From Methanothrix sp. (GTDB lineage Archaea > Halobacteriota > Methanosarcinia > Methanotrichales > Methanotrichaceae), in the NCBI RefSeq assembly GCF_030055635.1, contig NZ_JASFYM010000002.1, positions 93,290 to 157,289 on the forward strand: 64,000 nucleotides of DNA, given 5' to 3'. Under the pieces are notes generated by a model. The model was given only the letters and a program-made list of their open reading frames with translations. It searched no databases and had not been told where the DNA came from. Of this stretch, positions 1 through 64,000 are shown piece after piece (position 1 is the stretch's first letter; every line of letters begins with the position of its first letter). The position numbers and the translations under genes are program-made.

Positions 1-883
1 AGTTGTGGTTCTGCGATGTTATGTAGACAATCCTTTTCTCGAGATCCTTCACCGGCTGGTTGCCTCCGTGATGGCCGAACTTCAGCTTGAAGGTCCTCGC
101 GCCCAGCGCCAGCGAGATTACCTGATGACCCAGGCATATGCCGAATATCGGCATCGATCCTGCGAAATGCCTGACGGCCTCTATGGCGCCCACCGCCCTC
201 TCAGGGTCTCCGGGTCCGTTTGATATGAAGAGACCATCTGGCTCAACCGCCTCTATCTCCGAGATGCTCGAATGCGCGGGAAGAACGTGAAGATCGAAGC
301 CGCGACACTCCAGGCTCTTGAGTATGTGCCGCTTTATCCCGAGGTCTATCACCGCCAGCCTGGGGCCATCTCCTTTTATTCTATACGAACTTCCGCATGT
401 GACCTCGCTCAGCAGATCCAGTGACGATATCGAGGGCTGATCCCTGGCGAGCTGCACCACATCAATACCCCTCACCTCAGACTCCCCAACAGCGAGAGCC
501 GCCTTCATGGCGCCCAGCCTTCTTATCTTGACCGTGAGCATCCTGGTGTCCACGCCGTGGATCCCGGGCCTTCCCTCATCCACAAGAAACTCCTCGAGTG
601 TTCTGCTCGACCTGTGATGCCTCGGGCTCGGCCAGATGTGCCTGCAGACCATCCCCCTGGGCCACATGCGATCCGACTGAAACTCATCACCGCTCACGCC
701 GTAGTTGCCCTGCAGCGGGTATGTGAAGAGCAGGATCTGCCCGTTGTATGAGGGATCTGTGAGCGCCTCCTCATATCCAGACATCACCGTGGTGAAAACG
801 ATCTCTCCGGTTACGATCCCTGGGGCACCAAAACCGTAGCCCTCTACCAGCGTGCCATCCTCTAACCCTAAGACCCCAATCAT
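1..883 (-). CDS. carA: Carbamoyl-phosphate synthase small subunit (3' end cut by the window edge)
   Basis: This is the glutaminase subunit that supplies ammonia to carbamoyl-phosphate synthase for arginine and pyrimidine synthesis in the cytoplasm. The reverse strand reads from ATG at 883 as MIGVLGLEDGTLVEGYGFG, the usual CarA N-terminus. Near the window edge it reaches the class I amidotransferase motif GICLGHQ, with the nucleophile Cys at about residue 250 (codon 136-134), then GHHGGNQPV. About 294 codons are visible and the remaining C-terminal part, including the catalytic His/Glu region, is off the window. carB would be expected beyond the left edge. A TATA box lies about 80 bases upstream of the start. 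Family assignment is firm. Confidence 0.95.
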   Translation of the reverse strand, partial: MIGVLGLEDGTLVEGYGFGAPGIVTGEIVFTTVMSGYEEALTDPSYNGQILLFTYPLQGNYGVSGDEFQSDRMWPRGMVCRHIWPSPRHHRSSRTLEEFLVDEGRPGIHGVDTRMLTVKIRRLGAMKAALAVGESEVRGIDVVQLARDQPSISSLDLLSEVTCGSSYRIKGDGPRLAVIDLGIKRHILKSLECRGFDLHVLPAHSSISEIEAVEPDGLFISNGPGDPERAVGAIEAVRHFAGSMPIFGICLGHQVISLALGARTFKLKFGHHGGNQPVKDLEKRIVYITSQNHN

Positions 884-964
884 AGTATCGCCACCACAAG
901 CAATGAGGTGATCTAAATATGTTTCGATGATCTGTAGATCATACGGAGCCCCGAAAGTCCTGAC

Positions 965-972
965 TTTATATA
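965..972 (-). promoter_or_regulatory. TATA box upstream of carA
   Basis: On the minus strand this reads TATATAAA in the context GGGTATATAAAGTC. It lies about 82 bases upstream of the carA ATG, which would give a 5' leader of roughly 55-60 bases. Assigned from sequence match and position only. Confidence 0.5.
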
Positions 973-1158
973 CCCAATCATCCTGGGTGAGAAACTGCAA
1001 CAGGGCAGCAGAGCTGAACGATCACATGACTCTGCATATCGTTCAAAAGAAAATCAAAAACAGAAGCAAAAACTGATGAGACGGATGCGAGCGTCCCTGC
1101 AGCTGAGCATTTATGGAGACATCATCTGAGAGCGGATCATCAAAATAGAAAGCGCAAA

Positions 1159-1179
1159 GGAGATCCGGATCGGATCTCC
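1159..1179 (-). terminator. Hairpin downstream of dnaG
   Basis: GGAGATCC and GGATCTCC form a perfect 8-bp stem with a 5-base loop, six bases beyond the dnaG stop. On the minus strand it is followed by a T-rich stretch (TTTGCGCTTTCTATTTTG). This looks like an intrinsic-type terminator or 3'-end-stabilising hairpin. Archaeal termination mostly relies on the T tract, so the role is inferred. Confidence 0.5.
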
Positions 1180-1184
1180 CAGCA

Positions 1185-2501
1185 TCACTGACCGCTTGTT
1201 ATGACCTTTATCCCGACAGGAGTCTTCGCTATGCTCCCCATCTTCGCTCCTATCAGGTAGTCCAGGCCCTTCTCAGCCGCGATATCGAGAAGCCTCTGGG
1301 TGATCACTCCATCGAATATCACGCCATGAACGCTGCCATTTGACTCCTTCAGCTCCCTCGCAAGGTCCCTCACGGCCACGTCCCTTATCGGGTTGTTGTT
1401 CCTGTCGAAGAGCCTTGCAGTGAGCGTTCCATCGAGCTCTTCGACGTGATGCTTGAACCAGTCCTCAGGCTCCTCGGCCTCGATCTCCGGCTCCTCGTAG
1501 TGCTCATGGGCCTCCTTCTGGACCACTCTTGTCTGGATCTCAGGCGGTGGGGCTATCTCAGCACGATGCGCTATGGGGACCACCTGGGCGACGGTCCTGA
1601 CAGAGACGGGCCTCTCCCTTATCAGGCTCTTCCGCTTGGCCACAATCTCCCGCTTCTTCCTCGCAATCGGCTTGATCTTGTACATGTCCATGACCTGCTC
1701 GACCGGGATCTTCTGGCGGAGTGCGCGTATGATCTCCTTCTGCGTCAGCTCCTCCACGCATTTGCCCTCGGGCGCACGGGCGACGTAGTCTATATCCGCG
1801 ACCTGGAGGAGTTCCTTGACGATGAGCTCACCGCCGCGGTCGCCATCTGTGAATGCCGTGGCGATCTTCTTCGAGCAGAGCTCTGTGATCGTGGGCGGTA
1901 TGTTCGTCCCGCCAACAGCGACAGCGTTCTTTATGCCGTACTTGAGAAGGTTCAGGACATCTGCCCGGCCCTCCACAACAAGAATCGCATCCGAGTCAAG
2001 TACATTCGGACCCGCGGGCAGGTTGTCCTTGCCTATGTAGGTGATCTCCTCCACCCTCACAGACTGCTTTATCTCCTCGGTGATCTGCTCCGTCTCCAGG
2101 ATGTTCTCATCGAACATCTCCACCAGTATCCTCTTCGCCCTGTCTATGATATACTTCCTCTTCGCAGCCCTTACATCCTCTATCTTTGTAACCTGTATCC
2201 TTGCCATGCATGGCCCAACCCGGTCTATGGTCTCAAGGGCTGCAGCCAGGATAGCGGTCTCGACCTTATCGAAGCTCGAGGGTATGGAGATCGTGCCCAT
2301 CGACTTACCGCCGCTTGAGGATATCTGGACGTCTATCCTGCCAAGCCTTCCTGTTTTCTGAAGATCCCTGAGATCAAGATCGCTGCCCAGCAGCCCCTCC
2401 GTCTGGCCGAATATCGCTCCCACAACATCAGGCCGCTCTACTATGCCATCTGCAGTGATATCAGCGTAAATTATATATTTTGTTGTGTCAACATTCTGCA
2501 T
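1185..2501 (-). CDS. dnaG: Archaeal DnaG-like protein (Toprim domain)
   Basis: Archaeal DnaG carries a Toprim domain like bacterial primase and is reported both to associate with the exosome and to prime weakly. The 438-residue product starts [19 protein letters not shown], the typical archaeal DnaG N-terminus. The Toprim signature is visible mid-protein as [17 protein letters not shown], then AVGGTN and AFTDGDRGG (acidic metal-binding Glu and Asp-x-Asp). A charged, low-complexity linker (around residues 300-340) precedes a C-terminal domain. ATG at 2501 was preferred over GTG at 2510 because it matches family starts. The gene stands alone, with a hairpin terminator after it. Length is normal for the family. 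Confidence 0.95.
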
Positions 2502-2874
2502 ATAAGACACCCCAAATTTTAAAATAGTTAGATAAAAGTCACGCAGACCTTCACTGCCCGACAGGGAGACCTACCCACACTGTATCGGCGTCACCCAACT
2601 GCTTCACCCTGCACAGTCCTTCAGCCAAAATACCCTTCAGGTGCCCTTCCTATCGAGCTGTAATGATCATGAACGTGCATTTATCCAACTATTCCCATGC
2701 TCGTGTATCAGCTTTATGGATTATGTGATAACTGCCCACTGTGGTCCTACCGAGCTCTCATGTGAGACAGAACGCTCTTATAATAGCTCCCACGCGAGCA
2801 TCTATCAAAAGGTAAGGGGCAAAACTAGTTTAATAACTTTTTGGTACCACCGCATCAGCATATATTTTATACTA
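2502..2874. other. Intergenic region between dnaG and nmd3
   Basis: About 370 bases with no convincing gene on either strand. The part nearest nmd3 is AT-rich (2820-2890), and a weak TATA-like GACTTTTATC on the minus strand about 35 bases before the dnaG start may be its promoter. The middle section (2541-2760) has mixed composition, and neither a tRNA nor any other RNA was recognised in it. Confidence 0.5.
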
Positions 2875-3909
2875 CTAATACAATAAAAACAGACCCCTCT
2901 CTGTATGCAATACTTTCACCTCTGCTCCGGATTCGAGCTTCATCCCGGCCGGGCGGATCGCGAGCACGGTCCGGTAGCTCTCCGGATCCAGAACCTCAAC
3001 CACGCTCTCATCTACGGAGATCACAACACTCTTCCTGGCCTTCGAGCTGTCCCCTATGATCTCCGCAGCATCGGCCTCCTCTTCAGATATGTAGAACCTC
3101 TCGCCCTTATCCAGGGATATGACAGCTGTCCTTCTCCCCTCAAACCCCACCACCTCCATCACCGCACCCTTTGAGTATATCACATCGCCCTTCCTGAGCC
3201 TGGGAAGGCGCACGAGCATGGTGGTTCTGAAGAGATCCTTTCCGTCCCTGCATCCCACAAGCTTCACAGATTCCTGAACTCTGCCGCCAAACCTCTGGGC
3301 GATGGTTTTTGCTATATGCCTTCCAAGCTGTGTGGAGCCCACAATGATATCTATGCCGCCCCGGACGTCCTTTATATCCTGAATGAACGCGAGCCTGTCG
3401 CCCTTTTGATATCCGGCTGCTGCAAGGCTCTGGGCGATCTCCCTGGCCTCGGAGAGATCGCTCTCCTCCGGCGGCCTCTCCCTTCCCCTCACCTGGACTA
3501 TGCCCTCGAAGTACCTGCCGGCGATCCTGCTGCATCTGTCACATGTGCGTCTTGATACCCTGACCCTCACCTGGCACTCCGCATGCACTGCAGTGCCCCT
3601 GAACATGCCGCTAAGATGGACATCTGCCACGAACCTCGTGGATCCTCTGGGATGCAGAAGGATCTCCAGCTCGACATCCTCAAGCTCGTGGTGTACAGAG
3701 ATCTCCCTGAAGAGGGCATTTCTTATGAGCTCATCCAGATCCGAATCCGGATGCCTCCACCTTCCCCTCTCCAGGATCGATCCGCAGACAGGGCAGACGA
3801 CGAGCTCGATCTGGTCCGGGCAGATCATGAACTCTGTCGTCTCGAGAATGCAGGAGAGGCAGAGTCCGTCATCAGATGCCCCACCGCATCTGGGACATAT
3901 GCTCCTCAC
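2875..3909 (-). CDS. nmd3: NMD3-family 60S export/ribosome-associated protein
   Basis: The 344-residue product is the archaeal relative of eukaryotic NMD3, a large-subunit ribosome adaptor. The N-terminus carries the paired zinc motifs CPRCGG and CLSC, then CPVCG, and later CDRCSRIAGRYFEGIVQVRGR, the strongly conserved NMD3 segment. A C-terminal beta-rich region with KGDVIYSKGAVMEVVGFEGRRTAV follows. The best start is GTG at 3909, overlapping the DUF424 stop (GTGA), because the zinc motif begins five residues later; reading further upstream gives only out-of-frame shadow sequence. It is the last gene of the run metK / secreted protein / DUF424 / nmd3, which suggests translational coupling. 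Confidence 0.9.
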   Translation of the reverse strand: MRSICPRCGGASDDGLCLSCILETTEFMICPDQIELVVCPVCGSILERGRWRHPDSDLDELIRNALFREISVHHELEDVELEILLHPRGSTRFVADVHLSGMFRGTAVHAECQVRVRVSRRTCDRCSRIAGRYFEGIVQVRGRERPPEESDLSEAREIAQSLAAAGYQKGDRLAFIQDIKDVRGGIDIIVGSTQLGRHIAKTIAQRFGGRVQESVKLVGCRDGKDLFRTTMLVRLPRLRKGDVIYSKGAVMEVVGFEGRRTAVISLDKGERFYISEEEADAAEIIGDSSKARKSVVISVDESVVEVLDPESYRTVLAIRPAGMKLESGAEVKVLHTERGLFLLY

Positions 3910-4265
3910 ATTCGCACCATCTGGGCACACGGAACCCCATCGATATGCAGAACGTTCTCGCGATCGACATACTCGAATGCTATCGCCCATCCGACAGCTC
4001 TCTCCCCGACGAAGTTCGCCATCGTGGCCTCCTCGAGGGCCCTCTCGAGCATCGCCGCCGAAGCCAGCTCCTGGCCGAAAAAGCTCACGCTGACCTCGAG
4101 CTGGAGATCGTTCTCCGTGAACCTCTGTCCGAGCAGCTCGCTGTCGCATACGGCAACCAGGACCTCCCCGCCGATCGTGTACGTCCTGAGACACATCGAG
4201 AGCTCATCGTAATCTCCTGGTGCACCGCTATTCATCATCATGCTCTCAATCTCTTCATATGTCAT
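3906..4265 (-). CDS. DUF424 family protein
   Basis: This is a small conserved archaeal protein of unknown function. The core begins MCLRTYTIGGEVLVAVCDSELLGQ, then FTENDLQLEVS, the recognisable DUF424 pattern. It ends GVPCAQMVRM. ATG at 4265 gives 119 residues and sits 7 bases after the upstream stop. Family members usually begin near the internal Met at 4196 (96 residues), so the first 23 residues may not be translated. It overlaps nmd3 by GTGA, and DUF424 genes are often near translation-related genes, so a ribosome- or RNA-linked role is plausible but unproven. Confidence 0.85.
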   Translation of the reverse strand: MTYEEIESMMMNSGAPGDYDELSMCLRTYTIGGEVLVAVCDSELLGQRFTENDLQLEVSVSFFGQELASAAMLERALEEATMANFVGERAVGWAIAFEYVDRENVLHIDGVPCAQMVRM

Positions 4266-4272
4266 GAATGGT

Positions 4273-5175
4273 TTATATCTCCTCCTGCCCGCCAGGAGTC
4301 TTCAGGGTAACAAAGCCGTGGTTTGTGACTGTGGTTGTGAGAACCATATCGAGCGAGCCTCCAGGGCTGGATGTGTTTCTGGTGAAGCTCCTGGACTCGC
4401 CGGGGCAGAGCTGGAAGATCTCGCCCATGTGCTTCAGATTCACACAGCCATCCTCGATGCCCAGAATCTCGAACTGATCGGTCTCGTTCGTCTCAATCGT
4501 TGATACCTCCGCGCTGTACGGCAGCTTCACCGCGCTGAGCATGCTGCTCGCACCACCGCCGAGATCTCCTGAAAGCGATATGCCTGTTCCTACTATGAGT
4601 TCCGCATCATCCACGCCATCTATGGGCATCATCGACCTGAGCATGCCTCCTTCCAGCGAGTACGTGGGGAAATCAATCATGATCCTCGGGCCCGGTCCAG
4701 TCCTGGCGATGCCGTGCTCGACCGTCCATATCTCCAGAAAGAGGCTCTCTCCCCTGCCGGCTGTCACACCTTCTTCACGCCTGTCTATTCTGATCACACC
4801 ACCATCGACCGCGACAAGGATCTGATCCCCCAGAAATGTTATCGATCCAGGGTTGCTCAGACCCGTTGCTATATCACGGGCGCTTTTATTCATGATCGAT
4901 GTTACCCTGTCTGAGTGGGAGATCAGCAGCGCACCGTTGCTGAACGCCAGCCCTCTTACACGCCCGTCAACCTCGAACCGGTCCAGAACCGTCCCGTCCG
5001 GTGATATTCTCAGGATCTCTGTTGTATCGCTGCCGGCTCTGTAGATCGCAGCATAGAAATCATCGCCAGAGGTTGTCAATGCATCCGGCCTTCCTCCGCT
5101 CCAGACCAGCGTGCCCGCTGCAGATGATGGTGAAGACATCAGGACAAGCAGGAGAACCAGAGCCAGCGCTCTCAT
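4273..5175 (-). CDS. Secreted protein, probable beta-propeller N-terminal half
   Basis: The 300-residue protein begins MRALALVLLLVLMSSPSSAAG, a clean signal peptide with a likely cleavage after the Ala-Ala. Residues of about 25-150 show short repeats of the form 'ILRISPDGTVLDRF', 'GLAFSNGALLIS' and 'SITFLGDQILVAVDGGVIRI', typical of a propeller fold such as NHL/SMP30. The C-terminal third is beta-rich with two Cys (DGCVNLKHMGEIFQLCPG) and no membrane anchor. The chosen ATG at 5175 puts the signal peptide at the N-terminus; longer readings add an implausible charged extension. It lies 8 bases after metK. Function is unknown, and its place between metK and nmd3 is unexpected for a secreted protein. 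Confidence 0.75.
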   Translation of the reverse strand: MRALALVLLLVLMSSPSSAAGTLVWSGGRPDALTTSGDDFYAAIYRAGSDTTEILRISPDGTVLDRFEVDGRVRGLAFSNGALLISHSDRVTSIMNKSARDIATGLSNPGSITFLGDQILVAVDGGVIRIDRREEGVTAGRGESLFLEIWTVEHGIARTGPGPRIMIDFPTYSLEGGMLRSMMPIDGVDDAELIVGTGISLSGDLGGGASSMLSAVKLPYSAEVSTIETNETDQFEILGIEDGCVNLKHMGEIFQLCPGESRSFTRNTSSPGGSLDMVLTTTVTNHGFVTLKTPGGQEEI

Positions 5176-5183
5176 ACTCCACC

Positions 5184-6383
5184 TCAGTATGTCTGGAGCT
5201 CCCCGCGGAAGATCATCTGCTGAACCCTGGGGATGTTCTCGAGCCACCTCTCGGTTATCTCCTCCGCCCTGGAATGTGCTGAACTCAAACCCACTCCATC
5301 CTTCAGCACGAGCTGCACAGATGCGATGTGCGGCTGGCTGATGGGCTTGCCGATCTGTGAGAGTATCTTCACGTAAACCTCCTCCACGCCATCAACCTCC
5401 TCGGCGATCTCCTTTGCTATGAGGTTTGAGAGGAGGTTGTAGATCTTGCCGACGTGGTTGATCGGGTTCTTTCCGGATGTCGCCTCCAGGCTCATCGGCC
5501 TGTTCGGGGTGATCAGGCCGTTTGCACGGTTGCCCCTGCCCACAGCACCATCATCCCCCATCTCTGCAGAGGTGCCTGTGACAGTTATGTACACAGAACC
5601 GGTGGCTATGTTATCGCCGACGTTCATCTGAACTTTAACCCTGCGTTTTGTCATCGACTGCGCCTTAGCTGAGATCTCCTCCACGATCTCTTTCTTCGTC
5701 TCCACATAGTGATCGAGGTCATCGATGTATCTGTCGACCATTGCGCATGCGATCGTGAGATAGATCGTATCGTCCTCCCTGAGACCCATGACCTTGATAT
5801 CCTCCCCTATAGCAGGTATCCTGCTCCTGAGCGAGAGAAGCTCCTGCTCAGTGCTGTAGACTATCCTCTCAGTCTCGGATAGCGGTGCGTATCCCACGCC
5901 GTATGATGTATCATTCGCGCTCGGCACAGTGGATGTATCTCTGTCGAATATCTCACAGAGATCTGCAGAACCTGTGCCGATCTTGCAGTCGATGATGACA
6001 TGCGTATCCAGATCGAGGTTTCTCAGGGCTCTCTTGAGATGGCTTCGTGCAGTTCTCAGAGCTATCGCGTCCACAGGCACCTCAACATCCCCGCATACCC
6101 GCGTCGCCCTGCCTGTGAGCAGTATGTACTGGGGCTGGATGACCTCCCCGCCGCCAAAGGCCGGCCTGGAGCGCCCCGCCACTATCTGTATCTTGTCGGT
6201 GTTGTGGTGAAGCACCCTGCCGAACCTCTCGATGTACTCTCTGCAGAGGGCCCGGCTGATCTCCTCTGCGATGCCATCTGCGACGCTGTCTGGATGCCCC
6301 AGTCCCTTGCGCTCCACGACCTCTATATTCTGCTTCTCAACAGGCCTCTGGGTTAGCTCCTCGACCCTGATATTCTTGGTCAT
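5184..6383 (-). CDS. metK: S-adenosylmethionine synthetase, archaeal type
   Basis: Makes S-adenosylmethionine from methionine and ATP in the cytoplasm. The 399 residues match the archaeal MAT family (PF01941), which is distant from bacterial MetK. Visible motifs are GHPDS at 29-33, [40 protein letters not shown] and [20 protein letters not shown]. The start is ATG at 6383 with GAGG upstream and a TATA-like AGTATTAATAGGG about 50 bases before it. It heads the minus-strand run that continues into the secreted protein, DUF424 and nmd3, and is divergent from nadE. Confidence 0.96.
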
Positions 6384-6507
6384 GACCCCATCCTCGGTTC
6401 AGATCTTCGAGCTCAGATCCACAAGCTCCCTATTAATACTTTGGTCGGGCCGGTGTGCGGCTGCAGTTTTAATTTTGACCGAGAGCATCCCGCGCCAGCC
6501 AGATTGG

Positions 6508-6516
6508 TATATATAA
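6508..6516 (+). promoter_or_regulatory. TATA box of nadE
   Basis: TATATATAA centred about 28 bases before the ATG at 6540. With the usual archaeal TATA-to-start distance of about 26 bases, transcription would begin within a few bases of the start codon, giving a leaderless transcript. This supports 6540 over in-frame upstream starts such as 6522. Confidence 0.6.
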
Positions 6517-6539
6517 GAGGTATGGAATATGCCGCTCCG

Positions 6540-8159
6540 ATGAGAGCTGCTCTTCTCCAGATCAACACAACCGTCGGGGATATCGAGGGCAATGCGTCTC
6601 TTATCAGAGAAGCGGTGGAGTCACTTGATGTGGATCTGGCGGTAACCCCCGAGATGTCTCTGATTGGGTACCCTCCGCGCGATCTTCTGCTGATACCTGG
6701 ATTTGTGAAAAAGGCCTGGGATGTTCTCAGGAGGCTCGCGCTCGATCTCAAAGATTCTCCGCCAGTGCTCGTCGGGATACCAGAGCCGAACAGAGCCGAG
6801 ACTGGGAGGCCACTCTTCAACTCTGCTGCTCTTCTCGCAGATGGATCTGTGAATCAGATCTTCCGAAAGACGCTGCTCCCGACATACGATGTCTTCGATG
6901 AGGACAGATACTTTGAGCCTGCATCTGGCCCGCAGATTCTGAACCTGAATGGAAGATCGTTTGGCATCACCATATGCGAGGACATCTGGAATGATTCCGA
7001 TGTCTTCGGGCGCAAAAGGTACCACAGGGATCCTCTGGAGAGTCTGCGCGGAGCTGGCTGTTTTATAAACATGTCAGCATCGCCATTCACGGCAGGAAAG
7101 CATCTCAGAAGGGAGATGATGCTCAGCAGCATCGCCCGCAAGTATGAAGTTCCTCTCATCTACGTGAACCAGGTCGGCGGCAATGACGACCTGGTCTTCG
7201 ACGGCAGAAGCTGCGCCTTCTCTCCGTCAGGAGAGCTAATTGCAAGGGCAGCGGCTTTTGAGGAGGATATCCTCATTGTGGATATCGATTCCTGCAGCGG
7301 ATCTGTTTCAGGAGACGATTTCTCCCCTGAGTCGGAGATCTGGCGGGCGCTTGTGCTCGGCACCAGGGATTACGTCCGCAAATGCGGATTCAGGTCCGCC
7401 GTGATCGGGCTCTCAGGAGGCATCGACTCATCCCTTACAGCGGCGATCGCTGCTGAGGCGCTTGGACCCGAGAATGTGACCGGCGTTCTAATGCCATCTC
7501 CATACACCAGCAGTACGAGCATCGATGATGCCCTGGAGCTTGCGAGGAATCTCTGCATCAAAACCATCACGATACCGATAGATGAGATAATGATGGCGTT
7601 CGAGCGCACACTGGAGCCGGTTTTCAGGGGTACGAAGAGAGATGTGACCGAGGAGAACATACAGGCGAGGATAAGGGGCAACCTGCTCATGGCCCTATCG
7701 AATAAATTCGGGCATATCGTTCTCTCGACAGGGAACAAATCCGAGCTTGCAGTCGGATACTGCACGATCTACGGGGACATGTCAGGAGGATTTGCCGTGC
7801 TCTCAGATGTCCCCAAGACAATGGTCTACAGGATAGCGAGGTGGATCAACGCGAGAAGAGCTGTTATACCCCAGAGGGTCCTCGAGAAGGCGCCATCTGC
7901 AGAGCTCAGACCTGGCCAGAAGGATCAGGACACTCTGCCACCGTACGATATCCTGGATGAGATTCTGCACAGACACATAGAGCAGCGCCAGTCTGAGGAG
8001 GAGATCGTGAGCGCCGGTTTTGATCCTGAGCTGGTGAGGTATGTACTTAGAATGATAAAAACCGCGGAGTTCAAGAGGAAGCAGGCGCCACCAGGGATCA
8101 AGGTCACAGACCGCGCCTTCGGGAGCGGGTGGAGGATGCCGATAGCATACAGGATCTAA
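6540..8159 (+). CDS. nadE: Glutamine-dependent NAD+ synthetase
   Basis: Amidates nicotinate adenine dinucleotide to NAD+ using glutamine. The 539-residue protein fuses two domains. Residues of about 1-255 are a nitrilase-type glutaminase with catalytic Glu38 (TPEMS), Lys110 (FRKTLLP) and Cys146 (TICEDIWND). Residues of about 270-535 are the synthetase with the PP-loop SGGIDSS at 292-298 and LSTGNKSELAVGY. Length fits the compact two-domain NadE. The ATG at 6540 follows a TATA box at leaderless distance. Divergent from metK across about 150 bases. Confidence 0.96.
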   Translation: MRAALLQINTTVGDIEGNASLIREAVESLDVDLAVTPEMSLIGYPPRDLLLIPGFVKKAWDVLRRLALDLKDSPPVLVGIPEPNRAETGRPLFNSAALLADGSVNQIFRKTLLPTYDVFDEDRYFEPASGPQILNLNGRSFGITICEDIWNDSDVFGRKRYHRDPLESLRGAGCFINMSASPFTAGKHLRREMMLSSIARKYEVPLIYVNQVGGNDDLVFDGRSCAFSPSGELIARAAAFEEDILIVDIDSCSGSVSGDDFSPESEIWRALVLGTRDYVRKCGFRSAVIGLSGGIDSSLTAAIAAEALGPENVTGVLMPSPYTSSTSIDDALELARNLCIKTITIPIDEIMMAFERTLEPVFRGTKRDVTEENIQARIRGNLLMALSNKFGHIVLSTGNKSELAVGYCTIYGDMSGGFAVLSDVPKTMVYRIARWINARRAVIPQRVLEKAPSAELRPGQKDQDTLPPYDILDEILHRHIEQRQSEEEIVSAGFDPELVRYVLRMIKTAEFKRKQAPPGIKVTDRAFGSGWRMPIAYRI

Positions 8160-8476
8160 GCATAGGATTCCGAAAACACTCGTGGGAGATCATAAAGTTG
8201 CGTGTCCTTGTGAACATAGAATTCAGATGCTGGTCATATTTTATTCATAAATAATAATCTTAATTGTGTATTCATTTTCCGAAGTACCTCCAAAAGCTTC
8301 GCGAATTTACACATTTTAATTACAATTTAAATTTTAAATTTATCAAATACATTACAAAAAACGCTTTCGGAGAGCCACCATCATAAAATAATGGAGATAT
8401 ACCGATTGCGCCGGATGCTTTCAGTCTCCGAAATGTTTATACATAGAAACCATTTAAATATTTCGTGGGGTAGCAG
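8160..8476. other. AT-rich intergenic region upstream of the surface-protein gene
   Basis: About 317 bases with no gene. The centre (8270-8360) is extremely A+T rich with runs such as AATTTAAATTTTAAATTT. A TATA-like TTTATACAT near 8437-8445 lies about 35 bases before the next ATG, so the leader would be about 10 bases. GGGGT ahead of that ATG may act as a ribosome binding site. Confidence 0.55.
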
Positions 8477-11400
8477 ATGAAGGGACTGGGCCTTGTTTGT
8501 AGCCCGACTATGCAAAGCTGTATCCGGTTTTCAGCTTGGCTTAGCCTCGGTCTCCTTTTCGTATCCCTCCTGCCATGTACGATACCCTCAGCATGCGCCT
8601 GGCCCTTCTGGCTGCCCCTCCCTACCTCCTCCGGCCCGGAACTGGAGATGACAGTCAGAGCGGATTGTACGGATGTCGCCGCTGGAGATGCACTGGATTA
8701 CACATGCATCCTCCGAAACACCGGAGATCGCGCGCTCTCAAACATATCTGTGACAGATGGTGCAAGAGAGATCGGGTTTCGCGACACACTGCCCCCTGGG
8801 GACGTCTTCATAATAAAAGCGAAGACGCCGCCTCTGTTATCGCCATCGCGGTTCAGGATCACTGCAATCGCGAATGGAGAAGAGCTCGCATCCCGGGAGA
8901 TCAGCGTCGGGGTTCTGGAAAAAGATATGCGACACATACCATATCCCGCTCTCAGGGCGACTGTTGAGGCCAGCAGGATCGGCGGAGGTGCAGAGTACAG
9001 GGTCAGGATCGCGAATCTTGGAGAGAGGGAGCTGAGGCGGGTTAAGATAGTCGACCGCAGGAACAGCGTCCTTGGCATAATACCCGTTCTCGGGCCCGGC
9101 GAGAGCCACACGCTTGTGATCGGCTCCATGGCTGATAAAGATCTAAGAGTTCTTGCTGTAAACAATGCAGGAGAGTCTCTTGTCGGTGACGTCAGATACT
9201 CCGGGTCGCGCTCATCATCCGTGACCGCAGACCAATCAGAGACCACCCTCAGAACCATGGAGTACAGACCATCCGGCGGTCTGGATCTGATCCTCGAGAC
9301 GAGCACGACCAGGGCGAGAGCCGGGGAGAATATAAGCTACCGCTGCACGGTCAGGAACTCATGCAGTGATGTCATCTACAACGTGGATCTGCTATGCCAC
9401 GAAAAGAGGATGACAACCCAGTTCATCCTGCCCGGAAGATCCATGAGCCTGGAGGGCAACTTCACCATCAACTCCACTGCAGATCTCAGGGCAAACGTAT
9501 CCGGGAGCGGCAGGAACGGTGTTCCGGTCGCGAATGAGACATCTGTGACGGTATGGGTCGTCTCGCCCGAGCTGGAGATACGTGCAAGCGCTTCTCCGGC
9601 AGAGATAATATCGGGCGGGGTGACAAACATCACAGTCAGGCTCGAGAACTCCGGCTCGGATCTGCTCAGGGAAGTCTCTGTGGAGGACAGCTTCGGCCAT
9701 ATCGGGGAGATAAAGGAGCTGAAGCCTGGAGAGGTCATCCATGTCAGCAGGAGGAGGCAGATCTCATCATCGATAGATGACATTGTAATGGCCTCTGCCA
9801 GGGACTCGACGGGCAAGGAGATTTACGCATTCGCCCAGGTCTATGTGCATGTATACAGAGCCGGTATGAACCTCTCGCTTGATCAAGAGGAGCTTGTTCT
9901 CTATCCAGGGGAGGAGTCTGAGGTCCTGTGCACAATAGAGAACACCGGAGAGGTATCCCTCATGAACGTGACGCTTTCCGGAATCAGGAGCGGCAGGATC
10001 GGGGAGATCCCTCCGGGAACAGAGACAAGGATAGCGGCATCCATCTCATCCGGTGTCTCAAAAGATGTGACGATCACAGCAACCGGCTACGGAGCTGGCG
10101 ATCAGGTGGTCTCTGACACAGCGGTTTTATCCCTGAAGGTCATCCGGCCGAACATAACGCTATCTGTGATGCCAGCCCGCGTTATGGCTCCTGCAGGAGA
10201 TGAATTCAACGTGAGCTGTCTCGTCTCCAACTCCGGCACCGATCCCCTGTACGATGTGCGGATCTCGGAGTCGGAGATGGGCCCCCTTGCCACCCTCGGA
10301 GACCTGGCGCCTGGCGAGTTCAGGACCGTCAATCCATCAATCACCGTCAACGAGAACCGCACGCTGATCTTCACAGCAACCGGCAGAGACGCCCGCGGCA
10401 GGATCTGGAGCGCAGGTGCGCGCTCCGAGGCGGTTGTGGTCGAGGCCGCTCTGGACCTCAAGGTCAGCGTCTCACCAGAGGCGGCGCGCTTCGGGGAGAA
10501 GGTGACCATCTCCTGCACCGTGGAGAACGTCGGCGGCGTGCCGCTGCATGAGATATTCGTGACGAGCAGGGTGATAGGACCGATGGGTAGCATCGATTTC
10601 CTGGCACCGAAGCAGAGAAAAACGGTGACCATGACGATCCCGCTCACAATGGACATCTCCGATACTGTTACAGCTGAGGGGCTGACCCCATCGAGGGCAC
10701 ATGTTCTGGACAGAGAGCCGCTGGGCATACGGCTTCTCAAGGGGCTAGAGCCGAGGCCGGAGAAACAGCAGAACACCGCTCCGGCTGCATCAAACGCAGG
10801 CGTCTCTGTTAACGAATCCACAGCAAAAGAGACCGGTGCTAATGAGAGCGCTCTGAACAAAAGCGAATCTATCGCATCGCTCTCCAGCACAACAAACATC
10901 ACCGGCTCCGTCAACGGCGATGCCGCTGGATATTCGTCCTCTGGAAACGCGGCCGCATCTGAGAACGTGAGCAGAGCTGTGAAGGACGGAACATCTGGTG
11001 TGCTGGGCTCTGATGGATACCGTGAAGGCATCTCTGCATCCGGAGATCAGTCCGCACTCTCCATCCTCAGGGAGGTGATCAGATACATCCAGGATCTGAT
11101 CATGAGAAAGCAGATAGATGTGCCGGGCCGGAACGTCACCGGGGAGAATCCGCCATCTGAATCCGGCATCTCCATCGACGTTCAGGATCCATCCCTGAAC
11201 ACCACGCTGGGGATAGAGGGCGTGAGGGAGAGGCGAGCACCGGTCCGCATTCTGGATGTCACTGCGATACCTCCTGAGCCGGTTGCAGGCGCTCCTGTCA
11301 GGGTTGTCGCCCACGTCAGAGCGGATACAGATGTGGATTCTGTCATCCTTGAGTACGGGGTGGCGGACCAGAGCATAGCCAGAGCTGATATGGTCAGCAT

Positions 11401-12109
11401 GAAGAGAACCGCACAGATCAAGATGCTGCTGGAGAGCGGAAACAGGAGGGACGGCTACTGGAGCTGCCTGATCCCCGGACAGAGCGCAGGAACGATCCTG
11501 GGGATATCGGTCAGGGCCGCATGCAGCCAGAGCAGCGCAGAGGACGGGCCGTACATGCTGCAGTGGGTCTCCCAGGCTCCTTCAAGAAGACCGAGCCCGC
11601 TGGTTGAGACGAAAGCAAGTGGAGATGGAATGCTCTACATCGAGTCCACGACCGTGAGCGGGAGGGGGGAGGTCTCGATAAGGGATACCTTCACGGAGAA
11701 CGCCCTGACCTATGAGGAGGATCTGAAGGGAAGCGGGAACCTAAACATGGAGTCTGTCAGGTGCATGGAGAAGTCGAACCCCACGGTCAACTTCAGCGAG
11801 GTCAAGGACATATCCTTCGATGGGGGCGTTCTGAAGGGGTTCAAGCGGTTCGACTCGCCTGTATTCCACGGCGGGATGGGGGCGAGCATCACAGAGCGCT
11901 TTAACATGAGCCAGCTCGACAAGAGCGAGCGCGGAATGATAAGATCTATAAATTATAAAAACAACACTGTTGCGTTCTCCACAGAGCAGGCGTTTGAGGG
12001 GATGTGGAACACCAGAACCGAGTACTCCAAGTTCAGCAAGAAGATGAAGGCGGATCAGAGGCTCACCGGAAGCTTCCAGATACAGAAGAACATAAAGTTC
12101 CAGGACTGA
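8477..12109 (+). CDS. Large surface or secreted protein with seven tandem CARDB/DUF11-like beta-sandwich repeats
   Basis: 1210 residues. The N-terminus has a signal sequence (hydrophobic AWLSLGLLFVSLLP); Met12 is an alternative start that shortens it. From about residue 50 to 740 seven repeats of roughly 90-100 residues follow. Each has the pattern 'x-AGDxxxYTCxLRNTGDxxLxxVxVxD ... LxPGE', as in ALDYTCILRNTGD, AEYRVRIANLGE, SYRCTVRNSCSD, TVRLENSGSD, LCTIENTGEV, VSCLVSNSGTD and ISCTVENVGGV. These resemble CARDB or DUF11 domains of archaeal surface proteins. Residues of about 760-880 are a Ser/Asn/Thr-rich linker with many N-glycosylation sequons. A further beta domain and a C-terminal domain ending LTGSFQIQKNIKFQD follow. 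No C-terminal membrane anchor is seen. Likely cell-envelope role; the partner is unknown. Confidence 0.8.
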   Translation: MKGLGLVCSPTMQSCIRFSAWLSLGLLFVSLLPCTIPSACAWPFWLPLPTSSGPELEMTVRADCTDVAAGDALDYTCILRNTGDRALSNISVTDGAREIGFRDTLPPGDVFIIKAKTPPLLSPSRFRITAIANGEELASREISVGVLEKDMRHIPYPALRATVEASRIGGGAEYRVRIANLGERELRRVKIVDRRNSVLGIIPVLGPGESHTLVIGSMADKDLRVLAVNNAGESLVGDVRYSGSRSSSVTADQSETTLRTMEYRPSGGLDLILETSTTRARAGENISYRCTVRNSCSDVIYNVDLLCHEKRMTTQFILPGRSMSLEGNFTINSTADLRANVSGSGRNGVPVANETSVTVWVVSPELEIRASASPAEIISGGVTNITVRLENSGSDLLREVSVEDSFGHIGEIKELKPGEVIHVSRRRQISSSIDDIVMASARDSTGKEIYAFAQVYVHVYRAGMNLSLDQEELVLYPGEESEVLCTIENTGEVSLMNVTLSGIRSGRIGEIPPGTETRIAASISSGVSKDVTITATGYGAGDQVVSDTAVLSLKVIRPNITLSVMPARVMAPAGDEFNVSCLVSNSGTDPLYDVRISESEMGPLATLGDLAPGEFRTVNPSITVNENRTLIFTATGRDARGRIWSAGARSEAVVVEAALDLKVSVSPEAARFGEKVTISCTVENVGGVPLHEIFVTSRVIGPMGSIDFLAPKQRKTVTMTIPLTMDISDTVTAEGLTPSRAHVLDREPLGIRLLKGLEPRPEKQQNTAPAASNAGVSVNESTAKETGANESALNKSESIASLSSTTNITGSVNGDAAGYSSSGNAAASENVSRAVKDGTSGVLGSDGYREGISASGDQSALSILREVIRYIQDLIMRKQIDVPGRNVTGENPPSESGISIDVQDPSLNTTLGIEGVRERRAPVRILDVTAIPPEPVAGAPVRVVAHVRADTDVDSVILEYGVADQSIARADMVSMKRTAQIKMLLESGNRRDGYWSCLIPGQSAGTILGISVRAACSQSSAEDGPYMLQWVSQAPSRRPSPLVETKASGDGMLYIESTTVSGRGEVSIRDTFTENALTYEEDLKGSGNLNMESVRCMEKSNPTVNFSEVKDISFDGGVLKGFKRFDSPVFHGGMGASITERFNMSQLDKSERGMIRSINYKNNTVAFSTEQAFEGMWNTRTEYSKFSKKMKADQRLTGSFQIQKNIKFQD

Positions 12110-12371
12110 GCACCGGAGGTCGCAATAGGATGAAATTTTCTCCGGCCGATTGGACAAAATGTGCTTGGCTCATCCCAGTGATTCGGCGATAGGTAAACTC
12201 ACAGAAGAATACTGAGTTTATTGATGCTGATTTTGGTTACCAGAGTCAACTCTCCGAAGAATCGACTGCATAAGCCATGGGCTTTTATGGTGAATGTTTG
12301 TCATGAAATGTTTTTCTGTTTCCATGATCTGAGATCGACACGCTCTGCCCCAGCAAGCAACGCCACTTCCT
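12110..12371. other. Intergenic sequence between the surface-protein gene and the hairpin block
   Basis: No convincing gene. A 64-codon minus-strand reading begins at 12495 and runs to 12301. Its hairpin-encoded part translates as SGLKTGEEV and might be a decayed transposase C-terminus, but it is too short to support as a gene. Confidence 0.4.
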
Positions 12372-12391
12372 CTCCGGTCTTAAGGCCGGAG
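12364..12391 (-). repeat. Dispersed hairpin element, copy 1 (partial)
   Basis: The hairpin at 12372-12391 reads CTCCGGCC-TTAA-GACCGGAG on the minus strand and is followed by AGGAAGTGG, matching the tail (AGGAAGTCAC) of the other copies. The upstream arm (TGATAG...GCGCAAA) is missing. It forms one boundary of the hairpin-rich block at 12372-12608. Confidence 0.7.
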
Positions 12392-12608
12392 CTTCCTGCA
12401 CTTCGACTCGCCTCGACTTTGTCGAAGCCTATCGATTGTATCGAGAGCCTTCGAAGCCCTTCGACGAAGTCGAAGGTTTCATTGATCTGTTTCACCCAGT
12501 ATGCTTCTACTAAAGTAGAAGCAGCGGCTACTTCAGTGGCCGCTTCTCCACAGGCTCTACCCCTCAGTCTGGGGGTGATACAGGCTTACTCCGGCCAGAA
12601 GACCGGAG
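12372..12608. ncRNA. Block of consecutive hairpins; possible structured RNA or decayed mobile-element end
   Basis: At least six hairpins follow one another: 12372-12391 (8-bp stem), 12401-12427 (7-bp arms CTTCGAC/GTCGAAG), 12458-12476 (perfect 8-bp stem, GAA loop), 12503-12522 (perfect 8-bp stem, TAAA loop), 12523-12544 (stem AGCGGC/GCCGCT extended by a wobble pair; directly abuts the previous one) and 12589-12608. A weaker ACCCC/GGGGT pair lies at 12559-12576. The block is in the 3' intergenic space between two convergent genes. A 64-codon minus-strand reading (12301-12495) crosses part of it and could be a transposase tail. No known RNA family was recognised, so the RNA call is inference from structure alone. 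Confidence 0.4.
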
Positions 12609-12632
12609 TTTGCGCCCTGTTGCTCTCTATCA
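12581..12632 (-). repeat. Dispersed hairpin element, copy 2 (supplies the protease stop codon)
   Basis: On the minus strand it reads TGATAGAGAGCAACAGG, then GCGCAAA, then CTCCGGTC-TTCT-GGCCGGAG. The leading TGA is the stop codon of the snapalysin-like protease. The tail (TAAGCCTG) has diverged from the GGAAGTCAC of other copies. Confidence 0.75.
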
Positions 12633-14060
12633 GATTCCGTAGAGCTTGCGTATGCCTGCTATATCCCCGCTGCCGAGCGTCCTCTGCGGGTCGTTGTAGC
12701 TGTTCATTATCTGTGAGTAATCCCCTCTCCTCGGATCTGTGCTGGGCAGCGTGTACAGGTCTCCCAGCCCGAGCGTGTGGCCGAGCTCGTGGAGGGCAAC
12801 CGTCTGGACGTCGAAGATTCTGCCGTTATTGTTCACAGCTGTGCTCCAGTCAGTCGTCCAGCTGTACCTTGTGTTGTAGCTGACATCTGATTCTAAAACG
12901 GTGTAGTAACCGTTCACCTTCGGATATCCGTATCTGGTTCTGGAGTATGCGAGAGCTGATGGAGCCAGCGAGAGGTACTTCCAGGCGTGCACGCTGTATC
13001 CGTCATATGGGTTGTCAGCATTCTTCCTGGAGTCAACGATGACCCCGCCGTCGTAGAACAGGTTTCTTGAGGTCACACCATCCCATGTGTCAGCAGCGCT
13101 GGTTAGTGCTTCTCTCACAGAATTTGAATTCAGACCTTCAGATGCGAGGTTGCTGTCTGCCTTCAGGTAGAGCACCAGCGGGCTCGCCCTGTTCCAGCGC
13201 CACCCTGTGGTTGTGTACGAGAGGGGGCTGTTCTGGTAGTACGTCATCGCATTCGTCCTCACATTGCTCTTCCTGGCATCTGCTGTGCTCACGTGTGCTG
13301 CATTCACGCTGAATGTTCCTATACCATCGCCTGCGACCCTCAGCCCCTCAACCACGATGCCGAAGTCGTTGCTCCCGACGATGCTCATATCCTGCGAGTC
13401 CATCCATCTGGTCCCATCGACAGATACCTGGCCTGTGATCGATGTGTCTGATGAGCAGAGATCAGCATCGATCTTTCCCTCCCCGATGATTTCACCAGTC
13501 ACCGCCATCCCGCTATCGCCGGTGGTGGAGATCGATCCGACCACTCCGATCTCTCCCTCGAGGGATGTGCTCTGAGCCCCTGAAACAGAACCGCCAGATG
13601 TGGTGGACTGTGCTGTTGAAATTAAACCGTTCTCAACCTGTGCGATGTTGCAGACGGCATCAGAAACGCTGGTGCCTGCTGAGACTGCAGCGATATTTCC
13701 GGCGCCAGAGACGCTCTGGCTCATGCCTCCTGAGGTGCCGGATGCGCTCAGAGCGGTAGACATACCCAGAGCGCCATAAGACTGTGCCGCGGCCTCGATT
13801 CCGTACGCACCGCCGGAAACGCTCTTCGTCACGAGATTCAGTCCCGTGCCTGAGAGGCTCGTCGACTGCGATACTGCGCCGGAGCTGAGATCTGTTGTCT
13901 CTGCCATCGCTGTTGAATCATCTAGCTTGTACGTCTCCGAGACGGAGACAGAGCCGCTGTAGCCGCTCGATCCGTAGCTCACAGAGATGGCATGTGCCAT
14001 GGGCAAAAATAAAGCAGCGAGAAGAAGACACACCCCCACTCCATTTTTGTTCACGATCAT
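12630..14060 (-). CDS. Secreted snapalysin/matrixin-like zinc metalloprotease
   Basis: 476 residues starting at ATG 14060 with GGTGG ahead; MIVNKNGVGVCLLLAALF begins a clear signal peptide ending MAHA. Residues of about 25-270 are an Ala/Ser/Gly/Thr-rich repetitive region (for example SGGMSQSVSGAGN, TSTTSGGSVSGAQ-like stretches), probably a beta-solenoid stalk. The catalytic domain is at the C-terminus: HELGHTLGLGD at 424-434 with Met-turn IMNSY near Met452. The third zinc ligand position is Asp434 and not His, as in snapalysin (family M7), while the rest resembles matrixins. An extracellular peptidase is likely. Its stop codon is the first triplet of a hairpin element. A TATA box lies at 14168-14175. 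Confidence 0.85.
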   Translation of the reverse strand: MIVNKNGVGVCLLLAALFLPMAHAISVSYGSSGYSGSVSVSETYKLDDSTAMAETTDLSSGAVSQSTSLSGTGLNLVTKSVSGGAYGIEAAAQSYGALGMSTALSASGTSGGMSQSVSGAGNIAAVSAGTSVSDAVCNIAQVENGLISTAQSTTSGGSVSGAQSTSLEGEIGVVGSISTTGDSGMAVTGEIIGEGKIDADLCSSDTSITGQVSVDGTRWMDSQDMSIVGSNDFGIVVEGLRVAGDGIGTFSVNAAHVSTADARKSNVRTNAMTYYQNSPLSYTTTGWRWNRASPLVLYLKADSNLASEGLNSNSVREALTSAADTWDGVTSRNLFYDGGVIVDSRKNADNPYDGYSVHAWKYLSLAPSALAYSRTRYGYPKVNGYYTVLESDVSYNTRYSWTTDWSTAVNNNGRIFDVQTVALHELGHTLGLGDLYTLPSTDPRRGDYSQIMNSYNDPQRTLGSGDIAGIRKLYGI

Positions 14061-14441
14061 AATACCACCAACCCCTGCACACCGATCAGATGGCAGGGAA
14101 ATCCGTCTGGATACTGAACCGGATCTCAGTGTCTCTATAACACTGTTACGTACTTCAATTACTGATCTTATATAAGCATTCCTCAGCGTGCAGGCATCAT
14201 GGAATCCGCGTGCTCTGGCATAACGCCACACAAATCCACAGGGTCGCATGGCCACAGCTCGATGATACGGCTCCTGTGATGAATCTTCTGCCAAGATGCA
14301 GCATGCTGTGGTTGCCTGTGGTTCGAGGTATGAGGTCTGCTCAGACATCACTCGATCCGGCTACACATATCGGATATGAGAGATCGGATATGAGAGTTTC
14401 AGGAGCCAAAAGATATTAACTTCAGTCGATAACCTTGTACC
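14061..14441. other. Divergent promoter region between the protease and the site-2 protease
   Basis: On the minus strand TTATATAA at 14168-14175 would start transcription near 14143, leaving a leader of about 80 bases for the secreted protease. On the plus strand AGATATTAAC at 14411-14420 would place the site-2 protease transcript start within a few bases of its ATG. The stretch 14180-14400 shows nothing recognisable. Confidence 0.5.
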
Positions 14442-15554
14442 ATGGAAAACTCCATCCAGCTCGGCAGGGTCATGGGCATACCGATAAGGCTTCATGTGAC
14501 ATTTCTTCTGATCATCCCCTGGGTTGCATATCTCTTCGGAAGCGTCAACGCCACAGTCTTCGGAAAGCTGTACGGCTTTGGAGCGGTCGAGCCCCCGCTC
14601 ATAAGGTGGGCCTACTCGCTCGTCTTTGCCGTGCTGCTCTTTGTCTGCGTGGGGCTTCACGAGCTCGGCCATTCATTTGTTGCGAAAAGGTACGGCATAG
14701 AGATAAGAAGCATCACCCTTTACTTCTTCGGCGGCGTCGCGTCGATGGAGGAGATCCCCAGAAACCCATCGATGGAGCTGAGGATGGCGATAGCAGGACC
14801 GGCAGTCAGCGGGGTTCTTGGCGTGATGTCGATACTGCTTTACACGCAGTCAGAATCAATTCTGGGAGAAAGCCATCCGTTCTCCATACTCCTGTGGACG
14901 CTGGGAATAATGAATATCATTCTTATGATATTCAATCTCATCCCTGCCTTTCCCATGGATGGCGGGCGTGTGCTCAGGGCGTGGTTCTCCACCAGGATGC
15001 CGTATGTGGTCGCGACAAAGAACGCAGCCGCCCTCGGAAAGATCTTTGCGGTATTTCTCATATTCCTAGGGCTCTTCACGCTGAACTTCCTCACGCTCAT
15101 CATAGGCATATTTCTATACATAGCGGCCTCTGAGGAGGACAGGAGCACCACAATAGCAGACAGCCTGCGGGGCATCAAGGTGAGACACATAATGTCAAAA
15201 GATGTTAGGGTCGTGCCCCCTGAGATGAGTCTGGAGGAGCTGATGCGCCTGATGTTCTACGAGAAGCACAGGGGCTACCCTGTGATGGTCGGTGATGATC
15301 TTGTGGGGATAGTGACGATCACGGATCTGCAGCGCGTTCCAGAACACCTGCGCGAGACCACCCGCGTCGGAGACGTCATGACCAGAAACATATATGTCAT
15401 AGGGCCGGATGATGAGGCGACAGCTGCCATAAAGATCATGGGCGACAAGAAGATAAGAAGGCTCCCCGTCATCGAGGATGGCAGGCTGGTGGGTATAATA
15501 TCAAGAGAGGATCTTCTCAGAGCCATCGAGCTGTGCTCGGATGTGAGGCTGTAA
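14442..15554 (+). CDS. Site-2 protease (M50) with C-terminal CBS pair
   Basis: Intramembrane zinc metalloprotease of 370 residues. Several membrane segments fill residues 15-225. The zinc motif HELGH is at 73-77 and the third-ligand motif PMDGG at 171-175 (NLIPAFPMDGGR). Two CBS domains follow (about 245-295, from VRHIMSKDVRVV; and 308-360, from VGDVMTRNIYVI), likely binding adenine nucleotides and regulating proteolysis. This architecture is known for archaeal S2P such as mjS2P. Its TAA stop directly abuts the ATG of the TraB-family gene, so the two form an operon. The substrate is unknown. Confidence 0.93.
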   Translation: MENSIQLGRVMGIPIRLHVTFLLIIPWVAYLFGSVNATVFGKLYGFGAVEPPLIRWAYSLVFAVLLFVCVGLHELGHSFVAKRYGIEIRSITLYFFGGVASMEEIPRNPSMELRMAIAGPAVSGVLGVMSILLYTQSESILGESHPFSILLWTLGIMNIILMIFNLIPAFPMDGGRVLRAWFSTRMPYVVATKNAAALGKIFAVFLIFLGLFTLNFLTLIIGIFLYIAASEEDRSTTIADSLRGIKVRHIMSKDVRVVPPEMSLEELMRLMFYEKHRGYPVMVGDDLVGIVTITDLQRVPEHLRETTRVGDVMTRNIYVIGPDDEATAAIKIMGDKKIRRLPVIEDGRLVGIISREDLLRAIELCSDVRL

Positions 15555-16763
15555 ATGGCGGATATCACGGAAGGATCAGCAACGGATGCAAGAAACGAGA
15601 TCGTGATCATAGGAACTGCACATGTATCAGAGAAAAGCGTTGCCGAGGTCAGAGAGGCCATAGAGCAGACCAGGCCGGATATAGTCGCGGTCGAGCTCTG
15701 CCAGAGGCGGTACCTCGCCCTGACCGGCCAGGAGAGGGATGAGGATATAAAGATAAGCGAGCTTCTCAGCGGCGGGAAGATCTATCTGGTTCTGGTCCAG
15801 TGGTTGCTCGCATACATCCAGAGGCAGATCGGCTCTGAGATGGGTGTGAAGCCGGGATCTGAGATGCTCGCTGCCATAGATGCTGCCAGAGCGGTCAACG
15901 CCAGGGTTGCCCTGGTCGACAGGGACATCAGCATAACGATCCAGAGGTTCTGGTCGGCGATGAGCATCTGGGAGAAGATGAAGATGCTCTGGAGCCTTGT
16001 TGTGGCAGCCCTCGGCTTCGGCAAGGAGGATCTCGATGTGGACAGAGTTACAGACTCTGATGTGGTATCTCAGCTCATGGAGGAGTTCAGGAGGATCGCG
16101 CCGTCCGCTGCCAGGGCGCTGGTCGACGAGCGGGATGCATACATAGCCAGGAATCTCTACGAGCTGTCTAGATACGGAAAGGTCCTTGCGGTCGTGGGCG
16201 CAGGCCACCGCGAGGGGATAATGCGCTACCTCTCAGATCCATCAGGAATTCCGGACACCCGCATCTTCGAGACGCCTCCTGAAAAGGGGCTCAGCCTGGG
16301 AAAGGTATTTGGGGTCGCAGTGACGCTGCTGATCATCGCCACGTTTGCGTACATCCTGGTCGCGGGATACTCGAGCGGCGTGGTGCTGCTCGCATTTGGC
16401 ATATGGTTCCTGGTGACCGGTGGCCTCGCAGCGCTGGGCGTCGTGGCTGCAAGAGGTCATCCGTTATCGATCCTCACAGCATTCATGATAGCCTGGATGA
16501 CCACACTGAATCCGCTTGTCGCTGCGGGATGGTTCGCCGGAATGGTCGAGGCCTGGAAGAGGAAGCCGACGATGGGGGATGTGAAACGCCTGGCAAGCGC
16601 TGAGAGCATGGGTGAGATGATAGAGAACAGGTTCTTCAGGGTGGTGCTCGTGGCCGCCCTTGCAAACCTCGGCGCAACCCTGGGCACGTTTATCGGAATA
16701 TACATAATATGGCACCGGATGGGGCTGATCGATCCGCATGCCATTCTGAGCCATATAATATGA
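15555..16763 (+). CDS. TraB family protein
   Basis: 402 residues of the TraB/PrgY/GumN family, named for Enterococcus pheromone-shutdown proteins and widespread in archaea. The N-terminus has the conserved GTAHVS at 20-25 and VAVELCQRRY; VVGAGHREGI is the second conserved motif, near residue 215. The C-terminal third has four to five hydrophobic membrane segments (about 255-400) including LGATLGTFIGIYIIW. Members are proposed to be metal-dependent membrane peptidases or peptide-binding proteins, but the biochemical role here is unknown. It starts on the base after the site-2 protease stop, which suggests a joint membrane-proteolysis role. Confidence 0.9.
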   Translation: MADITEGSATDARNEIVIIGTAHVSEKSVAEVREAIEQTRPDIVAVELCQRRYLALTGQERDEDIKISELLSGGKIYLVLVQWLLAYIQRQIGSEMGVKPGSEMLAAIDAARAVNARVALVDRDISITIQRFWSAMSIWEKMKMLWSLVVAALGFGKEDLDVDRVTDSDVVSQLMEEFRRIAPSAARALVDERDAYIARNLYELSRYGKVLAVVGAGHREGIMRYLSDPSGIPDTRIFETPPEKGLSLGKVFGVAVTLLIIATFAYILVAGYSSGVVLLAFGIWFLVTGGLAALGVVAARGHPLSILTAFMIAWMTTLNPLVAAGWFAGMVEAWKRKPTMGDVKRLASAESMGEMIENRFFRVVLVAALANLGATLGTFIGIYIIWHRMGLIDPHAILSHII

Positions 16764-17068
16764 GCCCGCCTGGCAGAACCACCGGGATTGTCGGGATCTG
16801 GCGCCCACCGAGCACCCATGCGATGTAACCAATGGCGCCGGCATTTTCATAGAGGCTCATCCTGGTGATTTAGCGGATCGGTAACCCCTCATAAAGAGGC
16901 AGAGCATATTGTACCTGATTGGAGTTACAGGAGTTCGCCACTCCGACGATTCGGCTGCATGAGCATGCAGAGAAAAAAACACGCATGGATATGGATGGAA
17001 TGCTTGGAGTTATGCGATTTTCGTCAGGACCCAGAACGCTCCTGATGCTCAATCTCATTGCAATGTGC
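16764..17068. other. Convergent intergenic region
   Basis: About 305 bases between the 3' ends of the TraB gene and nurA. Short readings exist on both strands but none looks like protein. No strong terminator hairpin was seen. Confidence 0.5.
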
Positions 17069-18094
17069 CTATCCGGTGATCTCCAGGATCTCGTGGTAAT
17101 CCATCGCGCTTCTCAGATCCCTCATGCTCACCTGGTAACGCGCTGCAATCGCGTCCATCATACTGAACCAGCTCATCTCACCATCATGAGATGAGAGCTT
17201 CAGGTCGTGGTGCGCCCTGAAGAGGGCGTGAGGATACCCTGGAGATTCGGATGATCCTGAGAACGCGGCTGTTTTTGAGAAAGCAGATGCGACACGTCCA
17301 TTCATGTAAGACGGAACATCAACCCTGAAGGCCCGATCGCCCATGGGGTGGAACAGAACCATGTAGATGCTGCCCTGCCAGCGCTCCTCCTGAGGATCAG
17401 GATGGACATTCTTTCCGCTGAGATCCACGTACCAAGCCCTTCCAGGCAGCAGGCTCTTCCCGAGCCGTGAGAGATGGTACACCAGAGGCATCGATATATC
17501 TCCCCACGAGAAGCTGCTGGACTTGCTAACGCCCAGAAGATCCACGCCGCGCTCCGATGCTCTCCTTACGATCTCAGCCAAGACCCTGCCGAAAGGGCGA
17601 TCCTTCCATATCGCGAAGCCGCCATCATAAAGAATAAGATCTCCTTCTTCAGATTCAGAAAGCGCTGCATCGAGAGCCACATACTCCTGGAGCTCTCTGA
17701 AGTATGTGGAGATCCTCTCGAGCTCGCTCCCGCGGAGGCTGCTGAGATCGATGTCTCCCATGCCGAGCCTCTCGAGCGGCTCCCCGAACCACTCCATGTA
17801 GGCTCGCCTGTCAGCGACGAAGAGATCATCGTAGGTCACCGTGGTCCTCTCCCTTCTTCTGCCTCTGTAAACCACATACCCTGCACGGATGCGGTTCGCT
17901 TTGACCACGGAGAGATCGCAGACCTTGATGTTGGAGCCGTCGACCGCGAAGATCCTGCCGTCGAACGGCTGCGGCTCCACTGGCACGAAGTCTCTCTTTT
18001 TTATACCGGTCTGGCGCATGAACTCCTCAGGTCCTGTGCTGAGATACCTGATCAGAGATTCTGCTGCTCTCTCAAGACTCGTCCGGGCGCTCAT
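17069..18094 (-). CDS. nurA: NurA-family 5'-3' nuclease
   Basis: 341 residues. NurA works with the HerA helicase to resect DNA ends in archaea. The NurA domain is recognised by [16 protein letters not shown] (metal-binding Asp near residue 50), [12 protein letters not shown] mid-protein, and the C-terminal [14 protein letters not shown] region. The start is ATG at 18094, inside the end of thiC (23-base overlap). herA is not in the window and neighbours are unrelated to repair, so the HerA partner must lie elsewhere. Family call rests on motif pattern only. Confidence 0.75.
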
Positions 18095-19352
18095 GCTTCA
18101 TGGCCTCTCTCGCTATCCTTATCGCGCAGAGGTCGCTGCACATAGTGCAGGTCTCCACATCGATCCCTCTCCTGTGTCGTATCCTTCTCGCTCTTGTGGG
18201 ATCAATGGCCTCTCTGAACTGTGACTCCCAGTCGAGCCTCGCCCTCGCATCTGCCATCCTTCTGTCCCATGCCCTAGCGCGCTCCCTGACGCCGGGTTTT
18301 GTGAGGTCAGCAGCATGAGCTGCGATCTTCGTCACCACGGTCCCCTCGACGATGTCCTCTAAGGTGGGAAGATCGAGATGCTCGCTGGGCGTGGTGGCGC
18401 AGAGGAAGTCAGCGCCTGCCATGCCGGCGATAAGCCCGCCCATGGCAGCTGTGATGTGGTCGTACCCTGGGGCTATGTCTGTGACGATCGGACCCAGGAG
18501 ATACAGGGGGGCACCGTCTGTGAGGTGCTTCATCGCGCGCACGCTTGTCTCTATCTCATCCGCAGGCACATGGCCCGGACCCTCAACCATCGCCTGTACG
18601 CCAGCCTCTCTTGCCCGCGCAACCAGCTCCCCCAGCATTATGAACTCCATGTACTTCGCCCGGTCGCTCGCGTCCTCTATGCACCCTGGCCTGAGACCAT
18701 CGCCCAGGCTCAGCGTCAGATCGTACTCCTTCGCGATCTCGAGCAGGTAATCGAACTCCTCGTAGTAGGGATTCTCCTCTCCTGTCTCAGTGATGTACTT
18801 CATCGTCAGAGAGCCACCGCGTGAGACCACGCCCATCAGCCTCGGATCCCTGCTCAGGCGCCTAATCGACTCCTTGTTCACGCCGACATGGACCGTGACG
18901 AAATCCACACCATCTCTTGCATGCCGCTCCAGAGCGTTGAACATGCCCTGTGATGTGAGCCTGTTCTCCACAGCGGCCTGGTATATCGGGACGGTTCCAA
19001 CCGGAGCATCCACCTCCCTGATGATCGCCCTCCTGATCTCATCCAGATCCCCTCCAGTTGAGAGATCCATGATCGTATCAGCTCCGGCGTTCACAGCTGC
19101 CAGCGCCTTCTCCACCTCCTCTTTGAGGTTGGAGAGCGAGGGGGATGTGCCGACATTGACATTGACCTTTGTGCAGAGAATCTCTCCGATGCCCACCGCC
19201 CTCTCTCTGGCGCGGCGGGCGTTCATGGGAACCACCACACGCCCTGCTGCCAGGAGCCTCCTGAGCGCTTCCGGATCCACTCCCTCGGTCTCAGCGGCCC
19301 TCCTGAGCGCATCGGGTATTTTCCCCTTTCTTGCGTCTTCCATAAGAGTCAT
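18072..19352 (-). CDS. thiC: Phosphomethylpyrimidine synthase (ThiC)
   Basis: Radical-SAM enzyme that rearranges aminoimidazole ribotide to the thiamine pyrimidine. 426 residues. Conserved segments are [42 protein letters not shown] and [15 protein letters not shown]. The cluster-binding motif CTMCSDLC sits near the C-terminus (Cys402, 405, 409), with the spacing of archaeal ThiC. ATG at 19352 was used; the Met at 19343 is an alternative. The promoter is shared with the divergent MBL-fold gene. An MTH1187-family (possible thiamine-binding) protein lies at 25546. Confidence 0.95.
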
Positions 19353-19360
19353 GTTACCAT

Positions 19361-19368
19361 TATATATT
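19361..19368. promoter_or_regulatory. Bidirectional TATA element between thiC and the MBL-fold gene
   Basis: ATTATATATTC is nearly symmetrical and is the only TATA-like sequence in the 45-base gap. On the plus strand it would start transcription near 19388-19392, just before ATG 19398. On the minus strand it would start near 19340, close to thiC Met codons at 19352 and 19343. One TATA site may therefore serve both genes. Confidence 0.45.
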
Positions 19369-19397
19369 CAGACGTTATCTGGCCAGAAGGTGTTTAG

Positions 19398-20039
19398 ATG
19401 GTTGAGGTGCATAAGGTTAGCGGTGCGGCCTACGACGGCAACGCGTACCTGGTCATGGCCGAGCGGCCGGTCCTGATCGATGCCGGGATGTTCTCGGAGC
19501 CCACAATCAGAAATATTAGAAGGTTCATGGATCCCGAGGAGCTCGAGATGATCATTCTCACACACTGCCATCACGATCACTCTGCAGCAGCGCCTGCGAT
19601 AAAGGAGAGAACTGGTGCCAGGATACTGCTGTCGAAAGAGGAGATAGGTCTTGTAGGAGATGATCTGGCCACTGTGGCGTACCTCTTCGGCGAGACCGCG
19701 CCGGAGTTTGAGGTTGATATGCCCCTAGAGGATGGCATGGTTCTCGATCTCGGGGATCTGAAGCTTGAGGTCATCCACACGCCTGGACACTCCCCGGGAA
19801 GCATATGTCTCTATGAGCGGCGCGAGGGCATTCTCTTCTCAGGGGATACTGTATTTCCTGACGGTAATATAGGAAGGACGGATCTCTTTGGGGGATCCAC
19901 AGAGGATCTCGTGAGATCAATAGAGAGATTGCTGGAGCTGGATGTGAGCTGCATGTACCCGGGGCACATGGGGATAACGTGCAATAATGTAAAGGCGCAG
20001 ATAAGGGAGAGCCTGAGGTTTGCGAGGAGGTTCCTATGA
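19398..20039 (+). CDS. MBL-fold metallo-hydrolase
   Basis: 213-residue metallo-beta-lactamase-fold protein of the glyoxalase II-like type. The zinc motif HCHHDH is at 56-61, with further ligands in HTPGHSPGS, FSGDTVF (bridging Asp) and MYPGHMG. Length is typical for a single-domain thiolester or lactone hydrolase; the substrate cannot be assigned. It starts at ATG 19398. Its stop lies within a ribosome-binding-site segment that is duplicated before argD. Confidence 0.9.
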   Translation: MVEVHKVSGAAYDGNAYLVMAERPVLIDAGMFSEPTIRNIRRFMDPEELEMIILTHCHHDHSAAAPAIKERTGARILLSKEEIGLVGDDLATVAYLFGETAPEFEVDMPLEDGMVLDLGDLKLEVIHTPGHSPGSICLYERREGILFSGDTVFPDGNIGRTDLFGGSTEDLVRSIERLLELDVSCMYPGHMGITCNNVKAQIRESLRFARRFL

Positions 20040-20046
20040 GCATTGA
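20017..20046 (+). repeat. Direct repeat, copy 1 (ribosome binding site and start)
   Basis: GGTTTGCGAGGAGGTTCC followed by TATGAGCATTGA. It recurs at 20086-20114 with a single base missing, offset by 69 bases. Copy 1 overlaps the end of the MBL-fold gene; copy 2 carries the argD Shine-Dalgarno and first codons. Confidence 0.85.
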
Positions 20047-20107
20047 GACCATGCGGTTATCGAGGAGACAGAGGACGCGCTCAGGGGTTTGCGAGGAGGT
20101 TCTATGA
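20036..20107 (+). CDS. 23-codon reading frame linking the MBL gene to argD
   Basis: It starts at the ATG in direct-repeat copy 1, which overlaps the MBL stop (ATGA), with GAGGAGG correctly spaced before it. It reads MSIETMRLSRRQRTRSGVC and stops at TGA 20105-20107, which overlaps the argD ATG (ATGA). The first three residues copy those of ArgD. It may couple translation between neighbours or be a harmless by-product of the duplication. Translation is unproven. Confidence 0.35.
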   Translation: MSIETMRLSRRQRTRSGVCEEVL

Positions 20108-20114
20108 GCATTGA
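20086..20114 (+). repeat. Direct repeat, copy 2 (functional argD start)
   Basis: Second copy of the segment seen at 20017-20046. It contains GAGGAGGT and ATGAGCATTGATGAG, the argD start region. The near identity suggests a recent short tandem duplication. Confidence 0.85.
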
Positions 20115-21246
20115 TGAGATCATTAAAAGAGAATCGCAGGCGATATTCCAGACATACACACGACAGCCAGTACTGATAGCTCGCGGATCCGGAGCGAGAG
20201 TGTGGGATCAGGACGGGAGGGAGTACATAGACTTCGTTGCAGGTATAGCTGTGAACAACGTTGGACACTGCCATCCGAGGGTTGTGGAGGCCATAAAGAG
20301 GCAGTGTGAGGTTCTAATACACACATCGAATCTCTACTACACAGAGAACCAGGTCAGGCTTGCAGAGGAGCTGAAGTCCCTGAGCGGCATGGATAAGGTG
20401 TTCTTCTGCAACTCGGGCACCGAGAGCGTGGAGGCCGCACTGAAGCTGACGCGCAGAGCAACCGGAAGATACGAGGTCGTCGCTGCGACAGGCAGCTTCC
20501 ACGGCAGGACGCTGGGCGCTCTAGGGCTGACATACAAGGTCAACTACAGGGAGCCTTTCCGCCCCCTCAGCGAGGCAACATTTGTGCCCTACAATGATAC
20601 AGAGTCGCTGAAATCGGCTGTGAGCAGGAGAACTGCAGCCGTGATCCTGGAGCCGGTCCAGGGCGAGGCCGGGGTTTATCCTGCGTCGAACGAGTATCTT
20701 CGGGCTGCCAGGGAGATATGCGATGACAGCGGAGCTATTCTCATCTTCGATGAGGTTCAGACAGGATTCGGAAGAACAGGAAGATGGTTCGCGAAGGAGC
20801 ACAGCGGTGTGATGCCCGACATCATGACCCTGGCGAAGGCGATCGCCGGCGGGCTTCCAATGGGCGCGATGCTCTCCACGGAAAACATCTCCGGCTGCTT
20901 CCAGCGCGGTGATCATGCATCCACCTTTGGCGGAGGGCCCCTGGTATGCGCAGCGGCGCTCGCATCGATATCTGCGATAAGGGATGAGAATCTTGTGAGA
21001 AGATCTGAGGAGATGGGTTCGTACCTGAAGAGAGAGCTCAGCAGGCTCCCTGTAAGCGTCCGCGGGCTTGGTCTGATGGTGGGCGTTGATATAAAGGGAG
21101 ATGCGAGATCTGTTGTGGATGCAGCCCGCGAGAGGGGCGTGCTGCTGAACAGCACTGGCGAGCACACGCTCCGGCTGGTGCCACCTCTTGTGGTCACAAA
21201 AGATGAGATAGATCGCGTGGTGAACGTCATTGGAGAGATACTCTAG
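20104..21246 (+). CDS. argD: Acetylornithine/acetyl-lysine aminotransferase
   Basis: PLP-dependent class III aminotransferase of 380 residues in arginine (and possibly lysine) synthesis. Motifs: [72 protein letters not shown] and the PLP-lysine region [19 protein letters not shown] at 20104 has GGAGGT nine bases upstream and matches direct-repeat copy 2. It overlaps hisC by 17 bases. N-acetylornithine is the likely substrate, but archaeal ArgD enzymes can also act in lysine synthesis. Confidence 0.94.
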
Positions 21247-22288
21247 ACTAAGACCTGTGCTTTCCAGCCTGAGGCCGTACGTCGCAGGTAGGGGGATCGA
21301 GGAGATCTCCAGGACCTACGGGATACCCCCTGAGAGGATCGTTAAGCTGGGGAGCAACGAGAACCCGTACGGACCGAGCCCTGCCGTCAGAAAGGCGATC
21401 GCTGATGTGCATCTGCATCTGTATCCTGAGGTCGATGGGCTCGTAGATTCGATAGCATCGTACACAGGCTTTCCGGAGAGCCAGGTGCTCGTGGGCTCCG
21501 GAATGGATGGGGTGATCGATACCCTATCCCGCCTCTTCCTGGATCACGGAGTTCGCGCGCTGATCCCGACTCCGACATTCAGCTTCTACGAGATCGTCAC
21601 GACCCTGTGCGGCGGAGAGCCGGTGTTTGTCAGGCGGTCCAATACATCCAAGATTATCGAGCATCTGAGCGATGACAGCATCGGCATGGTCTTCATATGC
21701 TCCCCGAACAATCCAACAGGAGAGGTCATGGATGAGGAAACGCTGCGATCAGTGATCGAGGCAACCGATGCAGTGGTCTTCCTGGACGAGGCATACGTGG
21801 AGTTCGCGGAGAGGAGCATGGTTGATCTGGTGAAAGAGTACGAGAACCTCGTTGTCGGTAGGACCATGTCGAAGGCGTTCGGCCTCGCTGGAGTTCGACT
21901 CGGCTATGCGCTTGCCCCAGAATGGATCGCCGAGGCTTACAGAAAAGCTGCTCCGCCATTCTTTGGTGTCACAACACCTGCGGTTGCGGCTGGAATTGCA
22001 GCGCTGAGCGACCTGGAGCACATGCGGCGATCTGTGGAGAGGATAAAGAGAGAGAGGGAGCTTCTCCTCTCGGAGATCGTGGAGGCGAGCCCGTCGTGGG
22101 GGAACTTTCTTTACATAGAGACCTCAGAGAGGTCTGATGTCATAACAGAGAGGATGCTCAGGAAGGGCATCATAGTCAGGGACTGCAGATCCTTCAGGGA
22201 TGCCGGAGATCACCACATCCGCGTGACCGTTGGAACTCCGGAGCAGAACGCACGGTTTCTTGAGGCCTACAGGGAGCTATGCGGATAG
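21230..22288 (+). CDS. hisC: Histidinol-phosphate aminotransferase
   Basis: PLP-dependent class I/II aminotransferase of 352 residues in histidine synthesis. Motifs: VKLGSNENPYGPSP, CSPNNPTGEV, VVFLDEAYVEF and the PLP-lysine segment GRTMSKAFGLAGVRLGYA, then the C-terminal GIIVRDCRSF and IRVTVGTPEQN. The start is TTG at 21230, inside argD; no ATG is better placed, and the resulting N-terminus (LSSLRPYVAGRGIEEISR) fits the family. It overlaps the next gene by 10 bases, so argD, hisC and the kinase-like gene are probably co-translated. Confidence 0.93.
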   Translation: MERYSRLRPVLSSLRPYVAGRGIEEISRTYGIPPERIVKLGSNENPYGPSPAVRKAIADVHLHLYPEVDGLVDSIASYTGFPESQVLVGSGMDGVIDTLSRLFLDHGVRALIPTPTFSFYEIVTTLCGGEPVFVRRSNTSKIIEHLSDDSIGMVFICSPNNPTGEVMDEETLRSVIEATDAVVFLDEAYVEFAERSMVDLVKEYENLVVGRTMSKAFGLAGVRLGYALAPEWIAEAYRKAAPPFFGVTTPAVAAGIAALSDLEHMRRSVERIKRERELLLSEIVEASPSWGNFLYIETSERSDVITERMLRKGIIVRDCRSFRDAGDHHIRVTVGTPEQNARFLEAYRELCG

Positions 22289-22800
22289 CGCTGACAGGCA
22301 CCCCTGGGACCGGAAAGACCACGGTCTCGAGGCTTCTCCCGTTCAGGGTCGTGAATCTCAATGATCTTGTGAGAGCAGGGATAAGCGCAGGCTTCGACCC
22401 AGAGAGGGAATGCCTGGAGGCCGACATGGATGCTCTTGAAGAAAAGATCAAAGAGATCGAGCGGTCGAGCAGGGAGGATGTTCTTATCATCGAGGGGCAT
22501 TTCGCACATCACTTCGCAGACGAGGCGATAGTTCTTAGGCTTCACCCAAACCTGCTCCGCAGGCGCCTGGAGGCCCGTGGATACAAAGAGAGCAAGATCA
22601 GGGAGAACGTAGAGGCAGAGGCGATCGATCTCATACTGATCGAGGCGCTGGAGCTCTGCTCCACGGTGCACGAGATCGACACAACAGATCTGAGCCCTGA
22701 GGAGGTGGCATCGATCATAACGGCCATAATAAAAAAAGATGTCAAGATGCCCCCTGGAGGCATCGACTGGCTGGGGGATCCGGAGATTGACCTTGGATGA
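22279..22800 (+). CDS. Adenylate-kinase-like P-loop protein (Fap7/hCINAP type)
   Basis: 173 residues with the Walker A GTPGTGKTT at 7-15 and an AAA-type Arg-rich segment LHPNLLRRRLEARGYKESKIRENVEAEA. This matches the archaeal adenylate kinase-like family related to eukaryotic Fap7, which acts in small-subunit ribosome maturation by ATP hydrolysis. ATG at 22279 lies within the end of hisC, and the 3' end overlaps the CDP-alcohol transferase gene. Whether the main role is nucleotide balance or ribosome assembly cannot be told here. Confidence 0.85.
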   Translation: MRIALTGTPGTGKTTVSRLLPFRVVNLNDLVRAGISAGFDPERECLEADMDALEEKIKEIERSSREDVLIIEGHFAHHFADEAIVLRLHPNLLRRRLEARGYKESKIRENVEAEAIDLILIEALELCSTVHEIDTTDLSPEEVASIITAIIKKDVKMPPGGIDWLGDPEIDLG

Positions 22801-23401
22801 TCTCAGAGATGCATCGAGATCGCTCACAGAGCCGGTGGCTGAGATCGTCGATAGGGCTGGGCTGACCCCCAACATGCTCTCAGTCCTCTCGCTGTTCTTC
22901 TCATCTCTTGCATTCCTCTTCTACTACCTCTCAGCCTCTGATCACAGAATGCTCTTCGCAGCTGCAATCATGGTCATGCTCAACGGGATTGCGGATGCTG
23001 TGGACGGCGCGCTGGCACGCAGGATTGGATATGCAGATCGGAGAGGAGATTTCCTGGATCATGTGATCGACAGGTACTCTGATGTGCTTCTGCTATCAGG
23101 AATAATCTTCGCCGGATATGTCATGTGGGAGATAGGCCTTCTCGCGGTCGTCGGTGTTCTCATGACCAGCTACATCGGCACGCAGGCGCAGGCTGTAAGC
23201 CTCAGGAGATGCTACGGAGGCATGCTCGGCAGGGCAGACAGGCTTGTCTTCCTGATCATCGCGACTCTTGCAAATGCCCTGTATCCACACAGGATAGAAG
23301 GCCTCCAGGTACTCGGCTGGATGGTGCTGATCGTCATGGTGCTGAGCCACATCACAGCGATGCAGCGCTTCGTCCACATCTGGAGGAGCCTGGATAGATG
23401 A
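22793..23401 (+). CDS. CDP-alcohol phosphatidyltransferase, probable archaetidylinositol phosphate synthase
   Basis: Integral membrane enzyme that transfers a CDP-activated ether lipid to an alcohol phosphate. The family motif DG-x2-AR-x8-G-x3-D-x3-D reads VDGALARRIGYADRRGDFLDHVIDRYSD. About five membrane segments are visible. TTG at 22793, seven bases after GGAG and overlapping the kinase stop, gives 202 residues; TTG at 22787 and ATG at 22739 are possible alternatives. Inositol-3-phosphate as acceptor is inferred from family resemblance and from the inositol-phosphate synthase at 59006. Confidence 0.85.
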   Translation: MDDLRDASRSLTEPVAEIVDRAGLTPNMLSVLSLFFSSLAFLFYYLSASDHRMLFAAAIMVMLNGIADAVDGALARRIGYADRRGDFLDHVIDRYSDVLLLSGIIFAGYVMWEIGLLAVVGVLMTSYIGTQAQAVSLRRCYGGMLGRADRLVFLIIATLANALYPHRIEGLQVLGWMVLIVMVLSHITAMQRFVHIWRSLDR

Positions 23402-23467
23402 TCAGCACAGCGCCAAGTGACCTACAAAGGTGCCGAGCTCAGTGATACAGCACAGCTGTTTACGCCA

Positions 23468-23522
23468 TGATAGATAGCAGCATGGAGCAAACTCCGGTCT
23501 TCAAGGCCGGAGAGCAGGTCAC
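23468..23522 (+). repeat. Dispersed hairpin element, copy 3
   Basis: Reads TGATAGATAGCAGCATGG, then AGCAAA, then CTCCGGTC-TTCAA-GGCCGGAG and ends AGCAGGTCAC. It lies in the space downstream of the CDP-alcohol transferase but its leading TGA is not used as that gene's stop. Confidence 0.75.
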
Positions 23523-23674
23523 ATAACATGCTTCTGTCATTCGTATCCCCCATGCTAGACAAAATAAGACATTGAAGATCAAAATAATACATTAATACTA
23601 ATAATAAAACATAACTCAATAAATAGATCATTCTTCATGATTTTTACTGCAATCCACAGCACTTATTCAAATAT

Positions 23675-23702
23675 CGTGTGCTTCACACGCCACCTTTATA
23701 TG
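23675..23702 (+). promoter_or_regulatory. Symporter operon promoter with possible operator
   Basis: The TATA-like TTTATATG at 23695-23702 is about 25 bases before the ATG of the small accessory protein, predicting a leaderless transcript. Immediately upstream, over the expected BRE position, CGTGTG-CTT-CACACG (23675-23689) is a perfect 6-bp inverted repeat. That is a plausible regulator site. Confidence 0.5.
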
Positions 23703-23722
23703 CCACAATGAAACACGCTATC

Positions 23723-23842
23723 ATGCATCAGAGGGAGGAGATCTATTTGTTCGGTCTGCCGACTGAGACTCTCATCACGGTAACAATGGTGCCCGGCATC
23801 ATAGCTCTGGTTCTTCTGGGCTGGGCGTTGAGGTGGAGCTGA
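23723..23842 (+). CDS. Symporter small accessory protein (39 residues)
   Basis: Reads MHQREEIYLFGLPTETLI followed by one hydrophobic segment (about residues 17-35, VTMVPGIIALVLLGWAL) and ends RWS. It precedes the sodium/solute symporter and overlaps it by one base (TGATG), so the two are translationally coupled. Small one-helix partners precede several SSS-family symporters in archaea and bacteria, which supports a role in transporter stability or function. The start sits at leaderless distance from the TATA box. Confidence 0.8.
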   Translation: MHQREEIYLFGLPTETLITVTMVPGIIALVLLGWALRWS

Positions 23843-25374
23843 TGGACTTCAACATGGCAATCATTCTCGGCCTGTATCTGGTGGGGCTTCTCGCCATAGG
23901 AGCATGGGCCTCGAGGAAGATCAGATCATCTGAGGACTTCATTGTCGCAGGAAGGGATCTCGGCTTCTGGCTGCTCACACTGATGATAGTGGCAAGCATC
24001 TGCAGCGGAATGACGATCCTCGGGACAAGTGGCCTGGGATACACCGGAGGATGGCCCACGATCTGGGAGCAGATCTTCGTGCCGCTGAGCGCAGCATTCG
24101 TCATCCTCGTGTACGGAACGAAGCTCCATGCGATCTCAGAGCGGATGGGATACATCACCATACAGGACTACCTTGCGCAGAGGTTCTACAGCCAGCGCGG
24201 GCTGCGCGGGCTCTCCGCAGTGGCGGGTATACTTGTATCGCTGATATACCTCGTGGGACAGTACGTGGCCATCAGCATGGTCCTGAGCTGGATGCTCAAG
24301 ATCTCATACACAGATGCGCTGCTGATCGGTGCGATAATAGTGATGATATACACGATCATGGGCGGGCTCTACGCGATAGCCTGGGTCTCTCTTGTGCAGG
24401 GGCTGCTTATAATACTGGGAGTTCTCGCGGTCTCGCCCTTCATAATCCAGGCAGCCGGAGGTCTCACACATGTCAACAACGTGCTTGCAGGCATTGACCC
24501 CAACTACGTGAGGATCTGGTACCCGCAGATGCATCCACCGTATGCGAAATACGCCTTCATGACACCGATGTACCTGGTATCATTCTTCTTCCTGCTCACC
24601 TTCGGGCTTGCGAGTGCTCCTCATGTTATAAACAACGTCCTATCCGCCAGGAGCCAGAAGTTCTTCAAGTGGTCGCCGCTTGCTGCATTTGTTCTGTACC
24701 TAATAGTGATGTATCTCGTCAAGATCTCTGGTTTTGCATCGAGGGCGCTGGTGGAGGAGGGAGTTATAGCGCTTCCGACGAACGTATCCAACCCTCAGGA
24801 TTACGCATTTGTTGTCGCAGCGATGCACATCTTTCCAAACATCGCTGGTCCTCTGGTCGCTGTGATAGTGCTCTCCGCAGTGATGTCCACCACCGACAGG
24901 CTCATGCTCACCATAGGCAGCTATGTCGGATGGGATATCTATAAGATGTTTTTCAATAAAAAAGCATCTGACAGAAGCATAACCCTGGTGAGCAGAGTAG
25001 CGATAGTCTTCTCCGTGATACTGACGCTGATCCTGGCATGGAGGAAGCCTCCTGAGCTTCTGGCCTTCCTGATATGGATGGGGATAGGCATAATGCTCGC
25101 CACGTTCGTGGTGCCGATACTCTCCGGACTCTACTGGAGGAGGGCAACAAGAGAGGGCGCGCTCGCATCCATGTCCCTCGGCCTCATCGGGGCGCTTTTG
25201 GCAGGATGGTACCACTGGTTTGTGTCGCCTCTTCCGGTGCACTTCAGCTTCTATGGATTCTTAATATCCATGGCATCCATGGTGGTTGTGAGCCTTCTGA
25301 CCAGATCACCTCCTGTGGATGTTCTGGATGCAACGATGACAGGCATGTACATACGCCCGAAGAGCAAGCGATAA
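23842..25374 (+). CDS. Sodium:solute symporter (SSS family)
   Basis: 510-residue integral membrane transporter with about 13 hydrophobic segments. SSS-family features are the N-terminal FIVAGRDLGFWLLTLMIVASICSGMTILGTSG (given in parts: FIVAGRDLGFW; ASICSGMT), YAIAWVSLVQGLLI and the sodium-site region VLSAVMSTTDRLMLT. ATG at 23842 overlaps the small accessory protein and has GAGGTGGAG ahead. Related members carry acetate, proline, pantothenate or similar organic anions. Acetate would suit this methanogen, but the sequence does not decide the substrate. Confidence 0.9.
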   Translation: MDFNMAIILGLYLVGLLAIGAWASRKIRSSEDFIVAGRDLGFWLLTLMIVASICSGMTILGTSGLGYTGGWPTIWEQIFVPLSAAFVILVYGTKLHAISERMGYITIQDYLAQRFYSQRGLRGLSAVAGILVSLIYLVGQYVAISMVLSWMLKISYTDALLIGAIIVMIYTIMGGLYAIAWVSLVQGLLIILGVLAVSPFIIQAAGGLTHVNNVLAGIDPNYVRIWYPQMHPPYAKYAFMTPMYLVSFFFLLTFGLASAPHVINNVLSARSQKFFKWSPLAAFVLYLIVMYLVKISGFASRALVEEGVIALPTNVSNPQDYAFVVAAMHIFPNIAGPLVAVIVLSAVMSTTDRLMLTIGSYVGWDIYKMFFNKKASDRSITLVSRVAIVFSVILTLILAWRKPPELLAFLIWMGIGIMLATFVVPILSGLYWRRATREGALASMSLGLIGALLAGWYHWFVSPLPVHFSFYGFLISMASMVVVSLLTRSPPVDVLDATMTGMYIRPKSKR

Positions 25375-25408
25375 CGTCTAATACCAAAATGTATAAGAGG
25401 TGGCGGTA

Positions 25409-25481
25409 GGGCCCGTGGTCTAGGGGTCATGACATCGCCCTTACACGGCGGGGATCACGCGTTCGAATCGCGTCGGGCCCA
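25409..25481 (+). tRNA. tRNA-Val (anticodon UAC)
   Basis: The acceptor stem GGGCCCG pairs with CGGGCCC at 25474-25480, with discriminator A at 25481 and no encoded CCA. The D arm contains TGGTCTAGGGGTCATGACA. The anticodon stem TCGCC/GGCGG encloses CTTACAC with anticodon TAC. The T arm is ACGCG-TTCGAAT-CGCGT. There is no intron. A TATA-like TGTATAAG lies just upstream (25390-25397). Confidence 0.95.
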
Positions 25482-25545
25482 TCGTCACAATCTTCCCTGT
25501 CAGCTCCTCGAAATATTTCTATAGGATGTCACATCATTTATTATC

Positions 25546-25842
25546 ATGATAGTTGCTGAGTTCAGTGTGATACCCATGGGCGCTGGCACAAGCGCCGGCA
25601 GGTACATCCGTGCGGTGCATGAGATGCTGAGAAATTCAGGCATCAGATTCGTGCCGGGGGCGATGTCCACAGCAGTAGAGGCGGATTCGATCGAGCAGGT
25701 CTGCATGATCATCGAGAGGGCGAACAAGATACTGACTGACATGGAGGTGCAGAGGGTGATAACCACTGTGACAATAGACTACAGACTGGACAAGGAGATT
25801 TCGATAGACACGAAGCTGAAGGCCCTGGAGAGGAGGTCGTAA
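25546..25842 (+). CDS. MTH1187 family protein (thiamine-binding-like, DUF77)
   Basis: 98-residue ferredoxin-like-fold protein. It begins MIVAEFSVIPMGAGTSAG and continues ...RFVPGAMSTAVEADSIEQV, the MTH1187/YkoF-related pattern. Family members form tetramers and some bind thiamine or its precursors, so it may serve thiamine salvage; thiC lies about 6 kb away. ATG at 25546 follows the tRNA-Val gene by 64 bases. The ligand is inferred from family knowledge. Confidence 0.88.
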   Translation: MIVAEFSVIPMGAGTSAGRYIRAVHEMLRNSGIRFVPGAMSTAVEADSIEQVCMIIERANKILTDMEVQRVITTVTIDYRLDKEISIDTKLKALERRS

Positions 25843-25981
25843 AGAGTCCCAGGAGCCGGCTCAGAAATTTTGAGAGATGGGACAGGATCAAAGCTCTGCT
25901 GGTAAAGCTTGAGGCAGCATTGAATCGGGAGAGGTCTGCGTATCCAATCCAGGAAGATCCCGCATCTGATCCTCTTGTAAG

Positions 25982-26227
25982 TCACCGCAGGATCCTGGCT
26001 CTTATCAGATCCTTCAGCCTGGCCTCATCGCCCTCAGACGCGATCTTCGGCTTCATCGCACACCGGCTCGGCATCGGTATCAGACCTGCATCCAGAAGCT
26101 CATAGTACGCCTCATCGATTCCCATGCATCCCTCCACGTATCTCTGGAGGATACCACGCATGGCCTCCCTCTTATCAGCGGTCATCTTATCGAATCCAGC
26201 AACAGCCTGCTCCATCTGGTTGATCAT
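25982..26227 (-). CDS. Hypothetical protein, 81 residues
   Basis: Unrecognised. It reads MINQMEQAVAGFDKMTADKR, then a helical, charged stretch with EGCMGIDEAYYELLDAGLI and a C-terminus LKDLIRARILR. Composition is protein-like and predicted mostly helical, with no signal or membrane segment. The ATG at 26227 is divergent from moaB. A competing plus-strand reading covers 25850-26105 but has no proper start. The minus-strand frame is preferred on its start and composition. Confidence 0.5.
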   Translation of the reverse strand: MINQMEQAVAGFDKMTADKREAMRGILQRYVEGCMGIDEAYYELLDAGLIPMPSRCAMKPKIASEGDEARLKDLIRARILR

Positions 26228-26363
26228 ATGATCCGGTGCGCGGAGATCGTATATCTACGTTTCCACAACAAGAGATGAGAAGCGTGCGGAATTGATCGGT
26301 GGCGAGAGCCCACACGTCGAACACATCGAAACTGCTTTATGGTTTCACACCAGCGTTCATCTG

Positions 26364-26852
26364 ATGATCATCGATTCGATCACAGTAAGCACCTCGCGCT
26401 TCACGAGATACGGCTCTGTATCCGGGCCCGATGATGCTGAGGATCTTTCCGGGAGGGTGATAGTTGACAGGATAAGCGCATCAGGCCACGATTTCAGATA
26501 CAGGCTGATACCTGATGGAATCAAGCCCGTCCGCCTGGCGCTGCTCGATAGCATTGAGAGGAGCAGCGACGCTGTGATATTCTGCGGGGGCACCGGCCTG
26601 GCCCCGAGCGATCTCACCATAGAGGCGATCGAGCCGCTTATCGAGAAGAGCATCCCAGGGTTTGGGGAGATCTTCAGGCTGAGGAGCCTGGAGCAGGTCG
26701 GCACAAGGGCGATGCTCACAAGGGCGTCAGCAGGTTTAATCAACAGCATACCGGTATTTGCAATACCGGGATCTCCTGCTGCTGCATCTCTTGGGATAGA
26801 TCTCATCCTCCAGGAGCTTGAGCACATACTCCAGCATGCGCGGGGCAGATGA
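26364..26852 (+). CDS. moaB: Molybdenum cofactor biosynthesis protein (MoaB/Mog family)
   Basis: Adenylates molybdopterin, or is its regulator paralogue, in molybdenum or tungsten cofactor synthesis. 162 residues from ATG 26364, starting MIIDSITVSTSRFTRYGS. The family motif is VIFCGGTGLAPSD, followed by IPGFGEIFR and the late PGSPAAASLGIDLIL. TTG at 26292 would add an unconserved extension. A TATA-like CTTTATGG lies about 30 bases upstream. No other moa/moe genes are in the window. Confidence 0.92.
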   Translation: MIIDSITVSTSRFTRYGSVSGPDDAEDLSGRVIVDRISASGHDFRYRLIPDGIKPVRLALLDSIERSSDAVIFCGGTGLAPSDLTIEAIEPLIEKSIPGFGEIFRLRSLEQVGTRAMLTRASAGLINSIPVFAIPGSPAAASLGIDLILQELEHILQHARGR

Positions 26853-27049
26853 TCCCAGAGCACAGGAGCACGCGTTTCCATGGCACTTGCATCCCCGACG
26901 GCTTGGATGCAGAGCTGCAGAGCTTTTCGACCGTTGGAGTCGAGGCTGCTTTTATGCATCTGCTGATACACAGAGACTCTTTTATAGGTTGAGTTCGCTA
27001 AGAATTTGAATGCGGAATTATAGAGTATGAAGAAACGGAGGTTAAGGCG

Positions 27050-27607
27050 ATGGAGACTACGATGCGTGTGCGAGAGATCATGAGCCGCCCGGTGCTGACA
27101 GTCGATGCAGATATGGACGTGCTGGATGCTGCAAGCAGGATGATCTCTGCCAACGTTGGCAGCCTGATAGTGGTTCGGGAGGGAAAACCCATTGGAATCA
27201 TAACCGAGCGAGATCTCGTGAAGAAAGTAGTCGCCAGAGCTGAGGATCCCAGAAGGGTAAGGGTCGGGGACGTCATGAACTCCCCGCTCATAAAGATCCA
27301 CCCGGATGCAAGCCTCCGTGATGCTGCAGAGCTCATGCTTAAATCCGGCGTGAAGCGGCTTCCGGTCATCTCCAACGATGGCAAACTGCTGGGGATAATC
27401 ACAGACACAGATCTCGTCTCCGGTGCATCTCTCGGGCTGAACGACATTCTGGCGGATCTCATAGAGATGCACAGGGAGAGCGTTCACTTCCATGAGCCCA
27501 GCGAGATGGTCAGGGGGATATGCGAGCGGTGTGGCCAGCTTTCAGACTCTCTGGTCTCTGTTGATGGGGAGATGCTCTGTTGGAGCTGTCGAGATATCAG
27601 CAGATGA
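27050..27607 (+). CDS. CBS-domain pair protein with C-terminal zinc ribbon (CBS cluster gene 1)
   Basis: 185 residues. One Bateman module: CBS1 about 8-60 (VREIMSRPVLTVDADMDV ... IGIITERDLVKKV) and CBS2 about 72-126 (VGDVMNSPLIKIHPDASL ... LLGIITDTDLVSG). The tail carries a CERCGQ...CWSC zinc-ribbon pattern (about 158-180). CBS pairs bind AMP/ATP or SAM, and a zinc ribbon suggests a nucleic-acid or protein contact. ATG at 27050 has GGAGG 11 bases upstream and TATA-like TTTTATAGG near 26981. First of five consecutive CBS genes. Confidence 0.9.
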   Translation: METTMRVREIMSRPVLTVDADMDVLDAASRMISANVGSLIVVREGKPIGIITERDLVKKVVARAEDPRRVRVGDVMNSPLIKIHPDASLRDAAELMLKSGVKRLPVISNDGKLLGIITDTDLVSGASLGLNDILADLIEMHRESVHFHEPSEMVRGICERCGQLSDSLVSVDGEMLCWSCRDISR

Positions 27608-27655
27608 TATTCTCTGCATCGGATTATTGTCAGGCATTCTGGATGGGGAGCGACG

Positions 27656-28441
27656 ATGAAAGTAGCTGATATTATGTCCAGGGATCCACTTTATGTGGAG
27701 AAGACAGATTTTGCGACCAGGGCGCGCCAGCTCATAAGGGACAACCACGTGCGCGGACTTCCCGTCCTCGACCCGGATGGTCGCGTCATCGGGATCGTGA
27801 CAAACCAGGATATGCTCAAGATAACCTCCACGAGGTCGAACGTCACTGTGGCTGGATTCACGGTCCCAGTGCCCACCATCACAGAGGACATGGATATGAT
27901 GGACGCGGCCAGGCTGATGCTTCAGGAGAAGGTGACGCTTCTCCCTGTCGTGGACTCGCCTACAAATAGAATGCTCAGGGGCGTTGTGAGCCTCCTGGAT
28001 ATATTCAAGCACCTCGACCTCAGCAGGGTTCCGGATATGCCGGTCGATGCCATAATGTCCAGAGATGTGATCACCGCCAGGCCCGACGACCCGATATCCA
28101 AGGTATGGGACAAGATGCTTGAGGAGGATATCACCGGTCTTCCAGTAGTGAATGAGTCCGGGAGACCCATAGGGATCATCACCAGGTTTGATATACTGAA
28201 AAGGGGGTGGGCCAGGCTGGGCAAGGAGGATATGTACAGGTCGAAGGACACCGCCAAGATCAGAGTGGAGAAGCTGATGAGCACTCCACTGTACAGCATT
28301 AAGAGAGACGCCCCGCTCAAGCAGGCTGTAGAGGTGATGCTGAAGCACGACATCGGACGCATCTCCGTGGTGGAGAATGATGTGCTGGTAGGTATAGTTG
28401 ACAGGTATGATCTTGTTAAAGCGGTCCTTGGTGATGTTTGA
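27656..28441 (+). CDS. Four-CBS-domain protein (CBS cluster gene 2)
   Basis: 261 residues made only of CBS repeats: about 5-57 (DIMSRDPLYVEKTDF), 72-125 (VPTITEDMDMMDAARL), 132-187 (AIMSRDVITARPDDPI) and 205-258 (KLMSTPLYSIKRDAPL). Each ends in the typical G-hydrophobic-V/I-T/D-x-x-D strand-helix. No catalytic or DNA-binding domain is seen. Four CBS domains can form a disk-shaped adenosyl-nucleotide sensor. It ends directly before the ATG of the next gene (TGA-ATG). Confidence 0.9.
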   Translation: MKVADIMSRDPLYVEKTDFATRARQLIRDNHVRGLPVLDPDGRVIGIVTNQDMLKITSTRSNVTVAGFTVPVPTITEDMDMMDAARLMLQEKVTLLPVVDSPTNRMLRGVVSLLDIFKHLDLSRVPDMPVDAIMSRDVITARPDDPISKVWDKMLEEDITGLPVVNESGRPIGIITRFDILKRGWARLGKEDMYRSKDTAKIRVEKLMSTPLYSIKRDAPLKQAVEVMLKHDIGRISVVENDVLVGIVDRYDLVKAVLGDV

Positions 28442-29404
28442 ATGAAGAGAGTTGATCACAGGATTGGGGACCAGAGGGTCGAGGGGATACCAGTTCCTCC
28501 GGGCAGCATGGACAGAGGACCGGTTGAGTTCGATTCGAGGGTGGCGAGACGCCAGGGGGATATTCTCAGCATAGCGAGCACGGAGGTTGTTACTGCTCCA
28601 CCCACGACAACTATAATCGGCGCGATCAAGATAATGAACAGCTACGGCTTCAGGAGGCTGCCGATAGCGGATGCTGGCACGAACCGGCTTCTCGGATTCG
28701 TGACGTGTGTTGATATAGTGGACTTCCTTGGAGGGGGCATAAGGCACAACCTGGTTAGAAAGAAGTACGAGGGCAATATTTTAGCGGCCATCAATGCTGA
28801 GATAAGGGAGATCATGAGCACGAAGGTGATCTCAGCTCCAGATACAGCTTCTGTAGATGATGCGCTGAAGATCATGTACGAGCGCAACGTGGGCGGTCTC
28901 CCGATCGTGGATGAAAGGTCAAGAATAAAGGCGATCGTCACGGAGGAGGACTTCGTTGAGGTTGTGAGGAGTCTCGACATAGATAGGACCGTCAGGGACT
29001 ACATGAGCCCGAATGTGGTCACAGCCCCAGCCAGCATGTCCATAGAGAAGACCTCCCGGATGATAGTGCAGAAGGGGTTCAGGCGCCTTCCGATAATCCA
29101 GGACGGCGTTCTGACAGGGATCATAACCGCCTCGGACATAATGAAGTACATGGCCTCAGGGGAGGCGTTCGGCAAGATCATAACAGGCGATATAAAGGAC
29201 GTGATGGAGCAGCCGATAAAGGGCCTCATAAAGAGATCCCTCATCATGACAGATCCAAGGACCAGGCTGAAGGACGCTGCGAACCTGATGGTTGAGAAGG
29301 ATGTGGGCTCCCTGCCTGTTATGGAGGGCGGCTCGATGGTGGGGATCATAACAGAGAGGGATTTCCTGAGGGCTTTGGCGGAGCATAGGGGAGTTGCGAG
29401 ATGA
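28442..29404 (+). CDS. Four-CBS-domain protein (CBS cluster gene 3)
   Basis: 320 residues. A 45-residue N-terminal extension (GDQRVEGIPVPPGSMDRGPVE) unlike CBS precedes four CBS domains at about 47-102 (STEVVTAPPTTTII), 121-176 (EIMSTKVISAPDTAS), 184-239 (DYMSPNVVTAPASMS) and 256-314 (a diverged version around SLIMTDPRTRLKDA). It starts on the base after the previous stop and overlaps the next gene by ATGA, so it is translationally coupled on both sides. No partner enzyme domain is seen. Confidence 0.9.
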   Translation: MKRVDHRIGDQRVEGIPVPPGSMDRGPVEFDSRVARRQGDILSIASTEVVTAPPTTTIIGAIKIMNSYGFRRLPIADAGTNRLLGFVTCVDIVDFLGGGIRHNLVRKKYEGNILAAINAEIREIMSTKVISAPDTASVDDALKIMYERNVGGLPIVDERSRIKAIVTEEDFVEVVRSLDIDRTVRDYMSPNVVTAPASMSIEKTSRMIVQKGFRRLPIIQDGVLTGIITASDIMKYMASGEAFGKIITGDIKDVMEQPIKGLIKRSLIMTDPRTRLKDAANLMVEKDVGSLPVMEGGSMVGIITERDFLRALAEHRGVAR

Positions 29405-30249
29405 GAGTTAAGGATTACATGGCAACACCCGTCTGGGTAGTGGAGAGGAATGAGCCCATCCAGAGGGCCAGGAACCTGATGTTCAAGCATGATATAAGCA
29501 GGCTTCCTGTGATGGACAAGGGGAAGCTTGTGGGGATAGTCACAAAGTACGACATATCGAACAGGCTAGCTCAGGCGGCGCCTGAATGGAGGAGGAGGCC
29601 GATCGACAGGATCCCTGTTCAGCTCGTGATGACCGAGAACCCGATCACTATATACCCGGATGCGACGCTAACCCAGGCTGCAGAGCTGATGATGGAGAAC
29701 GAGATCGATGGCCTCCCTGTGGAGAAGGACGGGGAGCTTGTGGGCATAATAACCTCCAGGGATCTGCTCAGGTATTTCGCACAGCAGGACCTCGATTCCA
29801 AGGTTGGGGACCTCATGGCAGAGGGCATGGTGAGCGTTCACAGGCATCACACGATAGCGCATGTCGTGGAGCAGATGAACCTTCACGGGGTGAGCAGGGT
29901 TCTGGTCTACGAGGACAACATGCGACCTGTGGGAGTAATAACAAGATCTAACCTGACATTTGCGGGAATCTTCGATTCATTCGATCAGCCGAGGATGAAG
30001 AGCATAAAGATGACAAGAAAGGAGAGCACAGCCGGGCGGAAACAGTACAGGTACATAAAGCAGGTGCCGCTCGTCGCAGAGGATATAATGTCGTCTCCGA
30101 TCATCGCTGCACGTGTCGATGACAGAGCGGTTGATGATGCGAAGGTTCTCGTGGAGAAGAGCATATGCGGCATGCCAGTCATCGAGAACGACAGCATGGT
30201 TGGTTTCTTCTCCACCAGAGAGATCGTCGCAGAGATAGGGAGATGGTGA
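29401..30249 (+). CDS. Four-CBS-domain protein (CBS cluster gene 4)
   Basis: 282 residues with four CBS domains: about 4-57 (KDYMATPVWVVERNEP), 75-129 (LVMTENPITIYPDATL), 134-188 (DLMAEGMVSVHRHHTI) and 228-280 (DIMSSPIIAARVDDRA). A basic linker (KMTRKESTAGRKQYRYIK) separates the third and fourth. Its ATG overlaps the previous stop (ATGA). It contains no other recognisable domain. Confidence 0.9.
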   Translation: MRVKDYMATPVWVVERNEPIQRARNLMFKHDISRLPVMDKGKLVGIVTKYDISNRLAQAAPEWRRRPIDRIPVQLVMTENPITIYPDATLTQAAELMMENEIDGLPVEKDGELVGIITSRDLLRYFAQQDLDSKVGDLMAEGMVSVHRHHTIAHVVEQMNLHGVSRVLVYEDNMRPVGVITRSNLTFAGIFDSFDQPRMKSIKMTRKESTAGRKQYRYIKQVPLVAEDIMSSPIIAARVDDRAVDDAKVLVEKSICGMPVIENDSMVGFFSTREIVAEIGRW

Positions 30250-30252
30250 TGC

Positions 30253-31041
30253 ATGCAGGTTAAGGATATAATGACCCCGCCGATAACGATAGACAAGTCT
30301 GAGCGTCTCGGGCATGCGCTCGATCTGATGGAGAAGCACGGCACCAGGAGGCTGCTCGTAACAAACAACGGCAAGCTCGGCGGCATAATAACGATGAGGC
30401 AGATCGCCAGGGTCCTCGGCACGAGAAGGCGGCTGGGAATGCCAGCCTCCTCACTCCACGTGGCCGCTGCGACGCTTGATGCGGTGATACCGGTGCACCC
30501 GGAGATGGGCGTAGAGGAGGCGATACTGCTGCTCCAGAAGACCTCAGTTCTTGTGGTCACGCAGAACGACGAGATCCTGGGATGGGTGAGGCCGAGGGAG
30601 ATTCTCGCTAACGTCAAGCTCACAGGCGTCTCGAAGGATGCCATGCGCTCGGCCCTTACAGTATCTCCACGGGACAGGCTCATACATGCCAGAAGAATGA
30701 TGATGGACAGGGATATCGGAAGGCTTCCGGTTCTAGATGGCGGAAAGCTCGTGGGGATCCTCACAGAGAGGGATATAGCAAGAGCTCTTCGGGCATTCCG
30801 CGATCTGGTATCATGGCGACAGCAGGAGACCAGGATAAAGAACCTTCTGGTCTCTGATGTGATGACGCATGATGTTAAGTACGTCTATGTGGACACGCCG
30901 CTTGAGGAGGTCCGGAGGATCATTCTTGAGGAGAACCGCGGAGGACTTCCGGTGCTCAACAGAGATGGATCGCTTGCCGGCATGATAACCAGGAGGTGCC
31001 TCATAGACTACCTGGTCAGGACCAAGGCCCTGGCCGCATAA
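30253..31041 (+). CDS. Four-CBS-domain protein (CBS cluster gene 5)
   Basis: 262 residues. CBS domains at about 3-57 (KDIMTPPITIDKSERL), 76-125 (diverged; AVIPVHPEMGVEEAI), 131-182 (ALTVSPRDRLIHARRM) and 205-257 (DVMTHDVKYVYVDTPL). It starts three bases after the previous stop and is the last gene of the CBS run. An 84-base gap follows before the RNA-ligase gene. Confidence 0.9.
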   Translation: MQVKDIMTPPITIDKSERLGHALDLMEKHGTRRLLVTNNGKLGGIITMRQIARVLGTRRRLGMPASSLHVAAATLDAVIPVHPEMGVEEAILLLQKTSVLVVTQNDEILGWVRPREILANVKLTGVSKDAMRSALTVSPRDRLIHARRMMMDRDIGRLPVLDGGKLVGILTERDIARALRAFRDLVSWRQQETRIKNLLVSDVMTHDVKYVYVDTPLEEVRRIILEENRGGLPVLNRDGSLAGMITRRCLIDYLVRTKALAA

Positions 31042-31125
31042 TCCTCTTTTTCAGGGGCTACTGATGGCCAGCCACTCCAGCCTGAAGTCCACGGTTTCCG
31101 TGATCCCTGAGCTCCGGGAGGTTCT

Positions 31126-32247
31126 ATGAACCTGAGCAGGGCAGCGAGGAGCCTGGGAGTTCCTGTCGAGAGGCTTGAATCTCTGATGGATGGCATCCTG
31201 AAGCTCTCCAGCTGGCCCGAGCCCCGCCTTCTCCGCTTTGAGAAGGGCATATCAGGGGTCGAGCCGGGGACTGTGATATTCGAGAACGGCGATGTCGTCC
31301 ATGGCTACCCTAAGATAAGGAGGGCGATGATGCTCGGCCCCGCCATCAGGAGGAACTTTCTCGACAGGGTAGCTGTCGAGGAGAAGATGAACGGCTACAA
31401 CATAAGAGCTGTTTCCATCGACGGGGATGTGTACGCTCTGACCAGGGGAGGATACATATGCCCGTTCTCGACAGAGGTCGTCAGGGAGAGAATAGATCCG
31501 GATCTCTTCGAGGATCATCCAGATGTTGTCCTTTGCGGGGAGATGGTCGGTCCGGAGAACCCTTATGTGCCTAAGGATGTGTATCCTGTTGAGAGCATAG
31601 ACTTCTACCTCTTCGACATCTCAAAGAAGAACTGCCGCTCGATGATGGGCGTTCATGCGACGCATGCTCTTGCAGAGGAGTACGGTGTTAATGTCGTACC
31701 GTTCTTCGGCGAGTTCCCTGTGGATAGAGCTGCAGAGGAGATATTTCGCATAATAAAACGGCTGGGAAGAGCGGGAAGGGAGGGCGTCGTTATAAAGGAT
31801 CCTGAGAATCGAGCGAGCCCGCTGAAGTACACCGCCTCTGAGAGCAACTGCAGCGACCTGGAGTTCGCCTTCAGGTACTACAACGACTATGCTCAGGATT
31901 TCTTCCTTTCGAGGGTCGTTCGGGAGGGGTTTCAGTCGGTTGAGTGGAATGAGGACGAGGCGGCACTGAGAGAAAGAGCTTTAAGGCTCGGGGAGAGCAT
32001 ACTGCTGCCGCTCACCGATACGATCCGGAGAAGGATGCAGGGCGAGCAGATCATGCAGCAGGTGCAGATAAGGGTGAGATCGATACAGACCGCGCGCGAC
32101 TTCGAGCAGCATCTCAGACGAATGGGAACGAAGGCGATATTCGACATACCGGAGCAGGACGGAGACAGGTACGTGGTCAGAATCCTGAAGCAGGTCATGT
32201 CCACGAACGACAAGACCCTCGCGGTAATCGAGGGCCAGCCCTGGTGA
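31126..32247 (+). CDS. ATP-dependent RNA ligase, Rnl3 (Pab1020/MthRnl) family
   Basis: Archaeal RNA ligase of 373 residues; family members join or circularise RNA ends. Motif I is EEKMNGYN with the adenylated Lys at 87, where the common form is KxDG and here is KMNG. Later nucleotidyltransferase motifs include CGEMVGPENPY, FYLFDI and GVVIKDPENRASPLKY. The C-terminal dimerisation domain of the family is present by length. ATG at 31126 has GGGAGGT ahead. The in vivo substrate is unknown; CBS and ornithine cyclodeaminase neighbours give no clear hint. Confidence 0.9.
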   Translation: MNLSRAARSLGVPVERLESLMDGILKLSSWPEPRLLRFEKGISGVEPGTVIFENGDVVHGYPKIRRAMMLGPAIRRNFLDRVAVEEKMNGYNIRAVSIDGDVYALTRGGYICPFSTEVVRERIDPDLFEDHPDVVLCGEMVGPENPYVPKDVYPVESIDFYLFDISKKNCRSMMGVHATHALAEEYGVNVVPFFGEFPVDRAAEEIFRIIKRLGRAGREGVVIKDPENRASPLKYTASESNCSDLEFAFRYYNDYAQDFFLSRVVREGFQSVEWNEDEAALRERALRLGESILLPLTDTIRRRMQGEQIMQQVQIRVRSIQTARDFEQHLRRMGTKAIFDIPEQDGDRYVVRILKQVMSTNDKTLAVIEGQPW

Positions 32248-32273
32248 GTGGAGTTTTTGGAGCTGTTGTTCAT

Positions 32274-33506
32274 ATGAGTGAGATATGCGATATAGAGATG
32301 GAGGGGCATCTGATCGACTCGCTGATCCTGACAAAGGCGCTCGACAAGATCATGGATATGGGCGGCGAGTTCGAGATAAAGGAGTTCACTGTGGGCAAGA
32401 GAAAGGACGAGCCGAGCCATGTCAGGCTCACGCTTATCGGTAAGGATCCAGCGCACCTCAACCAGATCCTGGAGGCTCTGAACGCGCTGGGCGCGAGGCT
32501 CGTGGACTCAGAGGATGTCAGGCTTGAGCCGGCGCCCAGCGACATGGTGGTTCCGAGGGGTTTCTACTCGACCACAAACCATCCAACGTATATCAGGCTC
32601 AGAGGAACGTGGATCCCTGTTGAGGGGAGCAGGATGGACTGTCTCATTGTGGTATCAGGCAGCAGCGCGCGATGCACTCCGATACACCACATAAAAAAAG
32701 GAGACATGGTCGTCGTGGGGACCACCGGCGTGAAGGTCGTGCCTCCCGAGCGACCCCGCGAGAAATCGTTCTTCGGCTTCATGAGGAATGAGGTATCCTC
32801 GGAGCGTCCGAGCGTGGAGATCGTGAGGCAGATCGCAGCGGAGATAGTCTCGACAAAGAGGAAGGGCGGAAGGATCGCTGCGATCTGCGGCCCAGCGGTC
32901 GTCCACACAGGCGCTGCGCCTGCGCTTGCCCAGCTGATCAGAGATGGGTACATAGATGTCCTCCTCTCAGGAAATGCGCTCGCTGTTCACGACATAGAGA
33001 GACAGCTCTTCGGCACAAGCCTAGGAATGGACATGAGGGGTAACGCGACCTCAGGGGGTCACAGAAACCACCTTTACGCGATAAGCGAGATCATCGCCAG
33101 CGGCTCGATAGAGAACGCGATAAAGGAGGGCAAGATCAGGGGCGGCATAATGTACGAGTGCATTAAAAAAGGAATACCCTTCGTGCTTGCCGGCTCGATA
33201 AGAGACGACGGGCCGCTTCCTGAGGTCATAACAGACACTGTCAGGGCGAAGGATGCGATGGCAGAGGCACTGAAAGGGGTTGATATGGCGCTTATGATGG
33301 CGACGATGCTCCACTCGATCGCGACCGGGAACCTCCTGCCGTCGTATGTCAAGACGCTCTGCGTCGATATCAACCCCGCAACCGTCACGAAGCTCATGGA
33401 CAGGGGCACAGCCCAGGCGATAGGCCTGGTCACAGATGTCGGGACGTTCCTGCCGATGCTTGCGGAGGAGATCAGGAAGGCAGGCGGCGGATCGCAGATC
33501 GGGTAG
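32274..33506 (+). CDS. Archaeal ornithine cyclodeaminase (LOR/SDH-type, nickel-pincer nucleotide dependent)
   Basis: 410 residues of the TIGR00300 family, unrelated to mu-crystallin-type cyclodeaminases. It converts ornithine to proline and ammonia. The N-terminal domain has LTLIGKDPAHLNQILEAL. The middle and C-terminal parts have RIAAICGPAVVHTGA, LLSGNALAVHDIE, GRNATSGGHRNHLY-like GNATSGGHRNHLY, and VDINPATVTKLMDRG. ATG at 32274 was chosen; GTG at 32244 adds an unconserved extension overlapping the RNA ligase. Nickel-pincer dependence is family knowledge; the cofactor genes (larB/C/E) are not in the window. Confidence 0.88.
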   Translation: MSEICDIEMEGHLIDSLILTKALDKIMDMGGEFEIKEFTVGKRKDEPSHVRLTLIGKDPAHLNQILEALNALGARLVDSEDVRLEPAPSDMVVPRGFYSTTNHPTYIRLRGTWIPVEGSRMDCLIVVSGSSARCTPIHHIKKGDMVVVGTTGVKVVPPERPREKSFFGFMRNEVSSERPSVEIVRQIAAEIVSTKRKGGRIAAICGPAVVHTGAAPALAQLIRDGYIDVLLSGNALAVHDIERQLFGTSLGMDMRGNATSGGHRNHLYAISEIIASGSIENAIKEGKIRGGIMYECIKKGIPFVLAGSIRDDGPLPEVITDTVRAKDAMAEALKGVDMALMMATMLHSIATGNLLPSYVKTLCVDINPATVTKLMDRGTAQAIGLVTDVGTFLPMLAEEIRKAGGGSQIG

Positions 33507-33539
33507 CCTTCCAGTACTCCCAGAAACAGGCCCGTGGAG

Positions 33540-34256
33540 ATGGAGATGTGCAAGTATATCCTCTCCATCATAAGAGCAGAGCTGCTGCAGAACGCTGACG
33601 CCAAGACACTGGAGTCTGCACAGCGCTTCTTCAGAGAGCCTGTGAAGCTCTACGGTGTAAGGACGCCCGTGGTCAGGGAGATCGCAAGGCGTCATTTCAA
33701 GAGCATCCGCCATCTGGATAAAACGGATATCTTCGAGCTCTGTGAGGACCTTCTGGAGACGGATTACACAGAGGATGCGATCGTGGCGTTCGACTGGTCT
33801 TACGCCCTCCGCAGGAGCTACGAGCCCCAGGATTTTCATGTCTTCGAGCGCTGGGTGGGAGCTTACATCAACAACTGGGTCAAGTGCGACACCTTCTGCA
33901 ACCACTCGCTCGGAACGTTCGTCGAGATGTATCCACAGCATATTGAGCGGTTGAAGAGATGGCCTGCATCAGAGAACCGCTGGGTGCGCAGGGCCGCGGC
34001 CGCGACCATGATAATACCAGCGCGCAGGGGTCTGTTCCTAAGCGATGTGCTCGAGATCGCTGATCTGCTTCTCAGAGACACTGATGATATGGTCCAGAAG
34101 GGCTGCGGCTGGCTCCTCAAGGAGGCCAGCAGATGCCACCAGCAGGAGGTCTTCCATTTCATCATGTCCCGGAAGGGCGAGATGGCCAGGACAACGCTGC
34201 GCTACGCCATCGAGAAGATGCCTCCGGATATGAGAAGGATGGCGATGGAGAGGTAG
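33540..34256 (+). CDS. DNA alkylation repair enzyme (AlkD-like)
   Basis: 238-residue all-helical HEAT-repeat protein of the AlkD family (PF08713), which removes positively charged alkylated bases. Visible: FFREPVKLYGVRTPVVREIA near the N-terminus, DIFELCEDLLETDYTEDAIVAFDW, NNWVKCDTFCNHSLG (with the conserved WxxxD-like segment) and WLLKEASRCHQQEVFHFI. Starts at 33534 (GTG), 33540 and 33546 are close together; 33540 follows GGAG. Whether it is an active glycosylase is not shown by the sequence. Confidence 0.88.
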   Translation: MEMCKYILSIIRAELLQNADAKTLESAQRFFREPVKLYGVRTPVVREIARRHFKSIRHLDKTDIFELCEDLLETDYTEDAIVAFDWSYALRRSYEPQDFHVFERWVGAYINNWVKCDTFCNHSLGTFVEMYPQHIERLKRWPASENRWVRRAAAATMIIPARRGLFLSDVLEIADLLLRDTDDMVQKGCGWLLKEASRCHQQEVFHFIMSRKGEMARTTLRYAIEKMPPDMRRMAMER

Positions 34257-34407
34257 ACAGACATCAAAACAGCCATCCCCTCGACAGGGCTCAGCTCGCA
34301 TTGGGTGCACCTCCACCTATCGCTCATCCAGTTTTGAGATGACCATGAGATCCCTGAAGGCTATGCATCATCCCTGCACATGGACGGGCTCCGAGCGCAT
34401 CCGAGGA

Positions 34408-35052
34408 TCACATCCACATCACGCTCGGAAGCAGGCTCATCTGCAGCTCGAGCTCTGCAAGCTGGTGGTGGACATCTTTGTTTTTCAGGACCGATTCCAG
34501 ATGATAAAGCCTAGCTACGACATCGAGGATTTTCACATCATTCTCTCCGCTCTTCGGCCTCACAGGGGAGTAGTAGATGTACCCGTGCTCTCTTTCCGCC
34601 TCGACGCCGAAGAAATCCCTGTCTGAGAAACCTCTGAACTCCGTGATCACAGGCTTGTATATGCTTCTGAGCCTGGGGAGGTAGTAGTCCTCCAGGATCT
34701 TCTGGACCATCCTGTTCTCGACATCCCTCAGTGATACCCTTATGTATCCCTGTCCGTGAATGTATTTCGAGTAGAAGACATTGTATCCAACCCTTGAGGT
34801 GATATCCACCTGGAGCATCAGGCGCATCTCCATATCGTCCCCAAGGGCTCTCAGGCTGTCGTTGAGGAAGTACCGGACCTCAAGCACGATGCCCTTCTCA
34901 AAGACAATCACCATGATGCTCTCGTCCTCAGAGGGCGCGAGGAACCTTATGGACTCGGGACGCCATCCGAATATTCTCTCAACATCATCCATGGCGGGCT
35001 CAGAGCGCGAAATCTCACGGAGCCCGCGGATCAGATCTCCTAAGGTCTCCAT
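34408..35052 (-). CDS. Hypothetical protein, 214 residues
   Basis: Not recognised. From ATG 35052, with GGGAG eight bases upstream, it reads METLGDLIRGLREISRSEPA and has a mixed alpha/beta core (IMVIVFEKGIVLEVRYFLND; RLMLQVDITSRVGYNVFY; REHGYIYYSPVR), ending LELQMSLLPSVMWM. No signal peptide or membrane segment. An in-frame start at 35163 would add 37 residues of poorer composition. It is convergent with the AlkD-like gene. Confidence 0.65.
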   Translation of the reverse strand: METLGDLIRGLREISRSEPAMDDVERIFGWRPESIRFLAPSEDESIMVIVFEKGIVLEVRYFLNDSLRALGDDMEMRLMLQVDITSRVGYNVFYSKYIHGQGYIRVSLRDVENRMVQKILEDYYLPRLRSIYKPVITEFRGFSDRDFFGVEAEREHGYIYYSPVRPKSGENDVKILDVVARLYHLESVLKNKDVHHQLAELELQMSLLPSVMWM

Positions 35053-35451
35053 CAGGGCAACTCCCAAATCGAGCTTGTTCGAGCAGATCAGACTCTCTGC
35101 ACGCCTCTGTGATAAAGGTTGTGCATTTACGGCCGGATTCCAATTATCATCTCCACCACCCATCAGAGGTGTCTGTATGCTCGTGCACTCGTATCGGTGA
35201 AACCAACAGCAATAACCCTCTGGACACATGTGGTACTTGGACGTGGATGGCATTATAGGCAGTTCAGCAATTCGAGCCCGCGAACTGCCTGCACTCATGC
35301 ACGGAAAAGCCATCGTAGAAATTGAATAATAATATTAATAAATTTTTAAATTATTATCTCTACCAAAACCAGGTATACATTTGCTGAGCAGGAAGGTATA
35401 TATATAACATACTAATAATCATTACCCAATAAGCAAATGTGGTGAGTAGCG
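35053..35451. other. Divergent intergenic region
   Basis: Upstream of both the hypothetical minus-strand gene and the beta-helix gene. The plus-strand promoter is clear: TATATATATAA at 35397-35407 lies about 45 bases before ATG 35452. The part from 35320 to 35420 is very AT-rich. No gene is seen. Confidence 0.6.
35397..35407 (+). promoter_or_regulatory. TATA box of the beta-helix protein gene
   Basis: TATATATATAA with GGAAGG just upstream. Predicted transcription start near 35430, leaving about a 20-base leader with GGTGAG before the ATG. Confidence 0.6.
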
Positions 35452-37104
35452 ATGATTTCGAGAAGGGGGGTAAGCTCAGTTCTGCCTCTCTGGCTGGCGA
35501 TTTTGATCCTGGTTGCATCAGCGGATGCTGCCACTTATACGGTATGCCCATATGGCTGTACCAACAGCAGCATACAGGATGCCATCAACCATGCCAGCCC
35601 GGGAGACACCATCGTGGTATATTCCGGAACGTACAACGAGAACGTGATGGTGAACAAGCCGCTGAAGCTGGTGGGCATCAACAATCCCACCATCAAAGCA
35701 CTCAATCCAGCAGAAAACGCTGTGTCGGTCACCGGCTCCGGTGTGGTTCTGACCGGCTTCACGATCACCGGCGCATCGACCGGCAACGGCATAGATGTTT
35801 CGAACACAAGCCCGCTGATATTCTACAACAACATCGAGGGCAACGGTGTGGGCCTCAGAAACACCCTGGCGTCAACGATCCTCTCGAGGGCATGCTTCTG
35901 GGGCGCTGGTGGAGTTGGGAGAGATAAGGGCAAGCCTGTGAGCCCGAACAACGTTGTGATCGGCTCAGTGGATTATGCCCCGTGGCTCACGGCCAGAACC
36001 ATAAACGGAAAGATAACAAACGCATCTCCTGTGGTCTTCGACAATCCCGATGCCGGTATCAGGGTCGAGCTGAGGGGAATTGTGTACAGCGGGACAATAA
36101 TGGGCAGCGCCGCCTACATGCCTGGCGAGGAGCCATATGATGCATCGAAACTGCCTGCCATACCGATCAGGTACTTTGATGTCATACTGACAGGCAATCC
36201 GGGCGGCGAGGCCACCATAACCGCATCATACGCTGATGCGGATCTCGCATACGTTGCCGAGAACTCGCTCAACCTCTACGTCTGGGATGGCAACAACTGG
36301 ATCGCGGCCAGGAATACAGTTGTAAATGCGGCGGAGAACCGTGTGAGCGGAAAGTTCTCAGCATCTCTGCTCACAGGATCACCGGTTGCTCTCGCAGGCA
36401 AGGATTACAGTGTTACAATAGATCCAGCATCGAGCCCGGTTCCGTATACGAGCAAGCCAGTTCTCACAACATTCCAGGTTGAGTCGATATGGGATCTGCT
36501 GACAGCAGAGTACAGGATCGATGGCGGTAACTGGAATATAATAAGCACAGGCATAGGCGCCAAGAGCTGGTACTATCCCGGATGGTCGATGACAGATGAT
36601 GAATGGGCCAAGCTTGGGGCTGGCAGTCACGTCATAACGTTCAGGTTCACAAGAGCCGGTGCGCCCGATATCACTGAGACCTGGATGTTCGTCAAGTCCA
36701 TGGACACCAGTCTGGTGAGACTCATAACTCCGAACGGTGGGGAGGTCCTGAAGAGGCAGATCCCGTTCACGATAACCTGGACAATGCCATCGTCAGCGTC
36801 CGTATCTGGAGTGGTGCTCTCGTACTCGACGGACGGAGGAAAGACATTCCCGCACACGATAGCGAGCATAATGGGACCTGCGACGAGCTTCAGCTGGCGG
36901 CCGCCGAACATAGCAACAACACAGGCGCGCGTCAAGGTCACGGTGATCTACGAGACCGGCGCCCAGGCGTCTGACACGAGCGACGGAGACTTCACGATAC
37001 AGAAGGGATACTCCTTCACGGCGTGGAGGCCGGACTTCGGAGGGTACTACACATCGTTCAGAGCCTGGCTCAAACCGCCTTACTCGTTCAGGGCAGGATG
37101 GTAG
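35452..37104 (+). CDS. Secreted right-handed beta-helix protein with KNH-like domain
   Basis: 550 residues. Signal peptide MISRRGVSSVLPLWLAILIL...ASADA. Residues of about 27-145 are a pectate-lyase-like/NosD-type beta-helix (SIQDAINHASPGDTIVVYSG; NVMVNKPLKLVGIN; VVLTGFTITGAS; PLIFYNNIEGNG). A middle region (150-330) is beta-rich with a PGEEPYDASKLP segment. Near residue 420 LITPNGGEVLKRQIPFTITW starts a Kre9/KNH-like domain, and the tail is aromatic (SFTAWRPDFGGYYTSFRAWL). No C-terminal anchor. Likely extracellular carbohydrate-binding or envelope protein; function inferred only. A strong hairpin terminator follows the stop. Confidence 0.85.
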   Translation: MISRRGVSSVLPLWLAILILVASADAATYTVCPYGCTNSSIQDAINHASPGDTIVVYSGTYNENVMVNKPLKLVGINNPTIKALNPAENAVSVTGSGVVLTGFTITGASTGNGIDVSNTSPLIFYNNIEGNGVGLRNTLASTILSRACFWGAGGVGRDKGKPVSPNNVVIGSVDYAPWLTARTINGKITNASPVVFDNPDAGIRVELRGIVYSGTIMGSAAYMPGEEPYDASKLPAIPIRYFDVILTGNPGGEATITASYADADLAYVAENSLNLYVWDGNNWIAARNTVVNAAENRVSGKFSASLLTGSPVALAGKDYSVTIDPASSPVPYTSKPVLTTFQVESIWDLLTAEYRIDGGNWNIISTGIGAKSWYYPGWSMTDDEWAKLGAGSHVITFRFTRAGAPDITETWMFVKSMDTSLVRLITPNGGEVLKRQIPFTITWTMPSSASVSGVVLSYSTDGGKTFPHTIASIMGPATSFSWRPPNIATTQARVKVTVIYETGAQASDTSDGDFTIQKGYSFTAWRPDFGGYYTSFRAWLKPPYSFRAGW

Positions 37105-37128
37105 GGATCTGTGGCCGCCCACAGATCC
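37105..37128 (+). terminator. Terminator after the beta-helix gene
   Basis: GGATCTGTGG-CCGC-CCACAGATCC is a perfect 10-bp hairpin beginning on the base after the stop codon, followed by a T-rich tract (TCTTATTTTTATAG, then a run of Ts to about 37160). Confidence 0.8.
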
Positions 37129-37251
37129 AATCTTATTTTTATAGAAAATTTTTTAAAACTACTTTGATGGAAAGCATTCTTCGACATGCATCCTCGAACA
37201 GGAGGTTAATAGAAATCCTCGGGCGATCCTTCAACAGGTGGAAACTCTACG

Positions 37252-38211
37252 TCATCCAAGCGGGATCAGCAGCACCGCTGACAACACAGCGGCAAGCATC
37301 ATCGCCCTCCCGATGAGTGAGATCGCCGAGGAGATATCCTCGCTCTCCGGATCCCGGCCCTCGTCCAGTATCGTGTAAACCCCTGGCTTCTCCATTCTCG
37401 TGCCAAGAGCGCCAGCGGCTGCTGCCATCGGCCAGCCGGAGTTCGGGCTGGGAGTGACAGAGCGGTATCGCATGCATGCCCGGAGGATGTCCTGGGCTTT
37501 AGTGGGCGAGGCTATCATGATCAGCGGCAGGCTAAGCCTGGCTGGGATCCAGTTCAGGATGTCGTCAAGCCGGGCGGGGACGTACCCGATCTCGCGGAGC
37601 TCCTCGGTCCGGTATCCGAGCATGCTGTCCATCGTGCTCACGGCCTTGAACGCAAGCGCGGCCTCCACGCCGGCGCCTAAATATGAGAAGAGCACGTAGT
37701 AGAAGAGAGGCGAGACGATCGTATCGACGTAGTTCTCGGACAGCGACTCTATGACTGCGGATCTGGCCTGTGCGTGTGTGAGGTTCAGAGGATTCCTGCT
37801 CACCAGGGCCGGAAGGAGGCGCTTTGCGGCATCGAGGTCCTCATCGATGAGACGGCCTATCTCTCTGGATGTGGAGATCAGGCTCCTGAAGGCGAATGTA
37901 GATTTCAAAAGGTATGAGGAGGAGATAAGAGCGAGGAGATCGCCCATAAGCCGGTGCCCGGCGAGATCTCCAAGGGCGTATGCGATGTGGATGAGAGCAA
38001 CGCCAGCGAGCACGGCTCCTGTGATCACAACAACCGAGATCACCAGCCCTGAGATCTTCCTCCGCGGCACCATCCGCCTGAGACGATCCACTGCCTTTCC
38101 GATTATCACCACAGGGTGAAGCGCGGCTGGCGGCTCCCCCAGGATGATATCGATCAGGAGCGCCAGGATGAGGACTGAAAGCGGGGGTGGCTCGATAATT
38201 TCTGTGATCAT
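37252..38211 (-). CDS. cbiB: Adenosylcobinamide-phosphate synthase (CbiB/CobD type)
   Basis: Membrane enzyme that attaches aminopropanol or its phosphate to adenosylcobyric acid. 319 residues with about five hydrophobic segments. Family motifs: LLIDIILGEPPAALHPVVIIG at the N-terminus, HAQARSAVIESLSENYVDTIVSPLFYY and FKAVSTMDSMLGYR, then WIPARLSLPL and RYRSVTPSPNSGWPMAAAAGALG. ATG at 38211 overlaps the stop of the Cys-rich gene (ATGA); TTG at 38235 is an alternative. Operon with the Cys-rich protein and the cobD-like gene. Confidence 0.93.
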   Translation of the reverse strand: MITEIIEPPPLSVLILALLIDIILGEPPAALHPVVIIGKAVDRLRRMVPRRKISGLVISVVVITGAVLAGVALIHIAYALGDLAGHRLMGDLLALISSSYLLKSTFAFRSLISTSREIGRLIDEDLDAAKRLLPALVSRNPLNLTHAQARSAVIESLSENYVDTIVSPLFYYVLFSYLGAGVEAALAFKAVSTMDSMLGYRTEELREIGYVPARLDDILNWIPARLSLPLIMIASPTKAQDILRACMRYRSVTPSPNSGWPMAAAAGALGTRMEKPGVYTILDEGRDPESEDISSAISLIGRAMMLAAVLSAVLLIPLG

Positions 38212-38444
38212 GTCTGAGATCTGACCCTCCTCCAAACGGCCTCCAGCTCATCACCTCTCATCAGAGCCTCAACAACCTCTGCTGCGACATCAACTCTGTG
38301 AAGCATGGTGCAGCCATCACATCTCCACACACCATCAATCATGCAGCCAAGCGATTCGTCGAGGCATGGATAGAAGGGGCAGAAGCAGAATGTGCAGTCC
38401 TGACCCTCGAAGTGGCAGGGGTAACGATCGCAGCTCTCCCTCAT
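38208..38444 (-). CDS. Cysteine-rich small domain protein in the cobamide operon
   Basis: 78 residues with eight Cys in MRESCDRYPCHFEGQDC-TFCFCPFYPC and CDGCTMLHR, the Cys-rich small domain pattern (PF04071-like). Such proteins often sit beside cobamide-synthesis genes and are presumed metal-binding. It overlaps the cobD-like gene upstream and cbiB downstream by ATGA at both ends, so all three are coupled. The biochemical role is unknown. Confidence 0.82.
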   Translation of the reverse strand: MRESCDRYPCHFEGQDCTFCFCPFYPCLDESLGCMIDGVWRCDGCTMLHRVDVAAEVVEALMRGDELEAVWRRVRSQT

Positions 38445-39535
38445 GCACCCTCCAGGATATTCTTGAAGGCGAGGACCAGCCTCTCGTTCTCCTCCCTCCT
38501 GCGCACAGCAACCCTCACGTATCCGTCAAGACCGAATGATCTGCAGTCCCTTATGAGAATGCCCTCATGTAGCATCCTCTCCGCAACTTCTCCCGAATTA
38601 AGACCTGTGCTCCTCACATCAACGAGCATGAAGTTCGTGCTGCTCCTCAGCGGTCTCAATCCAATGCTTCTCAGAGCATCACTCAGCCACTCAAGCTCTT
38701 TGATGATAACCTGCCTGCTCCTCTCGAGAAACTCCACATTCTTCAGAAGATGAACGGCGACTGCAGATGCTATCGAGCTTATCGACCATGGTATCCGTGC
38801 TCTGTTCATTATCTCCGCAAGCTCTCTGTTCGTGACTGCGAATCCGAGCCGCAGCCCCGGGACGCCAAATGATTTGGTGAGGGATCTCATGACCACCAGT
38901 CCCTCCATATCGGGAGCGAGGTCTGCAAGGCTCTGATCAGGATCGGAGAGCTCTATGAAGGCCTCATCGACGAGAAGAAATACCCCGCAGTCATCACAGC
39001 GTTCTGCAAGCCTCATGATCTCCTCTCTATATGTGAGAACCCCTGTGGGATTGTTCGGGTTGCAGAAGAACGCTGCTTTCGCACCCCTCAAAAGCGGTTC
39101 ATCGAATACCGAATTGAGATCCTTCGGATCCTCAAGACCAAGATCTGTTCTGACGATCTGTGCGCCAGCAAGCCTTGACTGGGTCTCGTACTCGCCGAAG
39201 GTGGGGGAGGGTATGAGCGCAACCTCGCCGTCATCAATACAGACCTCAGAGAATATTCTTATTATCTCAGATGATCCGTTTCCGGGGACAATATTCTCCG
39301 GATCCACTCCGACGAATGATGCTGCAGCCTCCCTGAAATCGCTGTATGTGATATCTGGATAATGGCATATGTTTTTCAGCTCCTGCATCACGAGATCCTC
39401 TAAGGGAGGGGAGCCGAGGGGGTTGATGCTGGCGCTGAAATCCAGAATCTCCATGCCGAGTGCTCTGGACATCTCACGTACCCTGCCACCGTGCTGGCAT
39501 GGCTCTGTCGCCGCAAAGCTTCTGCGAACTCTCAT
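38441..39535 (-). CDS. cobD: Threonine-phosphate decarboxylase-like PLP enzyme (CobD family)
   Basis: 364 residues. Class I/II PLP enzyme that in cobamide synthesis decarboxylates L-threonine phosphate to aminopropanol phosphate. Motifs: EILDFSASINPLGSPP, VPGNGSSEIIRIF, FFCNPNNPTGVL, VFLLVDEAFIELSD and the PLP-lysine segment MRSLTKSFGVPGLRLGFA, with GILIRDCRSFGLDGYVRVAV at the C-terminus. HisC is the close relative, but the operon with cbiB and a Cys-rich protein supports CobD, and a separate hisC exists at 21230. The start at 39535 is the best Met before the conserved N-terminus HGG region. Confidence 0.9.
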   Translation of the reverse strand: MRVRRSFAATEPCQHGGRVREMSRALGMEILDFSASINPLGSPPLEDLVMQELKNICHYPDITYSDFREAAASFVGVDPENIVPGNGSSEIIRIFSEVCIDDGEVALIPSPTFGEYETQSRLAGAQIVRTDLGLEDPKDLNSVFDEPLLRGAKAAFFCNPNNPTGVLTYREEIMRLAERCDDCGVFLLVDEAFIELSDPDQSLADLAPDMEGLVVMRSLTKSFGVPGLRLGFAVTNRELAEIMNRARIPWSISSIASAVAVHLLKNVEFLERSRQVIIKELEWLSDALRSIGLRPLRSSTNFMLVDVRSTGLNSGEVAERMLHEGILIRDCRSFGLDGYVRVAVRRREENERLVLAFKNILEGA

Positions 39536-40262
39536 CCAGAGCCCGTCAGATCTCAACAATTTGAACCTGGCGGATGCATCAGAAGAGCCATTCGACAGAG
39601 CTGAACAATGGAGAGGCATGGTCTCGAATCTGCCTCAAAATATCCACCGCCCTCGATGGCCACACCGGATACTCAGAGCCACTGCACCTATCGCACTGTC
39701 GATGCAGTTGCTTTATCGGTGTGTAATTGAATAACTGAATGAATGACCGAACATCGATAGGATGCGCCTGTTCAATGCTTCGCGGCACATTCTGTCAGCC
39801 TCTTGTGATTCAACCCATCAATAATGAGCCCGGGGCAGATACGTCGAGCGGTCAGAACTCCTCGATTGATACGGCATGCTTACGCAGCAAAACGAGATCC
39901 CAGAGGGCATTGCTCAACTCGCGATCCATGCATGTAGCACCAAATACCTCTATATTCACAGAGAGAATTGTGTATGGTATGCAACATCTCATTGTAGGTA
40001 TCTTCTGACGAGAGTGAGGATGACGGGAAATTTGGGGAAACACATTATTTTGCTCTAAATCAAAAAATTTGGGATTGTTATTAATATATGTGTGATAAGA
40101 CCATATTCAATGCGATACTTATTACTATTTTTATTATATAATTTTGTTTTGAATATATTAAACGGTGTTATCAATTTTATAAAACAATAACCCGCCGAAA
40201 GGGTTTTATGTACTTCGCGCATAGGGTGAGCTGCATATACAGGAAAGGAGGCCAAGAACCCA
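39536..40262. other. Long intergenic region upstream of the cdh operon
   Basis: About 727 bases separating the cobD-like gene from cdhA. The first 400 bases carry only short non-conserved readings. From 40040 to 40200 it is extremely AT-rich. The cdh promoter and ribosome binding site are at the right end (40201-40251). Long leaders and upstream regions of cdh genes in other methanogens carry regulation, so this space may too. Confidence 0.6.
40201..40251 (+). promoter_or_regulatory. cdh operon promoter and ribosome binding site
   Basis: GGGTTTTATGTAC at 40201-40213 is identical to the promoter core of the thioesterase gene at 48906-48918. Predicted transcription start is near 40233, leaving about 30 bases of leader. 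AGGAAAGGAGG at 40241-40251 is a strong Shine-Dalgarno 11 bases before ATG 40263. Confidence 0.6.
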
Positions 40263-42680
40263 ATGGCAAAGCTCGAGGGCAGCTTTACAGTTGAGGACAT
40301 GAAGAATGTCCAGATCAACATAGGGGCTGTCGTTAAGGAGGAGGAGGAATGGGACCAGCCGATGGGTCCGTTCCCGAAGCCACAGATCGCAACCCTGCGC
40401 GACTGGGACTTCAAGATTTTGAACCGTTACAGAATATTCTACGCGCCTGCAGACGATACCTGTACACTGTGTACATACGGCCCATGTGACCTCACCGGCA
40501 ACAAGCGTGGAGCATGCGGCATAAACATGGAGGGGACGTGCGGAAAGATCGTTCTAGTCGCATGCCTGATGGGCACATGTGCTCACACCGCACATGGAAT
40601 ACATCTGTATCACTGGGTGATGGATCGCTTCGGCGATATGAAGTTCGATATGGGGTCAGAGATCCTCTATGATGCGCCGATATACCAGACGGTCATGGGT
40701 AAGAAGCCCAGGACGCTGAAGGAGTTCGGAGAGGGGCTTACATACATTGAGGAGCAGGTTGCAAATCTCCTCGCGGCAACACACACCGGCCAGGAAGGCA
40801 GCTACACGGATTTCGAGTCCAAGGCACTGCATGCAGGAATGCTGGACATGCTCGGAATGGAGATCTGCGATATGCTCCAGGTAGTGGCCTACGACATGCC
40901 GCGCGGTGATCCGAATGCTCCCCTCGTTGAGATCGGAATGGGGACCCTCGATCAGAACAAGGCTGTGCTGATCGCATACGGTCATAACCTGGCGGCAGGT
41001 GCCGAGGCGATGGTCTACATCGAGAACAACAAACTCTGGGACAAGGTGGATATTGGAGGCGTCTGCTGTACAGCCCACGACCTGACGAGGATCACCGAGG
41101 CCGGGAATCCGTCGATTCTGCCGCAGAATCTCGGACCCAAGGCGAAGGTCGCCGGCGCGATCGGATGGTGGCGGAAGATGGTCAGGGCCGGCATCATGGA
41201 TGTGGTGATGGTCGATGAGCAGTGCGTGTGGTGTGATACGCTTAAGGACTGCGAGGAGCGCAAGATCCCCGTCATCGCAACCACCGACAAGATAATGTAC
41301 GGTCTGAAGGACAGGACAAATGATCCAGTCGATGCCATAGTTGATGATCTCGCTAACTTCAGGGTGCCGGGCGTTGTTATACTTGACCCGATGAAGGCAG
41401 GTGAGGTTGGCGTCAAGACAGCGATTGCTGTTAAGCCGAAGCGCGCTGAGATTAAGGCTAAAAGCATTCTTACAGAAGAGGAGTTCAAGAAGCTGGTCTC
41501 GAGCTGTACCAAGTGCAACGAGTGCGCTTTCGTCTGCCCACCACACATAAGAATAAGCCATCTCATGGAGGAAGCAGCCAAAGGCAACCTCGAGCCGTTC
41601 TCCTCCACGTACGAGGTCTGCGTTGGCTGTGGCAGATGCGAGCAGGTCTGCAGGCAGGATCTCCCGATACTCAAGATGTATGAGTATGCCAACAGGGAGT
41701 ACATAAAGAACCAGAAGTTCAAGATGAGGGCAGGCAGAGGTCCGGCAAAGGATACAGAGATCAGGACAGTTGGTGCTCCAATCGTCCTTGGCACGATACC
41801 TGGCGTTATTGCGCTGGTCGGATGCAGCAACTATCCGAATGGCACAAAGGAGGCATATGACATCGCCAAGGAGTTCGTCGACCGTGGCTACATTGTTGTG
41901 ACCTCCGGATGCATGGCAATGGACATGTCCCTCTACACAAACGAGGAGGGCAAGACCATATGGGAGCAGTACCCGGGTGGCTTTGATGGCAGGAACATAT
42001 GCAACGTGGGTTCATGCGTAGCCAACTCGCATATAGGCGGAGCTGCGATCAAGGTCGCCACGATATTCGCCCACAGGAATCACAGGGCTAACTGGGATGA
42101 TATCGCGGATTACATCCTCTCCAAGGTCGGAGCGTGCGGCATTGCGTGGGGTGCATACTCGCAGAAGGCTGCATCCATTGCCACGGGATGTAACAGACTT
42201 GGCGTGCCTGTTGTTGTGCAGCCGCACTCTGTGATATACCGCAGGGCGTTCCTGGGCAGGGCGGATGTACCTGAGGACTGGGTCGTCATAGATGCAAGAG
42301 ATGGCTCCAAGGTGAGGGTCGAGCCTGCTCCTGAGCATCTGTTATACGTGGCGGAGACAAAGGAGGAGGCCATGCTGATGATGGCCAAGCTCTGCTTCAG
42401 GCCCAGCGACAACTCCATGGGCAGGATGATCAAGCTGACCCACTACTGCGACATATCCATGAAGTACTTCGGCAAGCTGCCTGATGACTGGCCGGTATAT
42501 GTCAGGCACGCATCCGAGATTCCGCTCGCCTGGAAGGATCAGATGATGAAGGAGCTCGAGGAGAAGTACGGCTGGAAGATCGACTGGAAGGGGAAGAAGA
42601 TCATCGAGGGTCCGCTCAGGCCGGCGGATGTGAGCTTCGATCCGACCAACATCGAGAGGAAGATTAGGGTCAGGAAGTGA
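40263..42680 (+). CDS. cdhA: Acetyl-CoA decarbonylase/synthase subunit alpha (CO dehydrogenase)
   Basis: Ni-Fe-S carbon monoxide dehydrogenase of the ACDS complex; oxidises the carbonyl of acetyl-CoA to CO2 during acetate catabolism. 805 residues, standard length. Cluster ligands visible: CTLCTYGPCDLTGNKRGACG near residue 75, two ferredoxin-like motifs CTKCNECAFVCPP and CVGCGRCEQVC near residue 420-465, GVCCTAHD, and C-cluster segments CNVGSCVANSHIGGA and VGACGIAW. It pairs with cdhB, whose ATG is five bases after the cdhA stop. First gene of the operon. Confidence 0.98.
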   Translation: MAKLEGSFTVEDMKNVQINIGAVVKEEEEWDQPMGPFPKPQIATLRDWDFKILNRYRIFYAPADDTCTLCTYGPCDLTGNKRGACGINMEGTCGKIVLVACLMGTCAHTAHGIHLYHWVMDRFGDMKFDMGSEILYDAPIYQTVMGKKPRTLKEFGEGLTYIEEQVANLLAATHTGQEGSYTDFESKALHAGMLDMLGMEICDMLQVVAYDMPRGDPNAPLVEIGMGTLDQNKAVLIAYGHNLAAGAEAMVYIENNKLWDKVDIGGVCCTAHDLTRITEAGNPSILPQNLGPKAKVAGAIGWWRKMVRAGIMDVVMVDEQCVWCDTLKDCEERKIPVIATTDKIMYGLKDRTNDPVDAIVDDLANFRVPGVVILDPMKAGEVGVKTAIAVKPKRAEIKAKSILTEEEFKKLVSSCTKCNECAFVCPPHIRISHLMEEAAKGNLEPFSSTYEVCVGCGRCEQVCRQDLPILKMYEYANREYIKNQKFKMRAGRGPAKDTEIRTVGAPIVLGTIPGVIALVGCSNYPNGTKEAYDIAKEFVDRGYIVVTSGCMAMDMSLYTNEEGKTIWEQYPGGFDGRNICNVGSCVANSHIGGAAIKVATIFAHRNHRANWDDIADYILSKVGACGIAWGAYSQKAASIATGCNRLGVPVVVQPHSVIYRRAFLGRADVPEDWVVIDARDGSKVRVEPAPEHLLYVAETKEEAMLMMAKLCFRPSDNSMGRMIKLTHYCDISMKYFGKLPDDWPVYVRHASEIPLAWKDQMMKELEEKYGWKIDWKGKKIIEGPLRPADVSFDPTNIERKIRVRK

Positions 42681-42685
42681 GGGAA

Positions 42686-43234
42686 ATGGCAGTCGATACA
42701 ACCAAAAACCCCATACCTTTTGAGATGGCCCAGATCCCGGGGCCTGAGATGGCAAAGGCCTATCCTGTGAAGGTCATAGGCGCCATCATAAAGAAGGCCA
42801 AGAGGCCGCTGCTGGTCGTGGGAGGAGAGCTCTTCGACGACCCGATCATGTTCGACAAGGCGATAGAGATCGCCAAGGCGAAGAACATGACCATCGCAGC
42901 GACAGCTCACACGATCAAGGGCTTCATCGAGAGAGGGTACACGACGAACGTCTATCAGATCGGCCTGCATCCTCTGACTAACTACCTCCGGTTCAAGGAC
43001 TGGAAGGGCCTGGATGGGCAGGGACACTACGATGTGGTCATCTTCATGGGTATCTTCTACAAGTTCGCCAACGCCATGTTCTCCGCGCTGAAGCACTTCA
43101 ACAGGGACATCAAGCGCATCTCCATTGACAGGTACTACCATGTCAACGCTGATATGACATTCGGGAACCTGGCGTTCGACTCTGCAGGATACCACGAGGC
43201 GATCGATGAGCTGATTGCAATACTGAAGAAGTGA
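42686..43234 (+). CDS. cdhB: ACDS subunit epsilon
   Basis: Small partner of CdhA in the alpha2-epsilon2 component; a DHS-like Rossmann fold without cofactor ligands, thought to stabilise alpha. 182 residues from ATG 42686: MAVDTTKNPIPFEMAQIPG, then KKAKRPLLVVGGELFD and DVVIFMGIFYKFANAMFSALKHF. The start replaces an in-frame GTG at 42677 that overlaps cdhA. About 50 bases separate it from cdhC. Confidence 0.96.
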   Translation: MAVDTTKNPIPFEMAQIPGPEMAKAYPVKVIGAIIKKAKRPLLVVGGELFDDPIMFDKAIEIAKAKNMTIAATAHTIKGFIERGYTTNVYQIGLHPLTNYLRFKDWKGLDGQGHYDVVIFMGIFYKFANAMFSALKHFNRDIKRISIDRYYHVNADMTFGNLAFDSAGYHEAIDELIAILKK

Positions 43235-43283
43235 TGTGAATAACAATTCCAAAATTTATTTTGGTATTAGGAGAGGTGTAGAA

Positions 43284-44693
43284 ATGGCTGAAGAGATTCA
43301 ACTGGACATATCCCCGATGTACGAGGGGGAGCGCATAAGGAAGGAAGACCTGTGGGTAGAGATGGGCGGACCGAAGGCAGACGGATTCGAGCTGACACTG
43401 GCCGCCTCGATGGACGAGGTAGAGGACGGGAAGGTCACGATCATCGGGCCTGACCTGAAGGATGTCAAGGAGGGCTCAACGATCCCCTTCGGCATGATAT
43501 TCAAGGTCGCAGGCGAGAAGATCGAGAAGGACCTGGAGTCGATCATAGAGAGGCGCAACCACGCTCTGCTCTCCTACATAAGCGGCCTCATGCACCTCAA
43601 CCAGAGGTACGATATCTGGATGAGGCTGGGCAAGAGCCTCCAGAAGAAGGGCGTCACATCATGGGAGCAGATATTCAAGCCTGTCATCAACCTGTACAAG
43701 GCCGAGATGCCCTTCATCGAGAAGATGGAGGTCACAATCGTCACGGACCCGGCGAAGGTAAAGGAGGAGCTGGAGAAGGCGATGAAGGTCTACAAGGCGA
43801 GGGACGAGAGGGCGAAGGGTCTGCACGATGAAGACGTGGATGTCTTCTATGGCTGCACTCTCTGCCAGGCGTTCGCCCCCACAAGCGCATGCGTTGTGAC
43901 GCCCGACAGGCCTTCGCTCTGCGGTGCCATCACATGGTTCGATGGCCGCGCTGCGTCCAAGGTCGACCCGGAGGGCCCGCAGTTCCCGATACCCAAGGAG
44001 GGGCTGAAGGACCCGATCACTGGAGAGTATGAGAGCATCAACCAGATGGCTGCAAAGAGATCCGGCGGCGAGTACACGGTGATGAAGCTGTACACCTTCT
44101 TCGATGCACCACACACCTCATGCGGCTGCTTCGAGACGATCGGCTTCTACATGCCTGAGGTCGACGGAATAGGGATCGCGGACCGCGACTTCAAGGGCGC
44201 TGCTCCTAATGGCCTGCCGTTCTCGACCATGGCCGGACAGACAGGCGGCGGCAAGCAGGTCGTCGGCTTCCTCGGAATGGGAGTTCTCTACTACTTCTCC
44301 CCGAAGTTCCTCCAGGCAGATGGCGGCTGGCGCAGGATAGTCTGGATGTCCAAGAGGCTCAAGGAGAGGGTGAAGGAAGGAATACCCGCGGAGATGTACG
44401 ACAAGATCGCCACCGAGGACGATGCCAAGGATCTAGAGTCCCTGAAGAGGTTCCTGCTCAAGGTCGACCATCCTGTCGTGACGGGTGTTGTGAGGCCTGT
44501 TGACGGCAAGAAGATCACCGAGGGCTGGAAGTTTGAGGAGATAACAGACGAGCTCAAGGAGAAGGTCATCGCCTTCATCGAGAAGTATGGAGGAGAGATC
44601 GATACAGACAACGTGAAGAACGAGCTCCTCATGAGCGAGGGGCAGTTCATGCAGGTTGTCGAGGCACTCCAGGCCGATGGCGTGCTAGAGTGA
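43284..44693 (+). CDS. cdhC: Acetyl-CoA synthase, ACDS subunit beta
   Basis: Holds the Ni-Ni-[4Fe-4S] A cluster that makes or breaks the C-C bond of acetyl-CoA. 469 residues from ATG 43284 with GGAGAGGTG upstream. A-cluster Cys ligands are in FYGCTLCQAFAPTSACVV and in HTSCGCFE. The GAITWFDGRAA and FLGMGVLYYFSPKF segments are conserved. The C-terminus ends in a helical region (LLMSEGQFMQVVEALQADGV) without an Ala/Pro-rich tail; instead two Ala/Pro-rich small proteins are encoded right after it. Central gene of the operon. Confidence 0.97.
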   Translation: MAEEIQLDISPMYEGERIRKEDLWVEMGGPKADGFELTLAASMDEVEDGKVTIIGPDLKDVKEGSTIPFGMIFKVAGEKIEKDLESIIERRNHALLSYISGLMHLNQRYDIWMRLGKSLQKKGVTSWEQIFKPVINLYKAEMPFIEKMEVTIVTDPAKVKEELEKAMKVYKARDERAKGLHDEDVDVFYGCTLCQAFAPTSACVVTPDRPSLCGAITWFDGRAASKVDPEGPQFPIPKEGLKDPITGEYESINQMAAKRSGGEYTVMKLYTFFDAPHTSCGCFETIGFYMPEVDGIGIADRDFKGAAPNGLPFSTMAGQTGGGKQVVGFLGMGVLYYFSPKFLQADGGWRRIVWMSKRLKERVKEGIPAEMYDKIATEDDAKDLESLKRFLLKVDHPVVTGVVRPVDGKKITEGWKFEEITDELKEKVIAFIEKYGGEIDTDNVKNELLMSEGQFMQVVEALQADGVLE

Positions 44694-44709
44694 GTTGGAG
44701 GATTTTGAA

Positions 44710-44898
44710 ATGGCCAAGCTGGTATTGAAGAAGAAGGAGGCGGCTGCGCCCGCGGCCGCTCCTGCTGCCGCAGCCCCTGCGGCTGCCGCACCTGCTGGAG
44801 CTCCGGCGTTCGCCATGCCCGCGGCCGGCGGTGCTGGCATAAAGCTGGTGCTGAAGGACGCGAAGATAACAATAGACAAGGTGGTTCTGGCGAAGTAG
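44710..44898 (+). CDS. Ala/Pro-rich small protein 1 of the cdh operon
   Basis: 62 residues: basic start MAKLVLKKKE, about 30 residues of Ala/Pro, then GGAGIKLVLKDAKITIDKV ending VLAK. ATG at 44710 follows GGAGG and lies 16 bases after the cdhC stop. A paralogue follows at 44954 with the same layout. The shape is a flexible linker between two short beta-forming ends. Such linkers tether mobile domains in multienzyme complexes, so a role in the ACDS complex is suggested but unproven. Not a recognised family. Confidence 0.8.
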   Translation: MAKLVLKKKEAAAPAAAPAAAAPAAAAPAGAPAFAMPAAGGAGIKLVLKDAKITIDKVVLAK

Positions 44899-44953
44899 AA
44901 CACCTGTCTCCTCTATATTTTTGCTGAGGGAGATTGAGAGGGAGGTTTTGGAT

Positions 44954-45145
44954 ATGGCCAAGTTAGTGCTCAAGAAGAAGGAAGCTGCTGCACCCGCAGC
45001 TGCTCCCGCGGCTGCTCCCGCATCTGCGGCTGCCGCACCTGCTGCACCGATGTTTGCGCCCGCTGCTGGTTCTCAGGGAATCATCCTGGAGCTCAGAGGT
45101 GCGACTGTACATATTCAGGAAGTAGTCATCAAGCAGAAGAAGTAA
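44954..45145 (+). CDS. Ala/Pro-rich small protein 2 of the cdh operon
   Basis: 63 residues. The first 10 residues (MAKLVLKKKE) are identical to the previous protein, followed by the same Ala/Pro linker and a diverged C-terminal segment GIILELRGATVHIQEVVI. The two C-termini share the pattern G-I-x-L-x-L-x-x-A-x-x-x-I-x-x-V-V. Tandem duplication is evident. ATG at 44954 has GGAGG ahead. It lies between its paralogue and cooC, 13 bases before the cooC start. Confidence 0.8.
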   Translation: MAKLVLKKKEAAAPAAAPAAAPASAAAAPAAPMFAPAAGSQGIILELRGATVHIQEVVIKQKK

Positions 45146-45158
45146 GGAAGGCTAGATC

Positions 45159-45920
45159 TTGGGGAGAGTAATAGCGATAACAGGGAAGGGCGGTACTGGC
45201 AAGACTGCAGTCGCCGCTCTTCTGGTCAGGTATCTGATCAAGAGCGGCAGGAAATACCGTGTTCTGGTGATCGATGCAGATCCAGATTCGAACCTCGCTG
45301 ATGCTCTGGGCGTGGAGGTCACGAAGACCGTTGGGGATATGAGGGAGTTCATGCAGGAGGCCAGGTACACCACACCGCCGGACACGGACAAGGAGAGGCT
45401 CTTCGAGGCGAAGATCTTCGAGATCCTTGTCGAGGAGAACGGCTACGATCTTCTGGTCATGGGCAAACCCGAGGGCTCTGGATGCTACTGTTTTGTCAAC
45501 AACCTTCTCAGGGGCATAATGGACAGGCTGATAGATCAGTACGACATCACAATCATAGACACCGCTGCAGGCCTGGAGCACTTCAGCAGGAAGGTGATCC
45601 CTGACCTGGACTCTTTGATCGTGGTCACTGACTCCTCCAGGCGTGGTCTCACCACAGGTGAGCGGATAAGGGAGCTGGCCTCGGAGCTGGGTCTGAAGTA
45701 CAACAACCTCTACGTCATCGCAAACAAGGTGACAGAGGGCAATAAGGAGAAGATCATCGAGAACGCCAGGTCCGTCAGCCTCAATGTTATCGGCACAATC
45801 CCCTATGATGAGAGGTTAGCCAGCTTCGATCTGGTGGGAGACCCATTGATCAACCTGCCTGACGATACGCCCGCGGTGAAGGAGATCGAGGAGCATGTCG
45901 TCAAGGCTCTTGGTATTTGA
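45159..45920 (+). CDS. cooC: CooC-type nickel-insertion ATPase for CODH/ACS
   Basis: MinD/NifH-fold ATPase of 253 residues that helps load nickel into CO dehydrogenase or acetyl-CoA synthase. P loop GKGGTGKT at 9-16, switch VIDADPDSNLADALG, and the metal-binding Cys-x-Cys pair in GSGCYCFVNN (about residues 110-114), then IDTAAGLEHFSR. The start is TTG at 45159; no ATG fits. Location inside the cdh operon matches the cooC of Methanosarcina cdh operons. Confidence 0.94.
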   Translation: MGRVIAITGKGGTGKTAVAALLVRYLIKSGRKYRVLVIDADPDSNLADALGVEVTKTVGDMREFMQEARYTTPPDTDKERLFEAKIFEILVEENGYDLLVMGKPEGSGCYCFVNNLLRGIMDRLIDQYDITIIDTAAGLEHFSRKVIPDLDSLIVVTDSSRRGLTTGERIRELASELGLKYNNLYVIANKVTEGNKEKIIENARSVSLNVIGTIPYDERLASFDLVGDPLINLPDDTPAVKEIEEHVVKALGI

Positions 45921-45932
45921 AGGGTGATTTAT

Positions 45933-47291
45933 ATGGCAGAGGAGAAGAAGATCAAGTTGTCAGATCTGAACAAGACTTTGGCGGAATACGGCGTTGAGGC
46001 CATCGAGGGAGTATCCATCGAGGGCGATATAGAGATCGAGATAGATACCGGGGCTGCCGGCATAGGGCCGCTCTTCGCCTACTACTTCGGCCAGGAGGTT
46101 GCCCAGATCGCAGTGCAGCTCGTCAAGTTCGCCAGGAGCATGGGATATCCGGTAGATGCTCTGCTCCAGCCTGCCGCAGTTGCGCATGCGATAGCTCCAG
46201 CCCCTGCTGAGGTCGTAGAGGCCGCAGCCAAGGTACCGGAGTGGAAGGTCGCCACAAGCCTGGTCCAGGCGAAGTTCCAGGTCGGAATCGACGAGACCTG
46301 GAAGTATCCGATCCAGGAGGTCACGCTTGGAGCCACGAAGGCAGATGGCGGAAGCAGAGGTCACACGATCAAGATAGGCGGAGAGAAGGCGCTGCCGTTC
46401 TTCTACGATGCGCCGATGCCGCACAGGCCCGTGGTCACGATGGACGTCTTCGACATGCCCATCGGAATGGCAAAGGCGGTCAAGATGCACTATGAGGATG
46501 TCGTCAATGATCCCGGCGAGTGGGCGAAGAAGGCTGTAACAAAGTTCGGCGCTGATCTCGTCACAATACACCTCATAAGCACAGATCCCCTCCTGAAGGA
46601 TACACCTCCCAGAGAGGCAGCCAAGACGGTCGAGGAGGTCCTCCAGGCTGTGGACGTTCCGATATGCATCGGCGGCTCCGGCAACCCGGACAAGGATCCT
46701 GAGGTCCTCAAGGCTGCTGCAGAGGTCGCACAGGGCGAGCGCGCGCTGATCGCAAGCGCCAACCTGAACATGGACTGGGAGAAGATCGGGAGGGCGTGTG
46801 TGGACAATGGTCATGTATGCCTGGCATGGACGCAGCTCGAGATCAACTCCCAGAAGGAGCTCAACAGGAAGCTCATGAAGGTCGCCGGAGTGCCGAGGGA
46901 GTCCATAGTTATGGATCCGACAACGGCTGCCCTCGCATACGGTCTCGACTTCGCGTACACCAACATGGAGCGCATAAGGCTCGGAGCGCTGAAGGGCGAC
47001 GAGGAGCTCACATTCCCGATGTCCTCAGGCACTACAAACGCATGGGGCGTCAGGGAGGCCTGGATGGTCCGCTCGCCCAACAAGGAGGACTCGGACTGGG
47101 GCGACAGGATGCTCAGAGGCCCGATCTGGGAGATCATCACCGGATTCTCGCTTGCGATGGCAGGCGTTGATCTGTTCATGATGATGCATCCTCTTGCGGT
47201 CGCATACCTCCAGGAGATCACTCAGACTCTCATGGGACTGATAGATGCGCAGACTCCTGATTTAACCAACTGGGTCAAGATGGAGGTCTGA
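45933..47291 (+). CDS. cdhD: ACDS subunit delta (corrinoid protein, small subunit)
   Basis: 452 residues from ATG 45933 ([20 protein letters not shown]). TIM-barrel subunit of the corrinoid iron-sulfur protein that carries the methyl group between acetyl-CoA and tetrahydrosarcinapterin. Conserved: [58 protein letters not shown] and [23 protein letters not shown] (quoted in parts). A short Ala/Pro stretch ([13 protein letters not shown]) sits near residue 90. Twelve bases separate it from cooC, and cdhE follows five bases after its stop. Confidence 0.97.
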
Positions 47292-47296
47292 TAGCG

Positions 47297-48709
47297 ATGA
47301 AGGAAAAGAGCCCCCTAAACCTTTACAAGCATCTGCCTCAGACCAACTGCGGAAAGTGCGGGCTGCAGACGTGCATGGCATTTGCAGCAGCTCTTATCGA
47401 CAGGTCCAAGCGCGTCGAGGAGTGCACACCGCTGGTTGAGGATAAAAAGTACGCGAAGAAGTATGAGACCCTCAAGTCGATAGTTGCCCCTGAGATAAGG
47501 CTCGTCTATGTGGGCACAGGCGAGAAGGAGCTGAAGGTCGGCGGCGAGGATGTCATGTACCGCCACCAGATGACGTTCTTCAACAAGCCGCCATTCGCAT
47601 ACGATGTCACTGATACAATGGACGAGGCAGCTCTCGTCGAGCGCGTGAAGAAGATCAGCACGTGGAAGAAGTTCTACATAGGCAAGTGGGAGCGCGTGGA
47701 GATGATCGCGGTCCGGTCGACCTCTGGCGATCCCGCGAAGTTCGCCGCGTGCGTGAAGAAGGTGATGGAGACCACAGACTATCCGATGATACTCTGCTCC
47801 TTCGATCCGAAGGTCCTGAGGGCCGGCCTCGAGGTCGCAGCGAAGACCAGGCCTCTGGTTTATGCAGCGAACAAGGAGAACTGGCAGGAGGTCGCGAAGC
47901 TCGTCCACGAGTTCAACGTGCCCGTTGTTCTCAGCGTGCCCTTCGATCTTGACGGCCTCAAGTCGATGGCGCTGACGTTCGAGCAGATGGGCATCCACGA
48001 TCTCATCCTGGATTTCGGAACAGCGCCCAACGGCAAGAAGCTCCAGGAGTCGCTGCACAACCTCCTCAAGCTCAGAAGGGCGGCGCTCGAGGAGGGCCAG
48101 AGGGATATCGCCTATCCGACGATCGCCCTGCCGATCAACGCATGGTTCACCACCAAGGACCCGGTGAGGGCTGCGTACTGGGAGTCCATCCTCACAGCGA
48201 CATTCGTCATACGCGGCGCCTCTATAATGATCAAGCACTGCATCGAGCCGCACTGCGTGATGCCTGACATGCACCTCAGGTATAACATCTACACCGACCC
48301 GAGGAGACCTGTCCAGGTCAAGCCCGGCATCTACAAGGTCGGCAACCCCACAGAGGAGTCGCCGGTCTTTGTCACGACGAACTTCGCCCTCACCTACTAC
48401 ACAGTCGAGTCGGATGTCGCCTCGAACAACATCGATGCCTACATAATGTCCATCAACACAGACGGTATCGGTGTGCAGGCATCGGTCGCAGGCGGCCAGC
48501 TGAACCCGCAGAAGATCGTCGATGCGTTCAAGGAGGCCGACTTCGACCTCACAAAGATGAAGTATCCGTCGATCGTTCTGCCAGGTATGGCCGCGAAGTT
48601 CAGCGGCGAGCTCGAGGACCTCTTCGGAGGAAAGGTGAAGATCCTGGTGGGACCAGAGGATTCCGGACGCATAGTCGACTGGATGAAGAGCTACTGGCCA
48701 CCGAAGTGA
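47297..48709 (+). CDS. cdhE: ACDS subunit gamma (corrinoid iron-sulfur protein, large subunit)
   Basis: 470 residues. The N-terminal [4Fe-4S] motif has Cys18, Cys21, Cys26 and Cys43 (TNCGKCGLQTC ... EECTPL). A TIM barrel follows, and the C-terminal corrinoid-binding Rossmann-like domain includes LTYYTVESDVASNNIDAYI and VGPEDSGRIVDWMK. It receives the methyl group with CdhD. Last gene of the operon; a hairpin with a T tract follows immediately after the stop. Confidence 0.97.
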   Translation: MKEKSPLNLYKHLPQTNCGKCGLQTCMAFAAALIDRSKRVEECTPLVEDKKYAKKYETLKSIVAPEIRLVYVGTGEKELKVGGEDVMYRHQMTFFNKPPFAYDVTDTMDEAALVERVKKISTWKKFYIGKWERVEMIAVRSTSGDPAKFAACVKKVMETTDYPMILCSFDPKVLRAGLEVAAKTRPLVYAANKENWQEVAKLVHEFNVPVVLSVPFDLDGLKSMALTFEQMGIHDLILDFGTAPNGKKLQESLHNLLKLRRAALEEGQRDIAYPTIALPINAWFTTKDPVRAAYWESILTATFVIRGASIMIKHCIEPHCVMPDMHLRYNIYTDPRRPVQVKPGIYKVGNPTEESPVFVTTNFALTYYTVESDVASNNIDAYIMSINTDGIGVQASVAGGQLNPQKIVDAFKEADFDLTKMKYPSIVLPGMAAKFSGELEDLFGGKVKILVGPEDSGRIVDWMKSYWPPK

Positions 48710-48714
48710 AGCCC

Positions 48715-48732
48715 AGGGGGTTGAAGCCCCCT
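48715..48732 (+). terminator. Terminator of the cdh operon
   Basis: AGGGGG-TTGAAG-CCCCCT forms a 6-bp GC hairpin five bases after the cdhE stop, followed by TGTCGCTTTCTGTTTCTTTTTG, which is T-rich in its second half. Confidence 0.75.
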
Positions 48733-48905
48733 GTCGCTTTCTGTTTCTTTTTGTATTCCAATACACCCTGTCCACATGGTCTCATGCTGCTGATTCTGCT
48801 TCTCGGCTTTTCCGGCTGTAGAAGATGCGATTCCTGAGATGGCGTCGAGGGCCGCATCTTCCTGCGAAATGACGATCTATAGGAGCTGATAGGCCATCAG
48901 AACAT

Positions 48906-48918
48906 GGGTTTTATGTAC
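48906..48918 (+). promoter_or_regulatory. TATA promoter of the thioesterase gene
   Basis: GGGTTTTATGTAC, identical over 13 bases to the cdhA promoter core. Its distance to ATG 48940 predicts a leaderless transcript. Confidence 0.55.
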
Positions 48919-48939
48919 ATCCTCTGACAAGCACCTCCC

Positions 48940-49362
48940 ATGGAACCAGCTGGGATGTTGGAGAGGCTTCATGCAAAGGTCGATGAGCAGCCTTTCGCAC
49001 GAAGGCTTGGTATGAGGCTTGTTGAGCTAAGGGAGGGATACTCGAAGGTCGAGATGGAGCCATCTGGTGATAACAGGAACTTCTTCGGAACAGTCCATGG
49101 TGGGGCGATATTCTCCCTGATAGACCAGGCGTTCGGTGCAGCTGCAAACTCTCACGGAACAGTCGCTGTGGCGATAAGCGTGACCGTGGACTACATTCGT
49201 CCCGCGGCTCCGGATGAGACGCTCTATGCTGAGGCCAGAGAGATCAGCAGAACAAGGCGGATCTCAACATACAACATCGAGGTCAGAAACCAGGACGGAG
49301 AGCTGAAGGCCGCATGCCTTGCGATGGCATACCGGAGGGACGAGAAAATCCAGTTCGAGTGA
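48940..49362 (+). CDS. PaaI-family hotdog-fold thioesterase
   Basis: 140-residue acyl-CoA thioesterase-like protein. The hotdog signature is NFFGTVHGGAIFSLIDQAFGAAANS (in parts: VHGGAIFSLIDQA), followed by SVTVDYIRPAAPDETLYAEA. Length is typical for the family (phenylacetyl-CoA or similar acyl-CoA). It follows the cdh operon and shares its promoter sequence. The stop TGA is the first triplet of hairpin-element copy 4. The substrate is not identifiable. Confidence 0.92.
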   Translation: MEPAGMLERLHAKVDEQPFARRLGMRLVELREGYSKVEMEPSGDNRNFFGTVHGGAIFSLIDQAFGAAANSHGTVAVAISVTVDYIRPAAPDETLYAEAREISRTRRISTYNIEVRNQDGELKAACLAMAYRRDEKIQFE

Positions 49363-49412
49363 TAGATAGTAACAGTGCGCAAGCTCCGGCCTTCAGGCCG
49401 GAGAGGGAGTAA
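49360..49412 (+). repeat. Dispersed hairpin element, copy 4 (supplies the thioesterase stop codon)
   Basis: Reads TGATAGATAGTAACAGTG, CGCAAG, then CTCCGGCC-TTCA-GGCCGGAG and AGGGAGTAAC. The leading TGA is the in-frame stop of the thioesterase. Confidence 0.8.
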
Positions 49413-49790
49413 CGCAGAACCAAACTTGTACGATCTTGAGGTTCACGGTGCGCTGCTCAGCTGAGGATATCACAGTTCAAGCCGTCTCGTCCGCCACAGA
49501 AAACTGTATATTATTTGGATGGAATGTGTAGAAGCATAGCTTCCGGATGCAACTCGCATGCGACAGATCTCCCTGCGAGCGCTGAAAGTTTCTGCAGTGA
49601 GTGCCCATTCATCATGCATGCCTGTGTTTGTGTGATGGATGATGCGCGTCGCAGAATTCTGAATTCGATGTGATGTGTGCTGGGTTCAAAGCTACCACCA
49701 GGGCATGCGGTTCATAATGCTGGAGGTATCTCCGGAAGATCGCGCAGCAGGATGGATGCATCTCATATCTTGCTTGTGGAGGTCACTTGG
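49413..49790. other. Intergenic region before the aconitase gene
   Basis: About 380 bases after the hairpin element. No gene-like reading. It holds a short AT-rich patch (CTGTATATTATTTGG near 49505-49519) that could be a distant promoter. The aconitase ribosome binding site GGAGGT is at 49778-49783. Confidence 0.5.
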
Positions 49791-51737
49791 ATGGGATACA
49801 CCCTGACGGAGAGGATCCTGAGGGATCATCTCGTTGATGGAATGTATGAGCCGGGAAGCGAGATCGGCATAAGGATAGACCAGACCCTGACACAGGATGC
49901 GACCGGCACCATGGCCTATCTTCAGTTCGAGTCGATGGGCCTTGAGAGCATAGCCACAGAGCTCTCTGTGAGCTATGTTGATCACAACACGATACAGGTA
50001 GGGTTCGAGAACGCGGACGATCACAGGTATCTCCAGTCGGTCGCTGAGCGCTATGGCATATACTTCTCACGCCCGGGTAACGGCATATGCCATCAGGTGC
50101 ATCTTGAGAGATTCGGGCGCCCCGGAAAGACGCTGCTCGGATCTGACAGCCACACACCAACAGGTGGTGGCCTGGGGATGATAGCAATAGGCGCGGGTGG
50201 GCTCGATGTGGCTGTGGCCATGGGTGGCGGGCCTTACTACCTGACAGCCCCAAGGGTGATGGAGGTGCATCTGACAGGAGAACTCCAGCCCTGGGTCACC
50301 CCGAAGGATGTCATACTGAAGGTCCTGCAGATCCTCTCGACGAAGGGGAACGTGGGATGGGTCTGCGAGTACACCGGCGATGGAGTTACCGGGCTCACCG
50401 TGCCTGACAGAGCCACGATCACAAACATGGGCGCTGAGACCGGAGTCACGACCTCGATATTCCCGAGCGATGAGCAGACCAGAAGGTTTCTCGCAGCCCA
50501 GGGGAGGGTAGAGCACTGGGTGCCGCTCTCTCCTGACAGGGATGCCACTTACGATAAAAGCATCGAGATCGATCTCTCTGAGCTCGAGCCGCTTGTTGCA
50601 GCGCCCCACAGCCCCGGAAACGTCATCCCTCTGAGCAGGGTGGTGGGCACTCCTGTGGATCAGGTGCTCGTAGGCTCGTGCACCAACTCATCGTACACGG
50701 ATATGATGACCGTTGCTAATATGGTCAGGGGCAGACATCTCCCTCCAAACGTAAGCTTCGGTGTCGCCCCAGGCTCGAGGCAGGTTCTCAGGATGATGGC
50801 CAGGAGCGGCGCGCTCGACGATCTCATAGCCTTTGGCGCCAGGATCCTGGAGAGCGCATGCGGATTCTGCATAGGCAACAGCATGTCGCCCGGCACAGAC
50901 GCCGTCTCGGTCAGGACGAGCAACAGGAACTTCAAGGGCAGATCCGGAACTCCGAGCGCAAACGTTTACCTGACGAGCCCTGTGGTTGCTGCTGCGGCCG
51001 CGATAAAGGGCGAGTTTGTTGACCCGAATGATCTGAACATGGAGTACCCAAAGGTGGAGATGCCTGAGAGGTTTGAGATAGACGACAGCATGATCATCCC
51101 ACCAAAACCCGCTGCTGATCGGGCGAGGGTTAAGATATTTAGAGGTCCGAACATCGGTGAGCCGCCGAGGAACGCGCCGATGCCTGAGAGCATTACAGGG
51201 ATAGTCACCATAAAGGTCGAGGACAACATAACGACGGATCACATAATGCCTGCTGGCTCGCGGCTGAAGTACAGGTCGAACGTGCCGAAGTACTCGACAT
51301 TTGTATTCGAGCCGCTGGATCCGGAGTTTTCCAGAAGAGCTGCTGATCTCCGTGATAAGGGGCTGCACAACATCATTGTGGCGGGTCTGAGCTACGGCCA
51401 GGGATCGTCCAGGGAGCACGCTGCGATGTGCCCGATGTATCTCGGCGTTAAGGCGGTCGTGGCGAAATCCATAGAGAGGATACACGCCGCGAATCTCGTG
51501 AACTTCGGGATACTGCCGCTCTACTTCGTCCGGGAGTCGGATTACGACATCATCGAGCAGGGCATGAGCATGAGAGTGCCTGGTATCAGAAAGGCGCTGG
51601 AGAGCGGGGAGTCTGAGGTGAGGGCGATGGCCGGCGACCGCGAGATCCCGCTCCGGCTGGAGCTTAGCAGGCGGCAGAGGGAGATACTGCTCGCAGGAGG
51701 GCTGCTTCCGTACACGGTGAGGGGCGTATCTGCATGA
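49791..51737 (+). CDS. acnA: Aconitate hydratase, Aquifex type
   Basis: Interconverts citrate and isocitrate through a [4Fe-4S] cluster. 648 residues from ATG 49791, seven bases after GGAGGT, excluding an unconserved in-frame extension from 49677. Conserved parts: DSHTPTGGGLGMIAIGAGG, the first cluster Cys in VLVGSCTNSS, the pair in ESACGFCIGN, NRNFKGRSG, and the swivel-domain GLSYGQGSSREHAAM. Length and order fit the putative 'Aquifex-type' aconitases rather than AcnB or homoaconitase. It may serve a partial oxidative citrate route to 2-oxoglutarate. Confidence 0.92.
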   Translation: MGYTLTERILRDHLVDGMYEPGSEIGIRIDQTLTQDATGTMAYLQFESMGLESIATELSVSYVDHNTIQVGFENADDHRYLQSVAERYGIYFSRPGNGICHQVHLERFGRPGKTLLGSDSHTPTGGGLGMIAIGAGGLDVAVAMGGGPYYLTAPRVMEVHLTGELQPWVTPKDVILKVLQILSTKGNVGWVCEYTGDGVTGLTVPDRATITNMGAETGVTTSIFPSDEQTRRFLAAQGRVEHWVPLSPDRDATYDKSIEIDLSELEPLVAAPHSPGNVIPLSRVVGTPVDQVLVGSCTNSSYTDMMTVANMVRGRHLPPNVSFGVAPGSRQVLRMMARSGALDDLIAFGARILESACGFCIGNSMSPGTDAVSVRTSNRNFKGRSGTPSANVYLTSPVVAAAAAIKGEFVDPNDLNMEYPKVEMPERFEIDDSMIIPPKPAADRARVKIFRGPNIGEPPRNAPMPESITGIVTIKVEDNITTDHIMPAGSRLKYRSNVPKYSTFVFEPLDPEFSRRAADLRDKGLHNIIVAGLSYGQGSSREHAAMCPMYLGVKAVVAKSIERIHAANLVNFGILPLYFVRESDYDIIEQGMSMRVPGIRKALESGESEVRAMAGDREIPLRLELSRRQREILLAGGLLPYTVRGVSA

Positions 51738-51751
51738 AGGGGGTCTGATGC

Positions 51752-51844
51752 TTGGAGGCCGCTGAGATACTCTTCTATGTGATAGTGTTCCTGATAGCCT
51801 ACATGATCGCCAGGATAATCCTGAAGATCATGCGTGGATACTGA
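51752..51844 (+). CDS. Possible 30-residue membrane peptide downstream of aconitase
   Basis: A TTG-started frame with GGGGG eight to nine bases before it reads MEAAEILFYVIVFLIAY then MIARIILKIMRGY and stops. One hydrophobic helix with a short basic tail, the usual look of a small inner-membrane protein. It lies 15 bases after the aconitase stop. The TTG start and small size make it uncertain. Confidence 0.4.
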   Translation: MEAAEILFYVIVFLIAYMIARIILKIMRGY

Positions 51845-51915
51845 GCCCGGCGGGCACCGCCTGTCCGGACCATGGAATATCCGTCACGCGCTGGCATCTG
51901 GATGCATTCTTGGAT

Positions 51916-51966
51916 GTGACTTGCTCTCCGGCCTGAAGGCCGGAGTTTGCGCTCTTCTGCTTATCA
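51916..51966 (-). repeat. Dispersed hairpin element, copy 5 (supplies the cofH stop codon)
   Basis: On the minus strand: TGATAAGCAGAAGAGCGC, AAA, CTCCGGCC-TTCA-GGCCGGAG, AGCAAGTCAC. The leading TGA is the cofH stop. Confidence 0.8.
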
Positions 51967-53037
51967 GCCTATACTTCTGTACAGCGTATCCCTCTGCACC
52001 GGTATCCTCCCGTGCTTCTTTATGAGGTCCTGGAACTCATCCGGAGACATGTACTGTCCCTCTCTGGATCCCGCGCATCTGGATATGTTCTCCTCCATGA
52101 GCGTCCCGCCGAGATCGTTGGCACCCCATTCTATCGCTGCGCCTGCGACCTCCCTGCCGAGCTTCACCCAGCTCGCCTGGATGTTTGTGATGTACGGATA
52201 AAGCGCAACTCTTGCGAGCGCGTGCATCTTGAGATTCTCAAGGATATCCGGAGGTGATGATATCCTTCCGAGCTCTGTGTTCCCGGGGACGAATGGGAGC
52301 AGCACGAACTCCGTGAACCCTCCGGTCTCCATCTGTATCGATCTGATCACCTCCAGATGGCTCAATCTCTCCTCGAAGCTCTCGATGTGGCCGTAGAGCA
52401 TCGTCGAGGTCGTGGGTATGCCCATCGCGTGCGCAGATCTTATTATGAAAGACCATTCTCCGGTGGTGAGCTTGTCCGGACATATCACTTTTCTTACTGA
52501 ATCGACCAGCAGCTCGGCTGCCGTCCCTGGCATCGAATCGAGACCTGAATCTTTCAAGGAGTGGAGTGCGTCCCTCACATCAACACGGGAGCACCTAGAC
52601 ATGTGCATCACCTCCATGGGCGAGTACGCATGGAGGTGCATCCGGGGGAAGTTTGACTTCAGGATCTCCAGCATCTCGCAGTAGCTCTCCACAGTGAGCC
52701 CTGGCGCCAGCCCGCCCTGGAGGCATATCTCGGTAGCACCCATCTGCTCAGCCTCCGCTGCCTTCTGAACGATCTCCTCATGTGTCAGGATGTAACCATC
52801 TCTCCTCCTGAACGCGCAGAACCTGCAGCTTCCAACGCAGATGTTGGTGAAGTTGATGTTTCTGTTTATGACGTATGTCACCCTCCTCCCGCAGCAGCTC
52901 TCCTGGAGCATGCGGGAGAGGGAGAATAACCTCATCGGGCTCCGCCAGAGGGATCGCATGAGTTCGCGATTCAGATCTGCATGGTCTCTGGAATCGCTCA
53001 GGACGGCTTCACAGATGGAATCACTCAGGGACTTCAT
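51964..53037 (-). CDS. cofH: FO synthase subunit CofH (coenzyme F420 biosynthesis)
   Basis: Radical-SAM enzyme that joins tyrosine-derived hydroxybenzyl to 5-amino-6-ribitylaminouracil for F0. 357 residues. The cluster motif is CVGSCRFC at Cys67, Cys71 and Cys74, preceded by NRNINFTN. Further family motifs: ATEICLQGGLAPGL, HLHAYSPMEV, LDSMPGTAAELL and TSTMLYGHIES. It resembles MqnC, but CofH fits the F420-dependent host. cofG is not in the window. The stop is the first triplet of hairpin-element copy 5. Confidence 0.9.
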   Translation of the reverse strand: MKSLSDSICEAVLSDSRDHADLNRELMRSLWRSPMRLFSLSRMLQESCCGRRVTYVINRNINFTNICVGSCRFCAFRRRDGYILTHEEIVQKAAEAEQMGATEICLQGGLAPGLTVESYCEMLEILKSNFPRMHLHAYSPMEVMHMSRCSRVDVRDALHSLKDSGLDSMPGTAAELLVDSVRKVICPDKLTTGEWSFIIRSAHAMGIPTTSTMLYGHIESFEERLSHLEVIRSIQMETGGFTEFVLLPFVPGNTELGRISSPPDILENLKMHALARVALYPYITNIQASWVKLGREVAGAAIEWGANDLGGTLMEENISRCAGSREGQYMSPDEFQDLIKKHGRIPVQRDTLYRSIG

Positions 53038-53060
53038 GATGCGCCTCTCCAGGGCAGGTG

Positions 53061-53501
53061 TTATCCCGACGCCCCTTGGTCCTCAACCTCAAGAATTCTG
53101 CGCTCCCTGGGCAGCTGCGAGATCAGCCTTCCGGGGGTGTAGAGGCCGCAGCCTATCACAGAGCCCGTGTGCCTGACAACCACGTAACCCCTTTCCGCCG
53201 GTGCTCTCAGCTCCAGACTCTCGCCCGCAAAGAAGCGTCTCGCCATCTCATCATCCAGATCGATGACGTTCTTTCTCGCGTATCTGCCCCAGAGCTGTAG
53301 CGCGTAGGTGGTCGGCTTCCACGGGCTCTCGCGCATCGATATCACCCTCATCCCGATGCTCTCGCACCTGAACGGCGGGATCTCCGGAAGGCTGAACGCC
53401 CATATCATTCTGCCGCGCCTGAAGAAGCTGTATCCTTCGAACACCTCCTCAGGGATGTCAAATCTCTCCTTCCACATCGCTACCACTGTATCTTTATTCA
53501 C
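53061..53501 (-). CDS. RNA-binding-like protein matching the C-terminal part of RsmF/NOP2-Sun methylases
   Basis: About 146 residues from GTG 53501; ATG 53477 and TTG 53534 are alternatives. It reads MWKERFDIPEEVFEGYSFF, with RVISMRESPWKPTTYALQLWG and a C-terminal PUA-like strand RGYVVVRHTGSVIGCGLYT. In bacterial RsmF such domains follow the methylase in one protein; here they are a separate gene that overlaps the methylase stop. Likely helps bind the rRNA or tRNA substrate. 23 bases precede the cofH start. Confidence 0.75.
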   Translation of the reverse strand: MNKDTVVAMWKERFDIPEEVFEGYSFFRRGRMIWAFSLPEIPPFRCESIGMRVISMRESPWKPTTYALQLWGRYARKNVIDLDDEMARRFFAGESLELRAPAERGYVVVRHTGSVIGCGLYTPGRLISQLPRERRILEVEDQGASG

Positions 53502-54402
53502 CAGCTGAAAGCCTTCTGCGGAGCTTCGCGACAAAGAATCCCCCCGTGTCGTTCTCGTGCGGATAATACCTTCTGCATTTCACGAGCTCCTCGCCGTAAT
53601 CGGTGTTGTTCCAAGATGCCAGACCAGGGCTTGAGCGGAGACCTGGGATCGTGAATTCCTCCACATCAGCGAGATCGAGCACCCTGGACACAACCCCCTC
53701 GTTCTCCTCCGGAGCGAACGTGCATGTGGAGTAGACCACAACCCCTCCTGGCCTTGTCAGCTGTATCGCCCTGCGCAGGAGTGATACCTGCAGGTTTTGC
53801 AGATCGATGCTTCTCTTTAAAGAACACCTTGCGATCACTCCCGGATATCTTCGAGCGGTGCCCTCGCTCGAGCATGGCGCATCTACAAGCGCCCTGTCGA
53901 AGGTGTACTGCGGAAAGCGTCTACCATCATATGATGTGACAACAGCGTTGACCACGCCGAGCCTCTCGAGGTTGGCCCGGAGCGGCACGATGCGTGCCGA
54001 TGAGCTGTCGTTCGCGACCACCATCCCCCTGTTCGACATCTGCATGCTCATCTGCGCGGCCTTTCCGCCGGGAGCTGCACAGAGGTCCAGTATCCGCTCG
54101 CCAGGCTGCGGGTCGAGGACCACCGGCGGCAGCATGGATATCTCCTCCTGCACGTGAATCAGGCCCATGTGAAACTCCATAAGCCTTCCCGGCTTCTCTG
54201 CATCCAGCCTCAGCCCGAGCGGATACCAGCTCATGCGCTCGTACCCGATCCCCAGCCGCTCCAGCCTGGAGAGCAGCTCGGGGACAGAGGTCTTCAGTGT
54301 ATTTATTCTGATGGTCACCGGCAGCGGCCTGCTCATGAAATCCAGGAATGCATCGAAATCGGGTATAATATCGCGGTACCTCTCCAGGTGCTCGTATCCC
54401 AT
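53494..54402 (-). CDS. NOP2/Sun family RNA cytosine-5 methyltransferase
   Basis: 302 residues. SAM-binding motif ILDLCAAPGGKAAQM, catalytic Cys in VDAPCSSEGTARR and in VVYSTCTFAPEENE. An N-terminal segment SRPLPVTIRINTLK is the typical NOL1/NOP2/Sun start. Methylates cytosine at C5 in rRNA or tRNA; the position cannot be told. It overlaps the downstream RNA-binding-like gene by eight bases and forms an operon with it. Confidence 0.93.
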   Translation of the reverse strand: MGYEHLERYRDIIPDFDAFLDFMSRPLPVTIRINTLKTSVPELLSRLERLGIGYERMSWYPLGLRLDAEKPGRLMEFHMGLIHVQEEISMLPPVVLDPQPGERILDLCAAPGGKAAQMSMQMSNRGMVVANDSSSARIVPLRANLERLGVVNAVVTSYDGRRFPQYTFDRALVDAPCSSEGTARRYPGVIARCSLKRSIDLQNLQVSLLRRAIQLTRPGGVVVYSTCTFAPEENEGVVSRVLDLADVEEFTIPGLRSSPGLASWNNTDYGEELVKCRRYYPHENDTGGFFVAKLRRRLSAGE

Positions 54403-54740
54403 GTGCGGTGTGGTGAATGCTTATCGGCAAAATATCTTGGCCTCTGAGAAAAGCACCTGCTCCAGATGATACCGTGAGAGCAGATCTCATCATGGAGCTT
54501 CGCGGGTCATCGCTTTCGAAATACTATCACCACTGCTTTCATTTGCCTGACACCCCAGCAAGCTGGATTTCGGGGGGAACAGATACAGGAAGTGACTATG
54601 GTCGCTGAACATAAAAAGTCGGCCTCGCTCGATATTTCCGGTAATCTGTGGGCATCGTTCAAGCACAAACCGTCCGGATGCGATGCCACCGGGACGAAAG
54701 TTTGATATCCAGTCGCGCCCTCAACACACAGGGTGGTCTG
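54403..54740. other. Divergent intergenic region
   Basis: About 338 bases without a convincing gene. A TATA-like TTTGATATCC near 54699-54708 may serve the plus-strand small gene. No RNA gene was recognised. Confidence 0.45.
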
Positions 54741-54977
54741 ATGAAGTTCAAGGAGTGGACCCGGCCGATCAGGAAGTTTGATGACATATACTACACAATC
54801 GAGAGGATCATCTACGGGAGGGGCAAGCTTAGCGGTTTTACGTCAGAGGATATCTACAACAACCTCCACGACAAGCGCTTCTTCAGGGATGCGGCAGATC
54901 TTCACAATTATCTCCTGGCCAAGGGCAAGACCTACAGGATAAGGCCCAAGGACGGCGGCTGGGAGAGGATCTGGTAG
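54741..54977 (+). CDS. Hypothetical protein, 78 residues
   Basis: ATG at 54741 with GGGTGGT ahead. Reads MKFKEWTRPIRKFDDIYYTIERIIYG ... GFTSEDIYNNLHDKRFFRDAADLHNYLL ... YRIRPKDGGWERIW (shown in parts). The pattern of helices followed by a short strand pair resembles a small winged helix, which is inference. No membrane or signal segment. Confidence 0.65.
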   Translation: MKFKEWTRPIRKFDDIYYTIERIIYGRGKLSGFTSEDIYNNLHDKRFFRDAADLHNYLLAKGKTYRIRPKDGGWERIW

Positions 54978-55153
54978 AGTTCGCCCACCGCATGGTTGAA
55001 GTGCGGGCAACCATAATCTTTTTGGCCTGTGAGGTTGAAAAGAAGACAGAGATGCCGGAGATATTTGGCATTGGTAATTAGCTCTGCCAATTCGTGATGC
55101 CACAGATCCGCCGAATCCGATGGGCTGGCCGTGTTTTCTGGCTGCGGCTTCCC

Positions 55154-56113
55154 TCAGATCTCCCTGAGCAGCGATTCTGCGGCCCTGGCCACGGCCTCTC
55201 TCGAGCTCAGCCTCGGCCTCCAGCCGAGCTGTCTTATCGCATCTGTTGAAAGGCACATCAGCTTCACATCCCCCTTCCAGCCCCTTCCATCGATCCCTCC
55301 GGTGAATCTGTACCTCACACCGTCCAGACCCATCGTTTTGACGACTATATCCGCGATCTCCCTGACATCGACAGTGTCCTGTGAGCCTATGTTGTATATG
55401 TTCACCTGATCATCTGCATGCTCGACACAGTGGATCATCGCGTCCACGCAGTCCCTGACATCGAGATAGGACTTCCGCTGCGCACCTGATCCGAGAATCT
55501 CGAGCTCGTTCGGGTTTGCCCTTAGCTTTCTTATGAAATCCACGATAACCCCGTGGTTCCCGCGCTCTCCCACTATGTTCGCGAAGCGGTATATCCACGC
55601 CTGCATGTCGAACGTGTGGCAGTAAGATGATATCATCGCCTCGCATGCGAGCTTCGATGCCCCGTAGAGCGATATCGGCTTCAGCGGGCCGTAGTCCTCC
55701 GGCGTGGGTATGATCTTCGCCTCCCCATACACAGTCGATGTCGATGTGAACGCTATTCTCCTGACCCCAGCTCTTCGCATCGCCTCGAGGAGGTTGTAGG
55801 TGGTGAGGGCGTTCTGCTCGAGGTGGACCCTCGTATCAGTCTCGCCCACTGCAACAGAGGGGTTGGCAGCGAGATGGAACACAATATCCTTGTCCTTCAC
55901 AGCATCGTAGACCTCAAGCCTGTCGAGCAGATCAGCCTCTATGAGCCTGAAGCGCGGATTGGATTCGTGTGCCCTGAGATACTCCCGCTTTCCCGTGCTC
56001 ATATTGTCTATGACTGTAACATCATTGTGTTTTATCAGCGCATCTACCAGATGAGATCCTATGAACCCTGCACCGCCAGTTACCAGAACCGACATGTCTC
56101 TGAGTATGGGCAT
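55154..56113 (-). CDS. NAD-dependent sugar-nucleotide epimerase/dehydratase (GalE-like)
   Basis: 319-residue extended short-chain dehydrogenase. Rossmann motif VTGGAGFIGSH at the start, VIDNMSTGK, catalytic Thr/Ser region FTSTSTVYGEA and the YGASK motif. Likely UDP-glucose 4-epimerase or a related C4/C5 epimerase for surface glycans. The first Met at 56113 fits leaderless transcription from AAGATATATCAT at 56136-56147; the internal Met at 56095 is an alternative. The exact sugar cannot be named. Confidence 0.9.
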   Translation of the reverse strand: MPILRDMSVLVTGGAGFIGSHLVDALIKHNDVTVIDNMSTGKREYLRAHESNPRFRLIEADLLDRLEVYDAVKDKDIVFHLAANPSVAVGETDTRVHLEQNALTTYNLLEAMRRAGVRRIAFTSTSTVYGEAKIIPTPEDYGPLKPISLYGASKLACEAMISSYCHTFDMQAWIYRFANIVGERGNHGVIVDFIRKLRANPNELEILGSGAQRKSYLDVRDCVDAMIHCVEHADDQVNIYNIGSQDTVDVREIADIVVKTMGLDGVRYRFTGGIDGRGWKGDVKLMCLSTDAIRQLGWRPRLSSREAVARAAESLLREI

Positions 56114-56135
56114 GCTTTGAGGGTACGTGAGAGGT

Positions 56136-56147
56136 ATGATATATCTT
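56136..56147 (-). promoter_or_regulatory. TATA box of the epimerase gene
   Basis: AAGATATATCAT on the minus strand, about 26 bases before the predicted transcription start at the first Met (56113). Confidence 0.5.
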
Positions 56148-56340
56148 TTGGAGATTTACGTTCAGATGTGGCTGAATCCTCATCGTCCGGAGGCCAGTGT
56201 TCCTTGTTGGGTCGTGTACTTGTATCATTAAGAGATAGCCCCATGCGGCCGCATGGGATCCACACAGCATCATGCCAGTGCACACTGATTCCTTACAGCC
56301 TACTCTGGAGCCCACGAGCTTGTTGATATGAAGCAGATCT

Positions 56341-56898
56341 TCACTCTGAACCTCTGAGCCTCAGGACGTACAGCTCCTCGAAGAAGTACCTCTCCCTGGC
56401 CACGATCTCCGTGGTGAACCCCAACGCCTGGGCCAGCTCCACGACCTCTTCCAGCCCCGTGAGGGAGGAGATGAGGAGAAGTATCCTCCCCCGAGGGCTC
56501 ATGATACCCTTCGCGCCACTCAGAAACCTCGCTATCACCTCTCTCCCATCAGCTCCGCCGTCGAGAGCTGCTGAAAGCCAACGATCATCCTCAGGAATTG
56601 AATCTGACCCCTCATCTGCGGGCAGATACGGTGGATTGAAAAGAATGAGATCGAATCTCGCGCCTATTCCATGGAACAGATCCGCTCTGACCGCAGGTAT
56701 GCCCAGAGATGCCGCTGCTTTCACAGCATGGGGATTGATATCTGTGGCCAGTATGCTTCTGACCCTGGATGCAAGAGATTTTGATATCACCCCAGAGCCG
56801 CACCCGATCTCTATTACAGAGTCGTCGGCCCTGGCTTCAGCGATCGCAGCACGCATGAGGAGATATGTGTCCTCAGATGGGGGGTACACGTTCACCAT
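56341..56898 (-). CDS. HemK2-like release-factor glutamine methyltransferase
   Basis: 185 residues. SAM motif VIEIGCGSGVISK and the substrate motif NPPYLPADEG typical of PrmC/HemK2, which methylates the GGQ glutamine of release factor. Short length matches the eukaryote/archaea HemK2 form without an N-terminal domain. ATG at 56898. 227 bases separate it from the epimerase. Confidence 0.9.
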   Translation of the reverse strand: MVNVYPPSEDTYLLMRAAIAEARADDSVIEIGCGSGVISKSLASRVRSILATDINPHAVKAAASLGIPAVRADLFHGIGARFDLILFNPPYLPADEGSDSIPEDDRWLSAALDGGADGREVIARFLSGAKGIMSPRGRILLLISSLTGLEEVVELAQALGFTTEIVARERYFFEELYVLRLRGSE

Positions 56899-57052
56899 TT
56901 CGCCCCCTTTTTGGTGAAGCGAGATTTATCAGACACGGTGACCCTGCATAGTATACGCACGCTTTGCTTTTCCCGGTGCTCGATCTGAGCATAGGTCTGC
57001 TGAGCATATGTCTGGATGCAAATATTAGCAAGCCTGCAGCACAACCTGAAAT

Positions 57053-57547
57053 TCAGCTTTGCATTGTCTTTCTCCTGCACATATCCATCGCCATAAGGAA
57101 TCCGCGGGCTCTCTCAGCCAGAGGATATCTGTTCACAAGCGACCTGAAGCGCGGCCCGTGGTTCGGCTCGATCATGTGCGCGAGCTCGTGCACGATCACG
57201 TAATCCTCCACCCAGACAGGCATGCCTTTGAGCCGGGAGCTTATCCTTATCGTCCCCTCCGATGGCGTGCAGGATCCATATCGTTTATCCATTCTGTCTG
57301 AGTACGAGATGCTTTTCCAAGACACAGCACCTCCGAGGTACTTCATGTTGAGCCGCATGGCCCTCTGCTCCAGATGGGAGTCGTCTCTCGATCTCCTCCT
57401 CTCCACCCTGCTCCTGAACCTGGCGATGTGCGCCTCGAGATCCCTATCGGGGATATCGGCCGGAGCCAGGACTTCTATCCTGTCCCCCTTTAGCCTTATC
57501 TCAATCGTCTTCTGTCTGCGTTTCGAGCGCCTGATCTCAACATCCAC
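57053..57547 (-). CDS. DUF45 (YgjP-like) zinc-dependent metallopeptidase
   Basis: 164 residues. The zinc motif HELAHMIEPNHGPRF (HExxH with a third His) and KRYGSCTPSEGTIRIS (the conserved WGSC-like segment) define the family. Function is presumed proteolytic; substrates are unknown. GTG at 57547 is used as the start, with no good upstream ATG. Not obviously coupled to neighbours. Confidence 0.88.
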   Translation of the reverse strand: MDVEIRRSKRRQKTIEIRLKGDRIEVLAPADIPDRDLEAHIARFRSRVERRRSRDDSHLEQRAMRLNMKYLGGAVSWKSISYSDRMDKRYGSCTPSEGTIRISSRLKGMPVWVEDYVIVHELAHMIEPNHGPRFRSLVNRYPLAERARGFLMAMDMCRRKTMQS

Positions 57548-57674
57548 AATCGATCACCCCCACTTTGCGATATATGGTGTGCGGACCTCGCATCCTCTTG
57601 AGATTCTGTTGGTTCCACCCTCCAGGCATCTCTGTGTGGCATCTTCATATACCTAAAATGCTCTGCTAGGAGTT

Positions 57675-58535
57675 ATGATCCACAGGGGCACGAGAACGAA
57701 AGGCGGCACTATGCCGCTCGAGACGCAGAAGAAGGTCGACGCGCTTCTGGATGAGTTCGTCAGCTTTGTCAATGAGATCTCGGATTCAAGACATCTGCAG
57801 CGCGGTATCGCGCGATCGTCACTGCCATGCAGCATCGTGGTCGTTCTGGACCGCAGCAAGCTTCTTGTCATCGCGCAGTTCAGGCCGAACAACCTCTCAT
57901 CGATGTACCTATCAGCAGAGCACATCGAGCTCGCCGCAGACCAGGCTCTCTCCAAGGCGAGCTGGGAGTTCGGCTTCGAGGACCCATTCCTGCTTCAGTT
58001 CCCTGCGGATCTGCTCGATATGCAACCTGCGGATCGCGCAGATGACCTCAGAAGGATGGCCGAAGAGCATGTCGATTCTGAGTTCCTGCGCTTCATGGGC
58101 ATGCTCAGCATGCTCAGACTGAGGCCGGCCTTCGGACCCGCGCCATACATCCTGGAGAACAGCTGTGCGGTTCTCTCTCGCGAGGGAGAAAAGGAGGTAT
58201 GCGATGCGGTCTCGGCTGCGCTCGATAATCTCAGGGTCCAGCCGATCATGCTCAGAGGCATAACAGCGACAGAGCTCTCCCTCAGGCAGGCATGGCGTGC
58301 GATCTGCAGCTCAAGACTGGTCATCGCAGATCTCACAGAGAGAAACGCTGATGTCATGTACGGCCTGGGGATGGCGCATGCTGTTGGAAAACCCGCTCTT
58401 GTAATCCACATGAATGGAGAACACGTGGCATTCCCCGGGCATAAGCTCCCGTACAGCCCGTCTGATATGCGATCCCTGAAGTCAAATCTTGAGAAGGCGC
58501 TGAACGATCTGCTGGGGCCGGTCCTCAACCTATAA
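57675..58535 (+). CDS. Protein with C-terminal nucleoside deoxyribosyltransferase-like domain
   Basis: 286 residues. The N-terminal half (1-150) is unrecognised and has no membrane segment (PLETQKKVDALLDEFVSF; SSMYLSAEHIELAADQAL). The C-terminal half carries SRLVIADLTERNADVMYG and GMAHAVGKPALVIH, the pattern of nucleoside 2-deoxyribosyltransferase-like/TIR-related proteins, which hydrolyse or transfer N-glycosidic bonds of nucleotides. ATG at 57675 is at leaderless distance from TCATATACC; Met at 57711 is an alternative. The role could be nucleotide salvage or NAD-type hydrolysis in defence; neither is shown. Confidence 0.7.
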   Translation: MIHRGTRTKGGTMPLETQKKVDALLDEFVSFVNEISDSRHLQRGIARSSLPCSIVVVLDRSKLLVIAQFRPNNLSSMYLSAEHIELAADQALSKASWEFGFEDPFLLQFPADLLDMQPADRADDLRRMAEEHVDSEFLRFMGMLSMLRLRPAFGPAPYILENSCAVLSREGEKEVCDAVSAALDNLRVQPIMLRGITATELSLRQAWRAICSSRLVIADLTERNADVMYGLGMAHAVGKPALVIHMNGEHVAFPGHKLPYSPSDMRSLKSNLEKALNDLLGPVLNL

Positions 58536-58589
58536 AAGAATTTCTGAAGCCATATATCATGAAATCTCCTTGGGTGTATTGGTGGCGGA

Positions 58590-58924
58590 AACCTCGCCCT
58601 TCAGGGCGTGGTGGAGCGTACCCCAACCCAGTAATACTTATCTTTCTGTACAGAATATTCCCCTGAGATGCCTTCGGACTGAGAAGACACTCCTCTGCGG
58701 AGAAACGGTTTCAATGGAATGACGACAGGCATATCGGAGCGTTCCGAATCCGCAGCAATGCGGAAGCTGAAACCTGCATTTGAGGCCAGGATCTGCTCCA
58801 GGGCCGCCGCTCTTCGGAGCTCGGTCTTGCAAGCCGATGTCAACCGGCCTATTGTCTCGGACATGTCGGAATCTCCGTATGGCGCCAGGGACAAGCTCCA
58901 GCCTTCAGGCCGGAGCAGTTGACA
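58590..58924. mobile_element. Probable decayed insertion-element remnant bounded by two hairpins
   Basis: The region between the deoxyribosyltransferase-like gene and the inositol-phosphate synthase gene contains CCTCGCCC-TTCA-GGGCGTGG (58594-58613) and hairpin-element copy 6 (58896-58915). A 97-codon minus-strand reading spans the space, with no clear homology by eye. The two hairpins resemble IS200/IS605-type ends, so a MITE-like or decayed IS is plausible. Confidence 0.35.
58880..58924 (+). repeat. Dispersed hairpin element, copy 6
   Basis: GGCGCCAGGGACAAG then CTCCAGCC-TTCA-GGCCGGAG and CAGTTGACATAG. The stem has one mismatch and the 5' arm has diverged from the TGATAG form. Confidence 0.55.
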
Positions 58925-59005
58925 TAGAGTTATATACGTCTACCTAAATAGCGTGAACCGGTCTCAGAGTTCCAGCTTCCAGGGGTTCCAGGAGGGGAAT
59001 AGGTA

Positions 59006-60115
59006 TTGAAAAAGATTAGATTGGCAGTAGCAGGGGTGGGCAACTGCGCGAGCTCTCTGATCCAGGGCATTGAGTATTACAAAAACCGGAGCGCGGAGGA
59101 GTGCGTCGGCCTCATGCACTACGACATCTGCGGTTACAGGCCAGGTGATATAGATGTCGTGGCAGCTTTTGATATCGATGCCAGGAAGGTCGGTCGTGAT
59201 ATCAGCGAGGCCATATTTGCCAGGCCGAACTGCACCAAGGTGTTCTATCCAGATGTTCCATACAAGGGTGTCGAGGTCAGGATGGGCCCGGTGCTAGATG
59301 GTGTGGCGCCGCACATGATGGATTACCCTGAGGAAAGCACATTCGTCGTAGCAGATCAGCAGCCATGCGATGTTCGGAGGGTGCTTGAGGACAGCGGCGC
59401 TGAGATACTGATAAACTACATGCCTGTGGGATCTGAGAGAGCGACGAGGTTCTATGCGCAGGCTGCCCTGGATGCTGGCGTGGCCTTCATCAACTGCATG
59501 CCCGTCTTCATAGCATCCGACAGGGAATGGGCGATGAGGTTCCAGGAAAGGGGCATCCCTGTGGTCGGAGACGATATAAAATCGCAGATCGGTGCCACAA
59601 TAGTCCACAGGACGCTGGCGAAGCTCTTCATGGACCGCGGCTGCCGGCTCGACAGGACCTATCAGCTCAACGTTGGAGGAAACACAGACTTCCTGAACAT
59701 GCTCAGCAGGGATCGGCTTAGATCGAAGAAGATATCAAAGACAGAGGCCGTCCAGTCTGTTCTGGATGCACCTCTCGATCCTGAGAACATACACATAGGG
59801 CCGTGTGATTACATACCATGGCAGAAGGACAACAAGATCTGCTTCCTGCGGATGGAGGGGAGGATCTTCGGGGACGTTCCCATAAATCTGGAGCTCAGGC
59901 TCTCTGTTGAGGACTCGCCCAACAGCGCAGGCTGCACGATCGATGCGATAAGGGTGTGCAAGCTGGCGATCGAGAGAGGCATCGGCGGACCCCTTCTGGA
60001 GATTTCGTCCTATACGATGAAGCACCCCCCCGTCCAGTACCCGGACGAGGTGGCCAGAGAGCTCGTCGAGAGGTTCATAGCAGAGTCGAAGAGCGTGATC
60101 GAGGCAAAAGTTTAG
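59006..60115 (+). CDS. myo-Inositol-1-phosphate synthase
   Basis: Makes inositol-1-phosphate from glucose-6-phosphate. 369 residues. The NAD-binding start LAVAGVGNCASSLIQGIEYY, then VVAAFDIDARKVGRD, INCMPVFIA, VVGDDIKSQIGATIVHR and NVGGNTDFLNML are conserved. The start is TTG at 59006 behind GGAGGGG. It likely feeds inositol lipids with the CDP-alcohol transferase at 22793, and possibly inositol-based solutes. Confidence 0.93.
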   Translation: MKKIRLAVAGVGNCASSLIQGIEYYKNRSAEECVGLMHYDICGYRPGDIDVVAAFDIDARKVGRDISEAIFARPNCTKVFYPDVPYKGVEVRMGPVLDGVAPHMMDYPEESTFVVADQQPCDVRRVLEDSGAEILINYMPVGSERATRFYAQAALDAGVAFINCMPVFIASDREWAMRFQERGIPVVGDDIKSQIGATIVHRTLAKLFMDRGCRLDRTYQLNVGGNTDFLNMLSRDRLRSKKISKTEAVQSVLDAPLDPENIHIGPCDYIPWQKDNKICFLRMEGRIFGDVPINLELRLSVEDSPNSAGCTIDAIRVCKLAIERGIGGPLLEISSYTMKHPPVQYPDEVARELVERFIAESKSVIEAKV

Positions 60116-60332
60116 CATTCCATGCTGTGTGATTCCCCATCCTGGAGCATGTGAAGATCACGGCTGTACTTGCAGATGATTGCAAACTGAGCGAGATATC
60201 CAAAGTCCAACATCCTGATATAAAATTTTGTAGATGTAAAGTGCATCAGCATGCTGCTCTTGGGCAGAAGGTTGACGAGAGGACTATACGCGATTGTGAA
60301 TATGCTGCTCATCCCAGAATTCGGGAGGTATT
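60116..60332. other. Intergenic region before DUF211
   Basis: No supported gene. A GTG-started reading (60151-60336) overlaps the DUF211 start by ATGA but lacks conserved appearance. TATA-like CTGATATAAAATTTTG is at 60214-60229. Confidence 0.45.
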
Positions 60333-61078
<746 letters not shown>

Positions 61079-61130
61079 TCACCGGCACAACGACATGCAT
61101 CTTTATAGTGGTGGTTGTATACACCATCTC

Positions 61131-61331
61131 ATGGAGATGTGGAAGATCCTGCTGATATGCCTCCTGATGCTGCCTGCATTCTTTGCTTTGAATTACCTGG
61201 TGGTCGTCTACATGGCGAGGAGCAGAAGGGACAGGGAGATGCGGGTTGAGAGGTTCGTCGGCGATTCTGTGGGCAGGGACTACAGAGCTCACAGATTCGT
61301 CACAAGAAGGTACAGGCCGAGGAGAAGATGA
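61131..61331 (+). CDS. Small membrane protein, 66 residues
   Basis: ATG at 61131 (or 61137). One N-terminal helix (MWKILLICLLMLPAFFALNY) followed by a strongly basic tail (MARSRRDREMRVERFVGDS ... VTRRYRPRRR), so an N-out/C-in signal-anchor protein. The TATA-like CTTTATAGTG at 61101-61110 predicts leaderless transcription. Function unknown. Confidence 0.7.
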   Translation: MEMWKILLICLLMLPAFFALNYLVVVYMARSRRDREMRVERFVGDSVGRDYRAHRFVTRRYRPRRR

Positions 61332-61496
61332 GCATGTTGCAGTGAGCAGACTCGAAGCGACCGGATGGCCTGCGAGCTCAGCATTCACTGGCTTATTCAC
61401 CGCATGAGTCCCGACAGCCACATGCCCTCAACGGTGAGATACCGAGACGCTGGAGAACCGCAGAATATTTGGATGCATGTAAAGAGAGTTCGGATC

Positions 61497-61898
61497 ATGA
61501 CCAGCATCAAGAATGCTCCGAGGACCGCGACCACGATCAAGGTGAGATCGAAGCCTGAGTACATGATAAGCAGATCCAGGGATCCGTATCATGAGCTGAT
61601 GCTGCGCTTGTTCAAGGATGAGACGACCGCGATGCGGGGAAGGAGGTTTCTGGGCATCGTCGAGGAGAGGATGCGTGAGGGAAACCCGCTGAGGACAGAC
61701 GAGTGGGAGAGCTTGATCAGAGAGCTTGGGATAAGCAGGTCGGCATTCTATGCGATGAGGAACAAGCTTCTTGGCGCGGGCCTGATCTCCATAAGAGGGG
61801 GAGAGTACAGGCTCTCAGGGGCGTTCAGCAAGGATCTCGTGGACATGGCGAGATGGTGGTGGACCGCTGTTCTCGGAAACAGCCTGGAGAACCTCTAG
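61497..61898 (+). CDS. Winged-helix transcription-regulator-like protein
   Basis: 133 residues from ATG 61497. Residues of about 20-55 are charged ([19 protein letters not shown]). The core has a helix-turn-helix: [43 protein letters not shown] (in parts: [31 protein letters not shown]). This looks like a winged-helix regulator. The target is unknown. It lies 54 bases upstream of glyS. Confidence 0.7.
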
Positions 61899-61952
61899 CC
61901 CAGGATAAAGGTTAAATTATCACGTGCGATCCTACCATCGGAGGATTTTGGT

Positions 61953-63686
61953 ATGGACAGGTACGAGCAGGTGACCGAGCTGGCGAGAAGACGTGGCTTC
62001 ATGTGGCCGTCCTTCGAGCTCTACGGTGGTGCTGCTGGCTTCTACGACTACGGTCCTCTCGGAGCCAGGCTGAAGAGGAGGATAGAGGACATCTGGAGGA
62101 GATTCTTCGTCATAGGAGAGGGGTTCGCAGAGATCGAGTGCCCGACGATAGGCATCGAGGAGGTTTTCAGGGCATCAGGCCATCTGAGCGGCTTCTCCGA
62201 TCCTTTAACAGAGTGCAAGGATTGCAAGGAGATATACAGGGCAGATCATCTCATAAAGCACATCGTGGAGGTACCCGATGCTCTCTCAGCTGAGGAGATA
62301 TACAGGGTTATAAAGGAGAACGATATCACCTGTCCGGAGTGCGGTGGGGAACTCTCTGAGGTGTACGAGTTCAACCTGATGTTCAGAACCGCGATCGGTC
62401 CTGGCAACAGGCATCCCGGGTACCTCAGGCCTGAGACAGCGCAGGGCATGTTCATAAACTTCCAGAGGCTTCTCAGGTACTACCGCGATTCCCTGCCCTT
62501 CGGCGCTGTCCAGATTGGAAGATCCTACAGGAATGAGATATCACCGAGGCAGGGGGTGATACGGCTCAGGGAGTTCAGCCAGGCCGAAGCAGAGGTCTTC
62601 ATAGATCCCAGGAACAAACACCATCCGCGATTCTCAGAGGTTAAAGATCTCCGGCTGAGGCTATACTCCAGGGAGGCTCAGGAGCGCGGCCAGGTCGATG
62701 AGATGACCGTCGGAGAGGCCGTGGAGCGCGGAATCATAGCACATGAGATCCTCGCGTACTTCGTCGCAAGGACCTATGAGTACCTGGTGGCTGTTGGCGT
62801 TGACAGGGAGCGGCTCAGGTTCAGACAGCACAAGGCGGATGAGATGGCGCATTATGCAGCTGACTGCTGGGATGCAGAGGTCCTGCTCGACCGTCTCGGC
62901 TGGATAGAGATCGTCGGCATAGCAGACCGCACTGACTACGATCTCAGGTCCCACATGGCTCTTAGCAAGGCGAACCTGAGCGTGTTCGTACACTACCCTG
63001 AGCCGGTCAGGCGCAAAAGGATCGCTGTAAAGCCTGACATGAAGGCGCTTGGGCCCAGGTTCAAGGGCAGAGCAAAGGCGATAGCAGAAGCCATCCAGGC
63101 GATGGATCTCTCGAATCTCAAAGACGATACCATAAAGGTCACAGTGGATGGCGAGACATACGAGATCGAGAGGGGCCTTGTATCTGTGGAGGAGATAGAG
63201 GAGGAGATACGCGGCGAGGAGGTGGTGCCGCACGTCATCGAGCCCTCCTTCGGGATAGACAGGATCCTGTACACGGTGCTCGAGCATTCCTATCACGAAG
63301 AGCCTGTGGAGGGCGAGACAAGGGTGGTGCTGAGGTTCCTGCCCGGCATATCCCCCGTGGATGTCGCGATTCTCCCACTCATGGACAAGGATGAGCTGGT
63401 CGAGCCTGCGAGGAGGATCTTCGATGCGTTCAGGAGATGCGGCATGCTCGCGGAGTTCGACACATCCGGATCGATCGGGCGGAGGTACAGGCGCAACGAT
63501 GAGATTGGGACACCGTACTGCATCACCGTCGATTACCAGACGCTCGAGGACGGGACGGTCACGGTGCGGGACAGGGACACAATGAAGCAGATCAGGATCG
63601 GAGAGGACAGAGCGGTTGATGTCATCAGGGATCTCCTTTCCGGAGCTCTCTGCTTCTCAGAGGCCGGCGCACCTGTAAAAGCATGA
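61953..63686 (+). CDS. glyS: Glycyl-tRNA synthetase (archaeal/eukaryotic type)
   Basis: Class II aminoacyl-tRNA synthetase of 577 residues. Motifs: RRGFMWPSFELYGGAAGFYDYGP at the start, zinc-binding CKDC and CPECGGEL, HPGYLRPETAQGMFINF, GRSYRNEISPRQGVIRLREFSQAE and the C-terminal anticodon-binding domain (VAILPLMDKDELVEPAR). ATG at 61953 with GGAGG ahead. The stop overlaps the ATG of the next gene (ATGA). Confidence 0.97.
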   Translation: MDRYEQVTELARRRGFMWPSFELYGGAAGFYDYGPLGARLKRRIEDIWRRFFVIGEGFAEIECPTIGIEEVFRASGHLSGFSDPLTECKDCKEIYRADHLIKHIVEVPDALSAEEIYRVIKENDITCPECGGELSEVYEFNLMFRTAIGPGNRHPGYLRPETAQGMFINFQRLLRYYRDSLPFGAVQIGRSYRNEISPRQGVIRLREFSQAEAEVFIDPRNKHHPRFSEVKDLRLRLYSREAQERGQVDEMTVGEAVERGIIAHEILAYFVARTYEYLVAVGVDRERLRFRQHKADEMAHYAADCWDAEVLLDRLGWIEIVGIADRTDYDLRSHMALSKANLSVFVHYPEPVRRKRIAVKPDMKALGPRFKGRAKAIAEAIQAMDLSNLKDDTIKVTVDGETYEIERGLVSVEEIEEEIRGEEVVPHVIEPSFGIDRILYTVLEHSYHEEPVEGETRVVLRFLPGISPVDVAILPLMDKDELVEPARRIFDAFRRCGMLAEFDTSGSIGRRYRRNDEIGTPYCITVDYQTLEDGTVTVRDRDTMKQIRIGEDRAVDVIRDLLSGALCFSEAGAPVKA

Positions 63687-64000
63687 TGGCTGCCGAGAAC
63701 TGGCGCGCCTGTCTGATCAGGGAGATCAGGAGGAAGGCCATACATCTCACCGGCCTGTCCGTGCCGATCCTCCTCCTCAAGGCCGGCTGGTGCATAACGG
63801 TCTGGTTCGTCGCCACAGCACTGCTTGTTGCGGTCGTCCTGGAGACGCTCAGGCTCAGAGGGATGATACGGCTCCCCGAGGTCAGGGAGAGCGAGCAGGG
63901 GCGCGTGGCAGGATATTTCTTCTACATATCAGGATGTCTTTTGACTGTGGTTCTTTTCAGCGAGGTGATCGCCGCGCTGGCGATACTCATGCTCTGCATA
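63683..64000 (+). CDS. Dolichol/phytol/diacylglycerol-kinase-like membrane protein (3' end cut)
   Basis: 106 codons visible. It begins MMAAENWRACLIREIRRKAI and continues HLTGLSVPILLLKAGWC with several hydrophobic segments. The 'EIRRKAIHLTGLSVPIL' pattern matches CTP-dependent lipid kinases of the SEC59/VTE5 type, which phosphorylate polyprenols or similar lipids. It overlaps the glyS stop by ATGA. The catalytic C-terminus is outside the window, so the assignment is tentative. Confidence 0.65.
   Translation, partial: MMAAENWRACLIREIRRKAIHLTGLSVPILLLKAGWCITVWFVATALLVAVVLETLRLRGMIRLPEVRESEQGRVAGYFFYISGCLLTVVLFSEVIAALAILMLCI

Follow-up and report, generated by a model that had tools for sequence, protein, structure and literature searches.

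Organization of the cdh Locus

The stretch of DNA analysed (the window, 64,000 nucleotides from Methanothrix sp.) contains on its forward strand a cluster with the gene order cdhA-cdhB-cdhC-P1-P2-cooC-cdhD-cdhE. The genes for the alpha and epsilon subunits of CO dehydrogenase (CODH), cdhA (40263..42680; Pfam Prismane/CODH family, phmmer in related loci) and cdhB (42677..43234; Pfam CO_dh), are followed by cdhC, which encodes the beta subunit, acetyl-CoA synthase (ACS), without its usual C-terminal tail (43284..44693; Pfam PF03598 and PF19436). At the other end of the cluster lie a gene for a cooC-like ATPase (45159..45920; Pfam CbiA), cdhD for the CFeSP delta subunit, in which an N-terminal domain and an Ala/Pro linker precede the Pfam core (45933..47291; Pfam CdhD from residue 132), and cdhE for the CFeSP gamma subunit (47297..48709; Pfam CdhD and FeS).

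Between cdhC and cooC two small proteins are encoded, P1 of 62 residues (44710..44898, from the ATG at 44710 to the stop codon ending at 44898) and P2 of 63 residues (44954..45145, ATG at 44954, stop codon ending at 45145). A ribosome-binding site of the GGAGG type is located 8 bases upstream of each start codon, being GGAGG for P1 (44697..44701) and GGGAGG for P2 (44940..44945). Both proteins consist of the same MAKLVLKKKE start, an Ala/Pro linker and a short beta-like C-terminal motif, which begins GIKLVLKDA in P1 and GIILELRGA in P2. The N-terminal strand AKLVLKKK occupies 44713..44736 in P1, where it is conserved among detached tails paired with a winged-helix CdhC and predicted as a strand by AlphaFold, and is recognized from the sequence at 44957..44980 in P2. 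The preliminary description had reported such a pair, with similar ends, beside a CdhC devoid of an Ala/Pro tail, and both observations were confirmed, the latter by the sequence of CdhC and by its coverage of the model TIGR00316, which stops at position 421.

A Pfam search with P1 and P2 matched no family, including no biotinyl or lipoyl domain. Neither protein contains cysteine, and the only histidine is found in P2. The search among relatives gave a match to P1 in 54 of the 55 good-quality genomes, and purifying selection acts on the C-terminal hairpins (pN/pS of 0.13 in 32 P1 sequences and of 0.28 in 29 P2 sequences); therefore the pair is not a product of chance.

Homology to the C-terminal Tail of CdhC

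When P1 was compared with all PDB chains, residues 415-466 of Methanosarcina thermophila CdhC were retrieved with E 9.6e-6, the runner-up having E 2.6. The comparison by profile of the C-terminal segment with the Methanosarcina CdhC C-terminus, proposed beforehand as a check, located the tail profile at residues 443-469 of the M. thermophila protein (E 3.5e-12). Moreover, in TIGR00316, the NCBI cdhC model of 460 positions, CdhC of the window fills positions 2-421 and P1 fills 427-460, that is, the C-terminus of P1 supplies the part missing from CdhC. The C-terminal motif of P1, GIKLVLKDAKITIDKVVLAK (44836..44895; tail profile, per-genome E about 4e-11), contains the beta-motif GIKLxLK[ND]AKIxI[DEG]K of the type-1 tail behind a low-complexity linker, and P1 has its own frame, start and ribosome-binding site instead of being a covalent part of CdhC. 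The earlier idea of a detached CdhC tail domain is well supported by these matches, and P1 can be regarded, almost with certainty as far as sequence comparison allows, as the C-terminal tail of ACS encoded as its own protein.

The corresponding extension of about 75 residues in CdhC of M. thermophila was not resolved in the cryo-EM study of the enzyme published in 2024 (PMC11474084) and its function was called unknown; the authors guessed at a role in the swinging of ACS between CODH and the corrinoid protein. A literature search on detached CdhC tails and their proteomics found no report.

P2 and the Type-2 Microproteins

P2 also aligned with the tail profile (hhalign, E 2.7e-9), with a score that none of 150 column shuffles reached. 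Its C-terminal motif GIILELRGATVHIQEVVIKQKK (45077..45142) carries the type-2 signature [KR]GAxIx[IV]xExII (type-2 profile, E 2.7e-12), and P2 is itself a short separate protein encoded beside cdhC. The tail profile further detected short ORFs with the P2-type signature KGAxIxVxE directly after cdhC in lineage f9, which looks like Archaeoglobaceae; examples are MKIELKGAKIYVEKIVFKKKKR (22 aa) and MEEKKEERKFIKITLKGAEIKVSEVIIEE (29 aa). These type-2 microproteins of 22-30 residues are located at L225 1575-1647, L229 1574-1685, L236 1452-1563 and L239 1446-1557, and the CdhC beside them has its own fused tail. The type-2 profile finds members of the class in Methanotrichaceae, in f20 and in the majority of the f9 genomes; its only hits in Methanosarcinaceae are cross-matches to the CdhC tail.

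Since the type-2 class also occurs in f9 and f20, P2 is more than a copy of P1 made locally, and a recent local duplication of P1 was rejected as its origin. By its sequence P2 is assigned to a second, older class of tail module, and the f9 ORFs are predicted microproteins. The term duplicated, which had been applied to the tail, consequently needs revision: the homology of P2 to the tail holds, but P2 belongs to a distinct free-standing class.

Distribution of Fused and Detached Tails

Of the 296 genomes of the host's phylum, to which the survey extended, 158 gave a match to the tail profile. In Methanosarcinaceae, as in the remaining families of the sample, the tail is fused to the C-terminus of CdhC; in f3, class-mates of Methanotrichaceae, the match to P1 is the end of a CdhC frame of about 470 residues. 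Detached tails were found in Methanotrichaceae, the family of the window, where nearly all genomes encode it in short frames of its own, as a rule two per genome, in Ca. Methanoliparia with one copy (L175, L177, L179, L180), in lineage f11 (L143) and with the second CdhC of f20 (L257, L258); these f20 genomes also have a first CdhC, which is fused and without a winged helix. No tail match was obtained in the listed genomes with only the long bacterial-type ACS, e.g. G074, G075, G097 and G107.

A second cdhA-cdhB cluster of Methanotrichaceae (L202 1711-5395) includes an intact-looking tail gene and no cdhC, and the matching tail gene in L203 is decaying. The second CdhC copies of f10 (L259, L260, L261, L262) are located on a very long branch, have neither tail nor winged helix, and possess a common new C-terminal end.

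The Winged Helix of CdhC

In all split cases CdhC ends with a domain of about 50 residues which is missing from the fused forms. This domain was modelled by AlphaFold at pLDDT 84-91 and gave winged-helix matches, with weak E-values, in Foldseek. In the AlphaFold model the chain ends immediately behind the first wing strand, so that the winged helix looks as if it were cut off at this point. In the window the predicted domain is placed at 44541..44690 on the basis of the model of an orthologue of the same length (L151), Foldseek and the family alignment. Winged helix and tail occur together in a single chain in one genome, G076.

In a tree built from CdhC cores, winged-helix forms failed to constitute one group, and a single origin of all winged-helix/split CdhC was rejected (p_AU 5e-59); the four f20 rows lie on a long branch and their exact placement is unsure. 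A single shared origin for Methanotrichaceae and Methanoliparia is compatible with the tree (p 0.49). Since one common origin is rejected and these two groups may share theirs, the winged-helix/split state must have arisen at least three times.

One genome (G016) encodes a second winged-helix CdhC (L263 2244-3657, reverse strand), near which no tail gene was found; the tails of its main operon could serve this protein in trans.

The N-terminal Strand as a Putative Clip

Every detached tail paired with a winged-helix CdhC begins with a strand of the KLxLKKK type, and this strand is missing from the free type-2 peptides of f9, which stand beside a CdhC without winged helix. CdhC, P1 and P2 of L151 were modelled by AlphaFold as a single chain read through the stop codons. 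Short strands were predicted at residues 485-486 of P1 and 468-469, the last residues of CdhC (two residues each, the pairing being deduced from the secondary structure). The strand block of P1 reached a pLDDT of 65, compared with 45 on its N-terminal and 33 on its C-terminal side; the identical N-terminal sequence of P2 remained at 25-28.

In archaeal CdvB, as has been reported, the winged helix is broken and a strand donated by CdvA completes it (PMC5840170). The same geometry could apply here, a winged helix being present at the receptor end, as the model and the Foldseek matches indicate. The KLVLKKK strand of P1 or P2 would be added to the incomplete wing of CdhC, and since the wing would thereby be completed, the tail is proposed to be re-attached to the enzyme without a peptide bond. 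Covariation of strand and winged helix, together with the weak AlphaFold signal, makes such clipping of the tail onto CdhC moderately probable. The f9 type-2 microproteins, lacking the clip strand, must work by other means.

The C-terminal Motif and the Core of the Complex

The strong conservation of GIKLxLKNAKIxIDKxII suggests a fixed partner. The tail was compared with 182 sequence windows of CdhA, CdhB, CdhC, CdhD, CdhE and CooC, and the N-terminus of CdhA was the only non-tail one above background, scoring 18.7 against 10.9 for the next and a mean of 7.4. The CdhA motif FTVEDMKNVQINIGAVV (40284..40334), evaluated by hhalign also against a column-shuffle null, was never found detached in this work. 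Residues 1-30 of CdhA are disordered in the crystal of the isolated Ca. Ethanoperedens CODH, and this N-terminal extension, conserved in archaea, was suggested to stabilise other ACDS subunits (PMC11493965). In other published work, truncated beta was released from the native complex by limited proteolysis and a beta-gamma-delta subcomplex was also isolated. The resemblance of the CdhA N-terminus to the tail, its disorder and the isolated subcomplexes suggest a docking site that both would share in the core; docking of the tail motif near the CdhA N-terminus is given somewhat less than an even chance.

In the L151 model the C-terminal motifs were obtained at low to moderate confidence (pLDDT 48-58), and P1 and P2 motifs had identical strand patterns. 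AlphaFold modelling of P1, P2 and CdhD read through in frame (L160) gave a mean pLDDT of 48 and carried no information on the partner.

A third occurrence of the motif, on the N-terminal domain of CdhD, was rejected, since 36 of 150 shuffles reached the hhalign score of this domain against the tail; the N-termini of CdhA and CdhD slightly resemble each other. Free-standing copies of this CdhD domain, which is restricted to archaea, were observed just upstream of cdhD in Methanoliparia, f4 and f6 (L175 2125-2350; L180 8456-8702; L184 8535-8751, reverse strand; L195 8228-8552), and the copies in L169 and L173 look decayed.

Proposed Model and Alternative Explanations

P1 and P2 may each be described as a two-ended tether. 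The N-terminal strand would be held by the wing of CdhC, the Ala/Pro linker would span the gap, and the C-terminal beta-motif would dock in the ACDS core, at the site used by the CdhA N-terminus or next to it, so that ACS would be kept in the complex during its movement between CODH and the corrinoid protein. Tethering is plausible, following from the clip, the docking and the published proteolysis work. The complete model, a detached tail clipped to CdhC, docked in the core and tethering ACS, is considered more probable than not, with clipping, docking and tethering as its inferred steps. The second winged-helix CdhC of L263, with no tail gene found nearby, and the f9 microproteins without a clip strand count against it. 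It is tempting to speculate further that the 2.2-MDa ACDS is held by one beta-motif whose flexible carriers, namely the N-terminus of CdhA, P1 or the fused CdhC tail, and a so far unrecognised class of microproteins of 22-66 residues comprising P2 and its relatives, are co-assembled in the core, the tail being an exchangeable clip-on part where CdhC gained the winged helix; one ACS could then carry either tail type. This extended reading is tentative and probably goes too far.

P1 and P2 could instead be structural subunits of the core, forming a beta-scaffold with the CdhA and CdhC tails, without being re-attached to CdhC, and their N-terminal strand would bind another subunit. The coexistence of f9 type-2 microproteins, which have no clip strand, with a fused CdhC tail would agree with this, as would the identical strand patterns of the P1 and P2 motifs and the occurrence of the motif on the CdhA N-terminus. 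The restriction of the clip strand to winged-helix CdhC through at least three independent origins argues against it, and we consider this explanation unlikely. A regulatory function, in which the two proteins would modulate ACDS as MtrR and MtrI do with Mtr in Methanosarcina mazei, would suit their small size and operon position, and there are known cases of small proteins in methanogen complexes; however, P1 and P2 show homology to a segment that is covalently part of the enzyme, and throughout the family they stay together with cdhC, which renders regulation very improbable.

The position directly upstream of cooC might point to helpers of nickel or cluster maturation acting with CooC, but the absence of cysteine from both proteins and the single histidine, in P2 only, speak strongly against it; moreover, the position of cooC is the same in fused-tail lineages, and therefore the neighbourhood is inherited. 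Still less credible, by a small measure, are swinging carriers of a prosthetic group of the biotin or lipoyl type, despite the Ala/Pro linker and weak hits of low complexity in the models of methylmalonyl-CoA decarboxylase gamma/delta and E2, because these hits lie far below the cut-off and for the most part within the linker, and Pfam recognized no such domain. The clipped tether is retained as the preferred reading.

About two thirds of biological methane originates from acetate via ACDS (PMC11474084). In the lineages with detached tails, the tail can be produced and mutated separately from the enzyme and then combined with it, and the enzyme likewise; with the tail as a separate protein, the retention of ACS during its movement between CODH and the corrinoid protein becomes directly testable. 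Unnamed microproteins also join the likely components of the ACDS complex.

Comparison with Known Systems

MtrI and MtrR of Methanosarcina mazei are, like P1 and P2, small proteins tied to a core complex of methanogenesis, but belong to a different complex. To our knowledge they are not derived from the tail of a subunit of their own complex.

In the pair of the CdvA E3B peptide and CdvB (2xvc), as in the proposed clip, the winged helix is short of a wing strand, and a terminal strand of the partner takes its place. The comparison is an analogy only: CdvA and CdvB are cell-division proteins, no homology is claimed, and the CdhC pairing is weakly predicted.

The CdhA N-terminal extension has the motif LxNVxIxIGxIV in common with the CdhC tail and is likewise disordered in solved structures, whereas it stands at the N-terminus and has no Ala/Pro linker, unlike the CdhC tail and P1.

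The closest counterpart is the C-terminal extension of M. thermophila CdhC (9c0s chain E, residues 398-472), in which, as in P1, a low-complexity linker is followed by GIKLxxKNAKIxIDxxII. This extension is covalent in Methanosarcina, where it forms the end of CdhC, whereas in Methanothrix CdhC ends in a winged helix and the tail is encoded by two separate genes with an extra N-terminal strand.
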